A program made the translations under genes and the position numbers. A stretch of DNA of 64,000 nucleotides from Pseudochrobactrum asaccharolyticum (GTDB lineage Bacteria > Pseudomonadota > Alphaproteobacteria > Rhizobiales > Rhizobiaceae), in the NCBI RefSeq assembly GCF_003314995.1, contig NZ_QNRH01000002.1, positions 620,001 through 684,000 of the forward strand. Reading direction: 5' to 3'. Numbering within the stretch: position 1 is the first letter of the stretch; each line of letters opens with the position of its first letter. The notes under the pieces were generated by a model. It made no database searches. It was not told the DNA's origin and saw only the letters and a list, made by a program, of their open reading frames with translations. Shown in pieces: positions 1 through 64,000 of the stretch.

Positions 1-107
1 ACCGCATAATATTCGTGAATTTTCTTGCGGTAGATAACACCAAGCACCGCCGCCGCTATGAGAACAAGAAGAAGCACTTTCCAGAAAATCCGCCAAACTC
101 TGCTCAT
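1..107 (-). CDS. N-terminal fragment of a small membrane-anchored protein (cut by window edge)
   Basis: Only the first 35 or so residues are visible. They start with MSRVWRIFWKVLLLVLIAA, a short basic head followed by one strongly hydrophobic segment (about residues 9-25) and then a basic YRKK stretch, as in a single-pass inner-membrane protein or uncleaved signal anchor. A GAGGAG ribosome binding site sits 7 bases upstream of the ATG, which supports a real start. The gene runs off the left edge, so no function can be assigned. It is transcribed in the same direction as the aminopeptidase gene upstream of it. Confidence 0.6.
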   Translation of the reverse strand, partial: MSRVWRIFWKVLLLVLIAAAVLGVIYRKKIHEYYA

Positions 108-211
108 GCCTTTACTCCTCCGGTGTTGGTACCTGCTTTCGGGAAGCATGCCCCAAACTGTAAAAAGCACAAGGGCTGACGACAAGCCTCAATATCGCCT
201 GCTATTTTGCA

Positions 212-249
212 GAAAGCCGCCGCCTGTTTTCCAACAAGCAGCGGCTTCC
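212..249 (-). terminator. Weak terminator-like hairpin after the M29 aminopeptidase gene
   Basis: AAGCCGC (241-247 read on minus) pairs with GCGGCTT (214-220) around an imperfect inner stem. The following T-run is short, so termination may be partial. Confidence 0.35.
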
Positions 250-276
250 TTGTTTCTATAATTATCGCAGCAGCTA

Positions 277-1542
277 TCAGGCGACCCATTCGCCTTTACG
301 CATGACCGGCACGGAGGTGCCATCCTGTGCAATGCCATCAACATCAATCTTATCGGAACCGATCATCCAGTCGATATGGATAAAGCTTTTATTGCCGCCC
401 TGTGCAGCAATCTGTTCCGGTGTGAGATCGGCACCATTAACAAAACATTTGGAATAGCACTGACCAAGCGCAATATGGCTGGCTGCATTTTCATCAAACA
501 GCGTGTTGTAGAACAGCAGACCACTCTGAGAAATTGGTGAAGAATGCGGCACCAATGCTACTTCACCCAGACGGCGGGCACCTTCATCCGTATCCAGTAC
601 CTTATTCAGCACTGCCTCGCCTTTGCTGGCTTTGGCTTCAACAATGCGGCCACCTTCAAAACGCACACGAATATCATCAATGATCGTGCCCTGATGCGAC
701 AGCGGTTTGGTGCTGGAAACAGTGCCTTCCACGCGCAGAGCATGTGGCGTAGTAAACACTTCTTCTGTCGGAATATTCGGATTGCAGGTAATACCGTTTT
801 TAGCCGTCGATGCGCCGCCATGCCATTCATGACCATCGGCCAGCCCGACGGTCAGATCCGTATCCGGTCCGGTGAAATGAAGTGAGCGGAAATTGCGCTC
901 ATTGAGGATTTTGGTGCGCTTACGCAATTGCGCATTATGCTCTGCCCATGCGCTAACCGGATCAGCATTAGTGACACGCGATGCGGCAAAAATTGCTTCA
1001 GCCAGCTTATGGGTTGCAACTTCCGGCGTATCATCCGGAAACACCAGTTTTGCCCAGGACGGGTTCGGATAAGACACGATATTCCAGTTAATGTCGAAAC
1101 CGGCGATCTTTTCCAGCGCAGGCTGATAGGCCATCGACAAAGCTTTATTGGCACGGGCAACCTTACCGGCATCCTGTGCAGAGAGCAGCATCGGATTATC
1201 ACCGGTAATGGCCAGACGCGCGGCACCGTTTTCATAGGCTTTTGCCATGCCCTGATAGAGCCAGTCGCTGGCATGATCAAAGCTTTCATCCGGAGCATAT
1301 TGGAAGCGCGACAGCGCCATGTCTTCATCGGAGAAAAACGGCGTCACCAGTCCGGCGCCGGCTTTATAGGCATGCTCAGCAATGCGCCGTACCAGCGGCA
1401 ATGCAATCACCGGTGCGGTAATCACCAGATCCTGTCCCTTACGCAATTGCAGGCCGACTTTAACCGCAACCTCTGCCAGCTTGTCCAGTTTAACCGGATC
1501 GATCACCGCATCCGCATGATTATTTTGGCTGAAATCTGACAT
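277..1542 (-). CDS. Aminopeptidase, M29 family (AmpS/AmpT-like)
   Basis: A 421-residue cytosolic metallo-aminopeptidase that removes N-terminal amino acids from peptides. The family's two-metal site is recognisable: a Glu in NIPTEEVF, a Glu in RRLGEVALV, a His in ASHIALG, and the His/Asp of FIHIDWMIG near the C-terminus. The length matches the family's usual 410-420. The start is chosen at MSDFSQ, with GGAG 7 bases upstream; in-frame Met codons upstream (1548, 1572, 1644) are possible, and one at 1572 also has an AGGAG, so the N-terminus is uncertain by up to ten residues. It stands alone between unrelated genes. The exact substrate cannot be read from sequence. Confidence 0.9.
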   Translation of the reverse strand: MSDFSQNNHADAVIDPVKLDKLAEVAVKVGLQLRKGQDLVITAPVIALPLVRRIAEHAYKAGAGLVTPFFSDEDMALSRFQYAPDESFDHASDWLYQGMAKAYENGAARLAITGDNPMLLSAQDAGKVARANKALSMAYQPALEKIAGFDINWNIVSYPNPSWAKLVFPDDTPEVATHKLAEAIFAASRVTNADPVSAWAEHNAQLRKRTKILNERNFRSLHFTGPDTDLTVGLADGHEWHGGASTAKNGITCNPNIPTEEVFTTPHALRVEGTVSSTKPLSHQGTIIDDIRVRFEGGRIVEAKASKGEAVLNKVLDTDEGARRLGEVALVPHSSPISQSGLLFYNTLFDENAASHIALGQCYSKCFVNGADLTPEQIAAQGGNKSFIHIDWMIGSDKIDVDGIAQDGTSVPVMRKGEWVA

Positions 1543-1699
1543 CAACATACTCCGCTTATTTTCATTCATCATCACAGATACTCCTGCCAATCCGATCCGA
1601 CCAGCCCTCACCTGCAGGATTTTTAATATGTTGTTTGTAGCCACGCCCGCTAATCAGCGCTAACATGTCAAATGAAGTCATATTTATCGGAACACACCC

Positions 1700-1978
1700 A
1701 TGAGCCGAAACATCACATCATTGCGAAAACTGAGCCTTGTTGCAGGGCTGTTTGCCATCACTCTGGCAGGCTGCACCACGCTGACACCTGAGCAACAGCG
1801 TGCAGAAGACGAAAAAACCTGTCTGAGCTATGGTTTCAAACCAAAATCTGAGGCCATGTCCAATTGTCTGCTGCAAATTCATCTGGATCGCCGCGCAGAC
1901 ATCCGCGCCTGGCAGAATGACCGGCCGCAATTCTCCACACCAATGGTTATTTATCAGCCTGTGATTGTGCCGCGCTAA
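1700..1978 (+). CDS. Small lipoprotein of unknown function
   Basis: A 92-residue protein with a lipoprotein signal peptide: basic head (MSRNITSLRK), hydrophobic core, and lipobox LAGC with the lipidated Cys at about residue 25. The mature part is short and polar, with two further Cys residues (KTCLSYGF and SNCLLQ) that could form a disulfide, which suggests a periplasmic location. I do not recognise a named family; the CLSYGFKPKS and C...Q...DRR pattern resembles small outer-membrane-anchored lipoproteins of Rhizobiales. It has its own terminator directly downstream and is divergent from the aminopeptidase gene. Confidence 0.75.
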   Translation: MSRNITSLRKLSLVAGLFAITLAGCTTLTPEQQRAEDEKTCLSYGFKPKSEAMSNCLLQIHLDRRADIRAWQNDRPQFSTPMVIYQPVIVPR

Positions 1979-1990
1979 TCATCGTATCAT

Positions 1991-2022
1991 ACAAAAAAGC
2001 CCGCTCAGTGCGGGCTTTTTTG
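1991..2022 (+). terminator. Bidirectional rho-independent terminator
   Basis: A near-perfect stem ACAAAAAAGCCCGC / GCGGGCTTTTTTGT with a 4-5 base loop lies between two convergent genes, so it can end the small lipoprotein gene (+) and the SleB-like gene (-). Confidence 0.9.
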
Positions 2023-2042
2023 TATCAGATATATGGGGCAGA

Positions 2043-2969
2043 TCAGAGAGCAGGTTCAGGGCGATCCTGCTTCAAGAGCAATGCACCGATTGCATCGGCC
2101 TTCTGCTCATTCATTTCATTGCTGTTGGCTGCGAATGCATTCTGCTGTGCGACAGCAGGTTTCATCTCAAAAGGCAGCTGTGCCGGTACAGGTGTATGAT
2201 TATAGGCAAGCTGAACCGGTGCTTCCGCAACAACCGACTGTGTTGCCACAGGAGCTGGTGCTACACGTGGCTGAGCCGCAGCAACCATAACCGGCGATGC
2301 CGCAGGCAGACGATCTGTCTTCCCTGTTGGCTCTGTCACGTTATAGGTGCTGTCCGGCATGGACTGACCTTTAGGTTCATAGGCCGCCGCAAGATTATAA
2401 GGAGTTTCCGGCAGCGGGGATTCCAGCGAACCGTCTTTGCGGCGCTTTTCGTAGAAAGAATTGCCACCGGCAACCAGCACGTAATGCATATTTTTATACG
2501 GGAACTTCAAACCGGCTGTATGGAAAAACATCGCATTTTTCAGCTTCGGATGGCGCTCACCTTTGAGCACGGCATCTGCCGCTTCTTTTACATCCGGCAG
2601 TGCTTTGGAATTCATCGCACGGGTCATTACGCCCGGTGCAAACTGGTTTTTCTGTCCGACGACACCGCAAACTGTTTCAGGATATTTTTCCGAAACCAGA
2701 CGGTTCATCACCACAGTGCCGACTGCAACAAGACCATCGCGGCTGGAGCGGGCTGATTCAAAGAACATCGCGCGCTCAAGGCACTCACGGTCTTTGGAAG
2801 TGTAGGTGTAAGTTTTTTTGCCGTTACGGATGGTGACACCCGATTCCTTGGCAGGGGTAACTTTTTCAGATTTTGAACCGGTCGAAGTGGTTGTACAGCC
2901 CGCCAAAATAAACGGTGTGGCAACCAAAGCACCGATAAACAGTGTTTTCGCTAAATAAGAGCGTTTCAA
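2043..2969 (-). CDS. Cell-wall hydrolase lipoprotein, SleB family (Hydrolase_2)
   Basis: A predicted lipoprotein carrying a SleB-type peptidoglycan hydrolase domain. The domain is clear from the motif ECLERAMFFESARS, the GVVMNR-like segment GTVVMNRLVSEKYPETVCG, and NQFAPG; the Glu in the first motif is the likely catalytic acid. A proline/alanine-rich low-complexity tail of about 100 residues follows the domain. The frame has no ATG before the domain: it must begin at a TTG. I choose the TTG at 2969 (GAGG 7 bases upstream, giving MKRSYLAK...ILAGC, a typical lipoprotein signal); a second TTG at 2999 would add ten residues but has a poorly spaced AGGA. Likely role is remodelling of peptidoglycan from the outer membrane or periplasm. 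Confidence 0.85.
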   Translation of the reverse strand: MKRSYLAKTLFIGALVATPFILAGCTTTSTGSKSEKVTPAKESGVTIRNGKKTYTYTSKDRECLERAMFFESARSSRDGLVAVGTVVMNRLVSEKYPETVCGVVGQKNQFAPGVMTRAMNSKALPDVKEAADAVLKGERHPKLKNAMFFHTAGLKFPYKNMHYVLVAGGNSFYEKRRKDGSLESPLPETPYNLAAAYEPKGQSMPDSTYNVTEPTGKTDRLPAASPVMVAAAQPRVAPAPVATQSVVAEAPVQLAYNHTPVPAQLPFEMKPAVAQQNAFAANSNEMNEQKADAIGALLLKQDRPEPAL

Positions 2970-3525
2970 CGGTTCATCCTCATCAAATAATTTCTTCAAA
3001 GTCCTGTTTCCGTCAGCATCTCACACAACAGACAACCAACAGATCAAGGCCTCGGGAAACTCGCGGCCTATTAGGGCTAAATAAAGGCACAAGGCCCGTT
3101 TTATAATCACGCACCGATTAGCAAGAACCGGTTAAAATTTACCTCAAGAAAATGCGCCCCATTAGTTAACACTATGTTAATGCAATGTTTTGAGAGATTA
3201 CTAAAGTACTGTATACGCCACTCTTATTGGCTCAGAATGATAAACTGCAACATCGTGACCGGTCATGACTCTGTAACGATTCCGGTATGTTATTGCCTTA
3301 TTTCAACACTGAAAGTGTGGCTGCATCATGCCTTTCCTAATACTTTAGCGTTAGTCATAATTCATTACAGACTGTTACAAAGCGGTTTTATTGCGTGATC
3401 ACATGCGGTTTGCCCTGCTGCAAATACCTGCTGGGAAACAGCTTCATTAGAATCAGCGCATTCAAAAACCGGCATGAAAAAATTCCATGCCGGTTGCTCA
3501 TTGTCGTCAATCAGTCGCGTACCCG
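2970..3525. other. Intergenic gap between phoB and the SleB-like gene
   Basis: An AT-rich stretch with no convincing gene; a 74-codon frame at 3174-3398 has no ribosome binding site and no recognisable protein. It holds two Pho-box-like repeat groups (3260-3277 and 3353-3381) and the phoB terminator at 3463-3495. Confidence 0.6.
3463..3495 (-). terminator. Terminator of phoB
   Basis: On the minus strand AACCGGCATG and CATGCCGGTT form a 10-bp stem around a 9-base AT-rich loop, followed by TTTTG. It lies 30 bases past the phoB stop. Confidence 0.8.
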
Positions 3526-4212
3526 TTAGCCAAAAGCATATCCGGCGCCGCGAACAGTGCGAATCGGATCCACTTCGCGACCTGTATTAATCGCTTTACG
3601 CAGACGGCCGATATGCACATCAACGGTGCGGTCATCGACGTAAATATCGCGTCCCCAGATACCGTCCAGCAATTGTGTTCGGGAGAACACGCGACCCGGA
3701 GCCATCATGAAATATTCCAGCAGGCGGAACTCTGTCGGCCCCAGTTTGATTTCGCGTTCCTTGCGGTAAACACGATGCTGTTGACGGTCGAGAACGATCT
3801 CACCGACTTTCAGCACATGAGACAGCACACTCGGATTGGCACGTCGCAACATTGCCTTGATACGCGCCAGCAGTTCCGGTGTGGAGAATGGTTTGACAAC
3901 ATAGTCATCAGCACCGACAGCCAGACCACGCACACGCTCGGATTCTTCGCCACGTGCTGTCAGCATGATAATCGGCAGGCGTTCCGTTTCAGCGCGCTGG
4001 CGCAGACGACGGCACAGTTCAATGCCCGAAACACCCGGCAGCATCCAGTCCAGCACCAGAAGGTCAGGTACGTTTTCACGCAAATGAATTTCAGCTTCAT
4101 CCCCGCGCAGGATTGTATCAACCTGATACCCTTCAGCTTCGAGATTATAGCGCAGCAGTTCGCTGATGGCTTCTTCGTCTTCAACGACCGCTATTCTTGG
4201 CGTGTGTGACAT
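3526..4212 (-). CDS. phoB: Phosphate regulon response regulator PhoB
   Basis: A 228-residue OmpR-family response regulator that binds Pho boxes and activates phosphate-starvation genes when phosphorylated by PhoR. The receiver domain (residues 1-120) has the acidic pair (VVEDEE), the phosphoacceptor Asp at about residue 55 in VLDWMLPG, the Thr in IMLTARG, and the Lys in VVKPFS. The winged-helix DNA-binding domain (130-228) ends in the standard RTVRGAGYAFG. The start is taken at MSHTPRIAV; a Met six codons upstream (4230) is possible. It is the last gene of the pstSCAB-phoU-phoB cluster, separated from phoU by 127 bases containing an inverted repeat. No phoR lies next to it. Confidence 0.96.
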   Translation of the reverse strand: MSHTPRIAVVEDEEAISELLRYNLEAEGYQVDTILRGDEAEIHLRENVPDLLVLDWMLPGVSGIELCRRLRQRAETERLPIIMLTARGEESERVRGLAVGADDYVVKPFSTPELLARIKAMLRRANPSVLSHVLKVGEIVLDRQQHRVYRKEREIKLGPTEFRLLEYFMMAPGRVFSRTQLLDGIWGRDIYVDDRTVDVHIGRLRKAINTGREVDPIRTVRGAGYAFG

Positions 4213-4249
4213 TGCGTATCCACTATTCATTTAGACATAAGGGGGCATT

Positions 4250-4274
4250 TGCATTCCGGTTTTGCCGGAATGCA
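4250..4274. repeat. Inverted repeat between phoU and phoB
   Basis: TGCATTCCGG / CCGGAATGCA form a perfect 10-bp stem with a 5-base loop. On the minus strand it falls after phoU and before phoB, without a T-run, so it may be a partial terminator, an mRNA-stabilising hairpin, or part of a dispersed palindrome. Confidence 0.6.
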
Positions 4275-4339
4275 GGGCTTCTTCATTCTGATTTGCAATG
4301 CCCGAAGGCGCCGCATCTCTGCCGTTCAGCTAGAACGGC

Positions 4340-5062
4340 TTAGTTTTTATGCAATTCGTCGAGTACGACATCATGGGACAGATCATCTTTCGGACGATCC
4401 GGCGGCATCTGAGTACCGGTAACAATATAATAGACCGTCTCGGCAATATTGGTAGCATGGTCGCCGATACGCTCAATATTCTTGGCACAGAATAAAAGAT
4501 GCGTGCATGCTGTAATGTTTCGCGGGTCTTCCATCATATAAGTCAGAAGTTCGCGGAACAGCGATGTATACATCGCATCAATTTCATCATCGCGGTCACG
4601 TACAATATTGATCTGTGTGACCGAGCGCGTTGCATAGGCATCCAGCACATCTTTAAGCTGGGTACGGGCAAGCTCTGCCAGTGTTTCCAAGCCCCGATAC
4701 AGTTTCACCGACTGACGGGTTTCTGAAACAGCACTCACACGCTTGGCAATATTCTTGCCCATATCGCCAACGCGTTCCAGATCAGCGGAAATGCGGATCG
4801 CACCGATAATTTCGCGCAGATCGACCGCCATAGGCTGACGCTTGGCGATGATCATCACAGCCTTTTCGTCAATTTCGCGCTCGCCGGCATCGAGGATAAG
4901 ATCCTCGGAGATCACACGCTGTGCCAGTGCATTATCCGCAGTGACAATCGCTTTAACGGACTGCTCAACCATGCGCTCCGCATGACCACCCATTTCAGCG
5001 ATCTTACGTGCGAGAAACTTCAGTTCTTCATCATAGGACGTAACCGTATGCTGTGACGGCAT
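4340..5062 (-). CDS. phoU: Phosphate signalling regulator PhoU
   Basis: A 240-residue all-alpha cytosolic protein made of two PhoU repeats, each with the conserved metal-binding E/DxxxD pattern (RISADLERVGDMGKNIAKR in repeat one, AKNIERIGDHATNIAE in repeat two). It mediates the inhibitory signal between the PstSCAB transporter and the PhoR kinase, and limits phosphate uptake. The start is chosen at MPSQHTV because AGGA lies 8 bases upstream; the longer frame to 5086 has no such site. It sits 50 bases after pstB on the same strand, as in the usual pst operon order. Confidence 0.95.
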   Translation of the reverse strand: MPSQHTVTSYDEELKFLARKIAEMGGHAERMVEQSVKAIVTADNALAQRVISEDLILDAGEREIDEKAVMIIAKRQPMAVDLREIIGAIRISADLERVGDMGKNIAKRVSAVSETRQSVKLYRGLETLAELARTQLKDVLDAYATRSVTQINIVRDRDDEIDAMYTSLFRELLTYMMEDPRNITACTHLLFCAKNIERIGDHATNIAETVYYIVTGTQMPPDRPKDDLSHDVVLDELHKN

Positions 5063-5112
5063 GGAAATTTCCTTATCCTGTGGCACTGCCTAAGCAGTCT
5101 GTAAAACTCAAA

Positions 5113-5934
5113 TTAGCCGAAACGGCCGGTAATATAGTCCTGCGTGCGCTTTTCCTTCGGCGTCGTGAACATCATATCCGTATCACCGACTTCCACCAGA
5201 TTGCCTAAATGGAACATCGCAGTCGTCTGCGAAATACGCGCGGCCTGCTGCATCGAGTGGGTTACGATGACAATCGTATAGTCACGGCGCAACTCATCAA
5301 TCAGCTCTTCAACCTTCGCAGTCGCAATCGGATCAAGTGCCGAGCAAGGTTCGTCCATCAGAATGACTTCAGGGCTCACCGCAATCGCGCGGGCAATGCA
5401 AAGACGCTGCTGCTGACCGCCGGACAGGCCGGTGCCTGCATCATTGAGACGATCTTTCACTTCTTCCCAAAGGCTTGCACCGCGCAGGCTTTTCTCAACA
5501 ATCGCATCCAGATCCGCACGGCTGCGTGCCAGACCGTGAATGCGCGGGCCGTAGGAGACGTTTTCATAGATTGATTTCGGAAACGGATTTGGTTTCTGGA
5601 ATACCATGCCAACGCGGGCACGCAGTTCCACCACATCGATTTTCGGGTCGTAAATATCTTCACCATCAAGCGTGATCAGCCCTTCAACGCGGCAACCTTC
5701 AATCGTATCATTCATACGGTTGAGGGAACGCAGAAAGGTCGATTTGCCACAGCCGGACGGACCAATCAGCGCGGTGACGCTGTTTTCTTCGATATCCAGA
5801 TCAACGCCGTGCAAAGCCTGTTTTTCACCGTAGAAAACCTTGACCTTGTCCCCGCGCATTTTGATTTTTTTAGGCAAGGCGTTCATCTTCTCTCCGAGTG
5901 TTTTTTCTAACGTATAATCATTCATCAGGTTCAT
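5113..5934 (-). CDS. pstB: Phosphate ABC transporter ATP-binding protein PstB
   Basis: A 273-residue ABC ATPase that powers high-affinity phosphate import through PstC-PstA. Visible motifs are Walker [10 protein letters not shown], the Q-loop region [15 protein letters not shown] (typical of PstB), signature [14 protein letters not shown], Walker [14 protein letters not shown], and the switch His in [12 protein letters not shown]. The start at MNLMNDYTL has GGAG 8 bases upstream; a longer frame to 5997 overlaps pstA and lacks support. It follows pstA by 19 bases, so it is almost certainly co-transcribed. Confidence 0.97.
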
Positions 5935-5953
5935 GATCGCATCTCCGTCGTGA

Positions 5954-7270
5954 CTACCATCTGCGCTCAAAACGGCGGCGCAAGATGATCGCAACAATAT
6001 TCATCACAGCGAGGAACAGGAGGAGCACGATAATCGCGCCTGATGTCCGCTCTACAAAAGCACGTTCTGCTTCATTCGCCCACATGAAAATCTGCACCGG
6101 CAATGCAGTCGCAGGATCCATCGGGGTGACCGGAGCATTGGCAACAAAAGCCACCATACCGATCAGCAACAGCGGAGCAGTTTCACCAAGTGCCTGAGCC
6201 AGCCCGATAATCGTACCAGTCAGAATGCCGGGTGCAGCCAGCGGAAGCACGTGATGGAACACAACCTGTGTTTTAGAAGCACCCAGCCCCAGCGCCGCTG
6301 CGCGGATAGAAGGTGGTACTGCCCGCAGCGCTGCACGTGTGGCAATAATGATGGTTGGCAGCGTCATCAGCGTCAGCACCAGACCACCAACCAGCGAGGC
6401 CGAACGCGGCATGCCGAAGAAGTTGATGAAAACCGCCAGACCCAGCAAACCGAACACGATGGACGGAACCGCAGCCAGATTGTTGATGTTGACTTCGATA
6501 ATATCGGTAAAGCGGTTTTTACGCGCATATTCTTCCAAGTAAATCGAAGCGGCAACGCCGATTGGCAGCGCGAAAACCAGCACGATCAGCATCATATAGA
6601 GCGAGCCGATCAGAGCGACGCCCAGACCCGATGTTTCCGGACGGCTGGAAGCCCCCATGGTGAACAGGCCGGTATTGAAGGACTGGCGCATCACGCCTTC
6701 ATCCTTCAGGGTTTTCATCCAGCCAACCTGCAGGTCGGATACTTTACGCTTGCTCTGATCAACGGTCAGATCAATCTGGCCTTTATTGGCAGAATCCATA
6801 TCCGCAGCGGCAAGAAATTTAACAGTCTGTGTTGTGCCAATCAGTTTCGGATCAGCCATAACCATTTCACGCAACTGTAAACGCACACCATCCGAATAGA
6901 AGCGTGTCATATCGCGCATTGCCGGACGATTGGATTTCTCAACGCCGAGCTTATCGGCCAGCGCATTGCGCACCAGCAGCGGATAATTCGCAGTAATCAG
7001 CACATTCGGGTTAGTTGCACGCTCATTGGACGGATCAATTACTTTCTCATCCAGCAGCACCGGAATTTCAATCGTTGTCTGCCAGAAGGCTGTGTAGCCC
7101 TTGGAAACAACAGAAAGAAACAATGCGCAGAGGAAGAAAATACCAATGCCAATCGCAATCATACCATAGATACGGAAGCGGCGTTCGGCGGCATAGCGGC
7201 GCTTCAGGCCGATATCACGGCGTGCAGGCGCACCGGATGTTGCCTTGGGAGTGAAAACTGCATCGGTCAT
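5954..7270 (-). CDS. pstA: Phosphate ABC transporter permease PstA
   Basis: A 438-residue inner-membrane permease. A cytosolic basic N-terminus is followed by one helix (about residues 35-58), a long periplasmic insertion of about 150 residues with no membrane segment, and then the five-helix permease core with the EAA loop ([24 protein letters not shown]). The large insertion makes it longer than the E. coli protein (about 296) but is common in alphaproteobacterial PstA. Its start overlaps the stop of pstC by four bases (ATGA, 7267-7270), indicating translational coupling. Confidence 0.95.
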
Positions 7271-8754
7271 TCATATTGCTCCCGATATTTACGCACTATG
7301 TAGAGAGCGAAAATATTCATCAGCAGTGTCAGGAAGAAGAGCGTAATACCCAGTGCAAAAGCCACCAGTGTCTGCGGTGAGTTAAACTCAAGGTCACCGG
7401 TCAGCTGATTGACGATCTTAACAGTGATCGTTGTCATGGCTTCAAACGGGTTAATCGTCAGATTGGCAGCCACACCGGCAGCGAGCACCACGATCATGGT
7501 CTCACCGATCGCACGGGAGGCTGTCAGCAGCAGCGCACCAACAATACCCGGCAATGCGGCAGGCAGAATCACACGCTTGATGGTCTCGGAACGGGTTGCA
7601 CCCAATCCCAGCGAACCGTCACGCAGGGAGCGCGGGACTGCGGTAATAATATCATCGGACAGCGAGGATACAAACGGGATCAGCATCACACCCATCACCA
7701 GACCGGCGGTGAGCACGCTCTGCGCCATGATAAAGCCCTGACCACCGGTCAACGCTGCACTCAGGTCACGCAGGAATGGTCCGACTGTGACCAGCGCGAA
7801 GAAACCGTAAACAATGGTAGGAATACCGGCCAGCACTTCCAGCAGCGGTTTAACGATAGCGCGGGTGCGGGCACCGGCATATTCCGACATATAAATCGCA
7901 GCGAAAAGGCCAACCGGCACAGCGAAGATCATCGCGACCAGCGCGATATAAAGTGTACCGGCAAGCAACGGGATTAAGCCGAACTGACCATGTGAATCTG
8001 TGGCACCGGCAGCCGCAAAACGCGGATCCCACACAGTTCCGAAGAAGAATTCGTAGGCCGGAACATCGCTGAAGAAATTAATCGTCTGAAACAGCATCGA
8101 GAAAACAATGCCGACAGTCGTAAGGATTGCGATTGTCGACGCGGCGATCAGCCCCCACAGTACAATGTTTTCCACATTGTTGCGGGCACGTACACGCGGC
8201 GCAATCGTCATCCAGCCAAAGATAAATCCGGCAATCGCCAAGGCAATTGTGAGGCCTGCGCGGATATTGGAAGATAAGCTGGCAGCCTTGTCCCACTGTA
8301 TCGCGACCGGCACCATCACATCATGGCCTTCAGTAGCTAATGCCACACCGTTTTCAGCCATTAATGCACGCATTTCAGGATAGGTTTGCGGCAGATTTTC
8401 GCGTTGCTGCGGATCAAGACGCTCAAGCCCGTAAGCGAGGTTTTTCACCACACCAAGTGTCAGGCTTTCGCTGTAATTTTCAGTATTGCCCAGAGCAGTA
8501 TTCAGCTGCGATTTAGCAGTCTGCTCAAGATAGACGGTAGCGCTCAGTGACCAGACGACGAATAAAATCAGCGCCGGCATCACAGTCAGAGAGAAAATCC
8601 ACCATCCGTGATAATGCGGACGGGAATGCGGTTTTTCTTTCTTATCAGCCACATTTTTTACGGCATTCAACTGTGCAACCGCTTTTGCGCGGCCAAGGAA
8701 GAACCCTGCCACACCAAGCACGAACACAATTGTTAAGACCAGCATGATCGACAT
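7267..8754 (-). CDS. pstC: Phosphate ABC transporter permease PstC
   Basis: A 495-residue inner-membrane partner of PstA. It has an extra N-terminal hydrophobic helix (residues 1-22), a second helix near 50-72, a periplasmic region, and then the six-helix permease core with the EAA loop (DGSLGLGATRSETIKRVILPAALPG). It is longer than the E. coli PstC (319), again through an N-terminal extension of the alphaproteobacterial kind. The ATG follows an AGGGAA site. It lies 76 bases after pstS, with an attenuator-like hairpin between them. Confidence 0.95.
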   Translation of the reverse strand: MSIMLVLTIVFVLGVAGFFLGRAKAVAQLNAVKNVADKKEKPHSRPHYHGWWIFSLTVMPALILFVVWSLSATVYLEQTAKSQLNTALGNTENYSESLTLGVVKNLAYGLERLDPQQRENLPQTYPEMRALMAENGVALATEGHDVMVPVAIQWDKAASLSSNIRAGLTIALAIAGFIFGWMTIAPRVRARNNVENIVLWGLIAASTIAILTTVGIVFSMLFQTINFFSDVPAYEFFFGTVWDPRFAAAGATDSHGQFGLIPLLAGTLYIALVAMIFAVPVGLFAAIYMSEYAGARTRAIVKPLLEVLAGIPTIVYGFFALVTVGPFLRDLSAALTGGQGFIMAQSVLTAGLVMGVMLIPFVSSLSDDIITAVPRSLRDGSLGLGATRSETIKRVILPAALPGIVGALLLTASRAIGETMIVVLAAGVAANLTINPFEAMTTITVKIVNQLTGDLEFNSPQTLVAFALGITLFFLTLLMNIFALYIVRKYREQYE

Positions 8755-8792
8755 TTAAATTCCCTGATCACCGTCCACGACAAAAAGATAAT

Positions 8793-8819
8793 CCGGGCGC
8801 AGAGATGATCTGCACCCGG
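8793..8819 (-). terminator. Attenuator-like hairpin between pstS and pstC
   Basis: An 11-bp stem (CCGGGTGCAGA on minus pairing with TCTGCGCCCGG, one G-U pair, 5-base loop) is followed by a CTTTTTG tract. It sits inside the operon, right after pstS, so it probably lets only part of the transcription reach the membrane and ATPase genes, or protects the pstS message. Confidence 0.7.
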
Positions 8820-8830
8820 ACCCAGTTCAA

Positions 8831-9877
8831 TTATTTAACCTGCATTACTGTGCCGGCTGCAAAGGCATCGCGCTGCGCTTTGCGTTCTGCTTCCGGAGCA
8901 GGTACCAGACCATAGTCTGCCAGCGGGCTGTCATCGCCAACCATCTGATCAGCAAGGAAGAAGTCCACATATTCTTTCAGGCCAGGGATCACACCGATAT
9001 GGGCTTTCTTCACGTAGAAGAACAGCGGACGCGATACCGGATATTCACCTTTGGCGATTGCATCGGCTGTCGGTACAACATCATTCACAGATGCAACTTT
9101 CAGCTTGTCAGCATTGTTTTCGTAGAAGGACAGACCGAATACACCAACGCCGGTTTTGTTGGCGCTGATACGTGCGAGTGTTTCGCTGTAATCGCCGTCG
9201 ATATCAACAGCCTTACCGTCTTTACGCACAGCGATACAGGTCTTGGCAGCAGCTTTGTCATCTGCACCACCGGCTTTGATGACTTCCAGCGCGCCGCTTT
9301 CTTTACAGCCGTCAGCAAGCAGTTTTTCTTCGAAAACTTCACGGGTACCGTGCTTTTCGCCAGGGATGTAAGCAGCAATATCCCAATCCGGCAGAGCAGC
9401 GTTTACCTGATTCCACTTGGTGTTCGGATTGTCGACCAGCTTGCCGTCTACAACGATCTGTGCAGCCAATGCCTTGTAAACATCAACCGGTGTCAGTTTC
9501 CAATCCGGACCGTTGATGTCGGTTGCGAAAACGATACCATCATAACCGATGCGCACTTCCTGAACATCTTTTACACCTGCATCAATGCAGGACTGGAGTT
9601 CAGAGGATTTCATTGCGCGGGATGCGTTAGCGATGTCGATTGTATTTTCGCCTACACCTTTACAGAAATCTTTGATGCCTGCGCCCGAACCGCCGGATTC
9701 AATCACTGGGGTTTTGAAATCCGGATAGGTTTCGCCGAAAGTTTCAGCAACGATCTTCGCATATGGCAGAACGGTTGACGAACCGGCAACCTGAATCTGT
9801 TCGCGAGCCTGAGCGGCGGTGGCACCGGCTACAGCAGCAATTGCCAATGCAGCAGTCGTTGTAATCAGCTTGTTCAT
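8831..9877 (-). CDS. pstS: Periplasmic phosphate-binding protein PstS
   Basis: A 348-residue periplasmic receptor that delivers inorganic phosphate to PstCAB. Residues 1-24 form a Sec signal peptide ending in TAAQA before REQIQVAGSSTVLP, the classic PstS mature start. Phosphate-contact motifs are visible: AGSSTV near the mature N-terminus, IESGGSGAGIKDFC, and NASRAM. Three Cys residues in the mature part could form disulfides. A strong GGAG site precedes the ATG by 8 bases. It is the first gene of the operon, just downstream of a Pho box. Confidence 0.97.
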   Translation of the reverse strand: MNKLITTTAALAIAAVAGATAAQAREQIQVAGSSTVLPYAKIVAETFGETYPDFKTPVIESGGSGAGIKDFCKGVGENTIDIANASRAMKSSELQSCIDAGVKDVQEVRIGYDGIVFATDINGPDWKLTPVDVYKALAAQIVVDGKLVDNPNTKWNQVNAALPDWDIAAYIPGEKHGTREVFEEKLLADGCKESGALEVIKAGGADDKAAAKTCIAVRKDGKAVDIDGDYSETLARISANKTGVGVFGLSFYENNADKLKVASVNDVVPTADAIAKGEYPVSRPLFFYVKKAHIGVIPGLKEYVDFFLADQMVGDDSPLADYGLVPAPEAERKAQRDAFAAGTVMQVK

Positions 9878-9943
9878 AGGAGCAGCTCCAGTTAGAAGAA
9901 TGAGGTAACGTTTTCGACGTTACCAGCCATCTACGCGCTCTAT

Positions 9944-9972
9944 ATTACAGCTATATGACACTAATATTACAG
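9944..9972 (-). promoter_or_regulatory. Pho box with three half-sites upstream of pstS
   Basis: Read on the minus strand, three 7-base half-sites CTGTAAT, GTGTCAT and CTGTAAT follow each other with exactly 11-base periodicity (4-base spacers ATTA and ATAG). This is the PhoB-binding layout (consensus CTGTCAT direct repeats) and lies 67-95 bases upstream of the pstS ATG. Confidence 0.88.
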
Positions 9973-10082
9973 GTTTGTATCAGTCCGCACTTCAGCGTTT
10001 TATAATAAAAAAATACATTTTCCCGCATGATCAATACAGCGACAGAAAACAGCCCTATTGAAAAGATAATGAAATCAGATCG

Positions 10083-11279
10083 TTAGGATGGCTTCACTTT
10101 TCTTTCTTCCGGTTCGCGCTCATCCTCGGCTGCCTGAGCGGACAAAAAATTACCCACATGGCGCAATGTTTCAAAGTGGTCACAGAAAACTTTTATGACA
10201 ACCAGAAGCGGCACCGCAATCAGGGCACCGATAAAGCCCCACAGCCATGACCAGAAGGCAACTGCTACAAAAACTGCAACCGTATTCAGCTCCAAACGCC
10301 GGCCGATAATGGTCGGTGTCACAATTTGTCCTTCAAGAATATTACAGGCCAGCACAAAAGCCGGAGCCAGCATGGCATAGGCAATCTGGTCAAAGGACAC
10401 GATAGCAATAATCCCGACCACTACAATTGTCGTCAATGCACCGATATAAGGTAGAAAATTGAGCAGCGCCGCCATCACCCCGAAGACAAACGGCGTTGGC
10501 ATTCCCAATGCCCACAGTCCCAGACTGATTGTCAGTCCCAAAAGCCCGTTAATGACCGTGATCGTCAGCAGATAACTGGAAATAACCTGTTCAACATCAT
10601 AGACGACCCGCAAAGCCCGCTTTTTTTCGCTCAGCTTGCCAAAAGACTGGATGATCTTTTCATAGAACATGGTTCCCGAGGCAAGAATGAACAGCGTTAG
10701 AATAAATGTCACTGCAATGGTCGTGCCGCCTGACAAGACATTTCCTGCGGCCTGTGAAAGAATGCCGGGCTGCGCCAGCGAAACTGTTTGCACTTTCGGA
10801 TCCTGTCCCATTTGTGCGACCTGATCGACCTGTTTGCTGATATTGAGTAAATGTTCTGCCGGTGCACGCAACCGGTGCAGCTTCTCTGTCAGCTCCCGCC
10901 CGATTTCCGGCGCTTCACTCACCATTTCCGTAACCGGCCCGCTTAAAAGATAGCCGGTCACGCCGATGAATGAAAAAGACAAGACCACAAGCAGCGTAGC
11001 AGAAATAGCTTCGGAAATGCCGAGCCGTTTTTTGGAGAAGCGCACAATCGGCGTCAGCATCAAAGCCAGCAAAATTGCCAGCGTGACCGGCATGAAAAAA
11101 TCCCGCGCAAAATACAGAGCATAAACCAGTATCATCAGAAAAATACCGGTCAGCATTGCACGCCCTGTACGCACATATTTCGTCAGATTTTGCAGATTTC
11201 CGCTTTCAGGCAAAGGATGTGCCGGATAAATCAGCTCATTCTCAGCATCGGCTACCGATGTCTTATTATCATGCGGCAT
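10083..11279 (-). CDS. AI-2E family (PerM/UPF0118) membrane transporter
   Basis: A 398-residue integral membrane protein of the AI-2E/PerM family: paired N-terminal helices, a central soluble segment (about residues 130-190, with an EIGRELTEKLHRLRAP-like amphipathic stretch), and a C-terminal block of four to five helices containing the family hallmark FLPYIGALTTIVVVGIIA and LEGQIVTPTIIGRRLELNTV. Family members export small molecules such as AI-2 or indole derivatives, or act in Na+/H+ exchange; the substrate here is unknown. The start at MPHDNK has GGAGG 9 bases upstream; an ATG two codons earlier is possible. It is not part of the pst operon, being upstream of its promoter. Confidence 0.88.
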   Translation of the reverse strand: MPHDNKTSVADAENELIYPAHPLPESGNLQNLTKYVRTGRAMLTGIFLMILVYALYFARDFFMPVTLAILLALMLTPIVRFSKKRLGISEAISATLLVVLSFSFIGVTGYLLSGPVTEMVSEAPEIGRELTEKLHRLRAPAEHLLNISKQVDQVAQMGQDPKVQTVSLAQPGILSQAAGNVLSGGTTIAVTFILTLFILASGTMFYEKIIQSFGKLSEKKRALRVVYDVEQVISSYLLTITVINGLLGLTISLGLWALGMPTPFVFGVMAALLNFLPYIGALTTIVVVGIIAIVSFDQIAYAMLAPAFVLACNILEGQIVTPTIIGRRLELNTVAVFVAVAFWSWLWGFIGALIAVPLLVVIKVFCDHFETLRHVGNFLSAQAAEDEREPEERKVKPS

Positions 11280-11423
11280 TTGCATCCGCCTCCCCCCTCA
11301 TTCCCATGCGGATTATTCCCGCTATGCCGGTAAATTAAGGGAGACAGCAATGCCGTCAATATAAAGTGCTAAATATAGTCCGCCAACCGGTTTAATCCGG
11401 TTGGTTCAAAGCAAAAGCATATC

Positions 11424-12272
11424 TTAATTCAGCACCAGCCAGCCGGAAATCAGAATAACCACGGCACCCGCCAGCATATGCACTTCAACCGGTGCATTAA
11501 ACAGCAGCGCACCATAGAACAGCCCCCAGATGATCTGGCTATATTGCACGGGTGCAACGACAGCGGCAGAACCAAGCCGGAAGGCTTTAACAATCATGGT
11601 CTGTGCAAAGGCAATCAAACCACCACCCAAAGCGGCCAGCGCCAGATCCTGCCAGTCAGGCGTAATCAGACCATTATACAGTGCCAGTAATCCGGCGAAA
11701 AAGGACTGGACGATCAGAAGAGCAACAACCAGCGCCTTGTCAGATTCATCCGTTTTGGCACGGCGCAGCAGAACCTGCGCAATGGCGAAAAACAATGCCG
11801 AGCCCAGAGCGGCCACATGCCCTGCGGATAACGGCGCAGCACCGGGCTGCAAAATCCAGATCACACCGGCAAAACCGAGAATCACCCCGAACCATCCCCG
11901 CAGTGAAAGCCGCTCGCCCACCATGATAAACGCAACGATTGCCACAAAGATCGGTGACAGGAAGCCCAGCACATAGGCTTCGGCCAGTGGCAAAGCTGAA
12001 AACGCATAATAAATCAGCAGCGTATTCATCGATAATAACAATGCGCGGCCAAAGGCCAGTTTAGGGTAGACCGGCAATAAACGCTTCGCCTGACCGCTCA
12101 AAACGCCATGACCAACGATAAAAGACAGCGCAAAGACCGACAATAAGAATGTGGTTTCATAAACGCCGATACGGGCGCTCAGCGTTTTGACGGTCGTGTC
12201 ACCGCCGGAAAAGGCTGCAAATGCGATAAAAGCAATCAGAGCCGCGCGAAGATTATGCGTTGGGTTGGTCAT
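11424..12272 (-). CDS. DMT-superfamily permease, EamA domains
   Basis: A 282-residue inner-membrane protein with about ten hydrophobic helices arranged as two EamA repeats (residues about 10-140 and 150-280), including a family-typical PIFVAIVAFIMVGERLSLRGW turn. Members export metabolites such as amino acids or related solutes by proton exchange. The start at MTNPTHNL gives a standard N-terminus; the frame extends 28 codons upstream without a recognisable signal. No neighbour suggests a substrate. Confidence 0.85.
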   Translation of the reverse strand: MTNPTHNLRAALIAFIAFAAFSGGDTTVKTLSARIGVYETTFLLSVFALSFIVGHGVLSGQAKRLLPVYPKLAFGRALLLSMNTLLIYYAFSALPLAEAYVLGFLSPIFVAIVAFIMVGERLSLRGWFGVILGFAGVIWILQPGAAPLSAGHVAALGSALFFAIAQVLLRRAKTDESDKALVVALLIVQSFFAGLLALYNGLITPDWQDLALAALGGGLIAFAQTMIVKAFRLGSAAVVAPVQYSQIIWGLFYGALLFNAPVEVHMLAGAVVILISGWLVLN

Positions 12273-12933
12273 GGTAATACTGCCATAGAGGATGCGGAAT
12301 TGAGAATATTCCGGATAAGCTGGTTCTCCCCCACCCTCAGCCCCTACGCATACCAATGCGGTAGCAGGTCATAAATGATTGGTAACAAATCACATCCGGT
12401 CAGGCTTTACAGCCTGTACGCGCGCGACGTTACTGCTTCCTGATAAGAAAGCAAGACGGGTGCCCTGCACTCATCTTTTATTTCAACAACAGCCGAACGG
12501 CCACAGCCGGACAAAAGCGTACAAAGTAATTTTATAATATATGAATACTCTCATGCGAATTAAAATTTCGCAGCATGTAAGAATATAAACTTGCCAGTCA
12601 TAAAATAGCTGCATTCCCGTAGACAAACGCCGCTTATCAGCATAGGCAGTTGACGTTAAAGTCAAAGAACCCCTCTGCGACAGGCATCTTCAGGCTGCAT
12701 ATTTGTGATGTTCGGACTTGTTTATTCGACAGGATCTGTATCATGCGCCGGATGTTTCCTGCAGCAGATGAGTGTTTTTCGTTTCCTTTTCAGAGAACGG
12801 CAATACCGGACAAGCATATCGCCCGAAGCAGGCGGCAAACGTATCTCCCAAGACGTGCCGTCATCAGCCTTTTATATTGATGCGTATATCCTCGTGATCC
12901 GGTTTTGCTTTTTGGTGTAAGATTGGATTTGAA
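12273..12933. other. Intergenic region upstream of the KgtP-like gene
   Basis: About 660 bases between divergent genes. It is AT-rich in the middle (12500-12660) and holds short open frames on both strands without ribosome binding sites or recognisable products. It should contain the promoters of both flanking genes. I see no strong hairpin or repeat. Confidence 0.5.
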
Positions 12934-14256
12934 ATGTCATCTAAAGACAATGCTTTGCCGGTCAGCGGTCCGGCGATCGAACTGGATCGTAAAACCCGCA
13001 TAAAGTCTATTCTCGGTGGTTCTGCCGGTAATCTTGTTGAGTGGTATGACTGGTATGTCTATGCTGCTTTTACACTCTATTTTGCGCCTAAATTTTTCCC
13101 GTCAGGCAATCAGACAGCTGAACTCCTGAGTGCTGCTGCGGTTTTCGCGGTTGGCTTCCTGATGCGCCCGATCGGCGCATGGATTATGGGGATTTATGCC
13201 GACCGCAAAGGCCGTAAAGCCGGTCTGACCCTCTCCGTTACCCTGATGTGTATCGGCTCGCTGATTATTGCTGTAACACCAGGCCATGAAACAATCGGCA
13301 TATTTGCACCGGCATTGCTGGTTTTTGCCCGTCTGTTGCAGGGCTTAAGTGTTGGTGGTGAATATGGTGCCAGCGCCACTTATTTGAGTGAAATGGCCGG
13401 TAAAAACCGCCGCGGTTTCTTCTCGAGCTTCCAATATGTGACCCTGATTGCCGGTCAGCTGACAGCGCTCGGCGTGCTTCTGATCCTCCAGCGCGTTCTG
13501 ACACCAGAACAGCTTGGTGACTGGGGCTGGCGTATTCCGTTCTTTATCGGCGGTCTGCTGGCGATCTTCGTCTTCTGGGTACGTCGTGGCCTTGTTGAAA
13601 CCAAATCATTCGATAACGCCAAAACCAGCGACAAACCACGCTCAAGCGGTTTTGCCCTGTTCAAGCATTATCCGAAAGAAGCCTTCACCGTTCTGGCACT
13701 GACTGCCGGTGGTACGCTGGCTTTCTACACCTACACCACTTACTTGCAGAAATTCCTCGTGAACACTTCCGGTTTCAGCAAGGAATCCGCCAGTGAAATC
13801 ACAGCGCTCGCGCTGCTGGTCTTCATGCTGATACAGCCGCTGGCCGGTGCACTTTCCGACCGTATCGGCCGTAAGCCGCTGATGATCGGTTTCGGCGTGA
13901 TGGGTGTGTTGTTTACCTATCCGATCTTCTCGACCCTTTCGACAACAACCGATCCTTATGTAGCTTTCGGTCTGTCGATGGCAGGTCTGATTATCGTGAC
14001 CGGTTACACCTCGATCAATGCGGTGGTGAAAGCAGAAATGTTTCCGGCTCATATCCGTGCGCTTGGTGTTGCTCTGCCTTATGCGCTGGCCAACACGATT
14101 TTTGGTGGTACCGCTGAATGGGTGGCGCTGAAGTTCAAACTGTCCGGCTATGAAACCTGGTTCTTCTGGTATGTGACAATCATGATCGCTCTTTCTCTGA
14201 TCATCTATATCCGGATGAAAGAAACCCGCGATCACAGCCTGATCCACGAAGATTAA
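12934..14256 (+). CDS. kgtP: MFS metabolite:H+ symporter, alpha-ketoglutarate permease-like
   Basis: A 440-residue major facilitator transporter with 12 predicted helices, belonging to the metabolite:H+ symporter group. Family motifs include GNLVEWYDWYVYA in helix 1, the loop 2-3 motif GIYADRKGRK, LLQGLSVGGEYGA in helix 4, and the repeat of the loop motif in the second half (GALSDRIGRK). Overall pattern and length match KgtP (2-oxoglutarate uptake). The substrate is inferred from likeness; other dicarboxylates remain possible. It stands alone with its own terminator. Confidence 0.85.
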   Translation: MSSKDNALPVSGPAIELDRKTRIKSILGGSAGNLVEWYDWYVYAAFTLYFAPKFFPSGNQTAELLSAAAVFAVGFLMRPIGAWIMGIYADRKGRKAGLTLSVTLMCIGSLIIAVTPGHETIGIFAPALLVFARLLQGLSVGGEYGASATYLSEMAGKNRRGFFSSFQYVTLIAGQLTALGVLLILQRVLTPEQLGDWGWRIPFFIGGLLAIFVFWVRRGLVETKSFDNAKTSDKPRSSGFALFKHYPKEAFTVLALTAGGTLAFYTYTTYLQKFLVNTSGFSKESASEITALALLVFMLIQPLAGALSDRIGRKPLMIGFGVMGVLFTYPIFSTLSTTTDPYVAFGLSMAGLIIVTGYTSINAVVKAEMFPAHIRALGVALPYALANTIFGGTAEWVALKFKLSGYETWFFWYVTIMIALSLIIYIRMKETRDHSLIHED

Positions 14257-14270
14257 TTCATAAATATTTA

Positions 14271-14302
14271 GCCGGCCGGAAATCACTTTCCGGCCGGTTT
14301 TT
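14271..14302 (+). terminator. Rho-independent terminator of the KgtP-like gene
   Basis: CCGGCCGGAAA and TTTCCGGCCGG form a strong stem with a short loop, followed by TTTTTC on the plus strand. Confidence 0.88.
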
Positions 14303-14327
14303 CTTTAAGCAGGCTTTACCGACACCG

Positions 14328-15653
14328 TTAATTAGCCGGTTTTACCGGCTGGCCAGCCACATAGGTTTCCACAATCGCGCGGTCATCGCCGAGTGTCTGT
14401 AACAGGAATAATTCCTGCGCCAGATTGGAACCTGCATCCATCCTCAGCCGCATCGCAGAGGTTGCGCGGCTGTCCAAAATCACAAAATCAGCTTCGGTGC
14501 CCGCATCCAGCGTACCGATCCTGTCTGCCATCGACAGTGCCTGCGCATTTCCCAAAGTCATCATATAGAATGAACTGAGCGGATTGAGCCGCTGGCCGCG
14601 CAATTGCAGCACCTTATAGCCCTCATCCAATGTGCGCAGCATCGACCAGCTGGTGCCGCCGCCAATATCGGTAGCCACACCAATCCGTACACCGGCATCA
14701 CGCAAACGGTCACGATCGAACAAACCACTGCCAAGAAACAAATTGGATGTCGGGCAGAACACCGCCACAGACTGGCTCTCTGCCAATGTTTTTATTTCCC
14801 GCTCTGACAAGTGAATGGAATGTCCGAGCAAGGTCTTGTCTCCGAGCAGACCATAATGTTCATAAATGCCGGTATAATCCGGCGCATCGGGATAGAGCGA
14901 ACAGGTAAATTCAATCTCGGCATGGTTCTCAGACAAATGCGTCTGCACATAACATTCCGGATGTTCACGCACCAAAGCCTGCGCTGCCTCCAGCTGTGCC
15001 GGAGTTGAGGTAATCGCAAAACGCGGTGTGATCGCATAATCCAGACGCCCCTTGCCATGCCAGCGGGCAATCAGAGCTTTGCTGTCATCATAGCCGGATT
15101 GTGCCGTATCGCATAAAGCGGCAGGCGCATTGCGATCCATCATCACCTTACCGGCAATATTGCGCATATTAAGCCGCTCACTGGCACGGAAAAATGCATC
15201 CACACTTTGCGGATGCACAGAACCATAGGCCACAACAGTCGTGGTGCCGTGACGCAGTAATTCATCGATAAAGCGCTCGGCAATATGCTCGCCAAATTGC
15301 TCATCGGCATATTTCTGTTCTTCGATGAAAGTATAATCATTGAGCCAGTCCAGCAGTTCCGCCGCATAGGACGCAACCACCTGGCTTTGCGGAAAATGGA
15401 TATGTGTATCAATGAATCCGGGCAAGATCAGATGCGGCCGGTGATCGGTCTCCGGTGCGTCCGGTGATTTCTGCGCCGCTACAGCAGCATAATCGCCGAC
15501 AGCTTTAATTAACCCGTTTTCAACAAGCAGCGCACCATCTTCATGATAGATATAAGACGCCGTATCACTGATATCCTGCGGCTCACGAATAAAGCTAAGA
15601 ACACGCCCGCGGATAAGACGCTGATTATGCTTTTGTGTCATATTCACAGACAT
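14328..15653 (-). CDS. guaD: Guanine deaminase
   Basis: A 441-residue amidohydrolase that converts guanine to xanthine. The metal-binding HxH is in LPGFIDTHIHFPQSQ, typical of GuaD; further ligands are the His of TRFAITSTPAQ-flanking HLSENHAEI, GHSIHLSE, and the Asp of GVATDIGGGTSWSM. The C-terminal region holds the family sequence GTEADFVILDSRA. Length matches bacterial guanine deaminases (about 430-440). A GAGGA site precedes the ATG. It lies downstream of puuD on the same strand with a 107-base spacer containing a repeat, consistent with a purine catabolic group. Confidence 0.94.
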   Translation of the reverse strand: MSVNMTQKHNQRLIRGRVLSFIREPQDISDTASYIYHEDGALLVENGLIKAVGDYAAVAAQKSPDAPETDHRPHLILPGFIDTHIHFPQSQVVASYAAELLDWLNDYTFIEEQKYADEQFGEHIAERFIDELLRHGTTTVVAYGSVHPQSVDAFFRASERLNMRNIAGKVMMDRNAPAALCDTAQSGYDDSKALIARWHGKGRLDYAITPRFAITSTPAQLEAAQALVREHPECYVQTHLSENHAEIEFTCSLYPDAPDYTGIYEHYGLLGDKTLLGHSIHLSEREIKTLAESQSVAVFCPTSNLFLGSGLFDRDRLRDAGVRIGVATDIGGGTSWSMLRTLDEGYKVLQLRGQRLNPLSSFYMMTLGNAQALSMADRIGTLDAGTEADFVILDSRATSAMRLRMDAGSNLAQELFLLQTLGDDRAIVETYVAGQPVKPAN

Positions 15654-15690
15654 GAAAATATCCTCACTGAAAAGCAGAAATAGTCAGTAT

Positions 15691-15732
15691 TAGAGCACCG
15701 TGTGCCATGCGTGGCACACAAAGATCGCTCTA
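15691..15732. repeat. Short intergenic palindromic repeat (Rhizobiales type)
   Basis: AGAGC and GCTCT flank an inner stem TGTGCCA-TGCG-TGGCACA. The sequence matches a family of short palindromic elements that I recognise from intergenic DNA of Brucella and relatives. It lies between puuD and guaD. Confidence 0.6.
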
Positions 15733-15760
15733 ACACCTTGAAACTACAACATAGATTAGA

Positions 15761-16993
15761 TCAGGGATTAGAAGCGGAAGCAGTCTCATACCAGCGCCGC
15801 AACAACAGACGCTCCTCCGCACTCATCCCTGTGAGATTGGCAGGCGGCATGGCATGGGAACGCGCTGCATGAAGATAGATTTCTTTGGCATGAGCGGCGA
15901 TCGCAATATCACTGTCGAGAATGACGCCTTTAGGCGGCACTAAAATGCCCTCCCAAGACGGCTCCGCCGTATGGCACATGGAACAACGCCCCAAAACTGT
16001 ATCGCGCACCGTCTCAAACTCCGATGTATTGATAAAGCTCTGCTGAATAGTTGATGCCTGCGCTTCCCCCGCATTGTCCAGCTGTTTCGGTTCGGTGGAC
16101 AGCCACATAATCACGATAAACAGCAAAACCGTTGCCAGCCATGTCCAGGTCGGGCTGCCCTTGCGCGCATGGCGGGTATTGAACCAATGGCGGATTGTTA
16201 CCCCCATCAAAAACACCAGCGACGCGATAATCCAGTTATATTTCGTGCCGAATGCCAGAGGATTATGGTTCGACAACATCAGGAAGATAACCGGCAGTGT
16301 CAGATAGTTATTATGGGTCGAGCGCTGCTTGGCGATCACGCCGTATTTGGGGTCAGGTGTGCGTCCCGCAATCAAATCCGCAACCACTTTTTTCTGGTTC
16401 GGGATGATAATCATAAACACATTCGCAGACATGATCGTCGCGGTGAAAGCGCCGAGATGCAGAAAAGCTGCACGTCCGGTAAACAGTTGCGTATAGCCCC
16501 ATGCCATAAACACCAGCACGAAATAGAGAATGACCATCAGCTGTGTTGTGTTGCGCCCCAGCGGGGATTTGCACAACAGATCATAAATGACCCAGCCACC
16601 GGCAATGGAAGCCAGAGAAATGATGATCGCTGTAGTACGGGAGACATTCAGCACCTGCGGGTCAATCAGATAGAGATCTGCACCGCCGTAATAGACAATG
16701 GCCAGCAGCGCAAAGCCCGAAAGCCATGTGGCGTAGGATTCCCATTTGAACCAGATCAGGTCTTCCGGCATCCGGGACGGTGCCACCAGATATTTCTGAA
16801 TATGATAGAAACCGCCGCCGTGAACCTGCCATTCCTCGCCATAGGCACCGGGCGGCAAATCAGGCGCTTTGCGTAAGCCCAGATCAAGAGCAATAAAATA
16901 GAAAGATGAGCCGATCCACGCAATTGCAGTGATAACGTGGAGCCAGCGGGCAGCAAAGCCAAGCCAGTCCCACGCGATTGCCAGTTCAAACAT
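15761..16993 (-). CDS. puuD: Urate hydroxylase PuuD with C-terminal cytochrome c domain
   Basis: A 410-residue inner-membrane protein that oxidises urate to 5-hydroxyisourate. The first 300 residues form the DUF989 membrane domain with about eight helices and several conserved His residues (ARWLHVITAIAWIG). A periplasmic cytochrome c domain follows, with the heme motif CSMCH at about residue 352 and a distal Met in HAMPPANLTGMS, so electrons can pass to the respiratory chain. The start at MFELAIAW has GGAGG 5-7 bases upstream; the frame to 17029 lacks such a site. Neighbouring guanine deaminase supports a purine role. Confidence 0.93.
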   Translation of the reverse strand: MFELAIAWDWLGFAARWLHVITAIAWIGSSFYFIALDLGLRKAPDLPPGAYGEEWQVHGGGFYHIQKYLVAPSRMPEDLIWFKWESYATWLSGFALLAIVYYGGADLYLIDPQVLNVSRTTAIIISLASIAGGWVIYDLLCKSPLGRNTTQLMVILYFVLVFMAWGYTQLFTGRAAFLHLGAFTATIMSANVFMIIIPNQKKVVADLIAGRTPDPKYGVIAKQRSTHNNYLTLPVIFLMLSNHNPLAFGTKYNWIIASLVFLMGVTIRHWFNTRHARKGSPTWTWLATVLLFIVIMWLSTEPKQLDNAGEAQASTIQQSFINTSEFETVRDTVLGRCSMCHTAEPSWEGILVPPKGVILDSDIAIAAHAKEIYLHAARSHAMPPANLTGMSAEERLLLRRWYETASASNP

Positions 16994-17087
16994 GCATTCC
17001 TCCCCGATATGCAGCAGACCGTCTGCCACTATAGGGGAAGAATCAAATAAAATACTAGCTCATCAGATGCGGCAGAATAGGCGCAGC

Positions 17088-18272
17088 TTAAAAACGCAGT
17101 GCAGCCACACGTTCCGGCAGCACCGTAATGGTTTCAGCATCCACATTGGCAAATGCAAAGCGCAGGAAGTCCTGCTGTCCTTCACCGAAATAAGCGCCGG
17201 GAATGGTGATAATTCCGCAGGTCTTTGCCAGTTTCTCTGATATTGCTGCAGATTCCACACCCTTAAACGGATGACGCACAAAGGCGAAATAGGCACCAAC
17301 AGAAATGGCTTCCCAGCCTTCCATCTGCGCTATTGCACTGCGCAAAGCCTGCGCCCGAGATGCAATTTCACGGCGGTTTTCATTGCGCCATTCGGTCAGC
17401 GGTTCAATCGCCTGCGCAATTGCGGCCTGCGGCGGCAGCGGCGCACAAATCTGCAGATTGTCCATGATCTTGGCAATTTCTGAGATCACAGCTTCCGCCG
17501 CAATAATCGCACCAAGGCGATGCCCTGGAATACAGAAGGATTTGGAAAAGCTGTAAAGCTGGATCAGATAATCATGCCAGTCAGCCTCATCGAACAAATG
17601 ATGCGGCACTGCATCGGCATCTTCGAGAAAGTCGCGATAAGTCTCATCGAGGATCAGCCATGTGCCATTGGCACGGCAAATCTCATAAATCTGTTTCAGG
17701 ACATCTGCGGAATAGACCGCTCCGGTCGGATTATTCGGTGTTACCAGCGCCAGCACTTTAATGCCTGCATGCAGAACCTCTTTCAGTTCCTGCGGATCAG
17801 GCACAAAACCGTTCTGCGCACGGCATGGCATCAGCTCCAGTTTAATACCGAGCATTGCCAGCGAGGTTTCATGATTGAAATAGAGCGGATTGCTCAGCAT
17901 CACCGTATCACCGGCACCGGCCAGCGCCATCACGGCTGCGATAAAAGCCTGATTGCAACCGGCGGTAATCTGCACCTGCGCTGCATCGAGTTTGGCTTTG
18001 TAAAGCTGGCTGACATGCGCGGCATAGGCTTCACGCAGCACCGGCAGACCTTCAATCGGTCCGTAATTCGCAAAAGCTTTAGAGGATGCCGCTTCGCCGG
18101 ACAGCCGCAGCATTTCATCATGCGGCGGATAACCCGGCACAGCCTGAGACAAATCAATCAACGGTCCTAAAGCACCGTCATAGGCCTGCGCCCATGCTTT
18201 CACGGCCGGAATCGGCGGCAAAGATAAAGCAGATACAGCCGGATTAATCCGCGATGCGGCAACATCTTTCAT
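17088..18272 (-). CDS. PLP-dependent aminotransferase, class I/II
   Basis: A 394-residue fold-type I aminotransferase. The PLP-binding Lys is in LYSFSKSFCIPGHRLG (about residue 240), the Asn of TPNNPTGAVYS and the Asp/Tyr of LILDETYRDF are the standard cofactor contacts, and the C-terminal Arg of FLRFAF binds the substrate carboxylate. A GGGAG site precedes the ATG. It lies 94 bases upstream of puuD and is transcribed the same way, so a role in purine-derived nitrogen handling is possible, but the substrate cannot be read from sequence; annotators often call such genes simply aminotransferase. Confidence 0.88.
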   Translation of the reverse strand: MKDVAASRINPAVSALSLPPIPAVKAWAQAYDGALGPLIDLSQAVPGYPPHDEMLRLSGEAASSKAFANYGPIEGLPVLREAYAAHVSQLYKAKLDAAQVQITAGCNQAFIAAVMALAGAGDTVMLSNPLYFNHETSLAMLGIKLELMPCRAQNGFVPDPQELKEVLHAGIKVLALVTPNNPTGAVYSADVLKQIYEICRANGTWLILDETYRDFLEDADAVPHHLFDEADWHDYLIQLYSFSKSFCIPGHRLGAIIAAEAVISEIAKIMDNLQICAPLPPQAAIAQAIEPLTEWRNENRREIASRAQALRSAIAQMEGWEAISVGAYFAFVRHPFKGVESAAISEKLAKTCGIITIPGAYFGEGQQDFLRFAFANVDAETITVLPERVAALRF

Positions 18273-18327
18273 AGTCTTCTCCCAGATATTATCTATCCGG
18301 CGGTCTCATCAGACTATGCGCCGGATT

Positions 18328-18801
18328 TTACTCCTCTGGTCGGGATACCACATAGTACGCACAAGCCAACATAAAAAGCGCAACGCCAAGGCCTAAATAT
18401 AATCCGGGCTGCGCGCTCCAGAGGAAAATCGCATAACCGATCATCATACCGCCGCAGGCAAATTTCTTGGCGCGGCGCGGGATAGCCCCGCGGTCACGCC
18501 ATTTAATCACCAGCGGGCCAAATTGCGGATGCGCCAGAATACGTTTTTCCAGCTTCGGCGATGAACGAGCAAAGAACCATGCCGCCAGAATGATGAAAAT
18601 TGTTGTCGGCATGACCGGTAAAATTGCACCGATAATACCCAGGGCCAGCATCAAGAAACCAAGACATAGATAAAGAAACCGTTGCGGCCCTGACAAAACG
18701 ACCGGCGTGTCACCTGTCACTGCTTCCTGCGCGTGATGCTGCATATCAGCCGGATTTGGTTCCGGCTTAATCTGAGTGTCGTCAGAGGAAGGAAGTGACA
18801 T
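18328..18801 (-). CDS. YbaN family (DUF454) membrane protein
   Basis: A 157-residue inner-membrane protein. A polar N-terminus (residues 1-45) leads to the DUF454 core with three or four hydrophobic segments and the hallmarks LGIIGAILPVMPTTIFIILAA, FARSSPKLEKRILAHPQFGP and RDRGAIPRRAKK. The biochemical role of the family is unknown. The start at MSLPSSDD is taken because the frame upstream (to 18993) is not protein-like; the ribosome site is weak. Separate gene, 55 bases downstream of the aminotransferase stop side. Confidence 0.82.
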   Translation of the reverse strand: MSLPSSDDTQIKPEPNPADMQHHAQEAVTGDTPVVLSGPQRFLYLCLGFLMLALGIIGAILPVMPTTIFIILAAWFFARSSPKLEKRILAHPQFGPLVIKWRDRGAIPRRAKKFACGGMMIGYAIFLWSAQPGLYLGLGVALFMLACAYYVVSRPEE

Positions 18802-19496
18802 AAATATGATCCCATATAATCTGCTGTTCCGGCATCTATACGACAGTGCTTTTGTAAGTGATCTGTCCGTTTTCACCGGAAAATCATTCACAGCGATTCT
18901 GTTCTGAACAGAACTGTAGCCGTCAAAAACGCCTGTATCATGCTCTAAACTCAAAAGATGAGACAAGCAATCAGCTTTCAAAAACGTGATCAACGCCTCA
19001 AATCACAATTTCGCCACATTATTTACAACTTGGCAAAAGCATTTTTACACTTGCGATACAAACACAGATTGTACCTGCTTGTCATCAGAGTCAGTTTTGA
19101 ATCTGAAAATCAACATAGAGAATTCTTGAATCCGGCTATGAATAGCAGCTGAATTTTGAATCTATAAAATTCAAAATGTATATTTCCCATCACTCAAAGA
19201 CAAAAATAAATCAAATCAAGAATACTTCATAAATATATATTCAATATAACGAAATTTTACAGATTGTTAACCCAAAACTCACTCCCCAATATATTCCATT
19301 TATGACCATTTCAGCGCCACATTTACATTGCAGTTCAGCGCCTGAACTTCTGGTATTTCAGATTATTGATAACGACAGACCGGATAACTGGCTGCAATAT
19401 TCTCTGCATTCCATATCTGCGCGCTGACACAACCGTCGCACCCGATATTTTGTACGATCCGTGTACAACCTCCGGCTGCCGACACCGGTACGACCC
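18802..19496. other. Long AT-rich intergenic region
   Basis: About 700 bases between divergent genes. The part from 18990 to 19330 is strikingly AT-rich compared with its surroundings, with runs such as AATATATATTCAATATAAC. A 64-codon frame at 18958-19152 has no ribosome binding site or recognisable product. It may hold the promoter of the RlpA-like gene; I see no repeat or clear RNA gene. Confidence 0.5.
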
Positions 19497-19874
19497 ATGA
19501 CAACGATCCGCTCCAAGCGCCTGCCTGCTCTCTTTGCTTTTTCTGCAGCAGTTTTCATGATTTCCGCTTTTGCTAGCACACACGCAGAAGCCGCCGCTGC
19601 GAATTGCGGGCGCGCCTCGTGGTATGCACTGACTTCTAAAACTGCCTCGGGTGAACGCATGAACCCTGCAGGTATGACCGCCGCTCATCGTACTCTGCCG
19701 CTCGGCAGCAAAGTACGCGTGACCAATCAGAACAACGGAAAATCACTCGTTGTGCGCATTAACGATCGTGGCCCGTTCATCAAAGGCCGTGTTCTCGACT
19801 TGTCGAAAGGTGCAGCGCAGAAACTGGGCTTTGTCGGCGCAGGTCACACCAAAGTTTGCTACAACAAGCTCTGA
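19497..19874 (+). CDS. Short RlpA-like exported protein (double-psi beta-barrel)
   Basis: A 125-residue exported protein: a signal peptide (about residues 1-32, ending near THAEA) followed by a minimal RlpA domain. The family pattern is complete: [44 protein letters not shown] and [15 protein letters not shown]. RlpA proteins are septal lytic transglycosylases acting on naked glycan strands; this form lacks a lipobox and a SPOR domain. Two Cys residues (ANCGR and TKVCYN) may form a disulfide. The start is placed at MTTIRSKR, which gives a standard signal peptide; the frame upstream to 19461 is less likely. Confidence 0.85.
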
Positions 19875-20021
19875 GAGCACGTGATTAGGGGTAAATTACC
19901 CCCTAACGCCCGTTAACCATTTCTTAATAAATGCGGGCGCGACACGTCCGGCACAATTGACTCTTACCCATTACCGATATTAACATTTCGTTAATAAATA
20001 GGTATGGCTGAGGCGTTGTGT

Positions 20022-20639
20022 ATGTTCAGTTTTATAAATTTTAAAAATCTGACATTGTCAGCCGCAGGCCTGATGCTCGCATTTAGTGCAGCTGCACAAG
20101 CAACCGAGCTCAATGCGCCTTTCATGGCAACAGGTGGTCTGACATCGCAGCCGATCGGCCATTATGAATTCTGCAAGCGCATGCCGAATGAATGTAACCT
20201 GACCTCAAACCAGACCGCACCGATCAAACTCGATCAGGCAACATGGGCAAAAATCGTTCAGGTTAATATTGAAGTCAATGCCTTGATCCAGCCAATGACC
20301 GATATGGAAATCTACGGTGTTGAAGAATACTGGACCTATTCCACTACTGTTGGCGATTGTGAAGAATATGTGCTGCTCAAGCGCCGTGAACTGGCAGAAG
20401 CCGGTTTGCCGCTCAGCTCGTTGCTGATCACAGTTCTGCGTAAACCAGATGGCGAAGGTCATGCGGTTCTGACAGTGCGGACAGATCGCGGAGATTTCAT
20501 TCTCGACAATCTGACCGATGCCGTGAAAAACTGGCAGGAAACCGATTACACCTATCTCAAGCGTCAGGCTGCTAACCATACCGGCCGCTGGGTTTCCATT
20601 GAAACACCAAGCAATCTGGTTGTCGGCGCGGTTAAATAA
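20022..20639 (+). CDS. Transglutaminase-like cysteine peptidase (BTLCP, C93)
   Basis: A 205-residue periplasmic protein with a signal peptide (residues 1-27, ending in AAQA). The catalytic triad typical of the bacterial transglutaminase-like cysteine proteinase family is visible: Cys in VGDCEEYVLLKRREL, His in GEGHAVLTV, and Asp in FILDNLTD. Related proteins such as LapG process surface adhesins; the target here is unknown and no adhesin gene is near. The start at MFSFINFK has GAGG 8 bases upstream; an ATG at 20004 is an alternative. Confidence 0.88.
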   Translation: MFSFINFKNLTLSAAGLMLAFSAAAQATELNAPFMATGGLTSQPIGHYEFCKRMPNECNLTSNQTAPIKLDQATWAKIVQVNIEVNALIQPMTDMEIYGVEEYWTYSTTVGDCEEYVLLKRRELAEAGLPLSSLLITVLRKPDGEGHAVLTVRTDRGDFILDNLTDAVKNWQETDYTYLKRQAANHTGRWVSIETPSNLVVGAVK

Positions 20640-20644
20640 ATCTA

Positions 20645-22180
20645 TCAAACACTCAGCATTTCCGCTGACATACGATAAGAGACAGCCTCGGCAATATGCC
20701 GGCGCTCGACACTGGCAAACGCCTCCAGATCTGCCAATGTGCGCGCCACTTTCAGCACCCTGTGATAAGAACGGGCAGAAAGCCGCAATTTCTCACTCAC
20801 ATCATAGAGCAGCTTACGCCCGTCATTACTGACCGCTGCGATCTCCTCCAGAATATTGGGCGGACAGGCGGCATTGGTCATAATATGCGCCATACCTAAT
20901 TGCTGATACCGCTCCTGCTGCCTTTGCCGCGCCTGTGCCACACGTTGCGCCACCGCAGCACTGCATTCCGCCTGTCCTGTTAAAATCAGATCAGAGGGCT
21001 TGAGAGCGGCCACATCTATCCGCAAATCAATACGATCCAGCAACGGCCCTGATACCCGTGCCTGATAATCACTGCGGCAACGCGGCCCCCTTGCACAGGT
21101 AAAGCCCGGCTCACCGGCCATTCCGCATTTGCACGGGTTCATCGCGGCCACCAGCTGAAACCGCGCCGGATAGCTGATGCGATGATTGGCACGGGCAATC
21201 ATACATTCTCCAGTCTCCAAGGGCTGCCGCATAGAATCCAACACTTGCGGCGAAAACTCCGGCAATTCATCGAGAAACAGTACCCCGTGATGCGCCATTG
21301 AAATCTCACCGGGTCTGGCTTTATGACCACCGCCAACCATTGCCGCCATTGATGCTGAATGATGCGGATTGCGAAACGGCCGCCGGTCTGTGAGCCTGCC
21401 CCCTGATAGCGTGCCGGAAACGGAGGCAATCATTGAGACATCCAGCATCTCCCGCGGAGACAAGGGCGGCAATATTCCGGGCAGACGCTGCGCCAGCATC
21501 GACTTACCTGACCCCGGAGGGCCAACGAATAACAGATTATGATTACCCGCAGCAGCCACCTCCAGTGCGCGCTTGGCGGTTTCCTGCCCCTTCACATCCG
21601 CCAGATCAGGAAACGCCTCCAACCCTTCGGAAAAGCTTTTTATGGCCGGTTGCGGACAGGACAATACCTGAGTGCCACGAAAATGATTAGCCAATGCGAT
21701 CAGACTGCGCGGATTGAGGATCGGCATATCCGCATCAGTCCATGCAGCCTCTGCCCCGCAGGCCTGCGGGCAGATCAATCCGAGATCATGCATATTGGCG
21801 GTAATCGCTGCGGGCAGCACACCGGCAACCGGCGCGATTGTGCCATCCAGCGCCAGCTCCCCCAGCACCACAAAGGATTGCAGACAATCTTCCGGCAAAG
21901 CGCCGACCGCCACCATCAGCCCCATGGCAATCGGCAGATCATAATGCGAACCTTCTTTGGGCAAATCTGCCGGTGCCAGATTGATGGTCACTTTCTTCAC
22001 CGGCATTGACAGTCCGGAAGCATGAAGTGCCGCCTGCACACGCTCACGGCTCTCCGCCACTGCTTTATCCGGCAGGCCAACAATCGACATGCTCATTTTG
22101 CCCGGTGCCGCCATCACCTGCACATCAACAAGCTTGGCCTCAATGCCCTGAAAAGCAACTGTACTGACCCGTGCAATCAT
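20645..22180 (-). CDS. comM: YifB/ComM family Mg-chelatase-like AAA+ ATPase
   Basis: A 511-residue protein. The N-terminal domain (about 1-190) has the LonC-like ChlI fold with KVTINLAPADLPKEGSHYDL. The AAA+ core has Walker A VGPPGSGKSMLAQRLPG, Walker B GVLFLDELPEF, and the Cys-rich insertion NPCKCGMAGEPGFTC typical of this family; the last 100 residues are the Mg_chelatase C domain (SARSYHRVLKVARTIADL-like). ComM homologues act as branch-migration helicases in DNA recombination during transformation. The start at MIARVSTVAF has a GGTGGGGG site upstream. Confidence 0.93.
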   Translation of the reverse strand: MIARVSTVAFQGIEAKLVDVQVMAAPGKMSMSIVGLPDKAVAESRERVQAALHASGLSMPVKKVTINLAPADLPKEGSHYDLPIAMGLMVAVGALPEDCLQSFVVLGELALDGTIAPVAGVLPAAITANMHDLGLICPQACGAEAAWTDADMPILNPRSLIALANHFRGTQVLSCPQPAIKSFSEGLEAFPDLADVKGQETAKRALEVAAAGNHNLLFVGPPGSGKSMLAQRLPGILPPLSPREMLDVSMIASVSGTLSGGRLTDRRPFRNPHHSASMAAMVGGGHKARPGEISMAHHGVLFLDELPEFSPQVLDSMRQPLETGECMIARANHRISYPARFQLVAAMNPCKCGMAGEPGFTCARGPRCRSDYQARVSGPLLDRIDLRIDVAALKPSDLILTGQAECSAAVAQRVAQARQRQQERYQQLGMAHIMTNAACPPNILEEIAAVSNDGRKLLYDVSEKLRLSARSYHRVLKVARTLADLEAFASVERRHIAEAVSYRMSAEMLSV

Positions 22181-22235
22181 TTTATGCCCCCACCTGATAC
22201 AGCATTCTAAGCAGGGGAAATGCACAACATCAACA

Positions 22236-22270
22236 AACAAAAACACCGGAAACGCAAATGAGTTTCCGGT
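22236..22270 (-). terminator. Terminator of gshB
   Basis: ACCGGAAAC and GTTTCCGGT form a 9-bp stem with an 8-base loop; on the minus strand it is followed by GTTTTTGTTTG. It lies 39 bases past the gshB stop. Confidence 0.82.
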
Positions 22271-22308
22271 ATTTTATTAATTATATCAATTAGTTATAAA
22301 GATGAAAT

Positions 22309-23250
22309 TTAAGCGCGCTTGGCCTCAACCACATCCCAGAACAATTGCGCAATATCTGCACCGCCGAAGCGCTTGATCTCGCGGATACCGGTTGGTGAAG
22401 TCACGTTAATCTCGGTCATGTAATCACCGATCACATCAATACCAACCAGAATAAAGCCGCGCTCTTTCAGCGATGGTCCGATGCGTGCGCAGATTTCTTT
22501 TTCACGTGCCGTCAGTTCAGTCGCTTCAGCACGGCCGCCGACATGCATGTTGGAACGGGCATCGCTTTCCGCAGGTACACGGTTGATGGCGCCGACCGGC
22601 TCACCGTCAATGAGGATAATACGCTTATCACCGGAGCGCACATCTTTCAGATAACGCTGGGCAATAAACGGCTCGCGATACATCTGCTCGAACATTTCCA
22701 GCAGCGATGTCAGGTTACGGTCATCCGAGGTTAGGTGGAAAACGCCTGCGCCGCCATTGCCGTAAAGCGGCTTGATGATGATATCACCAAATTCCCTGCG
22801 GAATTTCAGCACTTCCTGCAAGTCTTTGGTGATCAGTGTTTCCGGCATCAGATCCGGAAACTCTGTAACAAAGATTTTCTCAGGGCTGTTGCGCACCCAT
22901 GCCGGATCGTTCACCACCAGTGTCTTCGGATGGATACGTTCCAGAAGATGCGTTGTGGTGATGTAATTCATGTCAAAAGGCGGATCCTGACGCAGCAGGA
23001 TAACGTCCATTTCCGACAAATCCGTATGCACGGCTTCGCCGAGTGTAAAATGATCGCCTTCAATATCACGCACCTGCAACGGCTCCAGAGCCGCGCTGAC
23101 CACACCGTCGCGCATCGACAGGCGATCCGGTGTATAATGATAAAGCTCATGGCCACGGTCGTGTGCCGCAAGGCACAAAGCAAAGCTGGTATCACCCGCG
23201 ATACGAATGGAATTGATATGGTCCATCTGAACCGCAATTTTCAAAGCCAT
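22309..23250 (-). CDS. gshB: Glutathione synthetase
   Basis: A 313-residue ATP-grasp enzyme that joins glycine to gamma-glutamylcysteine. The family start [15 protein letters not shown], the [12 protein letters not shown] motif, the ATP-grasp glycine loop [12 protein letters not shown] and the C-terminal [16 protein letters not shown] are all present. Length equals the bacterial type (about 315). A GAGGA site precedes the ATG. It is a single gene with a good terminator on each side. Confidence 0.97.
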
Positions 23251-23295
23251 GATGTCCTCTGTCTTAAAAATAGATTTGCTATTTTATATCTTTAA

Positions 23296-23326
23296 TAAAA
23301 AATACCGGCCAGTAAAGGCCGGTATC
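23296..23326 (-). terminator. Terminator of the DUF1330 gene
   Basis: TACCGGCC and GGCCGGTA form an 8-bp stem with a 6-base loop, followed on the minus strand by TTTTTTATT. Confidence 0.82.
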
Positions 23327-23351
23327 TATAATCTTAACTACATTAATGCGA

Positions 23352-23645
23352 TCAAACCGCATTACCTTCAACAATTATAATCTCACCATCCGCAACTGTT
23401 TGGCGGATCGCCGCTGCTGCCTGATATTCCGGCGAATTATAACAATCCAGTGCATGCTGCACGCTCGGGAATTCAATGATGACGTTGCGCGCGCGGCCTT
23501 GTCCCTCTACCGCATGTGCCGTGCCGCCACGGGCAACAAAATTGGCTCCGAAGCGCTCAAATGCAGGCTTTGCAGTGCTGATATAGTCTTTATACCGCTC
23601 AGCATCACGCACATCCACGCGGGCAATCCAATAGGCTTTCGTCAT
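23352..23645 (-). CDS. DUF1330 family protein
   Basis: A 97-residue small soluble protein of the dimeric alpha/beta-barrel type, with the DUF1330 features AYWIARVDVRDAERYKDY, the GRARNVIIEFPSVQHALDCYNSPEYQ segment and a short tail. The biochemical function of the family is unknown. Two adjacent ATGs (23648 and 23645) follow a GGAGG; the second has the better spacing. It lies 22 bases after pyrF and is likely co-transcribed with it. Confidence 0.9.
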   Translation of the reverse strand: MTKAYWIARVDVRDAERYKDYISTAKPAFERFGANFVARGGTAHAVEGQGRARNVIIEFPSVQHALDCYNSPEYQAAAAIRQTVADGEIIIVEGNAV

Positions 23646-23667
23646 CATTTCCTCCCATTCATGATTT

Positions 23668-24384
23668 TCACACAGCCGCAGTCATTTCTTCCAGAATGCT
23701 CTGCGCTGCCGCTTTACGATCTGCAGCCCCCACAATCGGGCGTGCCACAACCAGATAGCTCGAACCGGCGCGAAGTGCATCTGCCGGTGTCATGACACGT
23801 TTCTGGTCTCCGGCTTCACTGCCCGCAGGGCGGATACCCGGCGTTACAATCGCCATATCCGGCCCGACAATATTGCGGATCGCAGCGGATTCCGCAGCCG
23901 AAGCCACAATACCACCCATGCCCGCTTCACGTGCCTGCTGTGCACGGCGCAAGACCAGTTCTTCCGGCGACATAGTGTAACCGGCTTCCAGCATATCGGC
24001 CTGATCCATTGACGTCAGAACAGTCACACCAAGCAAGCAAAGGTCTGAGCCTTTGGCAGCTTCCACAGCGGCACGCATCGCTTTTGGGTAGGCATGCAGC
24101 GTCATCATGGTCACACCGCGCTTGGCGATATTTTCCACGCCCTTGGCGATTGTATTATCGATATCGAGCAGCTTCACATCGAGAAAGACTTTTTTGCCCA
24201 TCGAGAGCAAGTGCGAGGCAAAATCCAGACCGCCACCCTTTGCTGTCTGCGAAAACACCAACTGGTAACCGATTTTATAGAACGAAACCGTATCGCCCAG
24301 TTCCTCAACGATCTTTTCCGCCGCAATTACATCCGGCACATCGAGACCAACAATCAACCGGTCGCGCACGTTGTTTACATCCAT
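23668..24384 (-). CDS. pyrF: Orotidine 5'-phosphate decarboxylase
   Basis: A 238-residue TIM-barrel enzyme making UMP from OMP. Hallmarks are LIVGLDVPD at the N-terminus, the catalytic Lys/Asp cluster in [17 protein letters not shown], the VTPGIRPAG phosphate loop and the C-terminal VVARPIVGA. Start at MDVNNVRD has GGAG 7 bases upstream; upstream codons to 24438 lack support. It is followed by the DUF1330 gene. Confidence 0.96.
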
Positions 24385-24454
24385 AATCTGTCTCCGCACA
24401 TCATCTAATCTGAAATTGCGTCTCTCTTCGCACAACAAGCGCTGAGTGAAAAGG

Positions 24455-25015
24455 TCAGATCTTGCTGATCAGGCTGCGGCAAACACGGGCAAGGGTCTGG
24501 GCTGTGCGTTCATCGCGCAATGCACCATCCTCGTTAAAGGCCTGATGAGCATGAGCAACCGAACATTGTTCGGAAATAATCTGGGTATTGAGCATCATCA
24601 TAACCGAGCGCAGATGATAAAGACCGCGCATGCCGCCAAAACCGCCAGGCGACGAGGAGCACAAAGCGACAGTCAGATGCGATGTCGGCTGAAACGGCTT
24701 GCCGCCATCTTCATGAATACGGCTGATCCAGTCCAGCGTGTTTTTCACCAACGGCGGGATCGAGGAATTATATTCCGGTGATGCAATCAACAGTCCCTGA
24801 TGGGCGTTGAAAAGCCGTGCAAGCTTATAGGCATTTTCCGGAATACCTTCTTCCGCTTCCAGATCCTGATCCATGATCGGCAACGGATAATCTTTCAGTG
24901 AAATCTGCGTGACTTCAGCTCCTTGCCGCGTCAGTTCCTGCACAGCTGCTGCGGCGAGCTGACCGCTATAGGCATTTTTACGGTTTGATCCGGCAAAAAC
25001 GAGAACTGAGGCCAT
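24455..25015 (-). CDS. NADPH-dependent FMN reductase family protein
   Basis: A 186-residue flavodoxin-like protein. FMN-binding loops are visible: [15 protein letters not shown] (phosphate loop), [24 protein letters not shown], the family signature, and [12 protein letters not shown]. Members reduce FMN, quinones, azo dyes or chromate; the physiological substrate is unknown. An AGGA site precedes the ATG. It lies 70 bases upstream of pyrF on the same strand. Confidence 0.9.
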
Positions 25016-25065
25016 GGTTTATCCTTTACAGTCAGCTATCACTTTCATCACTATTTAATGCCTTT

Positions 25066-25110
25066 CAAAAAAAAGCAACGCCGCATCAGATAAGTGATGC
25101 GGCGTTGCTA
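25066..25110 (-). terminator. Strong terminator of pmtA
   Basis: AGCAACGCCGCATCA and TGATGCGGCGTTGCT form a perfect 15-bp stem with a 6-base loop, followed by TTTTTTTTG on the minus strand. Confidence 0.93.
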
Positions 25111-25135
25111 CAAACAAAACAGGGAAGAAGAGGCC

Positions 25136-25735
25136 TCAGACCAGAATACGGCGATAAACCCAAAGCCGTGCAGGCGGCAGATTACGCAGAATAAAGTCGA
25201 AACCTTCCACGCTATAGGCGCCGCGCCCGACTGGCAGCGGTGAAACCGGCCCGTAGGAAATCTGCATCACCGGACGACCTGCAGGAATACGGGTCAGCAA
25301 ATCTTCAAGAAATGCCAGACGCTTTTCCATCGGAAAATTGAGCAGCGGCACAGCTGAAACCACACTGTCAAACTGCTGGTCACGCTTATCAGCAAGAACT
25401 GTATCCAGATCAAACGCATCGCCGTGCAGAAAATTCACACCCGCATAGGTCTTGGTCAGATGCTGAATAAATGCCGCTGAATATTCAACCGAGAACAGGT
25501 TCTGCGGCTCGATTCCGCGCTCAAGGATAGCCTTGGTAATCACACCAGTGCCGGGCCCGAGCTCCAGAACCGGCAGACCGGATGCCGGATTAACAACACT
25601 GGCCATACGGCGTGCAGTGATACCGCTTGTCGGCAGAATGGCACCGACAGCCTTCGGCTTATCGATCCAGCCCTTGAAAAAGCGTATCTCTTCATCAAAC
25701 TTCTGGACAAGTTTTTTCGGTATCAGGCCAGCCAT
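25136..25735 (-). CDS. pmtA: Phospholipid N-methyltransferase PmtA
   Basis: A 199-residue SAM-dependent methyltransferase that converts phosphatidylethanolamine to phosphatidylcholine by three methylations at the inner membrane. The SAM-binding motif VLELGPGTGVITKAIL (about residues 56-71), the acidic contact LHGDAFDL and VVSAVPLLNFP are as in the Sinorhizobium/Brucella type enzyme, and the amphipathic N-terminal helix (KKLVQKFDEEIRFFKGWID) likely binds membrane. The ATG at 25735 follows GGGAG; a TTG one codon earlier is not needed. Confidence 0.93.
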   Translation of the reverse strand: MAGLIPKKLVQKFDEEIRFFKGWIDKPKAVGAILPTSGITARRMASVVNPASGLPVLELGPGTGVITKAILERGIEPQNLFSVEYSAAFIQHLTKTYAGVNFLHGDAFDLDTVLADKRDQQFDSVVSAVPLLNFPMEKRLAFLEDLLTRIPAGRPVMQISYGPVSPLPVGRGAYSVEGFDFILRNLPPARLWVYRRILV

Positions 25736-25850
25736 CAATCACTCCCATATGTCGCCAGTGGATAAAGAATTGACGCGTTTCGCGGCGGAAGCAAGGCAAA
25801 AACAGAAAACTGCGATATTTTTCTGCTCCGGGATATAAAATTGTACGCAT

Positions 25851-25891
25851 AAAAAAGGCGGTAACTGCATCTATCGCAGTTACCGCCTGTT
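25851..25891 (-). terminator. Terminator of dnaJ
   Basis: AGGCGGTAACTGC and GCAGTTACCGCCT form a 13-bp stem with a 7-base loop, followed on the minus strand by TTTTTTATG. Confidence 0.92.
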
Positions 25892-25913
25892 ATATTTTTG
25901 AACCTAAACAGGT

Positions 25914-27053
25914 TTAATCACGGATACCTTCAAAGAATTCTTTCATCCGTGAGAAAAAGCCGGTCGATTGCGGACTGTTCTCGGTTGATGAAATTTTCTC
26001 GAATTCCTCAAGCAATTCACGTTGACGCTTGGAGAGATTTTGCGGTGTTTCAATCGCGATCTGAATATAAAGGTCACCTGTCGCCTGCTGACGCAGAATT
26101 GGCATACCTTTGCCCTTGAGGCGGAACTGCTTGCCGTTCTGGGTGCCTTCCGGCACTTTCACACGGGTCTGCGTACCATCCAGTGTTGCCACTTCAAACT
26201 GACCGCCAAGCGCTGCCGTCGCCATGGAAATCGGAACCTTGCAATAAAGATCCGCCCCGTCACGCTGGAAAAACTCATGTGGCTTGATCGACAGGAAAAT
26301 ATAAAGATCACCGCTCGGACCGCCGCGCGTACCGGCTTCGCCTTCGCCTGTCAGGCGAATACGGGTGCCGTCTTCAATCCCTGCCGGAATATTGACCGAG
26401 AGATTGCGCTCCTGACTGATCCGTCCGGCACCGTCACATTTCGGGCACGGGTCTTTAATGGTCTGACCACGGCCGTTACAGGTGTGACAGGTGCGCTCCA
26501 CCGAGAAGAAGCCCTGCGATACACGCACACGTCCGGCGCCACCGCATGTCGTACAGGTGACCGGCTGTGTGCCTTTCTTGGCACCGGTTCCGGTGCATTC
26601 CTCACAGGAGATCGAGCCCGGAACGCTGATCTGTGCCGTTTTACCGGCATAGGCTTCCTCGAGCGACACTTCCATATTGTAGCGCAGATCTGCGCCGCGC
26701 TCACGGCCATTGGTCCGACGGTTACGACCGCCGCCCATAACATCGCCGAAAATATCTTCGAAAATATCAGCAAAGCCACCGGCACCGAATCCGCCGCCGC
26801 CAAAACCACCGGCACCGCCGCCACCACCATTTTCAAAGGCGGCATGACCAAAACGGTCATAGGCTGCGCGTTTTTGCGGGTCTTTCAGCACATCATAGGC
26901 TTCACCCAGCTCAAGAAATTTAGCTTCTGCTTCCGCATCATTCGGATTGCGATCCGGATGATATTGCATTGCCAGTTTGCGATAAGCGGTCTTGATAACT
27001 TTATCATCCGCTGTTCTGACAACGCCGAGCGTTTCGTAATAATCCACTTTCAT
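25914..27053 (-). CDS. dnaJ: Chaperone DnaJ
   Basis: A 379-residue type I Hsp40 co-chaperone that delivers clients to DnaK and stimulates its ATPase. The J domain (1-70) contains the essential HPD in [11 protein letters not shown]; a glycine-rich linker (about 75-105) includes [14 protein letters not shown]; the zinc domain has all four repeats, [24 protein letters not shown] and CPKCDGAG; the C-terminal client-binding domains follow. Length is standard. It lies 364 bases downstream of dnaK, beyond the dnaK terminator and two large hairpins. Confidence 0.98.
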
Positions 27054-27252
27054 AAACCATGCGTCCCGATGGCTGTTGTCTGATGATGTCGCCCCGATCA
27101 GAACAATTTCAGACAGTCATTGAAGGTTGTCGCGGCCGGTATATTGCAGAAAACGACGATCATCGTCTTCCGGAAAACACTGATATGGCGCTGACTCTTT
27201 TTTCATAAGCTTGCCGTGCAAAACCAAAATGCTTTGCCGGAAATACCCGATA

Positions 27253-27302
27253 CCCTGTCCGGTTTATGTGGTGACACTCTCTTGCAGTGTCCAGAGACAG
27301 GG
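27253..27302 (-). repeat. Two-part hairpin in the dnaK-dnaJ spacer
   Basis: Outer arms CCCTGTC / GACAGGG (27253-27259 with 27296-27302) enclose inner arms GACACT / AGTGTC (27273-27278 with 27286-27291) around a 7-base loop. No T-run follows, so it is not a standard terminator. Confidence 0.55.
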
Positions 27303-27318
27303 CAGTCTAAGTTCTGCA

Positions 27319-27356
27319 TTTTGCTGCGCACTCTTTCAGTGCCGCATTCAGCAAAA
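27319..27356 (-). repeat. Interrupted long hairpin in the dnaK-dnaJ spacer
   Basis: Outer arms TTTTGCTG / CAGCAAAA and inner arms GCACT / AGTGC (27328-27332 with 27338-27342, 5-base loop) form one long stem with a bulge of six bases on one side and one on the other. Confidence 0.6.
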
Positions 27357-27375
27357 CAGACAGAACTGAATGGAC

Positions 27376-27402
27376 AAAAGCCCGGCACTAAGCCGGGCTT
27401 TG
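27376..27402 (-). terminator. Terminator of dnaK
   Basis: AAGCCCGGC and GCCGGGCTT form a 9-bp stem with a 5-base loop, followed on minus by TTTGTCC. It lies about 16 bases after the dnaK stop. Confidence 0.82.
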
Positions 27403-27417
27403 CCTTTCACCTGAAAA

Positions 27418-29325
27418 TCAGGATTTCTTTTTGTCTTCGTCGATTTCTTCGAAATCGGCGTCAACAACATCGTCTTCTTCAGCACGGGCATCAGCAGCGC
27501 CTTCGCCGCCTTCTTCACCCTGAGCTGATTCATACATAGCCTGACCAAGCTTCATCGAAGCTTCAGCAAGGGTCTGTGTTTTCGCTTTGATGTCTTCCGC
27601 ATCATCGCCTTCAACAGCAGTTTTCAGTGCAGCAAGTGCTGTTTCAATCGCAGCCTTGTCATCACCGGAAACTTTATCGCCGTAATCTTTCAGCGATTTT
27701 TCGGTCGAGTGGATCAGAGCTTCAGCCTGGTTCTTGGCTTCCACAGATTCACGACGTGCCTTATCGGCATCAGCGTTGGCTTCCGCATCTTTGATCATCT
27801 TCTCGATATCAGCATCGGACAGACCGCCGGATGCCTGAATACGGATCTGATGTTCTTTACCGGTGCCTTTATCTTTCGCGGTCACGTTCACGATACCGTT
27901 CGCGTCGATGTCAAAAGTCACTTCAATCTGCGGTACGCCGCGTGGTGCCGGCGGAATGCCAACCAGATCAAACTGGCCGAGCATCTTGTTATCGGCAGCC
28001 ATTTCACGCTCGCCCTGCGAAACGCGGATCGTCACAGCCGACTGATTGTCCTCAGCGGTCGAGAAGGTCTGCGATTTCTTGGTCGGAATAGTTGTGTTGC
28101 GGTCGATCAGACGGGTGAATACACCACCGAGTGTTTCAATACCGAGCGACAGCGGAGTTACGTCGAGCAACAGAACGTCTTTAACGTCACCCTGCAGAAC
28201 ACCGGCCTGAATAGCAGCACCCATTGCAACCACTTCGTCAGGGTTTACGCCCTTATGTGGTTCCTTGCCGAAGAAAGCTTTAACAACTTCCTGAATTTTC
28301 GGCATACGGGTCATACCACCGACCAGCACAACTTCACTGATTTCACCGGCTTTGAGGCCAGCGTCGCGCAGTGCAGCTTTACATGGTTCAATGGTGCGCT
28401 GAACCAGATCATCCACCAGGCTTTCAAACTTCGCACGCGACAGTTTGATGGCAAGGTGCTTAGGACCGGTTGCATCAGCAGTGATGAACGGCAGGTTGAT
28501 TTCGGTCTGCTGAGCGGAAGACAGTTCGATCTTTGCTTTTTCAGCAGCTTCCTTAAGGCGCTGCAGAGCGAGCTTGTCGTTCTTCAGATCAATGCCCTGC
28601 TCTTTTTTGAATTCTGCTGCCAGATATTCAACCAGACGCATGTCAAAGTCTTCACCGCCGAGGAAAGTATCACCATTGGTGGACTTAACTTCGAACACGC
28701 CGTCGCCGATTTCAAGGATGGATACGTCGAATGTACCACCACCAAGGTCGTAAACAGCAATGGTTTTGGCTTCGCTCTTATCGAGACCATAGGCCAGAGC
28801 CGCAGCGGTTGGTTCGTTGATGATACGCAGAACTTCCAGACCGGCAATTTTACCGGCATCTTTGGTTGCCTGACGCTGAGCATCGTTGAAGTAAGCAGGA
28901 ACTGTAATAACAGCCTGTGTTACAGTTTCACCGAGGTAGCCTTCAGCGGTTTCCTTCATTTTCTGAAGGATCATCGCGGATACCTGCGAAGGGGAATATT
29001 TCTTGCCTTCGACTTCTACCCATGCGTCGCCATTATCGCCTTTAACGATTTTGTATGGAACGAGGTCTTTGTCCTTAGTTACCATCGGATCATCGAAACG
29101 ACGGCCAACAAGGCGCTTAACAGCAAACAGTGTGCCTTCAGGGTTGGTTACAGCCTGACGTTTCGCAGGCTGACCAGCGAGACGTTCGTCACCATCCGTA
29201 AAAGCAATAATCGAAGGCGTTGTACGTGCACCTTCAGCATTCTCAATGACCTTCGCAGTCTTACCGTCCATGACGGCGACGCAGGAGTTGGTCGTTCCCA
29301 GATCGATACCAATTACTTTAGCCAT
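27418..29325 (-). CDS. dnaK: Chaperone DnaK (Hsp70)
   Basis: A 635-residue ATP-dependent chaperone. The nucleotide-binding domain (1-385) shows [26 protein letters not shown] and [10 protein letters not shown]; the substrate domain carries [14 protein letters not shown] linker and [16 protein letters not shown]; the acidic C-terminus ends in [14 protein letters not shown] plus KKKS. The start is placed at MAKVIGID (29325); an ATG two codons upstream (29331) is the alternative and lies close to the GGAG. A heat-shock-like promoter precedes the gene. Confidence 0.99.
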
Positions 29326-29642
29326 ATTCATTCTTCTCCATTCAGCGAACTGCCGGGACCTCTGCCGAGCATTCCATGTGGCAGCCCCTATCGGGTTTTT
29401 GACAAAACGAACCGGCTTTTAAACGCCTGATCGTCACGAGTCGAGGGGTATATAAGAAGGGGGGATTTTCACTGCAAGACACAACACAGCACTTGCGACA
29501 AAAATCCCGCTTTTTGATCACTTTTTCATGCTTTTTGACCGAATTTTGCGATTTTTTCAAAATCTAAAAAATTTATCACCAGCCCGCAGCACCTGCACAT
29601 CCTCTTAAAAACGGTTTCCGCTTTTTGGGGATATGCTTTCGC
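29326..29642. other. dnaK upstream region
   Basis: About 317 bases between the Gfo/Idh gene and dnaK. It contains a promoter-like pair at 29449-29477 and, further upstream, an AT-rich stretch (29500-29580). No gene is supported. Confidence 0.6.
29449..29477 (-). promoter_or_regulatory. Predicted promoter of dnaK
   Basis: On the minus strand TTGCAG (29477-29472, preceded by C to give CTTGCAG) and TATATA (29454-29449) are separated by exactly 17 bases. CTTG at the -35 and a C-rich stretch before the -10 fit alphaproteobacterial RpoH promoters, but a housekeeping promoter is also possible. Confidence 0.65.
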
Positions 29643-30614
29643 TCACAGCTTTTCTGCTGCTGCGTAAATCTTGTCAATAACATGTTGGTTCGCTTTTGAG
29701 TTTTCAAGGCTGAACAGCATTTCTTCCTGCCCCCACACAAAGCGGACAAAGGCGTCGGCCTGCAAGCTATATTGGTTTGCATTGGCAAAAGTCCATTCCT
29801 GCGCGCAAGTATGGGAACGATCGTGCCACGTTACCCGTGCATGATCATATTTTCCGGCATTGAACGGCGTATGAACGGTGATCATGCCCTGATCACCATG
29901 GAAGATCATTTGCTGGCGTCCGGCCAGCTGCGTCGCCACATAGAAACTTAAATCGAAATCCGCAAAACGTGCCAGCACAGAAGCATAACGGTCTGTGCCA
30001 AAATCCGGATCACGCTCAATACGGGCAAAAACCTCCTGCGGCTCCTGCCCTGTGACCATCCGTGTTACCACCGTCGGATACACACCGATATCCGGCAAAG
30101 CACCGCCGCCCAAGGCAACCTGATTGCGCATATTGGCCGGATCATCATTAAAATATGTGAAGCAGCCCTGCACCATGCGTAAACGACCAATATGACCGGA
30201 AGTGATCAGCTCGCGCACCTTTGCCCATTGCGGATGATAATAGACCATAAAGGCTTCGGAGATCACCACCTGACAACGATCGCGTGCTTCGATCAGCCGG
30301 TCGATATCGTCGGCTTTCAGTGCAACAGGCTTTTCACACAGCACATGCTTACCGGCTTCTGCCGCTTTTAATGACCATTCAATATGCTGCGATGTCGGCA
30401 GGGGAATATAAACACCGTCGATCTGATCGCTCACCAGTAATTCCTCATAGGAACCGAAACTCAAAGGCGCATTAAAACGATCGGCAACAGCACGGGCGCG
30501 CGCTGCATCACGGCTGGCGATGCCCTGAATGACACCGGTTTCAGAGGCAGCAATAGCCGGAATGACCTGCGTGATACCAATATTGGCTGTCGATAAAATT
30601 CCCCAACGAAACAT
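29643..30614 (-). CDS. Gfo/Idh/MocA family oxidoreductase
   Basis: A 323-residue NAD(P)-dependent dehydrogenase of sugars or related polyols. The Rossmann N-terminus reads WGILSTANIGITQVIPAI (a GxxxTANI variant of the usual GxGxxG), the catalytic Lys is in HVLCEKPVALKADD, and the second domain contains SEAFMVYYHPQWAKV and GGGALPDIGVYP, all family marks. The start MFRWGIL has AGGAG 6 bases upstream. The next upstream gene on this strand is the nucleotidyltransferase-like protein, 23 bases away, so the two may be co-transcribed. Substrate unknown. Confidence 0.9.
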   Translation of the reverse strand: MFRWGILSTANIGITQVIPAIAASETGVIQGIASRDAARARAVADRFNAPLSFGSYEELLVSDQIDGVYIPLPTSQHIEWSLKAAEAGKHVLCEKPVALKADDIDRLIEARDRCQVVISEAFMVYYHPQWAKVRELITSGHIGRLRMVQGCFTYFNDDPANMRNQVALGGGALPDIGVYPTVVTRMVTGQEPQEVFARIERDPDFGTDRYASVLARFADFDLSFYVATQLAGRQQMIFHGDQGMITVHTPFNAGKYDHARVTWHDRSHTCAQEWTFANANQYSLQADAFVRFVWGQEEMLFSLENSKANQHVIDKIYAAAEKL

Positions 30615-30637
30615 AGAGCACTCCTTGAAAATGAATT

Positions 30638-31255
30638 TTATACCGCCGCTTCCGGCCAGGGAACAACTGTCACTTCCGGCCAATTTTGCTGCGCCCGCAG
30701 GCTTTTCACATGATGTGTTTCACGGTTATCGGCCACCGTATTGGGTGTCATACGGAGAGAGAACATATCATCCAGACCGAAAGGGGCATAAAAACCCAGC
30801 CTGCCATCCGGCTCCAGCCTGATCCCCACAGCATGGGTTTTCGACGCAAAGCGTTCGATACTGTTTTTGCTTGATTGCAAAGGCGGACAAACCAAACCGA
30901 AATGCTTTTCATACCACAGATGCACCCGCGCCTGATTGCGGATTTCAACCGGCAAAGTGACACCGGAGAATATCTCTTCACCTGCTTTAATGATCCGGTC
31001 TTCTGCCTCGTAAGATATGTCGGATGCATCATAATAAAACAGATCCACATCCTTGATGCCATGAGTTTCCGGCCTGCCGGTCAGCACATTCCAGACCAGA
31101 TTATACACGGCACCGGACACAATATACCAATCCGGTAAATTCAACCTCTGTGCACGGTTCAGCACATCTGTCAGAAGCGGGCTGCTACGGACAATATCCA
31201 GAAAAACGGCTTGCTGTTGCTCAGCAGGCAAGCCGGAATAACGCAGATGCGGCAT
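30638..31255 (-). CDS. Nucleotidyltransferase-family protein (DUF925-like)
   Basis: A 205-residue soluble protein. The segment WYIVSGAVYNLVWNVLTG followed by HGIKDVDLFYYDASD contains the G(S/A)...D-x-D arrangement of the pol-beta-like nucleotidyltransferase fold found in this family; the C-terminal part has SFSLRMTPN-like and RWP-type residues. No substrate is known. It precedes the Gfo/Idh gene by 23 bases and follows the LysR gene by 14 bases, all on the minus strand, though the LysR gene probably has its own control. Confidence 0.8.
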   Translation of the reverse strand: MPHLRYSGLPAEQQQAVFLDIVRSSPLLTDVLNRAQRLNLPDWYIVSGAVYNLVWNVLTGRPETHGIKDVDLFYYDASDISYEAEDRIIKAGEEIFSGVTLPVEIRNQARVHLWYEKHFGLVCPPLQSSKNSIERFASKTHAVGIRLEPDGRLGFYAPFGLDDMFSLRMTPNTVADNRETHHVKSLRAQQNWPEVTVVPWPEAAV

Positions 31256-31269
31256 GGGATTTCCGTCCG

Positions 31270-32154
31270 TTATAATTTGAAAAAATCAATAAAAGCACGA
31301 AGCGCCGGACGCATGTTACGCCGGTTCGGATAATAAATATACATGCCCGGAAATTGTTGTGCCCAGTCCGGCAGTACCTCTGTCAGCATACCTTTTTGCA
31401 GATAATCAGCCACAGATGGCTCCAGCAATGAGACAAGCCCTGCACCGTCCAGTGCGGCCTGTATCAGGAGATGATTATCATCCAGTATCAGCGGGCCATT
31501 GAGGGTAACATCCAGTCTATGCCCTTGTTTTTCAAACTCCCATTGGTGCAAACCACCCGAAGAATACCGCTTCAGGATACAACGATGCGCGATTAAATCC
31601 TGCGGATGCTGCGGTGTCCCATATTGTTCCAGATAGGCAGGGGAAGCGACAACCGGACAGCGCAAGGGACGCCCGAGCGGCACCGCAATCATATCTTTTG
31701 CGAGACTTTCTCCCAGACGGATACCGGCATCGAACCCAGCCGCGACAATATCCACAAACTGATCCTCAATGTGGATATCCAACACAATATCCGGATAGGC
31801 CTCCCCAAAGCTTTTGAATTTTGGCGCCAGAAAAATATGTGCAGCTGAACGTGGTGTACTGACTTTTACCGTGCCTGCAGGTGCGTCACGCATATCCTGC
31901 ACAGTCTGCAATGCCGCATCAATATTACCCAATGCCGGTGCAAGTTCGGTAAGCAGTTTCTGCCCTGCTTCCGTCAGATGCACCGAGCGCGTGGTGCGTG
32001 ACAGCAAGGTTATCCCCAGCGCTGTTTCAAGCTGTGCAACAGCCTGACTGACGGCGGAAGGAGCAATGGCCAGATCTTTTGCCGCTGCGCGAAAACTACC
32101 GTGATCGGCAACTGCAGCAAAAACCGCTAATTGAGAGAGCTGTGAGCGTTTCAT
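31270..32154 (-). CDS. LysR-family transcriptional regulator
   Basis: A 294-residue regulator. The N-terminal winged helix reads AVFAAVADHGSFRAAAKDL and ALGITLLSRTTRSVHLTEAG; the rest is the periplasmic-binding-like effector domain (about 90-290), with the sub-family segment FVDIVAAGFDAGIRLGESL typical of the group controlling oxidoreductases. It is divergent from the aldo/keto reductase gene with 123 bases between, the usual layout for control of that neighbour. A 7-bp inverted repeat sits just upstream of its start. Confidence 0.92.
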   Translation of the reverse strand: MKRSQLSQLAVFAAVADHGSFRAAAKDLAIAPSAVSQAVAQLETALGITLLSRTTRSVHLTEAGQKLLTELAPALGNIDAALQTVQDMRDAPAGTVKVSTPRSAAHIFLAPKFKSFGEAYPDIVLDIHIEDQFVDIVAAGFDAGIRLGESLAKDMIAVPLGRPLRCPVVASPAYLEQYGTPQHPQDLIAHRCILKRYSSGGLHQWEFEKQGHRLDVTLNGPLILDDNHLLIQAALDGAGLVSLLEPSVADYLQKGMLTEVLPDWAQQFPGMYIYYPNRRNMRPALRAFIDFFKL

Positions 32155-32161
32155 TGATCTA

Positions 32162-32183
32162 TTTTACAGAACAGCTTGTAAAA
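32162..32183. promoter_or_regulatory. Candidate LysR operator
   Basis: TTTTACA and TGTAAAA form a perfect inverted repeat with an 8-base spacer, containing T-N11-A pairs as in LysR boxes. It lies 8 bases upstream of the LysR start and about 95 bases from the aldo/keto reductase start. Confidence 0.6.
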
Positions 32184-32277
32184 ATAAAACCGGATTATCG
32201 AACAATACGAACAGGCATATGTTTTCACCACCGGATGAAATACAAAACGTATCATCGCTCTGCGGAAGGAAAAAATC

Positions 32278-33258
<981 letters not shown>

Positions 33259-33272
33259 AACGGGTCTTCAAA

Positions 33273-33305
33273 CAAAAAAGGCGCTGTTTTACAGCGCCTT
33301 TTCTT
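33273..33305. terminator. Bidirectional terminator between aldo/keto reductase and MFS genes
   Basis: AAGGCGCTGT and ACAGCGCCTT form a 10-bp stem with a 3-base loop, flanked by an A-run on the left and a T-run on the right, serving both convergent genes. Confidence 0.92.
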
Positions 33306-34541
33306 TCACACATTACGCAGAGCGCGTGGCAAGATTGTCAGCAATCCGGCCAAAGCCATGCCAAAGCCGACAAACAGCGGCGCATTCAGCCCCAGACCCG
33401 ATGAGATTGCCAGACCACCCGCCCACGGGCCGAAAGCCAGACCAATATTGATCACTGAGGCATGCATAGCATTGACCAATGCACCCGGATGCGCAATCCG
33501 CATGACACGGGCAACCAGAGCCGGATTAAGCGCGATACCGGTCAGACCAATCATTATGATTGCAGCCACGGCAGCAATTTTTGACTGCGGGAGACAGGCA
33601 AAAAGCAGCATTGCAAAGACCATCAGGCTGATACCGGTCGCCAGAGTTTTGAACGTATAGCGATCAGCAAAACGCCCTGCGATATAATTACCAAGAATAT
33701 TTCCCGCACCATAGACCGCCAGCAGCACCGGCACTTGCGCAGACGTGAAGCCGGACAGCTCCGTCATGATCGGAGAGAAATAGCTATAGGCGGCGAAGGA
33801 CGAACCAATCACAAGCGCGCTGGTTGTATAGGCAGCCCAGAGCTTCGGTCTTGCCATTTCTTTCAGTTCCGAGCGCAGATCGGCAGCCTTACCCTCGGGC
33901 GCAGTTTCAATTTTCAGTGCAATGACCAGCGCACAAAACAATACCAGCACCACAATCGCCCAGAAACTGGCGCGCCAGCCAAATGCATGATCAATCATTG
34001 TCGCAGCAGGCACACCAAAGACCGTACAAATCATCAGTCCGGCAAAAACCAGCGATGAGGCACGCCCGCGAATACTCGGATCAACCAATTGAGCGGTAAT
34101 CGCCAGCATCAGGCCGAAACTGGTCGCCGCTGCCATGCCGGTAACAACACGCGCCACCATTAAAACTTCGAAATTGCTGGTCGATGCCGCCACACTTTGT
34201 GCCAGAGCATAAAAAATCAGCAGAAATAAAAGCCCGCGTTTATTCTCAATTTTCAGCGCCAGAAACAGGATCGTCACCAGCGGGCCACCGACAACCATGC
34301 CCATGGCATAGAGCGAAATCAGATTGCCGATATCGGCAATCGAGCGATCAAAAGCCAGCTGAAGTGACGGCAACATGCCGGAAATCATCAGTTCAGACGT
34401 GGTAAGAGCAAAAAAACCAAGTGATAAGCAATAAACAACCAGCGGAATTGCAGGTTTATCCGTTCCGGATTTTGTAATTGTGCTAACAGAAATATCAGGC
34501 GCTCGTTCTGCGGCTAACGCAGAATCGCAAACATCATTCAT
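33306..34541 (-). CDS. MFS transporter, DHA1 (drug/sugar efflux) type
   Basis: A 411-residue inner-membrane exporter with 12 predicted helices. Helix 1 has LGFFALTTSELMISGMLPSL, a pattern of the AraJ/YdhP/NepI-like efflux group; the loop 2-3 and motif C-like segment follow (GMAAATSFGLMLAITAQLVDP, VFGVPAATMIDHAFGWRASFW). The start at MNDVCDS is preferred because the alternative ATG (34553) lies within a palindrome that looks like an operator. It is divergent from a TetR regulator, so it is probably a regulated efflux pump. Confidence 0.9.
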   Translation of the reverse strand: MNDVCDSALAAERAPDISVSTITKSGTDKPAIPLVVYCLSLGFFALTTSELMISGMLPSLQLAFDRSIADIGNLISLYAMGMVVGGPLVTILFLALKIENKRGLLFLLIFYALAQSVAASTSNFEVLMVARVVTGMAAATSFGLMLAITAQLVDPSIRGRASSLVFAGLMICTVFGVPAATMIDHAFGWRASFWAIVVLVLFCALVIALKIETAPEGKAADLRSELKEMARPKLWAAYTTSALVIGSSFAAYSYFSPIMTELSGFTSAQVPVLLAVYGAGNILGNYIAGRFADRYTFKTLATGISLMVFAMLLFACLPQSKIAAVAAIIMIGLTGIALNPALVARVMRIAHPGALVNAMHASVINIGLAFGPWAGGLAISSGLGLNAPLFVGFGMALAGLLTILPRALRNV

Positions 34542-34551
34542 CGTGAATCTC

Positions 34552-34575
34552 ATTATGTAGTGAAGATTACATAAT
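34552..34575. promoter_or_regulatory. Candidate TetR operator
   Basis: ATTATGTA and TACATAAT form a perfect 8-bp inverted repeat with an 8-base spacer, located between the divergent MFS and TetR genes just upstream of the MFS start. Confidence 0.65.
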
Positions 34576-34583
34576 TCATAGCA

Positions 34584-34614
34584 ACTTGAATGCTGCGGTC
34601 AAGTGAATTATATA
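34584..34614 (+). promoter_or_regulatory. Promoter of the TetR gene with overlapping inverted repeat
   Basis: TTGAAT (34586-34591) and TATATA (34609-34614) are 17 bases apart. An inverted repeat ACTTGA-N9-TCAAGT (34584-34604) overlaps the -35, suggesting autoregulation. Confidence 0.55.
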
Positions 34615-34638
34615 AGACATACTAAAGAAAGGTATGAG

Positions 34639-35247
34639 ATGGCTTTACGCGGCAGACCCCGCAGTTTCGACAGGGAAGTTGCGCTGAACAGTGTGATGAA
34701 GGTTTTCTGGGAAAAAGGCTATGAATGCGCCCAGATTAACGACTTTACTGCGGCCATCGGTATTACACCGCCCAGCTTTTATGCGGCTTTCGGCTCCAAG
34801 GAGCAGGCCTTCCGTGAGGCGGTCGATCATTATACCGCAACAATCGGCGGTGCGCCGCTTGTTGCGCTGGATCAGGCTTCCACCATTCAGCAGGGCATTC
34901 GCGCGATGCTCGAAACCCATGCAGATAAGGTCTATGCCTGCCCTGCAGGCGGCTGCATGGTCAGCGTCAGCAGCATCCAGTGCAAGCCGGAGAACACACA
35001 GGTCAAAGAGTTTCTCAAAGCTATTCGCCAGACTTCATTTGAGCGGATTTTTGCCCGCTGTGAACGCGCGATGCAAGACGGTGATCTGCCGAAAGGCACC
35101 GATCTGACCCAGATGGCGGAATTCTATCATGCTATGTTGCAGAGCCTGTCCTATGAAGCCCGTGACGGCGACAGCAGGGAAGCAATCCAAAGCATTATTG
35201 AAATGGCTATGCGTGCCATGCCTGAGCGTGTAACAGTGCCGGCCTGA
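34639..35247 (+). CDS. TetR-family transcriptional regulator
   Basis: A 202-residue repressor. The helix-turn-helix (about residues 20-55) reads VFWEKGYECAQINDFTAAIGITPPSFYAAFGSKEQAF, close to the family consensus; the C-terminal ligand-binding domain contains a CPAGGCMVSVSS segment found in the AcrR-like/TetR_C group. The start MALRGRPR has AAAGG 6 bases upstream. Divergent from the MFS exporter; likely controls it. The GFA gene follows by 19 bases. Confidence 0.9.
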   Translation: MALRGRPRSFDREVALNSVMKVFWEKGYECAQINDFTAAIGITPPSFYAAFGSKEQAFREAVDHYTATIGGAPLVALDQASTIQQGIRAMLETHADKVYACPAGGCMVSVSSIQCKPENTQVKEFLKAIRQTSFERIFARCERAMQDGDLPKGTDLTQMAEFYHAMLQSLSYEARDGDSREAIQSIIEMAMRAMPERVTVPA

Positions 35248-35266
35248 CAAACGGGACATCAAAACA

Positions 35267-35653
35267 ATGATGAAAACCTATCGCGGCGGCTGTCTGTGCG
35301 GCTCTATCCGCTTTGAGGCTACAGGCGATCCTCTGAAGCTTAAACCACATAGCTGCTGCTGTAAGAACTGTCAGCAACATACCGGCGCACTCACAGCTGT
35401 CTGGGTGGAATTTGCAGCACAAGCCGTGCACTGGACAGGTGAAGGCGGGGAACCGGCTACCTATCGTTCTTCCCATTATTCCCAGCGCGCTTTCTGCTCG
35501 GCCTGCGGCAGCTCTATCGGGGCAATTGATGATGAGCCGGTGATTGCCCTGCTGCTTGGCTGTTTTGACGACAATAATCAGCCGGAATTTGCACCGGAAT
35601 ATACGTCTTTCGAAGACATGAAGCCCGACTGGTGGCATCCTGATCGCCGGTAA
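35267..35653 (+). CDS. GFA family protein (glutathione-dependent formaldehyde-activating fold)
   Basis: A 128-residue zinc-binding protein. The CLCGSIRFEATG start, the CCCKNCQQHTGA motif and the CSACGSSIG motif supply the Cys residues for the two structural/catalytic zinc sites. Family members include glutathione-S-hydroxymethyl handling enzymes and CENP-V-like proteins; most, like this one, have no assigned reaction. Co-directional with and close to the TetR gene, so possibly in the same transcript. Confidence 0.88.
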   Translation: MMKTYRGGCLCGSIRFEATGDPLKLKPHSCCCKNCQQHTGALTAVWVEFAAQAVHWTGEGGEPATYRSSHYSQRAFCSACGSSIGAIDDEPVIALLLGCFDDNNQPEFAPEYTSFEDMKPDWWHPDRR

Positions 35654-35721
35654 CGTACAGCTCGCTGTGCGTGAATTTTTCTCTTTTCAGTCTATAGCAC
35701 GTTAGAAAAAGAAAACCGGAT

Positions 35722-36441
35722 ATGCTGGATTTTGCTCATATTGCAAGGACACTGGATACCATCCGCTCGCACAAAGATGGTCATCTGCGCTCAATAAAGA
35801 CAATTGAACGATTACCAACACCTGATGAAAACAGTTGGAGTCTTGAAGAAATCACGCAATTGAATTTGAGTGAGCTTCCGGTTTTTAAACACGTCAATTC
35901 ACTTTATATTTGTGACTGCCGCAAATTGACGAGCCTATCCATCATTGCCGAAAAATTTCCGCAACTGCATAATCTTTTGATTTACTCTTCTGATCGTCTA
36001 ACCAGTTTAGATGGCTTACAGTCTCTTCAAGAGCTTCAGACATTAACAATCTGGCCTTCATTCTCCGGTTCTATTTCACTTGAGTCATTCAAGCCGCTTA
36101 CCGACATAACGACCCTGCGAAGTTTAGTCTTTTCTGGTAAATGCATAGACGGCTCATTAGCTCCACTTTATGGGCTAAAGCATCTCCAACATATGTTTTT
36201 ATCCAATAACTTTAATTGGGAAGAGTTTGCCAACTTCGAACGGCACCAACCACATGTAAATTTTTGTTGGAAAGGCGGGGTGGTATATGATGCCAACCCA
36301 GCGATCTTACAATGTAAAAAATGTAACAAGGCACAAGCTATGTTAACAGGTCGAGGAAAAAAACTTTGCTGCCCGGACTGCGATGCTAAGCGGCTCGAAA
36401 AACATTTACGCGACTATTCCTCTTTGTCATCAGCGCACTAA
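35722..36441 (+). CDS. Leucine-rich-repeat protein with C-terminal zinc ribbon, unknown function
   Basis: A 239-residue protein without signal peptide. Residues about 45-190 consist of six or so irregular leucine-rich repeats (HVNSLYICDCRKLTSL, LHNLLIYSSDRLTSLDGL, LQTLTIW, LRSLVFSG, LQHMFLSNN). The end has two CxxC pairs, Cys198/Cys201 and Cys217/Cys220, a small zinc ribbon. The gene is visibly AT-richer than its neighbours and uses many A/T-ending codons, which suggests acquisition by transfer. Related stand-alone LRR proteins often occur as immunity or effector-associated proteins, but no toxin gene is nearby. Function is unknown. Confidence 0.8.
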   Translation: MLDFAHIARTLDTIRSHKDGHLRSIKTIERLPTPDENSWSLEEITQLNLSELPVFKHVNSLYICDCRKLTSLSIIAEKFPQLHNLLIYSSDRLTSLDGLQSLQELQTLTIWPSFSGSISLESFKPLTDITTLRSLVFSGKCIDGSLAPLYGLKHLQHMFLSNNFNWEEFANFERHQPHVNFCWKGGVVYDANPAILQCKKCNKAQAMLTGRGKKLCCPDCDAKRLEKHLRDYSSLSSAH

Positions 36442-36477
36442 CGATACTTGTAAAATAAATAGACCAGATCGACAAAC

Positions 36478-36831
36478 ATGACCATTCAGACAATCGCCTC
36501 TGTCCTCATCCATGTCAGTGATGTTGCTGCAGCCTTGCAATGGTATCAGCGCGCTTTTCCGCAGGCTGTGGCACAGCGGCTGGAGGAATTTGATTTTGAC
36601 TATCTTAAAATCGGTTCCGTTGATCTGGAGATTGTGCCTGCCGATGAGAAAGTAGCCTCAGGTGCTGCCGGTTCTGTTGTCTATTGGCAGGTCGAAGATT
36701 TTGATCAGGCTATCGCGCATTTAGTTTCAATTGGCGGCACTCTCTATAGGGGGCCTTTAAATATTCAGGACGGATTACGCATGTGCCAGATCCGCGATCC
36801 GTGGGGCAATTGCATAGGCCTGCGCGGCTAA
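36478..36831 (+). CDS. VOC (glyoxalase/bleomycin-resistance fold) family protein
   Basis: A 117-residue single vicinal-oxygen-chelate domain. It begins IQTIASVLIHVSDVAAALQWYQRAFP, has the Glu in DLEIVPADEKV and ends RIRDPWGNCIGL-like (QIRDPWGNCIGLRG), the normal VOC order of metal ligands. Members include glyoxalase I, fosfomycin and bleomycin resistance proteins; this one cannot be assigned further. It ends before a strong terminator. Confidence 0.88.
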   Translation: MTIQTIASVLIHVSDVAAALQWYQRAFPQAVAQRLEEFDFDYLKIGSVDLEIVPADEKVASGAAGSVVYWQVEDFDQAIAHLVSIGGTLYRGPLNIQDGLRMCQIRDPWGNCIGLRG

Positions 36832-36842
36832 ATACAGAGTTA

Positions 36843-36874
36843 TAAAAAACCCGCCGGAATGGCGGGTTTTTTTT
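36843..36874 (+). terminator. Terminator between VOC gene and pheT
   Basis: AAAACCCGCC and GGCGGGTTTT form a 10-bp stem with a 5-base loop and long A and T runs; it can serve both the VOC gene and pheT. Confidence 0.93.
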
Positions 36875-36902
36875 GTTTTCTAATTGACTTAATCAGTCTC
36901 GT

Positions 36903-39320
36903 TTAACCGCGCAATGTACCGCCGGTCTGCTTAGCTACAGCTTCGACGATACGCTTGGCTGTTGCTTCCAGATCTTCTTCAGTCAGAGTGCGGTCAAGCG
37001 GCTGCAAGACAACTTCCACGGCAACAGACTTCTTGCCTTCACCGAGCGATGCGCCGGTGAAAATATCAAACACCTGCGCACCGGCAATCAGCTTCTTCTC
37101 AGCAGAGTTTACCGCACGGACAATCGCTGCTGCTTCAACTGTGCTGTCCACGACAAAAGCAAAGTCACGCTTCACGCTCTGGAACTGAGACAATGTCAGT
37201 GCAGGTTTAGTCGCACCGGACTTCTGCTTAGGCTCAGGGATCGCATCAATATACACTTCAAAGCCGCATAGAGCGCCGGACACATCCAGCAGTTCCAGTG
37301 CATCCGGATGGAACTCACCGAAGTAACCCAGCACCACTTTAGGGCCGAGTTTCAGCGTGCCGGAACGGCCCGGATGATACCATGACGGACCACCGGCTTC
37401 GACCTGAATACGGTCAACCGGTGCACCACAGGCTTCAAGAACAGCCAGCGCATCAGCTTTGGCATCAAACACACCAACATTCTGCGCATTGCCCGACCAG
37501 AAGCGGCCTGCACCTTCAACACCGGCTGTACCACGACGGATACCGCCAGCCACACGGCGCTGGTCTTCCGGCTTATCGCCTTCATAGGTGCCCGACACTT
37601 CAAACAGTGCCAGATCCGCAAAACCACGGTCAGCATTACGCTGCGCTGCCGAGAGCAGACCCGGCAACAGGCTCGGACGCATATCCGACATATCCGCAGC
37701 AATCGGGTTTGCCAGTTTCAGCTCCGGTTTACCGCCGCCGAAAGCTTTTGCCTGTTCTTCCGAAATGAAGGAATAAGTCACAGCTTCCATCATGCCGCGT
37801 GTCGCCAGAATGCGTTTGGCAAGACGGGTACGGATTTGCAGCGTGGTCAGGATTTTGGTGTTTACGCTGCCCATGTTCGGCAGCGGCTGTGGTTCAATCT
37901 GATTGATGCCGTGAATACGCATCACTTCTTCAACCAGATCGGCCTTGCCTTCCACGTCACCGCGCCATGACGGCACCTTGACCTGCAGAACAGCTTTGCC
38001 ATCGCCTTCAACTGCGAAGCCGAGACGTGTCAGAATATCAGCAGCATCCTGATAGGCAACTTCAAGACCTGTCAGGCGCTTGACTTCCGATACCGGAAAC
38101 GCAATGGCGCGCGGGCTATATGGTGTATAGCCAACAGTTTCTGTTTCAGTTGGTTCACCGCCGCAGAAATCCAGCACCAGTTTTGTTGCCAGTTCCACAC
38201 CGGATTCCATCATTTCCGGATCAACGCCGCGTTCAAAACGATAGCGTGCATCGGTGATGATGCCCAGCTCACGGCCGGTACGTGCAATCATACGAGCATC
38301 CCAGAGCGCAGATTCAATCAGCACATCTGTGGTGTTTTCATCGCAACCGGAATGTTCACCGCCCATAATACCGGCGATGGATTCCACGCCTTTTTCATCA
38401 GCAATCACATAATGATTATCTGAGAGCTTATATTCGCGCTGATCCAGTGCCAGCACGGTTTCGCCTTCTTTAGCGGCGCGAACAGTCAGATTGCCCTGCA
38501 CTTTAGCGGCATCAAACACATGCAACGGACGGCCATAATCGAAGGTCACGTAGTTGGTAATATCTACGAGCGCATTGATCGGGCGCAGGCCAATTGCTGT
38601 GAGGCGCTGCTGCAGCCATTTCGGGCTCGGGCCGTTTTTAACACCTTTCACCAGACGCAGCGAGAAACCGTTACAGAACGGCTTGTCATCATCCTGATCG
38701 AGAATAACTTTAACCGGTGTAGCGCCTGCACCTTTGACCGGCGCAATCACATCACCTTTCAGCTTGCCAAGACCGGCAGCTGCCAGATCACGGGCAATAC
38801 CATGCACACCAGTGCAATCCGCGCGATTTGGTGTGAGACCGACTTCAATAATCGGATCGTCGATACCCATATAGGTCGCAAAGCTCATGCCTACCGGCGC
38901 ATCTTCCGGCAGATCGATAATGCCGTTATGTTCGTCCGACAGTTCCAGCTCACGCTCGGAGCACATCATGCCGAAGCTTTCAACGCCACGGATTTTGCCG
39001 ACAGACAGCGTAACATCGAGACCCGGCACATAATCGCCGGGCTTACCGAGCACGCCCACCAGGCCCGCACGGGCATTCGGTGCACCGCACACAACCTGTA
39101 CCGGCTGGCCTTCACCGGTATCCACGGTGAGAACGCGCAGCTTATCCGCATCCGGATGCTGAACAGCGGTCAGCACTTTGGCGATTTTAAAAGTTTTGAA
39201 GGCCGCACGGTCATCAACCCCGTCCACTTCCAGACCGATATCTGTCAGCTTTTCAAGGATTTCTTCCAACGTGGCTTCGGTTTCAAGGTGATCCTTGAGC
39301 CAGGAAAGCGTGAATTTCAT
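36903..39320 (-). CDS. pheT: Phenylalanyl-tRNA synthetase beta subunit
   Basis: An 805-residue subunit of the heterotetrameric PheRS. Domains in order: tRNA-binding OB fold (about 40-150, with [17 protein letters not shown] and [11 protein letters not shown]), B3/B4 editing domain (about 210-390), B5 (about 400-480), the catalytic-like core (480-690) and the C-terminal ferredoxin-like anticodon-binding FDX-ACB domain (710-805, [13 protein letters not shown]). Length is typical. It follows the ASCH gene by 21 bases in the pheS-ASCH-pheT transcript. Confidence 0.98.
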
Positions 39321-39341
39321 GATTGAGTTCTTTCCTAAATT

Positions 39342-39746
39342 TCAGCGTTTAAGCACTTCGACCAAACGAAAGCGCTCGCAAAGCAATTCCATATCCGGCG
39401 AGAAGCCGCCGTTCCGGCGAAAATAGGCCTCATGCCCTTTTCGCCACTCATCCAGCGGGCCTTCGCCCTCTTCTTCCGCAAAAGCGGCGTCAACCTCATC
39501 AAAGCGACACACCATCACAGCTTTGGTTTCAAGCACGGCTGCAGGGCGCCCCTGACCATCCAGAACAACGTCACGACGTCCGACCACCGGCAAAGGCTCA
39601 CCTTCATCGCTGAAAGAGGTCAATGCTGCACAGGTCGCTGTTTTGTGACCTTCCAGCACCAATGCCAGCAGCTGATCAGCCAGCTCCGGCGTATCGCCGA
39701 AAGCAAACTTAACTGCATCACGATATTGTTCCGGCAATTCGGTCAT
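39342..39746 (-). CDS. ASCH-domain protein
   Basis: A 134-residue protein with an ASCH domain (PUA-like fold). Family features are [41 protein letters not shown] and the [11 protein letters not shown] end. ASCH proteins bind RNA or act as N4-acetylcytidine amidohydrolases (YqfB type). Its start overlaps the stop of pheS by four bases (ATGA) and pheT begins 21 bases after it, so it is translated from the pheST message. A role linked to tRNA or nucleoside handling is inference. Confidence 0.88.
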
Positions 39747-40852
39747 GCGCTCAGGCCACCAAACAATGTCGGCAGATCCAATGGGCGGAAACCGTAATGG
39801 TTGAGCCAGCGCACATCCGCATCAAAGAAAGCGCGCAGATCAGGCATGCCATATTTCAGCATTGCGATACGGTCGATCCCCATGCCCCAGGCAAAGCCCT
39901 GATAGACATCCGGATCAAAGCCTGCATTACGCAGCACATTAGGATGCACCATGCCGCAGCCGAGAATTTCCAGCCAGTCATTGCCTTCGCCGAACTTCAC
40001 ATTGCCACCGGAACGGTCACACTGGATATCCACTTCCATCGACGGCTCAGTGAAAGGGAAGAAGCTCGGGCGCAGACGCATTTTGACCGAAGGCACTTCA
40101 AAGAACGCCTTACAGAATTCTTCCAGAACCCATTTGATATTGGCAACATTCGACGATTTATCGACAACCAGACCTTCAACCTGATGGAACATTGCCGAAT
40201 GGGTGGCATCGGAATCCATACGATAGGTCTTGCCCGGAATGACGATACGGATCGGCTCATCGCGGCCTTCTTTGTCACGCAGAGCCGCAAACTTCTCCAT
40301 CGTATGCACCTGAACAGGCGATGTATGGGTGCGCAGCAACTTGCGCTCGCCATTTTCATCCGGCTTGAAGAAGAATGTATCGTGCATTTCACGCGCCGGA
40401 TGACCTTCAGGGAAGTTCAGCGCTGTAAAGTTGTAATAATCGGTTTCGATGTCCGAGCCTTCCGCAATCGAGAAGCCCATATCGGCAAAAATTGCCGTAA
40501 TCTCATCAATCACCTGAGAAATCGGGTGAATACGGCCGCGCGATGCAGCGGAAGGGCGCACCGGCAAGGTCACATCAACCTTTTCGCGCTCCAGCTTCTC
40601 AGCAATCGCGATTTTACGCAGGTCGGTTTTACGGGTTGCCAGCGCTTCAGTGACGCGGTTTTTCAGACCATTAATGGCCGGTCCCTGCGTCTGACGCTCT
40701 TCAGGAGACATAGCGCCCAAGGATTTCAGTTTCTCAGAAACCGATCCTTTTTTACCGAGAACGGCAACACGCACGGCCTCAATCGCCTGTTCATCACCGG
40801 CAGCGGCAATCTCTGCCATAATGCCCTGTTCGAGTAGTGAGAGATCGCTCAT
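39743..40852 (-). CDS. pheS: Phenylalanyl-tRNA synthetase alpha subunit
   Basis: A 369-residue catalytic subunit of PheRS. An N-terminal coiled coil (about 1-90) binds tRNA; the class II core has motif 2 in [22 protein letters not shown] and motif 3 in [17 protein letters not shown], plus [10 protein letters not shown]. Length is slightly above E. coli (327). It is the first gene of the pheS-ASCH-pheT transcript. Confidence 0.98.
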
Positions 40853-40900
40853 TATTCAGATCCTTGATAATTGTGCCGTGCAACAACATCTGATGTTTTT

Positions 40901-41060
40901 CTCTAGAGCGTGTTGAGTTTAATCATACCCACTGCGCTCGCTCCAGATTCTATTCATTGTCGCATGTTCGCGGTAACTCAAATGAATACATTTAACAGCG
41001 ACATGCTTTAGCATACAGCAACAGGAAAACCGGTTTCCAGATTTCGCGATATGCTTTGAT
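40901..41060. repeat. Dispersed intergenic repeat, two adjoining pieces
   Basis: The part at 41023-41060 (GGAAAACCGGTTTCCAGATT and onward to GATATGCTTTGAT) matches, with changes, the reverse complement of the repeat at 59632-59668. The part at 40906-40945 begins AGAGCGTGTTGAG, a pattern also known in related genomes. No gene is supported here. Confidence 0.5.
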
Positions 41061-41068
41061 ATTTCAAA

Positions 41069-41103
41069 CGAAAAACCCGCGCCAGTACCACCAGCGCGGG
41101 TTC
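41069..41103 (-). terminator. Terminator of rplT
   Basis: AACCCGCGC and GCGCGGGTT form a 9-bp stem around an 11-base loop, followed on minus by TTTCG. It lies 40-75 bases after the rplT stop. Confidence 0.82.
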
Positions 41104-41142
41104 TCCAAATACAATTTCAAAAGCTTTGGAAGAGCGGCTGGC

Positions 41143-41544
41143 TTAGTTGACAGCGGACTCAAAAGCGTTTGGAGTTGTGTCTTTCAGATATTCAAGCGCT
41201 TTCTTTGCGGATGCAACGAGCGCGCCGAATGCTGCTGGCTCATGAATAGCCAGATCCGACAGAACCTTACGGTCTACTTCGATGTTCGCTTTAGCAAGAC
41301 CATCGATGAAACGGCCATAGGTCAGGCCATGCATGCGAACAGCAGCATTGATACGCTGAATCCACAGAGCGCGGAAAGTGCGCTTGCGATTCTTGCGATC
41401 GCGGTATGCATACTGTTTCGAACGATCGACAGCAGCTTTAGCTGTGCGGATCGTATTTTTACGACGACCGCGGAAACCTTCAGCCTGCTTCAGGACTTTT
41501 TTGTGCTTTGCGTGAGCTGTCACGCCGCGTTTAACACGTGCCAT
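41143..41544 (-). CDS. rplT: 50S ribosomal protein L20
   Basis: A 133-residue primary rRNA-binding protein needed for early 50S assembly. [20 protein letters not shown] and the [14 protein letters not shown] stretch are standard; the globular part contains [18 protein letters not shown]. It is a little longer than E. coli L20 (118) through an alphaproteobacterial C-terminal extension. It lies 24 bases after rpmI. Confidence 0.98.
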
Positions 41545-41568
41545 GGTATGATATCCTTAAACTAATGC

Positions 41569-41772
41569 TTACAGGCCGTTCGGCAGGTAATTCTTGACAA
41601 CAACTTTGGCATCGGCCTCGGAGAGAACCATGGTGCCGCGTGCATCGCGAAGGAACTTGTTTGAACGTTTGATCATACCGTGACGCTTGCCAGCTGCAGC
41701 AGCCATCACTTTACCAGTACCGGTGATTTTGAACCGTTTCTTGGCAGCAGATTTGGTCTTCATCTTGGGCAT
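41569..41772 (-). CDS. rpmI: 50S ribosomal protein L35
   Basis: A 67-residue basic protein with the L35 pattern [20 protein letters not shown] and [19 protein letters not shown]. An AAGGAG site lies 7 bases before the ATG. It heads the rpmI-rplT transcript. Confidence 0.98.
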
Positions 41773-42081
41773 TTTGCTACTCCTTAATTTTAGTCCCTGT
41801 CATATCTGCGATACTCCACGCCTCTTGTTTAAATCCCCCTCGTGCGTTGCACCCCGGGGCTTATTTTCAAGACGTTTTGTCTGCATAAGACAAAGACTCG
41901 ATTGTACTTTCAGGCCGACCAAAGCCCGAAAAGCATACAAAACCGCCACGGCATGCCCTGCCGGTCGGTTTGAACAGCGTCTCAATACGCATAAATACAG
42001 TAAAAAGCAACTCTAAAGAGTCTAAATAAAAAGCCGCCCGTAGGCGGCTATTTCATTTTACAAAACAGAAACTGTTATTGC
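41773..42081. other. infC-rpmI spacer: probable rpmI leader
   Basis: About 309 bases. The infC terminator lies at 42027-42049, leaving about 250 bases upstream of rpmI on the minus strand that must hold its promoter and leader. Stem-loops are visible: TTGTCT-TATGC-AGACAA (41877-41893) and arms AAACCG/CGGTTT (41940-41945 with 41966-41971). No gene is supported. Confidence 0.5.
42027..42049 (-). terminator. Terminator of infC
   Basis: AGCCGCC and GGCGGCT form a 7-bp stem with a 4-base loop, followed on minus by TTTTTATTTAG. It separates infC from rpmI-rplT. Confidence 0.82.
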
Positions 42082-42621
42082 TTATCCGCGTGGTGCGAGA
42101 ACCATCATCATCTGACGGCCTTCAAGCTTTGGCTCTGCTTCAACCTTAGCGATTTCAGCAGTATCTTCCTTCACACGCTGCAACAGCTGCATACCAAGTT
42201 CCTGATGCGCCATTTCACGGCCGCGGAAGCGCAAAGTAACTTTAACCTTATCGCCATCCTCAAAGAAACGACCTGCGGCCTTCAACTTCACTTCATAATC
42301 GTGATCGTCGATATTAGGACGCATTTTGAGTTCTTTGATCTCAACCGTCTTTTGCTTCTTGCGTGCTTCGGCAGCTTTTTTCTGGTTCTGATATTTCAGC
42401 TTACCAAGATCAACGATCTTACAAACCGGCGGCTCCGCATTAGGAACAATCTCAACAAGATCCAGACCCGCTTCTTCAGCGAGTGCAATGGCTTCCTGAA
42501 TCGTCACGGTGCCATGGTTCTGGCCTTCGGCGTCAATAAGCTGAACCCGGGGTACCCGGATATCTCGGTTGGAGCGCGGTCCGTCTTTCTGGACCGGCGT
42601 CGCTCTGAACGGTCGGCGAAT
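42082..42621 (-). CDS. infC: Translation initiation factor IF-3 (ATT start)
   Basis: A 179-residue factor that binds the 30S subunit and checks start-codon pairing. The N-domain reads [19 protein letters not shown] and [19 protein letters not shown]; the C-domain contains [18 protein letters not shown] and [12 protein letters not shown]. The reading frame has no ATG or GTG that gives the full N-domain; a GAGGAG lies 9 bases before an ATT codon at 42621-42619, exactly where the protein should begin. This is the unusual AUU start known for infC, used for autoregulation. A GTG at 42507 would delete the first 38 residues. Confidence 0.93.
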
Positions 42622-42975
42622 GGTCGTATTCTCCTCGAATTATTAAACATATGCGGTGAATTTGCGCTCTGGTACGAGCTGCAAATAACGCAGCTGCACC
42701 TGCAACCAACCCGTGGCCTTAGTGCAGCGCGCAAGTCAATAGCATCTTTTGAAATGCAAATCACCCCCCTCGGGGCAATATCAATGCAGTAAAATGCCCT
42801 TAAAACCGGCTAAAAAACCGCTTTCGATCACGGTTTTATGAATGTTGAGGCAAATCTGCCCGAACAGTCATGTTTTTAAAATGAGCATTGCCTCGCAAGA
42901 TTTCAAGTTTATAGCTTGTTACAGCAATGTTTCATCACAGTGCATCTAATGAAATCACAGAGTCAGGAGTATCCG
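42622..42975. other. Region between infC and the alpha/beta hydrolase gene
   Basis: About 354 bases between divergent genes. It holds the infC leader with a small inverted repeat AGCTGC/GCAGCT (42677-42695) and another AAAACCG/CGGTTTT (42814-42837). No gene is supported; both promoters should be here. Confidence 0.5.
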
Positions 42976-43743
42976 ATGACAGATCAGGCAGCCAATTTTC
43001 TTGATGTAAACGGCACCGCGATTGCCGCACGCACCAGAAAAGGTGACAAAGCTCCGGGTCTTGTCTGGCTTGGCGGTTATTGCTCCGACATGCTCGGCGG
43101 CAAAGCCCAGCATCTCGATCAATGGGCTGAGAAAAACAACCACGCCATGCTGCGTTTTGATTATTCCGGCCACGGCGAATCCGGCGGCGAATTCAAAGAC
43201 GGCACGATCTCACTCTGGCTGGAACAAAGTTTGGCGGCTTACCGCGCTTTTACAAACGGCCCGCAAATCCTGATCGGCTCCTCTATGGGCGGCTGGATTG
43301 TGCTGCGCATGGCACAGGAACTCATCAAAGCCGGTGAAAAGCCTGCCGGTCTGGTTCTGCTGGCTCCGGCACCGGATTTTACACAAGTTTTGGTGGAACC
43401 GGCGCTGACGGAAGATCAGAAAAACCAGCTCGCAATAAAAGGTTATTTTGAAGAACCGTCCGAATATTCACCACAGCCTTATATTTACACCCGAAACCTG
43501 ATCGAAGACGGGCGCAACAATCAGGTTCTTACCGGCATTATCGAGACCGGCTGTCCTGTGCATATTCTGCAAGGTATGCAGGACCCTGATGTGCCCTATG
43601 CCCATGCCCTGCGCCTTGTCGAACATCTGCCGGTTGATAATGTGACACTGACACTGATCCGCGACGGCGATCACCGTCTCTCCCGGCCACAAGATCTTGA
43701 TTTGCTGACGCGCTCCGTTGAAGCGATGATCGCGCAAATCTAA
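42976..43743 (+). CDS. Alpha/beta hydrolase
   Basis: A 255-residue serine hydrolase. The nucleophile elbow is GSSMGGWIVLRMA (Ser about 103), the oxyanion region is LVWLGGYCSDM, the DYSGHGESGG loop follows strand 4, the acid is likely Asp in GMQDPDVPY, and the catalytic His is in DGDHRLSRPQD. It resembles the palmitoyl-protein thioesterase ABHD10-like bacterial group. Substrate unknown. Start at MTDQAAN has AGGAG 6 bases upstream; the longer frame to 42916 is unsupported. Confidence 0.9.
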   Translation: MTDQAANFLDVNGTAIAARTRKGDKAPGLVWLGGYCSDMLGGKAQHLDQWAEKNNHAMLRFDYSGHGESGGEFKDGTISLWLEQSLAAYRAFTNGPQILIGSSMGGWIVLRMAQELIKAGEKPAGLVLLAPAPDFTQVLVEPALTEDQKNQLAIKGYFEEPSEYSPQPYIYTRNLIEDGRNNQVLTGIIETGCPVHILQGMQDPDVPYAHALRLVEHLPVDNVTLTLIRDGDHRLSRPQDLDLLTRSVEAMIAQI

Positions 43744-43780
43744 CAACAATAATAATCTGAAAGATTGAAGCGGGGGGATC

Positions 43781-44926
43781 ATGCGCGTTTCAGTGATAGC
43801 ATCGGCTGCGGTTGCAGCTTTTGTCGGCTTTGGCGGCACTTTGGCACTGATTATTGCGGCAGCCACGGCGCTTGGTGCAACACAGGCTGAGACAGCCAGT
43901 TGGGTCACAGCCATATCACTGGCGCTTGCAGTCTCGTCCGGTTATCTCAGCTGGCGCTACCGCATTCCGATTATCACTGCATGGTCAACACCGGGGCTGG
44001 CGCTGATCGGCGCCAGCATCGGCTTCACGATGCAGGAGGCTGTCGGTGCCTTCATCGTCACGGCTGTCGCGATCATCATCACCGGCCTGATCAAGCCGGT
44101 GGCGCAATTTGTCGAGCGTATTCCCGCATCCATCGCCTCCGGCATGCTCGCCGGTGTTTTATCAAGCTTTGTCATTAATGCTGCAAAAACACTGTCGCTC
44201 GACCCGTTGCTGGTTTTGCCGCTGATTGCGCTGTTTTTGATTATCCGCCTGTTTAATCCGGCAATGGCAGTCATAAGCGTGCTGATCGGCGGCGTTATTT
44301 TCGCCTTGCTGCTTGGCCGTGCGGATAATCTGCCTGCACCGGAGCTCTCCACTTTAACGATGATCATACCGGAGTTTTCATTATCCGCCATGATCGGGCT
44401 GGCATTGCCGCTTTATCTGGTAACGATGGCCTCCCAGAACCTGCCCGGTTTTGCTGTTTTACGCGCTGCCGGATATGAACCGCCAACAGCGGCCTGTCTG
44501 CAAGTGACCGGTCTTGTCTCGCTGATTTCGGCACCTTTTGGCGCTCATACCAGCAATATGGCGGCAATTTCAGCCGCAATTTGCACCGGCCATGATGCCC
44601 ATCCTGATCCGAAACAGCGCTGGCTGACCGGCCCGTTCTATGCGCTGTGCTATCTGGTCTTTGCTATTTTCGGCGCATCTCTGGTCGCCATTTTTGCCGT
44701 ATTGCCACCGGCACTGATTATGCTGATTGCGGGACTGGGATTGATCGGCCCCTTTATCAATGCGCTGGCTCTTGCCCTGAACAAGCAAGATGAGCGATTT
44801 GCCGCTATCATCACATTTGCCGTCACTGCCTCCGGCATTACTATTCTGGGTATCGGCTCTGCTTTCTGGGCGCTGATCGCCGGTCTGATCGTCGCCGGAA
44901 TGGATCATTTATCAAAAAATCGCTGA
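43781..44926 (+). CDS. benE: Benzoate/H+ symporter, BenE family
   Basis: A 381-residue inner-membrane transporter with about 12 helices. BenE features include GFGGTLALIIAAATALGATQAETASW, the central WSTPGLALIGAS and PAMAVISVLIGG, and QNLPGFAVLRAAGYEPP followed by APFGAHTSNMAAISAAICTG. Family members import benzoate or related aromatic acids; no aromatic degradation genes are near, so the substrate is uncertain. It begins 37 bases after the hydrolase and may share its transcript. Confidence 0.92.
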   Translation: MRVSVIASAAVAAFVGFGGTLALIIAAATALGATQAETASWVTAISLALAVSSGYLSWRYRIPIITAWSTPGLALIGASIGFTMQEAVGAFIVTAVAIIITGLIKPVAQFVERIPASIASGMLAGVLSSFVINAAKTLSLDPLLVLPLIALFLIIRLFNPAMAVISVLIGGVIFALLLGRADNLPAPELSTLTMIIPEFSLSAMIGLALPLYLVTMASQNLPGFAVLRAAGYEPPTAACLQVTGLVSLISAPFGAHTSNMAAISAAICTGHDAHPDPKQRWLTGPFYALCYLVFAIFGASLVAIFAVLPPALIMLIAGLGLIGPFINALALALNKQDERFAAIITFAVTASGITILGIGSAFWALIAGLIVAGMDHLSKNR

Positions 44927-44986
44927 AAATTTAAATCTTTGAAAAAGTTTAAAAATCAGCTTTGAATTATCGCAAAACGATACTCT

Positions 44987-45023
44987 GAAACCTCGCGAAA
45001 ACACCGATTTTGCGGGGTTTTTC
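44987..45023 (+). terminator. Terminator of benE
   Basis: CCTCGCGAAAA pairs with TTTTGCGGGG (G-U pairs allowed) around a short loop, followed by TTTTTC. Confidence 0.7.
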
Positions 45024-45106
45024 TTGAATTTCCCTCCGGCTCACACCACGTATTTTAGCAATTGATGATCACTTCTGATCGTCAAGCCGATTTACGGAGC
45101 CGTCTC

Positions 45107-45538
45107 ATGAACAAAACCGCATTGATCCGCCCAGCCTGGACGCCGGCAACAATTGCTTTGATGGTCTTGGGCTTTGTCTTTTTCTGGCCGCTTGGCCTTG
45201 CCATGCTGGCTTATATCATCTGGGGCGACCGTTTGCCCGGTGTGAAACGCGATATCAATCAGACAACTGATGATTTTGTCGGGAAATGCCGCCGCAAAGG
45301 TCAGGAATTTTCCCGCTTCACCGGCGGTATGAATTCGACCGGCAACAGCGCTTTTGACGACTGGCGTGATAAAGAATTGAAGCGCCTTGATGAAGAACGC
45401 CGCAAGCTTGATGAAGCCCGCTCTGAATTTGAAGCACATATTCGTGAACTGCGCCGCGCTCGCGACCGTGAAGAATTCGAACGCTTCATGGCTGAACGCC
45501 GCAAAAACACATCGCAAGACGATGTGATTGCGCTGTAA
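45107..45538 (+). CDS. DUF2852 family membrane protein
   Basis: A 143-residue protein of a family found mainly in alphaproteobacteria. A hydrophobic segment at about 12-42 (PATIALMVLGFVFFWPLGLAM) anchors it in the inner membrane, followed by a basic linker and a charged coiled coil (about 85-140) rich in E/R heptads (ELKRLDEERRKLDEARSEFE). Role unknown. GGAG lies 7-9 bases before the ATG at 45107; the frame to 45062 is unsupported. Confidence 0.85.
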   Translation: MNKTALIRPAWTPATIALMVLGFVFFWPLGLAMLAYIIWGDRLPGVKRDINQTTDDFVGKCRRKGQEFSRFTGGMNSTGNSAFDDWRDKELKRLDEERRKLDEARSEFEAHIRELRRARDREEFERFMAERRKNTSQDDVIAL

Positions 45539-45565
45539 GCTGCATATCCAGAAACAACCATTCTC

Positions 45566-45594
45566 AAAGGCGCATCAGCAGATGCGCCTTTCTT
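45566..45594 (+). terminator. Terminator of the DUF2852 gene
   Basis: AAGGCGCATC and GATGCGCCTT form a 10-bp stem with a 4-base loop, followed by TCTTATAGTT. Confidence 0.85.
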
Positions 45595-45628
45595 ATAGTT
45601 CTAAGAGCGAATCACTTATAGTCTCTGC

Positions 45629-46426
45629 ATGATCCTGTCTTTATTCCGCAAACCTCCGCTAAAAAAAGCAGCGAAAAAACAGCCTGCGCCGAAAGCACTG
45701 CGTGCCGAGCGAACCTATCCTGTTGCGGGTCGTACACTGCCGCTGAATATCTGGGAAAATCCGCGCGCCAAAAGACTGACTCTGCGTATTGAAACCGGCG
45801 GCAAGGCAATCCGCGTAACCGTTCCGCCACGTCTGCCGGAGCGTGAACTTGATCTGTTTATTGCCCGCCATCACGGCTGGATTGAAGCTCAGATTTCCAA
45901 AGTGCCGGTCACGGTGCCTTTCATGGATGGCAGCACTATTCATATCCGTGGCATTGCGCACCGCATCGTGCATGAACCGCTCAAGCGCGGTACCACACGG
46001 CAGGATCACGATGAAAATGGTCAGGCCATACTGATTGTGCATGGCGACGCCCATCATATGGGGAGACGCATTGCCGATTATCTCAAAAAACTGGCTAAAA
46101 CCGATATTAACGGGCTGGTGCTGGTACACACGGGTCGTATCGGCAAACCGGCAACTTCTGTGCGCTTTAAAGATACAACCAGTCGCTGGGGCTCCTGCAC
46201 ATCGAAAGGTGATCTGGCATTCTCGTGGCGTATCATGATGGCACCGGCAGAGGTGATCAATTATCTGGTCGCTCATGAAGTAGCCCATCTGTGTGAGATG
46301 AATCACGGGCCGGATTTCTGGGCGCTTTGCACCAGACTGTGTCCTGATACACCAACATCACGGGCATGGCTCAAACGGCATGGCAGTGCGCTTCATGCGG
46401 TTTCCTTTACCTCAGTGACGGATTAA
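45629..46426 (+). CDS. YgjP-like metallopeptidase domain protein (DUF45, SprT-like)
   Basis: A 265-residue zinc protein. The metal site is HEVAHLCEMNHGPDFW (HExxH plus a third His), preceded by the family signature RWGSCTSKGDLAFSW. The N-terminal 30 residues are Lys/Ala-rich and probably disordered. The family is often annotated as M48-like; some members neighbour restriction systems, but here the context is housekeeping. Proteolytic targets are unknown. Confidence 0.9.
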   Translation: MILSLFRKPPLKKAAKKQPAPKALRAERTYPVAGRTLPLNIWENPRAKRLTLRIETGGKAIRVTVPPRLPERELDLFIARHHGWIEAQISKVPVTVPFMDGSTIHIRGIAHRIVHEPLKRGTTRQDHDENGQAILIVHGDAHHMGRRIADYLKKLAKTDINGLVLVHTGRIGKPATSVRFKDTTSRWGSCTSKGDLAFSWRIMMAPAEVINYLVAHEVAHLCEMNHGPDFWALCTRLCPDTPTSRAWLKRHGSALHAVSFTSVTD

Positions 46427-46493
46427 GCTGTCCCTCCGGGTTTTTACGCGCTAAACTACATACCTACTCAATAAACAGTCTGAAATTAAGCAA

Positions 46494-47156
46494 ATGTCCT
46501 CCTCCGCTATCGAAGTTAAAATCTGCGGCCTGAAAACGCCGGAAGCCGTGGAAACCGTGCTGAAAAACGGCGCCAGCCATATCGGCTTTATCTTTTTTCC
46601 GAAAAGCCCGCGTCATGTTGAGCCTGCACAGGCAGCAAAGCTCGCAACAGCCGCCCGTGGCAAAGCCAAAATTGTTGCCGTTACTGTAAATGCCGATGAT
46701 GCGCAGCTTGATGACATTGTCGCTGTGTTGCAGCCTGACATTTTACAATTGCACGGCAATGAAACACCGGAACGCGTGAGCCAAGTTAAACAGCGCTATG
46801 GCCTGCCGGTGATGAAAGCCTTTTCCATCCGCGAAAACAGTGATTTTGACGTAGTCGCGCCCTATCAGGGCATTGCAGACCGTTTTCTGTTTGACGCCAA
46901 AGCGCCAAAGGGCTCAGAGCTGCCGGGCGGCAATGGTGTCTCTTTTGACTGGAACCTCCTGAATGCACGGCAGGATCTGGGCAATTACATGCTTTCAGGC
47001 GGTCTGAACGCAGAAAATATTAATGTGGCTCTTGCCAAAACAGGCAGCTTTGCTATCGACATTTCATCAGGTGTTGAAAGCGAACCGGGCAAAAAAGACA
47101 TCAAACTGATTGATGCGTTTTTTGTAGCCGTGCGTGAAGCAAGCAATACGAAATAA
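46494..47156 (+). CDS. trpF: Phosphoribosylanthranilate isomerase
   Basis: A 220-residue TIM barrel converting N-(5-phosphoribosyl)anthranilate to CdRP in tryptophan synthesis. The catalytic Cys is in [10 protein letters not shown], the Asp in [18 protein letters not shown], and the phosphate-binding loops are [10 protein letters not shown] and [16 protein letters not shown]. It is the first gene of trpF-trpB-x-trpA; trpB begins 50 bases later. Confidence 0.97.
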
Positions 47157-47205
47157 GACTGCCTCATCAGGCATTCATTTGAATCAAAGATCGGAAGCAT
47201 ATCTC

Positions 47206-48462
47206 ATGTCGAGCGAGCTCAATTCTTTCAAAACCGGGCCGAATGAAGACGGCATGTTTGGTATTTACGGCGGGCGTTTCGTTGCTGAAACCCTGATGCC
47301 GCTGATCCTCGATCTGCAGGCAGCCTATGATGCGGCCAAGGAAGACCCTGAATTTAAAGCCGAGTTGCAGGCGCTCTCCACCCATTATGCCGGTCGTCCT
47401 TCCAAGCTGTATTATGCTGAAGGCCTGACCCGCTATGTGCGTGAACAGGCTGAAGCCAAAGGCGGTAATGCCAATGGCAAAAAAGGCGCGAAGATTTATT
47501 TCAAACGCGAAGACCTGAACCATACCGGCAGTCACAAGATCAATAACTGCCTTGGCCAGATTCTGCTTGCCAAGCGTATGGGCAAAACCCGCATCATAGC
47601 GGAAACCGGTGCCGGTCAGCACGGCGTGGCATCGGCCACTGTTGCTGCCCGCTTCGGTCTGCCATGCGTGGTCTATATGGGCGCAACGGACGTTGAACGC
47701 CAGAAGCCGAATGTGTTCCGCATGAAACTGCTCGGTGCCAAGGTCAATGCTGTGACCGCAGGTAACGGTACGCTGAAAGATGCAATGAATGAAGCCCTGC
47801 GTGACTGGGTCACCAATGTGGAAGACACCTATTACCTGATCGGCACAGCGGCCGGCCCGCATCCTTATCCCGAAATGGTTCGTGATTTTCAGTCAGCAAT
47901 CGGCACTGAAGCCCGCGAACAGATGCTGGAGCGTGAAGGTCGCCTGCCGGATGCGATTATTGCGGCTGTCGGCGGCGGCTCCAATGCCATCGGCCTGTTC
48001 CATCCGTTCCTCGATGATACAACGGTAAAAATCTACGGTGTTGAAGCCGGTGGCCTCGGACTGGATGGTGACAAACATTGCGCCTCCATGACCGCAGGCA
48101 ATCCGGGCGTGTTGCATGGCAACCGCACATATCTGTTGCAGAATGAAGACGGCCAGATTCTTGAAGGCCATTCGGTTTCCGCCGGTCTCGATTATCCGGG
48201 TGTCGGCCCTGAACATTCATGGCTAAAAGATACCGGCCGCGTGACTTATGTGCCGATTTTGGACGATGAAGCACTGGAAGCCTTCCAGATCACCACCCGC
48301 ACAGAAGGTATTATTCCGGCACTGGAATCCTCCCATGCGATTGCACAGGCTCTGAAACTGGCACCGGAAATGGATCAGGATCAGATCATGATCGTCAATC
48401 TCTCCGGTCGCGGTGATAAAGACGTGCACACTGTCGGCGAAATTCTCGGAATGGAAATGTAA
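47206..48462 (+). CDS. trpB: Tryptophan synthase beta subunit
   Basis: A 418-residue PLP enzyme condensing indole with serine. The PLP Lys is in [18 protein letters not shown], the phosphate-binding loop is GGGSNAIG, and the channel/regulatory residues ([13 protein letters not shown]) are present. The start at MSSELNSFK has a GGAAG site; a frame to 47134 overlaps trpF and is less likely. Directly followed by an unknown gene, then trpA. Confidence 0.98.
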
Positions 48463-48465
48463 TTC

Positions 48466-48936
48466 ATGGCCGCTTTATCGCGACAGGGCAGTGATCTATA
48501 CAGCCCCCGTTCCGCATGGTTCGGGCAGGTGATCACTTGCGGCTCTGCACAGATCAAGCTTAACCTTATCAGTGCGCAGTCTGACAGTCTTACCGCCGAT
48601 AAAATTACAGCAGCGGCACAGCAGATCTCTGCTGCTGCCGGTGATTTCAGCGCATATGCGTTGCATGATGCAGGCTTTGCCATACTCCATGAGGGCGAAG
48701 AGGCTTTGTGGCTACTACTCCATCAATGGATTGATGGCGGTATTTGCACTCAGCATCTTTGGCGCTCGGATCTCACGGGTGCGGTCAGTTTCAGACCTGC
48801 GCCCGCGCATTTGATGGCCTGTGTCTGGGAACTCGCTATTATTGATTTTGAACGCAGGGCATGGATAGAGACGGTCATGGCAGGCTTGCCGCACACCGCT
48901 TATTTGTCACGCACGCTGCCACGAGGAAAATTATGA
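48466..48936 (+). CDS. Unknown protein encoded between trpB and trpA
   Basis: A 156-residue protein beginning 3 bases after the trpB stop and overlapping the trpA start by four bases (ATGA), so it is part of the trp transcript and translationally coupled to trpA. No signal peptide or membrane helix is obvious; the C-terminal half is Trp-rich ([45 protein letters not shown]). I do not recognise the family. Codon use resembles its neighbours, so it is not obviously acquired recently. Function is unknown. Confidence 0.82.
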
Positions 48937-49772
48937 CAAGACGTATGGATGAGAAATTTGCAGCCCTGCGTGCTGAAGGCCGCCCTGCTTTGGTCACTTA
49001 CTTTATGGGTGGTGATCCGGATTACGCAACATCGGTTGAAATCATGAAAGCCCTGCCAAAGGCCGGTGCTGATGTGATTGAAATCGGCATGGCCTTCTCC
49101 GATCCGATGGCTGATGGTCCGGCCATTCAGGCAGCAGCCCTGCGCGCGCTGCATGCAGGCCAGACTTTGCCGAAAGCGCTGCAGATGGTGCGTGATTTCC
49201 GCGTGAGCGATGACACAACTCCGATCGTGCTGATGGGCTATTACAACCCGATCTATATTTACGGTGTTGAGCATTTCATCAAGGATGCACTGGAAGCCGG
49301 TATTGATGGTCTGATCGTTGTTGATCTGCCGCCGGAAATGGATAATGAGCTGTGCATTCCAGCGATTAAAGCCGGCATCAACTTCATTCGTCTGGCCACG
49401 CCGACCACAGATGCAAAGCGCCTGCCGAAAGTGCTCGAAAACACCTCCGGCTTTGTTTATTACGTTTCGATGAACGGCATTACCGGTTCAGCTTTGGCTG
49501 ATACAACACAGGTCAGTGAAGCGGTTGCCCGTATCAAGAGCCACACAGACCTGCCGGTTTGTGTGGGCTTTGGTGTCCGCACTGCAGAACAGGCACAGGC
49601 TATCGGTGCTTCAGCTGACGGTGTGGTTGTCGGCTCCGCGATTGTGGCAGCGATTGCCGGTACACTGGATGCCAATGACAAGGTTCAGGGTGATCCTGTT
49701 GCCGCTGCATCGGCTGTTGTCAGTGAACTTGCATCAGGTGTTCGCAAGGCCCGCCTTGCTCCTGCCCAATAA
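48933..49772 (+). CDS. trpA: Tryptophan synthase alpha subunit
   Basis: A 279-residue TIM barrel that cleaves indole-3-glycerol phosphate. The catalytic Glu is in [17 protein letters not shown], the Asp in [13 protein letters not shown], loop 6 is [14 protein letters not shown] and the phosphate loop is [12 protein letters not shown]. The start MTRRMDEKF overlaps the preceding stop by ATGA; GAGG lies about 6 bases upstream. A small hairpin terminator follows. Confidence 0.97.
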
Positions 49773-49800
49773 GCAGCGTAAAATAAACAATTAACAGAGT

Positions 49801-49830
49801 GCCGCAAATTTGCGGCTTTCTTTGTGTTTT
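49801..49830 (+). terminator. Probable terminator of the trp genes
   Basis: GCCGCA-AATT-TGCGGC (49801-49816) forms a short stem followed by TTTCTTTGTGTTTT. It lies 28 bases past trpA. Confidence 0.65.
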
Positions 49831-49889
49831 ATGCATTTTATGTTTAAAGACACAAAAGTTTCAAGTTTTGAGAACAACGGAAAGCCCAT

Positions 49890-50795
49890 ATGAACTGGAT
49901 TACGAATTATGTCCGCCCGAAGCTCAACTCCATGCTGGGGCGTCGGGAAATGCCGGAGAATCTCTGGATCAAGGACCCGTCAACCGGTGAGATGGTGTTT
50001 CATAAAGATCTGGAAAGCAATCAGTGGGTAATCCCTGCTTCCGGTCATCATATGCGTATTCCGGCCAAAGACCGTCTGCGTTTCTTCTTTGATGAAGGCA
50101 AATATGAGACTCTGGAAAGCCCGAAAGTTGCGACCGATCCGCTGAAATTCCGCGACGAAAAGAAATATATTGATCGTCTGAAAGACTATCGCAGCCGCAC
50201 ACAGCAGGATGATTGCATCATCAATGCGACCGGTACGATTGAAGGTCTGCCGATTGTTGCAACCGTGCAGGACTTCGCTTTCATGGGTGGCTCGCTCGGT
50301 ATGGCTGCCGGTGAGGCAATCATTAAAGCAGCTGAAACTGCCCTTGCAAAGAAACGCCCTCTGGTTCTGTTTTCCGCTTCCGGCGGTGCCCGTATGCAGG
50401 AAGGTATTCTGTCGCTGATGCAGATGCCACGCACCACTGTTGCCGTGGAAATGCTGAAAGAAGCTGGCCTGCCTTATATCGTGGTGCTGACTAACCCGAC
50501 CTTTGGTGGTGTAACCGCTTCTTATGCGATGCTCGGCGATATCCAAATTGCAGAACCAGGCACAATGATCGGTTTTGCCGGTGCGCGCGTGATTGAACAG
50601 ACGATCCGTGAAAAGCTGCCGGAAGGTTTCCAGAGCGCGGAATACCTGCTGGATCACGGTATGATTGATATGGTGGTTTCCCGTCTGGAGATGAAAGAAA
50701 CCGTTGCCCGTATCCTGAAAATCATGATGAAGCAGCCTGCGAGTGAAGCGAAAGCTGAGCTTGCTGAAACAGCAGCCCGCGCCGCTTCTGTCTGA
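49890..50795 (+). CDS. accD: Acetyl-CoA carboxylase carboxyltransferase beta subunit
   Basis: A 301-residue subunit that, with AccA, transfers the carboxyl group from biotin to acetyl-CoA for fatty acid synthesis. The crotonase-like core is clear: [35 protein letters not shown], and [17 protein letters not shown]. The N-terminal region corresponding to the E. coli four-Cys zinc ribbon (about residues 26-50) has no Cys here ([12 protein letters not shown]); the protein has a single Cys. It is followed by a strong terminator, then folC. Confidence 0.95.
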
Positions 50796-50844
50796 TAAGA
50801 TTTTATTCTGAGCGGCAGAGTTTTTTGCCGCCAAGACAACTTTT

Positions 50845-50876
50845 CGCGCCGCTCAACCAGCGGCGCGTTTTCTTTT
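50845..50876 (+). terminator. Terminator of accD
   Basis: CGCGCCGCT and AGCGGCGCG form a 9-bp stem with a 5-base loop followed by TTTTCTTTTC. A weaker hairpin GCGGCA/TGCCGC lies just upstream at 50812-50831. Confidence 0.9.
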
Positions 50877-50935
50877 CTAAGTACCTGTTGCAAAACAGAC
50901 TGCAAACTGGTCAGTTCATCTGCGATTATCAGGGC

Positions 50936-51046
50936 GTACGCGTAAAAGTGTGAAGCGCCTTCGCGGGGAAATCAGTCCACCGGACTGATTTCTAATCCCG
51001 CTTCGATCAGATAAGATACGCGTAAAAGCAAATAGATAGAGCATTT
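50936..51046. repeat. Dispersed intergenic repeat with inserted palindrome
   Basis: It shares AAAAGTGTGAAGCG, GATAAGATACGCGTAAAA and TAGAGCATTTT with the repeat at 59632-59732, in the same order. Between the first two blocks lies an extra palindrome: GAAATCAGTCC (50968-50978), a 3-base loop, GGACTGATTTC (50982-50992), with partly complementary GC-rich flanks. It ends 12 bases before the folC start. Confidence 0.75.
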
Positions 51047-51057
51047 TCGGATCTGCC

Positions 51058-52395
51058 ATGACACAAAATCTCACCGCCGCACATCGTATTGAACGCCTTT
51101 TGGAAAAACACCCGAAGGGTTTTGATCTGTCGCTTGAACGCATCAGCCGTCTGCTGGAAGCGCTGGGCAATCCGCAGGACAAGCTGCCGCCGATTATCCA
51201 TATTGCCGGAACCAACGGCAAAGGCTCGGCCACCGCTTTCGCCCGCGCATTGCTGGAGGCGGAAGGGCTGGCCGTGCATGTGCACACCTCACCGCATCTG
51301 GTGAACTGGCATGAACGCTATCGTCTCGGACGTAAAGGTGAAACTGGTCAGCTGGTGGATGATGCAACGCTCTCGGATGCCGTTGCACGGGTAACGGAAG
51401 CGAATGGTGAACATATGATCACCGTTTTCGAAATTCTGACTGCCGTGACCTTTGTTCTCTTTGCCGAGCATCCGGCGGATGCGGTTATTCTGGAAGTTGG
51501 TCTTGGCGGGCGTTTTGATGCAACCAATGTCATCACCAAACCTGCTGTCTCACTGATCATGCCGGTTTCGCTCGATCATCAGTCCTATCTCGGTGATAAA
51601 GTAGAGATCATTGCGGCTGAAAAAGCCGGTATTATCAAACGCGGCTGTCCGGTGGTGATTGGTTATCAGAGTAGCGATGATGCCCGTCAGGTGATGATTG
51701 ATATTGCAGACCGGCTGCGCTGCGCTGTCAGCGTCTTCGGGCAGGATTTTCTTGCCTATCAGGAACATGGCCGTATGGTCTATCAGGATGAGAGCGGCTT
51801 GATTGATCTGCCGCTGCCGCGCCTGCCGGGTCGTCACCAGATTGCCAATGCCGCTGCCGCCATCAAAGCCGTGCGCGAAGCCGGTTTTGCGTTAAGCGAT
51901 CAGGCTGTTGAGAAAGCCATGACATCTGTGACTTGGCCTGCCCGTATGCAGCGCCTGACACAGGGCGATCTGATCCGTTTTGCCCCTGAAAAGGCAGAAA
52001 TCTGGCTCGACGGCGGGCATAATCCGGGTGCTGGCGTGGTCATTGCCGAAGCTCTGGCTGAACTTGAAGAACGCGATCCGCGTCCGCTCTATCTGATTAC
52101 CGGTATGATCAACACCAAAGATCCGGTTGGTTATTTTGAAGCTTTCACCGGCATGGCCAGACAGGTCTATACGGTAGCAATCAGCTCAAGCGATTCCGGT
52201 ATTGATCATGAAACGCTTGCCGATGCAGCGCGCAGAGCCGGTTTGGAAGCTCTGCCGGTCGCCAGTGTGGCTGACGGGCTGAAAGCCATCAAAGAACAGG
52301 TCAAAGATGAGGTGATTGCCCCGCGCATTCTGATCGGCGGCTCGCTTTATCTGGCAGGTGATGTGCTGGCAGCGAACAACACGCCACCGCAATAA
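51058..52395 (+). CDS. folC: Folylpolyglutamate/dihydrofolate synthase
   Basis: A 445-residue ligase adding glutamate to dihydropteroate or folates. Mur-ligase features: P-loop IIHIAGTNGKGSATAFARA, the Lys-containing YRLGRKGE loop region, EVGLGGRFDATNV, and IWLDGGHNPGAGV in the C-terminal domain. The ATG follows a GGATCT site immediately after a repeat element. The accD-folC order is common in this group. Confidence 0.96.
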   Translation: MTQNLTAAHRIERLLEKHPKGFDLSLERISRLLEALGNPQDKLPPIIHIAGTNGKGSATAFARALLEAEGLAVHVHTSPHLVNWHERYRLGRKGETGQLVDDATLSDAVARVTEANGEHMITVFEILTAVTFVLFAEHPADAVILEVGLGGRFDATNVITKPAVSLIMPVSLDHQSYLGDKVEIIAAEKAGIIKRGCPVVIGYQSSDDARQVMIDIADRLRCAVSVFGQDFLAYQEHGRMVYQDESGLIDLPLPRLPGRHQIANAAAAIKAVREAGFALSDQAVEKAMTSVTWPARMQRLTQGDLIRFAPEKAEIWLDGGHNPGAGVVIAEALAELEERDPRPLYLITGMINTKDPVGYFEAFTGMARQVYTVAISSSDSGIDHETLADAARRAGLEALPVASVADGLKAIKEQVKDEVIAPRILIGGSLYLAGDVLAANNTPPQ

Positions 52396-52410
52396 GCGAT
52401 GATCTGTACA

Positions 52411-52453
52411 AACAAAAAGCCCCGCATAACTGCTTATGCGGGGCTTTTTTATA
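52411..52453. terminator. Bidirectional terminator between folC and trxA
   Basis: AAAAAGCCCCGCATA and TATGCGGGGCTTTTT form a perfect 15-bp stem with a 6-base loop, serving both convergent genes. Confidence 0.95.
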
Positions 52454-52465
52454 GTTTTCATCTGA

Positions 52466-52786
52466 TTAAGCCGAAGCTTTGATCCAGTCAGCCAGACGGC
52501 TCTTTGGTGCTGCACCAACCATATTGGCAGCGATTTCACCATTTTTGAACATCAGCAATGTCGGGATGGAACGTACGCCATATTGCGCTGCCAGTTCCGG
52601 ATTTTCATCGATATTCACTTTGGCGATCTTTACCTGACCGGCCATTTCCGATGAAATTTCTTCCAGAGCCGGTGCAATCATTTTGCAAGGTCCGCACCAT
52701 TCGGCCCAGAAATCCACCACAACCGGTTCAGAAGCTTTCAGCACATCGGATTCGAAATTGCTATTGTCAATTTTAACGGTCGCCAT
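52466..52786 (-). CDS. trxA: Thioredoxin
   Basis: A 106-residue cytosolic thiol-disulfide reductase. The active site is [16 protein letters not shown], with the cis-Pro in [11 protein letters not shown]. The start MATVKIDN has GAGG 6-7 bases upstream; codons up to 52816 are an unlikely extension. It is on the minus strand, downstream of the addAB group with a 168-base spacer. Confidence 0.97.
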
Positions 52787-52954
52787 TGGCTTTCCTCTTT
52801 CACTGATACAGGACATATCCTGAGTTCAAATTCATTATTAGCTGATATGTGGTGTCATTGTGATGAAAGGTCAATAATAAAGCAGTTTCCATGTCAATAC
52901 AGGAGCCGGTTTGTTACCGGAAGCTAGTAACTACAGTTCATGCCTCCCATCCCG

Positions 52955-55900
52955 TCATACAGCTTTACCCAGCGCAATCAGTGCCTGTTCTATCACATCC
53001 TCATCCAGCACAATCAGATGCGGCCCCTCGGTAAACAGCAACGCAGCCTCAACACGTTTATGCGGATAAAGCGGCTCAACCAGCGCGCGATACAATGCAA
53101 GCTGAGTGATATAGGCCTGCGGCACTTCCTGTTGTGTGCGTGCAGGCGGGCGATTGCTCTTATAATCCACAATCAGCACACGGTCGTCTTCAATACAAAT
53201 CCGGTCAATCTGGCCGGAAACAACCTGTTCCTTGCCGCGCAGTTGCAGTTTACCCATCAGCGAGATTTCTGCTTTGGAGGCCGGTGAAAATACCGCAGCG
53301 AATTGCGAATCCTCCAGAATAGTGCTGACCGCTGCCAGTACTTTTTCACGTTGTGATTCGTGCCAATCACCGGCAGCAATATTCAGATAACGCCGTGCCG
53401 CCTGTTCGCGTTGTTCAGCAGGCAAATCCGGCAAACGTTGCAGCAATGTGTGAATTACCGTTCCGCGCTGCAAGCCGAAGCTGCGGCCACTGCCCTCACT
53501 TTGTGCGCCCTGCTCCAGAACCGGCGATCCGCTGCGCACAACCTGCTCCGCATCGGCCTCAATCAAAGCGGAGGCGCCGGATGGTGTCAGCGGGCGTGGC
53601 AGCCCCTGCTCCGGCTCCAACGGCCTGCGATAATGCTCAGGCAATGGCGGATAGGCGGTCTCAGTCGCATCCGCTTTGTCCTGTATCTCCAGTTCCGCCA
53701 GTTCTGTCTTGCGATAGCGGCGTGCGCTCACACCCTCAACCGGATGATCATAGGCTACAGCCTCATCACCCAGCCCGTCAGAGGCCAGTTTCAACCATGT
53801 ATTTTCGCTCTCGCGCTCGCCGCGATAGCCGCACAGGATCAGCCGGTCTTCGGCGCGGGTCATGCCGACATAAAGCAGACGGCGATATTCTTCCTCAGAG
53901 CGGGTTTTGAGCTCTTCCAGCAGCTCCGCAGTAAAACCGGTGCCGTAATCGCTCTTCGGCAGCCAGAGAAAGCCCTTGCCCTCATAACCGTCCGGCTCTG
54001 CCATATCAAAACTCAGGAGCTTTGGCGCACGTCCTGCTGACCATGCGGCATTGCCGGGATCAACCATAAAGACCACAGCCGCTTCCAGCCCCTTGGAGGC
54101 ATGAACCGTCATGATACGCACTTCATCGCGGTTCTGATCCAGCTCGCGCTTGATCTCCGGTGAGGCTGCTTCCAGCGTTTCCAAAAAGGCCTGTAGCCCG
54201 GGAAGACCGCTGCGCTCGGTTGCCAATGCGTAGTTCTGAAACTCGTCGATCACGTCACCGGCTTCCGGCCCGAGCCGCGCCAGCAATTTACGCCGTCCGC
54301 CATCCTGTCCGAGAATACGGGCATAGAACTCAAAGACCGGCATTGTATCGGCCATATTGCGCCAGCGACGCATTTTTGTGTGCAGCACCTGCCATGCGCC
54401 CGCATCCGGCGCATCGCTTTCACTCAGCTTCTCCATCGCTGTATAAAGTGTCTGCTTGGTGCCGCGCGGCTGCGCAAGACGATAAAGCTGCTCCTCAGTC
54501 AAACCAAAGAGCGGGCTTTTCAGCACGCTTGCCAGTGACAGATCATCCGCCGGTTGCAGTACAAAGCGCCCGACAGCCATCAGGTCTTTAATCCCGATAT
54601 GGCTGGTGAGGCGCAGACGATCAGCACCGGCCACCGGCACACCACGATTTTTCAAGGCACGAGACAGCGCAGGCATAAAGAGATCACGCTTGCGTACCAG
54701 CACCATAATATCGCGTGGCTCCATGCGCCGCCCTTTGCCATGGATCGGTTCGCCTGTGTCCAGCCAATGGCGAATGGTGGTGGCAATCTGCTCAGCCAGC
54801 TTGACGGCCGGTGCAGGTAGCTGGTCAATCGGCGTGCGCCAGTCCTCAACCTCTTCAACCTTTTCCGGCGTCAGAATATCCCAGACCTCAACCTCACCGG
54901 CATCATTGGAACGGATCGCCGCATGGACGGTCGGCTGTCGCTCAATACCAAGTCCGCGAAAAGCCTCTTCGCGCGAAAACACCGTATCCACCGCCGACAA
55001 CACATCCGGTGTGGAGCGGAACGAGAAATTGAGGCTGACTTTTTCAAAGCTCAATTCCGCACGGGCTGCCATGCGTGAAACCGCTTTGCCGGTCGCAGCA
55101 AAATCCTCAGGACGTGCGCCCTGAAAGGAATAGATCGACTGTTTCTCATCACCCACAGCGAAAAGGGTACGACGCACGTCACGCTGCCCCGAGCCGGAGA
55201 AGAACTCGGCGGAGAGCATATTAATCACCTGCCACTGTTCAGGGCTGGTATCCTGCGCCTCATCGACCAGAATATGGTCGATACCGCGATCAAGCTTATA
55301 CTGCACCCACATGCCCGCGCCGTTGCGCGACAAAAGCGAGACGGTGCGGTTGATCAGATCATCAAAGTCCAGCAAGCCGCGATTGCGCTTCATCTTCTCA
55401 TAACGCGACAGCAGATCATCAATCAGTGTGAAAGCCGCAAGATTGAGCCGGATCAGCTTCAGCAGTTTAAGCCGGTCGAGCCCCTCATGAATATCGGCAG
55501 CAACGCGGTTAAAGTCGTCTTCGAAATCCGGCAGTTCCGCTTTAACTGCTGCGGTCGCCACCCATGAGCCGTTTTTCGGCTCGCCTGTGGATTTGAGAAA
55601 TGCCTTGCGCAGAATATCCTGCATTTGTGCCGGTGTGGTCTGCGGTTTGATCATCCGTAATTGCAGCACCACATCCTGCGCACGGGCAGCAGGTTTGCGC
55701 AGGTTCATCACCGCATCCAGCACATCTTCTGAAAATTCAGCCACCGGCCAGAGATCGGAGAGAATATCAGCTTCAGTGTCTTGCCGTTCGAAGCCGAAAT
55801 GATGGTAGAAAACATCCTGACGGGTTTCGGCAACGCCGGTCTGCCGGATAAATCCATGCAAGGCATGGCGCTTGGACACCGCTTCATCCAGCAGGTTTTC

Positions 55901-56482
55901 CAGCCCCATTTCACCGGCGGTTTCCAGCACCGTGGCAAAAGCTTCAGCCAGACCCGCATGGGCAGAGGTGGAGGCCACTTCCAGCAATTGCCGCCGTGCT
56001 TCCCCTACCAGCGCCGTCTGCATCATATCGTCGAGCATTTCAAAATGACCGGCAATATTCGCTTCGAGCGGAAACTGGTGCAGAATGGATTCACAAAAAG
56101 CATGAATGGTCTGGATTTTCAAACCACCCGGCGTTTCCAAAGCGCGGGCAAACAAACGTCGTGCAATTTCAAGACGGATTGCATCGGGCTCACGCTTTTC
56201 CAGATCTTTGAGCTTTTGGCTCAAGCCTTCATCATCCAGCACTGCCCACTCCGACAAGCGCTGAAAGACACGGTTCTGCATCACTGCCGCTGCAGCTTTA
56301 GTATAGGTCAGACAAAGTATTTTAGACGGGTCTGTGCCCTCCAGCAGCAGCCGGATCACCCGTTCTGTCAGCACATGAGTTTTACCGGAACCGGCATTGG
56401 CCGATACCCAGACAGAATCATAAGGGTTTGCAGCCTTAGCCTGTGCATCAATGGTTTCCTGCGGAATGATTTTAAGTTTCAT
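52955..56482 (-). CDS. addA: Double-strand break repair helicase-nuclease AddA
   Basis: A 1175-residue UvrD-like helicase with a C-terminal nuclease, the motor of AddAB (RecBCD counterpart). Walker A is SANAGSGKTHVLTERV, motif II is ILVDEAQDTSPEQWQ, motif III/IV regions follow (FAVGDEKQSIYSFQGA, LNFSFRST), and motif V/VI are MTVHASKGLEA and VGMTRAEDRLIL. The nuclease domain (about 1000-1175) has QRGTVIHTLLQ and the active-site VLIVDYKSNRP. Its ATG shares one base with the addB stop codon (TAATG), so they are coupled. Start at 56482 has GGAG 7 bases upstream. Confidence 0.97.
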   Translation of the reverse strand: MKLKIIPQETIDAQAKAANPYDSVWVSANAGSGKTHVLTERVIRLLLEGTDPSKILCLTYTKAAAAVMQNRVFQRLSEWAVLDDEGLSQKLKDLEKREPDAIRLEIARRLFARALETPGGLKIQTIHAFCESILHQFPLEANIAGHFEMLDDMMQTALVGEARRQLLEVASTSAHAGLAEAFATVLETAGEMGLENLLDEAVSKRHALHGFIRQTGVAETRQDVFYHHFGFERQDTEADILSDLWPVAEFSEDVLDAVMNLRKPAARAQDVVLQLRMIKPQTTPAQMQDILRKAFLKSTGEPKNGSWVATAAVKAELPDFEDDFNRVAADIHEGLDRLKLLKLIRLNLAAFTLIDDLLSRYEKMKRNRGLLDFDDLINRTVSLLSRNGAGMWVQYKLDRGIDHILVDEAQDTSPEQWQVINMLSAEFFSGSGQRDVRRTLFAVGDEKQSIYSFQGARPEDFAATGKAVSRMAARAELSFEKVSLNFSFRSTPDVLSAVDTVFSREEAFRGLGIERQPTVHAAIRSNDAGEVEVWDILTPEKVEEVEDWRTPIDQLPAPAVKLAEQIATTIRHWLDTGEPIHGKGRRMEPRDIMVLVRKRDLFMPALSRALKNRGVPVAGADRLRLTSHIGIKDLMAVGRFVLQPADDLSLASVLKSPLFGLTEEQLYRLAQPRGTKQTLYTAMEKLSESDAPDAGAWQVLHTKMRRWRNMADTMPVFEFYARILGQDGGRRKLLARLGPEAGDVIDEFQNYALATERSGLPGLQAFLETLEAASPEIKRELDQNRDEVRIMTVHASKGLEAAVVFMVDPGNAAWSAGRAPKLLSFDMAEPDGYEGKGFLWLPKSDYGTGFTAELLEELKTRSEEEYRRLLYVGMTRAEDRLILCGYRGERESENTWLKLASDGLGDEAVAYDHPVEGVSARRYRKTELAELEIQDKADATETAYPPLPEHYRRPLEPEQGLPRPLTPSGASALIEADAEQVVRSGSPVLEQGAQSEGSGRSFGLQRGTVIHTLLQRLPDLPAEQREQAARRYLNIAAGDWHESQREKVLAAVSTILEDSQFAAVFSPASKAEISLMGKLQLRGKEQVVSGQIDRICIEDDRVLIVDYKSNRPPARTQQEVPQAYITQLALYRALVEPLYPHKRVEAALLFTEGPHLIVLDEDVIEQALIALGKAV

Positions 56483-59400
56483 TATGCATCTCCGCCTTCG
56501 TCTGCTCCGCCCGCTGACCACTCCAGAACTCGCGCCAGATGATCATAATCACCCGTCAGATCACTTTCGCGGAACGGTAAAGCACGGGAACGATATCCCT
56601 GCTCCTCGCGATTATATTCCGTGAGCAATTCTCCGAGGCGCGTCCACGATTCCTCACCCAGTTCCACAGCCGTCTTCACGCTGGCACCACGATCCGTACT
56701 GAGAATGGATTCCGGCTTAAGCCTTCCGCCCCCCTGCAAACGCACATAGAGCAAGTCCTGCGCATCGCTCTGGCCGATCTCTTTAAAGGCACCACGGCGC
56801 AACAGAGCTGCCTCCAACGCCAGTTGCGGCGACAAAAGCACATGAGCCTGGCGCACCGATGGTGTGGAACCGGTCTTATAGTCGATCACTACCGTCGTGC
56901 CGTCGCGCATCACATCAATACGGTCAGCACGACCGGACAGTGTCACAGCCAGCGGCTCGACAACCGCTTTTGCCGATGAAATCTCCGCATGACGTTCATG
57001 CACATAAGGCGCACGCTCACGCTCCCAATGCAAAAATTCCGGTATCAACGCGGTGAAGCGCGGCCACCACACGGCTTCAATCTCCGGCGGCAGATCGGCA
57101 TCGGTAAAAGCACCGCGCCCGATTTCCAGTAATTCTTCTTCTGCCTGCGATGACAGAGGATCAATATCGCGGCGGGTAAATTCGCCGAGAATATCATGAA
57201 ACAGCGTTCCGCGTTCAGCTGCAGCAGGATCGCGGATCAGTGGTTCCAATGCACGCAGACGCAGGATTTTTTTGGCATAGATCGCGTAAGGATCGCGGCG
57301 CAGTGTTTCAATTTCCGTGACCGAGAAATGTTTCGGCCGTGCATCAACCGGCGGTTTCGGTTCCGGACGCGAGACAAACGGTACATCGGGGCTGACATCG
57401 AGCAGACGCGCCCAGTACAGATATTTCCCGCCGCGCTCACGCATGGCGTCCGTTACCGCTTTACCCGTCACTGTTTCCAGTCGCAGCAACCAGCGTGATG
57501 GCACAGTCGGTGCATTTTCAGAGCGCTGTGAGCGGGAGAAAATCACCTGCTCCATACCCGTTGCCATGGCAAAATCATGGGCAGCCAAGCCGGTTCGCAC
57601 TTCCGGCGGATCAAGTGCGATCATGCCCTTCATCGGACGTGACATAAACGGATCATTGCGGGTTTTCGCCGGCCAAATCCCCTCATTCAACCCGCCGACA
57701 ATCACTGTATCAACCGTCTGAAGACGCGCTTCCAGTGCACCCCAGATAAACACACGCGGATGACCACCCGGATGCGGCTTGACCGTTTCATTGGCCAGCA
57801 GCGCTTCAAACATATCCGGCCATTCTTCGGCCAAAAAATCCAGCCCTGTATCGGCAGCAATCAGCTGGCGCAGAAACGCACTGAATTGCTCGCCCTGCTG
57901 CCCCTGATAGAGCAGATGCACCGTATCATCGATATCCCGCGCCAGATTTTCCAGTGCCTCGACACTCGCCCGCATGATCTGCGGAACTTCAATCCGCGCT
58001 TGAATGCGGATGAGATCGGTCAGCGGTGCCACAGCAGCCGTCATTGCCGCACAGAAAGTCTGCAACTGGATAAGCTCTGCCGCCGCAATATTATCCTGCC
58101 ACGCCGGTTCATAAGGCTTGGCAGAGGCTTCCATCATTTTCTGTTCAAGGAAGCCCGGCAGATCAGCAATATCCGCCCTTCCCGTACCACCACGCAGGGC
58201 AACCAGTTCCAGCATTTCCGCAGCACGACGCAGATCACCGCGCTTTTGCCCCAGCCGCACCAGCGGATGCTTGGCCAGTGACAGCAGTGCCACCGGATCA
58301 CCCGGTTCAAACACACACGTAATCAACAGGCGCAGCAGAATAACCGCTTCCGTATCGCGCAGGAGTTTACCGCCGGAATCATCCGCATCAATACCGAAAC
58401 GGGTGAGTTCCAGCACCACACGCCGCGCCAAATTACGGTCAACCGTCACCAGCGCTGCGGTTTTATCCGGTTCTTCAATCGCATCACGTAACGCCAGTGC
58501 GACTGCCAGTGCTTCTTCACGCTCATTGGATGTTTCGATCAGCGCCACATTCTGCATCGCATCGCGCACCGCTTCGCGCTCGAGCTGCAAATGCCCCCAT
58601 AGGTCTGTGGTTTCTGCCGGACGCAGCGCCTCACTGACAATGTGCTCGCGCATACGCTTGGCCGGATTTTCAATATCCAGATGCTGCACATCCTCACGAC
58701 GGCATTGCATCTGATCCAGAAGCTTGCGCAGCCCATATTGCGGATGGCCATAGGTGGACGGATTATTCAGCCCGTCGGCAAGCAAGGTCCATGCCTTCTC
58801 GTCCAGATCACGATCCAGCCCCGGAAATACCACAGCGCCCTTTGGCAAACGGGCAATCGTTGCTACCAGTTTTGCTGTTGCCGGAATAGAACCGGTGGAA
58901 CCGGCCACAATCACAGGGCCTTGCGGCGGATTTTTCTGCATCCGCTGCGTTTCAAATTCAATCAACCAGTTGCGGTGCTGCGATGCATTGGAACGGTTAC
59001 GCTCGGCCAGCACATCCGGCCAGATTTTGGTGACGATTTCCAGAAATTGCAGTGTCACCCGCCACCAATCGGCAAGCTCTTCCGGTGCAATCAGACCAAG
59101 CTCGCTCCAGCTTGCGCCTTCTGTCTCCACCTGATCCATCAGCCGCACCAGATCACGCGCCAGCCAAATGGCATCAGCAGTGGTTGCCGGAATGGCAATA
59201 TCCTCTGCACCGAACATGGCACGGATATGCGACGGCAGGCTTTCGCGCCACGGGCGGATCAACTGTGCGAGTAACAGCAGACGCTCCGGCTCGCTCATAG
59301 GCGGCGCAAGCTGGAGAAATTCTTCTGCGGCACTGTCAAACAGCGCGGCACTTTCCTCCACATCACCCAGCGGGCGGATAGATGGCAACAGAGCCGCATT

Positions 59401-59610
59401 AGCCGGGTTGCGGTCAACCAGCAAGGCACGCAGCGCACGCGCCGCACGACGCGTCGGCACATAGATCACCGCGCCAGCCAGCGCCAGCGGATTGCCTGCA
59501 TCAGCGCCAAAGCCTTCGATCAGCTCACCATTCAACAAAGCATCGGCAAAACGCGGCAGAAATGGTGTTCCCGATGCAATCGAATAAAGACGCGGACGCC
59601 GCTCGCTCAT
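56482..59610 (-). CDS. addB: Double-strand break repair protein AddB (alphaproteobacterial type)
   Basis: A 1042-residue partner of AddA. Its helicase-like region lacks a recognisable Walker A in the N-terminus (AVIYVPTRRAARALRALL), and Gly-rich segments such as VIVAGSTGSIPATAKLV and TVIVGGLNEGIWPA mark the family. The C-terminal nuclease domain has ERGTLFHDILGEF and VVIDYKTGSTP. Only three Cys residues occur and none flank the nuclease domain, so the iron-sulfur cluster of Bacillus AddB appears absent. It overlaps addA by one base. Confidence 0.95.
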   Translation of the reverse strand: MSERRPRLYSIASGTPFLPRFADALLNGELIEGFGADAGNPLALAGAVIYVPTRRAARALRALLVDRNPANAALLPSIRPLGDVEESAALFDSAAEEFLQLAPPMSEPERLLLLAQLIRPWRESLPSHIRAMFGAEDIAIPATTADAIWLARDLVRLMDQVETEGASWSELGLIAPEELADWWRVTLQFLEIVTKIWPDVLAERNRSNASQHRNWLIEFETQRMQKNPPQGPVIVAGSTGSIPATAKLVATIARLPKGAVVFPGLDRDLDEKAWTLLADGLNNPSTYGHPQYGLRKLLDQMQCRREDVQHLDIENPAKRMREHIVSEALRPAETTDLWGHLQLEREAVRDAMQNVALIETSNEREEALAVALALRDAIEEPDKTAALVTVDRNLARRVVLELTRFGIDADDSGGKLLRDTEAVILLRLLITCVFEPGDPVALLSLAKHPLVRLGQKRGDLRRAAEMLELVALRGGTGRADIADLPGFLEQKMMEASAKPYEPAWQDNIAAAELIQLQTFCAAMTAAVAPLTDLIRIQARIEVPQIMRASVEALENLARDIDDTVHLLYQGQQGEQFSAFLRQLIAADTGLDFLAEEWPDMFEALLANETVKPHPGGHPRVFIWGALEARLQTVDTVIVGGLNEGIWPAKTRNDPFMSRPMKGMIALDPPEVRTGLAAHDFAMATGMEQVIFSRSQRSENAPTVPSRWLLRLETVTGKAVTDAMRERGGKYLYWARLLDVSPDVPFVSRPEPKPPVDARPKHFSVTEIETLRRDPYAIYAKKILRLRALEPLIRDPAAAERGTLFHDILGEFTRRDIDPLSSQAEEELLEIGRGAFTDADLPPEIEAVWWPRFTALIPEFLHWERERAPYVHERHAEISSAKAVVEPLAVTLSGRADRIDVMRDGTTVVIDYKTGSTPSVRQAHVLLSPQLALEAALLRRGAFKEIGQSDAQDLLYVRLQGGGRLKPESILSTDRGASVKTAVELGEESWTRLGELLTEYNREEQGYRSRALPFRESDLTGDYDHLARVLEWSAGGADEGGDA

Positions 59611-59631
59611 AGACCCGTCTCCCAGATATCA

Positions 59632-59732
59632 AAGCGTATCCCGAAAAGTGTGAAGCGGTTTTCGGATAAGATACGCGTAAAAAATAAATAATAGAGCATT
59701 TTCTATAGGTTACAGCAAACCGGAAATGCTCT
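59632..59732. repeat. Dispersed intergenic palindromic repeat
   Basis: Nested arms GCGTATC/GATACGC and CCGAAAA/TTTTCGG surround GTGTGAAGCGG (59634-59676), followed by AGAGCATTT (59693-59701) which pairs with AAATGCTCT (59724-59732). Shares blocks with the repeats at 50936-51046 and 41023-41060. Confidence 0.8.
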
Positions 59733-59744
59733 GATTACTTCGCT

Positions 59745-60485
59745 TTATGCGAGTGTCAAAAGGGCAGCTTCTGCCTCGCCGATCGCTTCCGGCGTACCGA
59801 CCGTCAGCCAATGCCCCTGCATAACCATACCGTAAAGCCGGTTTGCGGCAATGGCTGCGTTAAAATAGCTGTTGAGAGAAGAAACGCTGATTTCTTTACC
59901 GGCAAAGAGCTGCGGATTAACCAGCGCCGCACCGGCATAAATATAATCGGAACGCTCATCCGCCGCTACACGGCGCAGTGTGCCGTCTTGATTGAGATGA
60001 AAATCTCCGCGCCCCTCATGACCGGTGGAATGGTGCCGGTCTGCCAGCATAAGCAGAATATCCATCCGGTTCTCATCCCAGTTCTGCGCCAGCTTTTTAA
60101 GGTTAGAGCTTTGATCATCCACCCAAAATGTATCGGCATTGAGGATGTAAAAAGTCTTGTTTCCGAGTTCCGGCAAGGCTTTGACAATACCGCCTGCGGA
60201 ATCGAGCAGTAACTCACGTTCGTCGGAAATGGTGATCGCAATGTCATTACGGGTTTTCAGATGCTCTTCCATCTGATCGGCCAGATAATGCACATTAACC
60301 ACGGCCTTTTTAACACCGGCCTCAACCAGCGCATCCAGCCCGCGATCAATCAATGTGCGACCTGCAACTTCGATCAGCGGCTTTGGTGTGGTCAGGGTCA
60401 GCGGACGCATCCGTGTGCCCAAACCGCCTGCCAATACCATGGCTGTATCAGGGGCGAATGCTTCTGAATTTTTCTTATCCGGCAT
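59745..60485 (-). CDS. murU: MurU-like nucleotidyltransferase
   Basis: A 246-residue sugar-1-phosphate nucleotidyltransferase. The signature is MVLAGGLGTRMRPLTLTTPK plus PLIEVAGRTLID; the metal Asp is in YILNADTFW. Length and neighbouring kinase fit MurU, which converts MurNAc alpha-1-phosphate to UDP-MurNAc in the recycling pathway that bypasses de novo synthesis (known from Pseudomonas putida and Caulobacter relatives). A sugar other than MurNAc cannot be excluded. It starts 5 bases after the TsaE-kinase gene stop. Confidence 0.88.
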   Translation of the reverse strand: MPDKKNSEAFAPDTAMVLAGGLGTRMRPLTLTTPKPLIEVAGRTLIDRGLDALVEAGVKKAVVNVHYLADQMEEHLKTRNDIAITISDERELLLDSAGGIVKALPELGNKTFYILNADTFWVDDQSSNLKKLAQNWDENRMDILLMLADRHHSTGHEGRGDFHLNQDGTLRRVAADERSDYIYAGAALVNPQLFAGKEISVSSLNSYFNAAIAANRLYGMVMQGHWLTVGTPEAIGEAEAALLTLA

Positions 60486-60490
60486 GGGGT

Positions 60491-62017
60491 TTAATCCTGC
60501 AAAAGACCGTTTTTCTGATACCAGTCTTTGACCGGTGCGAGTGCCGGATGCTGCAAGGCACGGGCTGCATAGGCCTGAATGCGCGGCAGATGCTGCAAAT
60601 AAGCAGGCTTACCATCGCGCTTGAACAGGCGCACAAAAATACCGAGAATTTTGGTGTTACGCTGTGCAGCCATAATCGCATAGGCCGAGCGGAAGGCTTC
60701 TTCGTCAAAATTTTTGGTCAGTTTGCGGCGCTCATCGCAATAGGCTGCTACAATCTGATCCTGCAACTCATCGGCAATTGTCACACGCGCATCCATTGCC
60801 AGTGACGCCAGATCATAGGCCGACGGGCCGATCATCGCATCCTGAAAATCAATGATGCCAAGGCGGTCAATGCCTTCGGCCTTTTCCTGCCAGAGAATAT
60901 TCGGTGAATGATAATCGCGCATCAGCAAATTATATTCTGCATTCTCAAGGCTTTTGAACACGCTGTCCCATGCCTGTTCAAAGCTTTGTGTCTGGTCTGC
61001 ACTGGCAGGCTCGCCCTGCACATAAGGCAGATACCAGACCGGCAGCAATTCTGCTTCGATCAGCATCGCATCACGATCAAACATATGCAGATGATGGGTG
61101 CGGTCTTCACTGATCGTAATATCCTGCGGCCAGTCATGCTGATGCAAATGCGCCAGCATTCGTGCTGCCGCTACATAGCGTTCTGCCAATGGCTTACCTT
61201 CGCTATCCAGCACACCTTCCGTGCCGAGATGTTCCATCAGCAAAAAGCCGCGATCGAGATTGATTGCGCGCATTTCCGGAACGCGAAAACCCTTTTCAGA
61301 CAGCAACCGGTTCATCGCAACGAAAGCATCCATATTCTCCGCCAGATGGGCAATCTGGCGATAGGGACGTCCGTCTTTAACCGGCGGATCATAAGGCATA
61401 GCCGGTGCATTCATCAGGATTTCAGTGCCGCTGTCGCTGGTGATCAATTCATAGCCGCGCGGGGATGCATCCCCCAGCAGATAGCGGCGGGAGACATTAT
61501 GGCGACCTGATTTTCCGAGAAAACTACGAATACCGAGCGAGCGGGAAATACGGCGTGCCGCTTTGGCTGTTACTTCCATCATCAGGCGACGACCATCACC
61601 TTCATGATCAATCGTGATCGCAATCGTTGGCGCAGGCAAAACGCCCTCACCCTGCTGCGGCCACTCGACCAGAACAGCACCGCTTTCCAGCGCCTCATCA
61701 AGCCCCAGCTCATCGAGTTCTTCCGGTGAGGACAGACGATAGAGATCAGTGTGGACTACAGGCAGCCGTAATTCAGGATAGGATTGCACCAGTGTAAAAG
61801 TCGGGCTTGGCACTTCATAGAAATCATCATTGGCAATTGTGCGAATAATTGCCCGCGCTAAAGTGGACTTGCCTGCGCCCAGATCACCTTTTAGAGTGAC
61901 GAGATCGCCTTTAGCGAGTGCCAGTGCGATGTCTTCCGCAAAACGGATCATCGCGGCTTCATTTTCCAGCACCAGCTCTACCGTATAGAGAGTACTGCTA
62001 TCCTGTTCATCAGCCAT
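60491..62017 (-). CDS. tsaE: Fused TsaE (tRNA t6A ATPase) and AmgK-like sugar kinase
   Basis: A 508-residue fusion. Residues about 1-160 are TsaE, the ATPase of the threonylcarbamoyl-adenosine tRNA complex: Walker A LKGDLGAGKSTLARAI, SPTFTLVQSYP, HTDLYRLSSPEELDELGLDE. Residues about 175-508 are an aminoglycoside-phosphotransferase-fold kinase with the catalytic loop LMRDYHSPNILW (Asp of RDYH..N) and metal motif LGIIDFQDAMIGPSAYDLASL. This kinase resembles AmgK, which phosphorylates MurNAc/GlcNAc at the anomeric position, and the MurU-like gene follows 5 bases later. The fusion is known in Rhizobiales. Confidence 0.92.
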   Translation of the reverse strand: MADEQDSSTLYTVELVLENEAAMIRFAEDIALALAKGDLVTLKGDLGAGKSTLARAIIRTIANDDFYEVPSPTFTLVQSYPELRLPVVHTDLYRLSSPEELDELGLDEALESGAVLVEWPQQGEGVLPAPTIAITIDHEGDGRRLMMEVTAKAARRISRSLGIRSFLGKSGRHNVSRRYLLGDASPRGYELITSDSGTEILMNAPAMPYDPPVKDGRPYRQIAHLAENMDAFVAMNRLLSEKGFRVPEMRAINLDRGFLLMEHLGTEGVLDSEGKPLAERYVAAARMLAHLHQHDWPQDITISEDRTHHLHMFDRDAMLIEAELLPVWYLPYVQGEPASADQTQSFEQAWDSVFKSLENAEYNLLMRDYHSPNILWQEKAEGIDRLGIIDFQDAMIGPSAYDLASLAMDARVTIADELQDQIVAAYCDERRKLTKNFDEEAFRSAYAIMAAQRNTKILGIFVRLFKRDGKPAYLQHLPRIQAYAARALQHPALAPVKDWYQKNGLLQD

Positions 62018-62104
62018 GCCAGCTTCCGTTATTATATGCCCTGCCCGTCATCTGCGGACATGATGAGAATAATGATATTCAGAGGAAAAAACAGCCTGAT
62101 CCGG

Positions 62105-64000
62105 TTATTCCGCTGCCGTGCGATAAATACGGGCATCCAGCGGGAAACGCACAAGCACAGTTGTACCTGAGGACGGTGCCGTGCGGATATCAACCGTGCC
62201 GCCATGCAGTTCCACAAAGCTTTTCACCAGTGACAAACCAAGCCCTGCCCCACGTCGACGACCGCCATTGCTATGCGACTGGAAGCGTTTGAAGACTGTA
62301 TCCAGCACTTCCTTGGGCATACCCGGACCATTATCATGGACGCTGAATACGATATGCTCATCACGGCGACGGATATCAAGCGAAACCTCTGAACCTTCCG
62401 GCGCATAATTGGCTGCATTGCTCAGTAGATTAAACAATACCTGATGCACACGATTGGCATCGCCGCGGAAACTGGTGACCGCATCTTCAATCCGGACTTT
62501 CAGCGCAATGTCATGTTCACGCAGGCGATCCGCCACGCGCTCACTGGCAGCAGTGACGGCATCACGCACGGATACATCGCTGACATCCAGCTCCATAATA
62601 CCGGCATCAACGGTCGCCAGATCCAGAATATCATTCACAATCGTCAGCAGGGTCAGCGAGGACGTGCTGATATGTTCAACATATTCGCGCTGACGGTTAT
62701 TCAGCTCACCGAAGCCCGGTGTCTGCAACAATTCCGTAAAGCCGATAATGTTGGTGAGCGGCGAGCGCAGCTCGTATGATACGTGCTGCACGAAATCATT
62801 CTTGATCTGATCAGCCAGTTCCAGCGCTTCATTCTTGTCTTTCAGCGCACGTTCCACATGCACCGTATCCGACACATCAACAAAGGTCAGCATCATCTGC
62901 CCCTTTGGCAGCGGTACAACGGCATAGGAAAGGATTGTGCCGGTGGACAGTTCCGCCTGCCCCTGCGTGCCTTCACGCTTGTCAGCAATACCGGTCACAG
63001 CCGAGACAAATTCGTCCCAATAACGGTCATCGGCCAGTTCTTTGCACTGCTTGCGAATGACCGAAATATGCGTGCCTTCAACGGCAATGGTCGGCGGGAT
63101 TGACCACAATTCGGCAAAGGCCGGATTGGACAGGCGAATGCGACCATCGGCGCCGAACACGGCCACGCCTTCAGCCAGATGATCCAGCGTTTCGCCCTGC
63201 ACTTTCATCAAAGTATTATAACGGCTTTCGAGATCGAATTTCTCGGTCATATTCTCGAAGAACCATGTCACCCCGCCCTGCGGATGCGGATTGGCAACCA
63301 CACGCAAGGTGCGGCTGTCGGGCAGATGCCACCAATGTTCCTGCGGATCAACGGCACGATAAGCCGACAGCATGGATTCTTTCCAGCGGCGCCATTCCGG
63401 CTGTTCCGGTAATTTACCGTCACTGCGCAAACCGTCAAACAACATGGCATTGCTCGGATGGCTTTCCAGATAGGCAATATCCAGCGACCACAATTTGGCA
63501 AAAGCCTGATTGAAGAATTGCAGCTTCATTTCCGGATCAAAAATCGCCACAGCGGTTGAGAGTTGGTCGAGCGTTTCCGCATGGCTGCGAAGCGTGCGCT
63601 GCAATTCAGCCCGCACCTGCTCCAGATCACTCATATTGGCTGCAAAACCGGCAGAACCCGCAGAGCAAGCAACTTCTGCAACATCCAGCATATGGCGGTC
63701 GCCATCAATAACTGTCGCCAGACGATCGCGGAAAGTCGCAATGGATGCGCTCTGCGATCCTGTTAACGGCACAGCAGGTTGCTGGTTTTGGGAGGTTCCG
63801 TCAGCAGACAAGACGCGCTCGCGCTCAATCTTCTGGCGTGCCTGCTCGCCGAGCAATTCACGGCCTTCCTGCAGAACCTGATCAAGATCCGTTGCGCCAA
63901 CAGCCTGCACATAGGCGTTATTTGCCCAGTTCAACCGTCCGTCGGTGCCGCGTGTCCATACAGTCTGGTCAAGGCGGTTTAACAAGGCATAGAGCATGGT
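62105..64000 (-). CDS. divL: DivL-type PAS-containing histidine pseudokinase (N-terminus outside window)
   Basis: The visible 631 codons cover PAS domains (about 1-60, 130-250, 265-380 of the visible part) followed by a dimerisation segment and an ATPase domain. The H-box reads FVQHVSYELRSPLTNIIGF: the phosphoacceptor His is replaced by Tyr (codon TAC, 62774-62776), the hallmark of DivL. The N box (HQVLFNLLSNAANYA), G1 (DNGPGMP) and G2 (GAGLGLSLVK) are intact. DivL is a polarity and cell-cycle regulator that controls CckA and responds to DivK in Caulobacter. The Met at 63997 is probably internal since DivL proteins extend further N-terminally. It lies 87 bases upstream of the tsaE fusion, same strand. 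Confidence 0.92.
   Translation of the reverse strand, partial: TMLYALLNRLDQTVWTRGTDGRLNWANNAYVQAVGATDLDQVLQEGRELLGEQARQKIERERVLSADGTSQNQQPAVPLTGSQSASIATFRDRLATVIDGDRHMLDVAEVACSAGSAGFAANMSDLEQVRAELQRTLRSHAETLDQLSTAVAIFDPEMKLQFFNQAFAKLWSLDIAYLESHPSNAMLFDGLRSDGKLPEQPEWRRWKESMLSAYRAVDPQEHWWHLPDSRTLRVVANPHPQGGVTWFFENMTEKFDLESRYNTLMKVQGETLDHLAEGVAVFGADGRIRLSNPAFAELWSIPPTIAVEGTHISVIRKQCKELADDRYWDEFVSAVTGIADKREGTQGQAELSTGTILSYAVVPLPKGQMMLTFVDVSDTVHVERALKDKNEALELADQIKNDFVQHVSYELRSPLTNIIGFTELLQTPGFGELNNRQREYVEHISTSSLTLLTIVNDILDLATVDAGIMELDVSDVSVRDAVTAASERVADRLREHDIALKVRIEDAVTSFRGDANRVHQVLFNLLSNAANYAPEGSEVSLDIRRRDEHIVFSVHDNGPGMPKEVLDTVFKRFQSHSNGGRRRGAGLGLSLVKSFVELHGGTVDIRTAPSSGTTVLVRFPLDARIYRTAAE

Follow-up and report, generated by a model that had tools for sequence, protein, structure and literature searches.

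The window, a stretch of 64,000 nucleotides from Pseudochrobactrum asaccharolyticum, contains the gene order trpF-trpB-X-trpA-accD-folC, where X denotes an open reading frame that lies between two trp genes and points in the same direction as both (Table 1). The trpB stop codon (48460-48462) is followed by three nucleotides (TTC) and the start of X, while the X stop and the trpA start overlap in the sequence ATGA (48933-48936). The open reading frame proposed in a sequence-only reading of this DNA, including its extent, its distance from trpB and its overlap with trpA, was reproduced. Stop-start coupling would link the translation of X to that of trpA. Among the 23 copies read with a -4 overlap, 13 carry an exact four-base match to a ribosome-binding motif near their 3' terminus; counted without a shuffle control, these matches are suggestive of the ribosome binding site of trpA being carried by X itself.

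Table 1. Genes and sequence features around X, numbered from the first nucleotide of the window.
Feature	Position	Strand	Remarks
trpF	46494..47156	+	trpF/trpB gap used as control junction
trpB, upstream partner of X	47206..48462	+	418 aa
Near-identical tract relative to locus L019 (genome G001)	48415..49219	+	2 mismatches in 805 nt; probable recent recombination tract including X
Gene X	48466..48936	+	156 aa; ATG open reading frame
GAGG within 3' end of X	48923..48926	+	6 nt before trpA ATG; possible trpA ribosome binding site
trpA, downstream of X	48933..49772	+	279 aa; start shares ATGA with X stop

Relatives of X were detected in at least 58 of 394 genomes sampled from the window's family (31 between trpB and trpA, 27 elsewhere), in at least 10 of 297 genomes of the order sample and in at least 8 of 398 genomes of the phylum sample. 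These counts are lower bounds because most profile searches scored the best 9 to 15 candidates per genome. Among 101 relatives, X was found in 18 and trpA in 99, and X was absent from most relatives sampled. Judged by the homologues in the family, a dN/dS of 0.18 against the copy of genome G002 and four residues that never vary among 71 sequences, X is a real gene and no chance open reading frame. We examined 73 X-bearing genomes, 58 from the family and 15 from outside, and found X embedded in the trp operon in 33 and elsewhere in 40. Embedded copies beyond the window's family were seen in two genomes (G309 of family f28 and G146 of family f50). The sequence-only reading had asked if homologues always lie between trpB and trpA and had regarded a predominance outside trp operons as evidence against its proposal. 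The first holds for 33 of the 73 genomes; the second is half borne out by the other 40, yet the 32 trp-embedded rows of the X tree form one branch.

Outside trp operons, the neighbors of X presumably include erpA, def/fmt, purC, metG and argG, as read from their translations, besides other genes in single cases, with gene orders that we take to be def-X-fmt and holB-X-metG. In three genomes from three families (L026, L150, L151), X is located directly 3' of or overlaps with what appears to be an erpA-like iron-sulphur carrier gene, and two of these three loci are situated beside presumed dgt- and argS-like genes. By the same reading, X would be close to metG in G013 and G764, to def/fmt in G507 and to pheST in G078, and argS close to erpA-X in G043 and G220. 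The proximity of X relatives to metG, def/fmt and pheST (L030, L036, L153, L027) points to a possible link with tRNA charging or translation initiation, a lead which arose post hoc. Two queries returned 8 and 10 plasmid records with X in mixed contexts, and the hosts of X-bearing plasmids comprise Alpha-, Beta- and Gammaproteobacteria, a Bacteroidota and a Pseudalkalibacillus. On a Xenorhabdus plasmid, an X relative is found near an annotated metG gene. One further copy outside the trp operon (G1003:C23:666565-667007) is split in two by a stop codon.

The X protein showed no Pfam or NCBIfam match. Its best match among PDB sequences had an E-value of 0.17, which we take as chance, and no match was obtained in a phage collection. 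An alignment of 33 X relatives likewise had no match in PDB sequences or PADLOC and gave weak single-member matches alone in Pfam and PHROGs (best E-values 0.0034 and 0.0023), again taken as chance. As regards a toxin-antitoxin role, X had no Pfam or PADLOC match, and the operon strand carries no candidate partner for it between trpB and trpA. Residues K31, H75, W88 and E129 are invariant, inside or outside trp operons, Y146 is kept in all 70 sequences having a letter at this position, and C119 and E122 are each present in 69 of 71, with E122 replaced by D in the other two. X is a member of an unnamed conserved protein family. Based on their conservation, the seven residues would most likely make up a single pocket for ligand binding or catalysis. 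An AlphaFold2 model (pLDDT 91.9, pTM 0.87) contains strands at residues 16-25, 28-36, 66-76, 80-89 and 93-102 and helices at residues 44-61, 120-135 and 143-148. X is predicted to be a compact, cytosolic alpha/beta protein. Foldseek comparison of this model with PDB and BFVD returned nothing at E < 0.001, and the best structural match, the ToxR periplasmic domain, was middling (Z 5.5, 88 residues, rmsd 4.0). The ribosome hibernation factors HPF/YfiA showed a weak partial likeness (best Z 4.4, 77 residues, rmsd 3.3) with a Foldseek E-value of 0.21 at best and no sequence match, and similarity at Z < 8 may reflect a common arrangement only. Given these low scores, the fold of X may be either a known or a new one.

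We constructed a protein tree of 71 of the 73 X sequences, omitting G001, whose protein is identical, and G1003, whose copy is an interrupted fragment. All 32 trp-embedded rows fall on one side of a single branch and the 39 others on the opposite side (support 98/94), with none of the unlinked rows placed inside the trp branch. One lineage of the unnamed X family is thus resident between trpB and trpA. This lineage is also marked by individual residues, as counted in 71 sequences (33 trp-embedded and 38 others, the short G805 and G1003 being left out): W99 is found in 33 of 33 embedded copies and in 0 of 38 others, F128 in 32 of 33 and 4 of 38, and W82 in 33 of 33 and 10 of 38. The four-base overlap between the X stop and the trpA start is present in 24 of the 33 embedded copies. 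The remaining computed gaps are 1, 1, 3, 4, 51, 51, 51, 337 (with CutA in between) and 490 nt, and the trpA start of G309 lies 3 nt earlier than computed. In one genome (G890; L215/L025), with TrpB 83% and TrpA 70% identical to those of the window, X groups with G019 and G768 and TrpB does not. This discordance points to recombination close to where trpB ends and X begins.

Within the window's genus, four of seven genomes (G003-G006) have a clean empty trpB/trpA site with a gap of 6 and intact trp genes. Two loci, L019 and L020, were equated with genomes G001 and G002 because their coordinates and identities agree. Compared with L019, X differs at 1 of 471 nucleotides and encodes an identical protein. 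The near-identical tract that surrounds it, with bounds picked after the mismatches were seen, ends inside trpB and inside trpA, while mismatches amount to ca. 5.8% over the rest of the 3900 nt compared. It is the longest but not the sole near-identical stretch, since shorter blocks of the window, e.g. 49796-49945 and 52543-52842, are also 99-100% identical to L019; none is as long. We consider it probable that X and its trp flanks were recently exchanged between two species whose sequences elsewhere are about 6% different. A comparison with G002 gave a dS of 1.0 for X versus 0.37 for trpB and 0.52 for trpA, and the low dN/dS of X in the same comparison indicates purifying selection. Taken together, the tract, the empty sites, the excess of dS over both neighbors and the dN/dS imply that X probably has a history of its own, is maintained by selection and can move via recombination in trpB and trpA. 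The L019 record (JAHREI010000001.1) is titled Bacillus subtilis SK6B4. Its trp proteins are 94-98% identical to those of the window, and it evidently is a mislabelled record that belongs to the window's alphaproteobacterial genus.

Eighty trpB-trpA junctions were read in addition to the X-bearing ones. A census with one genome per genus found the junction empty in 26 of 51 family genera, occupied by CutA in 12, by X in 6, by both in 2 and by other genes in 5. It covers 51 of 55 sampled genera (trpA was not matched in G011 and G046, nor trpB in G029; these and G050 were left out), and its calls rest on matches and gap lengths, so that the CutA class may include extra inserts beside CutA. The trpF/trpB junction served as a control. 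Here, 42 of 45 loci had trpF no more than 200 bp from trpB, one had it at 217 bp and two had no trpF in the stretch, whereas the trpB/trpA gap exceeded 200 bp in 19 of 44 of the same loci (Fisher p 6e-5, all three trpF exceptions counted as open); six loci had been dropped from this control as their stretch was too short for trpF, a loss that is heavier among loci with long inserts. The trpB/trpA junction is an insertion hot spot in this bacterial family, and trpF/trpB is almost closed. Pfam searches with ten junction ORFs identified ParE, CutA1, ArsC and SnoaL in the family and FMN_red and DUF559 elsewhere in the order, together with two RHH matches under the curated cut-off and two ORFs that received no name. 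Pairs of RHH antitoxin-like and ParE/RelE toxin-like genes were seen between trpB and trpA at five loci (L080, L087, L088, L090, L192), and an RHH-like ORF alone was seen before X at two (L022, L023). The Pfam test of these residents comprised the L080 pair and the L022 ORF. On a TrpB tree of 103 junctions, 24 changes are needed for the filled or empty state, 13 for X and 12 for CutA, with the tree being biased by the deliberate inclusion of 21 X-bearing genomes.

CutA was the other common resident of the junction. It was found in 32 of 237 family genomes at 33 places, all of which follow trpB. At 32 of them, trpA is located on the other side of CutA, in some cases beyond further inserts. In the remaining case (G753), CutA follows trpB and the next 5 kb contain no trpA match. 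Outside the family, none of 14 CutA-bearing genomes of the order had CutA at trpA by coordinates, and in one of them the two were on the same contig 10 kb apart. One genome (G862; L226, L248) has two trpB-CutA-trpA clusters. To our knowledge, the function of CutA is unsettled. Its occurrence at no other place in the 237 family genomes hints that some junction residents may have a reason to be there.

The reading that we regard as probable is that X is an accessory cargo gene which occupies a hot spot for insertions in the trpFBA operon and is coupled to trpA. The sequence-only reading had offered two interpretations, a role tied to tryptophan supply and an unrelated conserved passenger. The latter is better supported, since roughly half of the genera read have other genes at this junction, X is present in some genomes of the genus and missing from others, and its flanks have apparently recombined. 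The site would be favored because a gene placed exactly between trpB and trpA would be transcribed with a housekeeping operon. Insertion would also be cheap for the host, as the ATGA overlap, perhaps assisted by a purine-rich 3' terminus of the insert, would re-supply the trpA start. The job of X itself would then be independent of, and dispensable for, tryptophan synthesis. Two observations sit less easily with such cargo. First, a random passenger would be expected to wander, yet the trp-embedded copies are no random draw from the family, as their single branch and the exclusive W99 attest. Second, CutA is confined to the trpB-side junction throughout the family genomes sampled. Exchange via the flanks, or conservation of gene order combined with loss, also explains the confinement of both the X clade and CutA.

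A dedicated helper of tryptophan synthase, or of indole or tryptophan handling, made in step with TrpB and TrpA, would fit the same confinement, although we regard this as rather unlikely. One X clade is found only at trpB/trpA and in three families of the order (f1, f28 and f50), it mostly retains the four-base overlap with trpA and it carries its own residue marks at positions 99 and 128, while CutA, which is fused to X in three genomes, is likewise restricted to the junction in the genomes sampled. However, TrpAB evidently works without X, since about half of the genera, and the majority of the genomes of the window's genus, have nothing between trpB and trpA. Further, X members elsewhere keep the same invariant residues, and other, unrelated genes occupy the site. 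A helper role retains some plausibility through the strict confinement of the trp clade and CutA. A more speculative extension, which we consider unlikely, is that Alphaproteobacteria carry a facultative TrpAB accessory module consisting of X, CutA or a CutA-X fusion. These would be alternative helpers that bind TrpAB or a ligand of it and come and go as cassettes when the flanking trp genes recombine, with X being the first member of a new family and possibly of a new fold.

X might alternatively work with CutA, for example in metal handling, both having been brought into the trp operon together. We find this improbable. CutA1 (PF03091) shares the junction with X and is fused to it in G024, G055 and G750, with the CutA half of the G024 fusion reaching a Pfam E-value of 4e-32, and G835 has the order trpB-X-CutA-trpA. 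Conserved His, Cys and Glu residues and the location of X at an iron-sulphur carrier gene in three genomes, which we take to be erpA-like from its translation, would also be in line with such a partnership. X forms a separate C-terminal part of the fusions, and the CutA1 model matched neither the X of the window nor any of the 33 aligned X relatives (X part only). Against a partnership, the two genes are distributed independently per genus (both in 2 of 51, Fisher p 1.0), CutA is absent from 29 of the 33 X junctions and C119 is lost from two of the erpA-linked members.

The final possibility is that X acts as a translational sensor in which ribosomes slowed at Trp codons tune trpA to the tryptophan supply. 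X indeed has a Trp content of 3.8% compared with 1.1% over 54 long ORFs of the window (a set without X, as X overlaps a longer ORF), and trpA, trpB and trpF contain 0, 2 and 1 Trp residues. The C-terminal half is Trp-rich as the sequence-only reading had stated, but its count of six Trp in about 75 C-terminal residues has to be corrected to five (residues 82-133), the six of the whole protein being located at residues 18, 82, 88, 99, 121 and 133. Trp-embedded copies contain on average 6.33 Trp (33 sequences) and the others 5.03 (38 sequences), with shared descent uncorrected, and adjacent Trp residues (WW) occur in 26 of 33 embedded copies. This difference rests largely on W82 and W99 and thus on one clade of the tree, and WW is also found outside trp operons, in 22 of 38 copies. 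High Trp content mostly characterizes the X family as a whole, since W88, W121 (68 of 71) and W133 (54 of 71) are conserved regardless of trp context. In the X of the window, 23 codons separate the last Trp codon from the stop and Trp codons never stand next to each other, so the clustered, adjacent Trp codons looked for just before trpA, as in an attenuator or leader peptide, are lacking; in relatives, X often has one WW pair far from the end. Moreover, ribosomes stalled within X when Trp is scarce would presumably reduce the translation of trpA, which is the wrong sign. A demand sensor is very improbable given the position of the Trp codons, their family-wide conservation and this expected sign.

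In conclusion, we describe a sharply local insertion hot spot in a core biosynthetic operon, where trpB/trpA is open in about half of the genera and trpF/trpB is almost closed, and at least one resident of this junction seems to spread in place by flank recombination. X represents an unnamed conserved family whose structure is predicted with confidence and has no clear counterpart among the folds searched, and the confinement of CutA to one site in a bacterial family is puzzling. Species that have or lack junction residents make the question of TrpAB helpers directly testable. Our search of the open-access literature yielded no publication that deals with X or with the presence of CutA in trp operons. 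As far as this search shows, the X family, the junction census, the recombination tract and the confinement of CutA are new.

Genes in this position have a precedent. Unknown genes between trpB and trpA are reported for a Sargasso contig and for some Flavobacterium and Burkholderia, and such interposed genes are considered as possible morons or possible helpers (PMC2395257). Like such morons, X is located between two co-directed trp genes and is absent in close relatives with intact trp genes. The parts of that source available to us name no family for the trp-operon morons, whereas the present case comprises one family with a trp-embedded clade, polymorphism within a genus and a recombination tract, and its junction is surveyed across one bacterial family.
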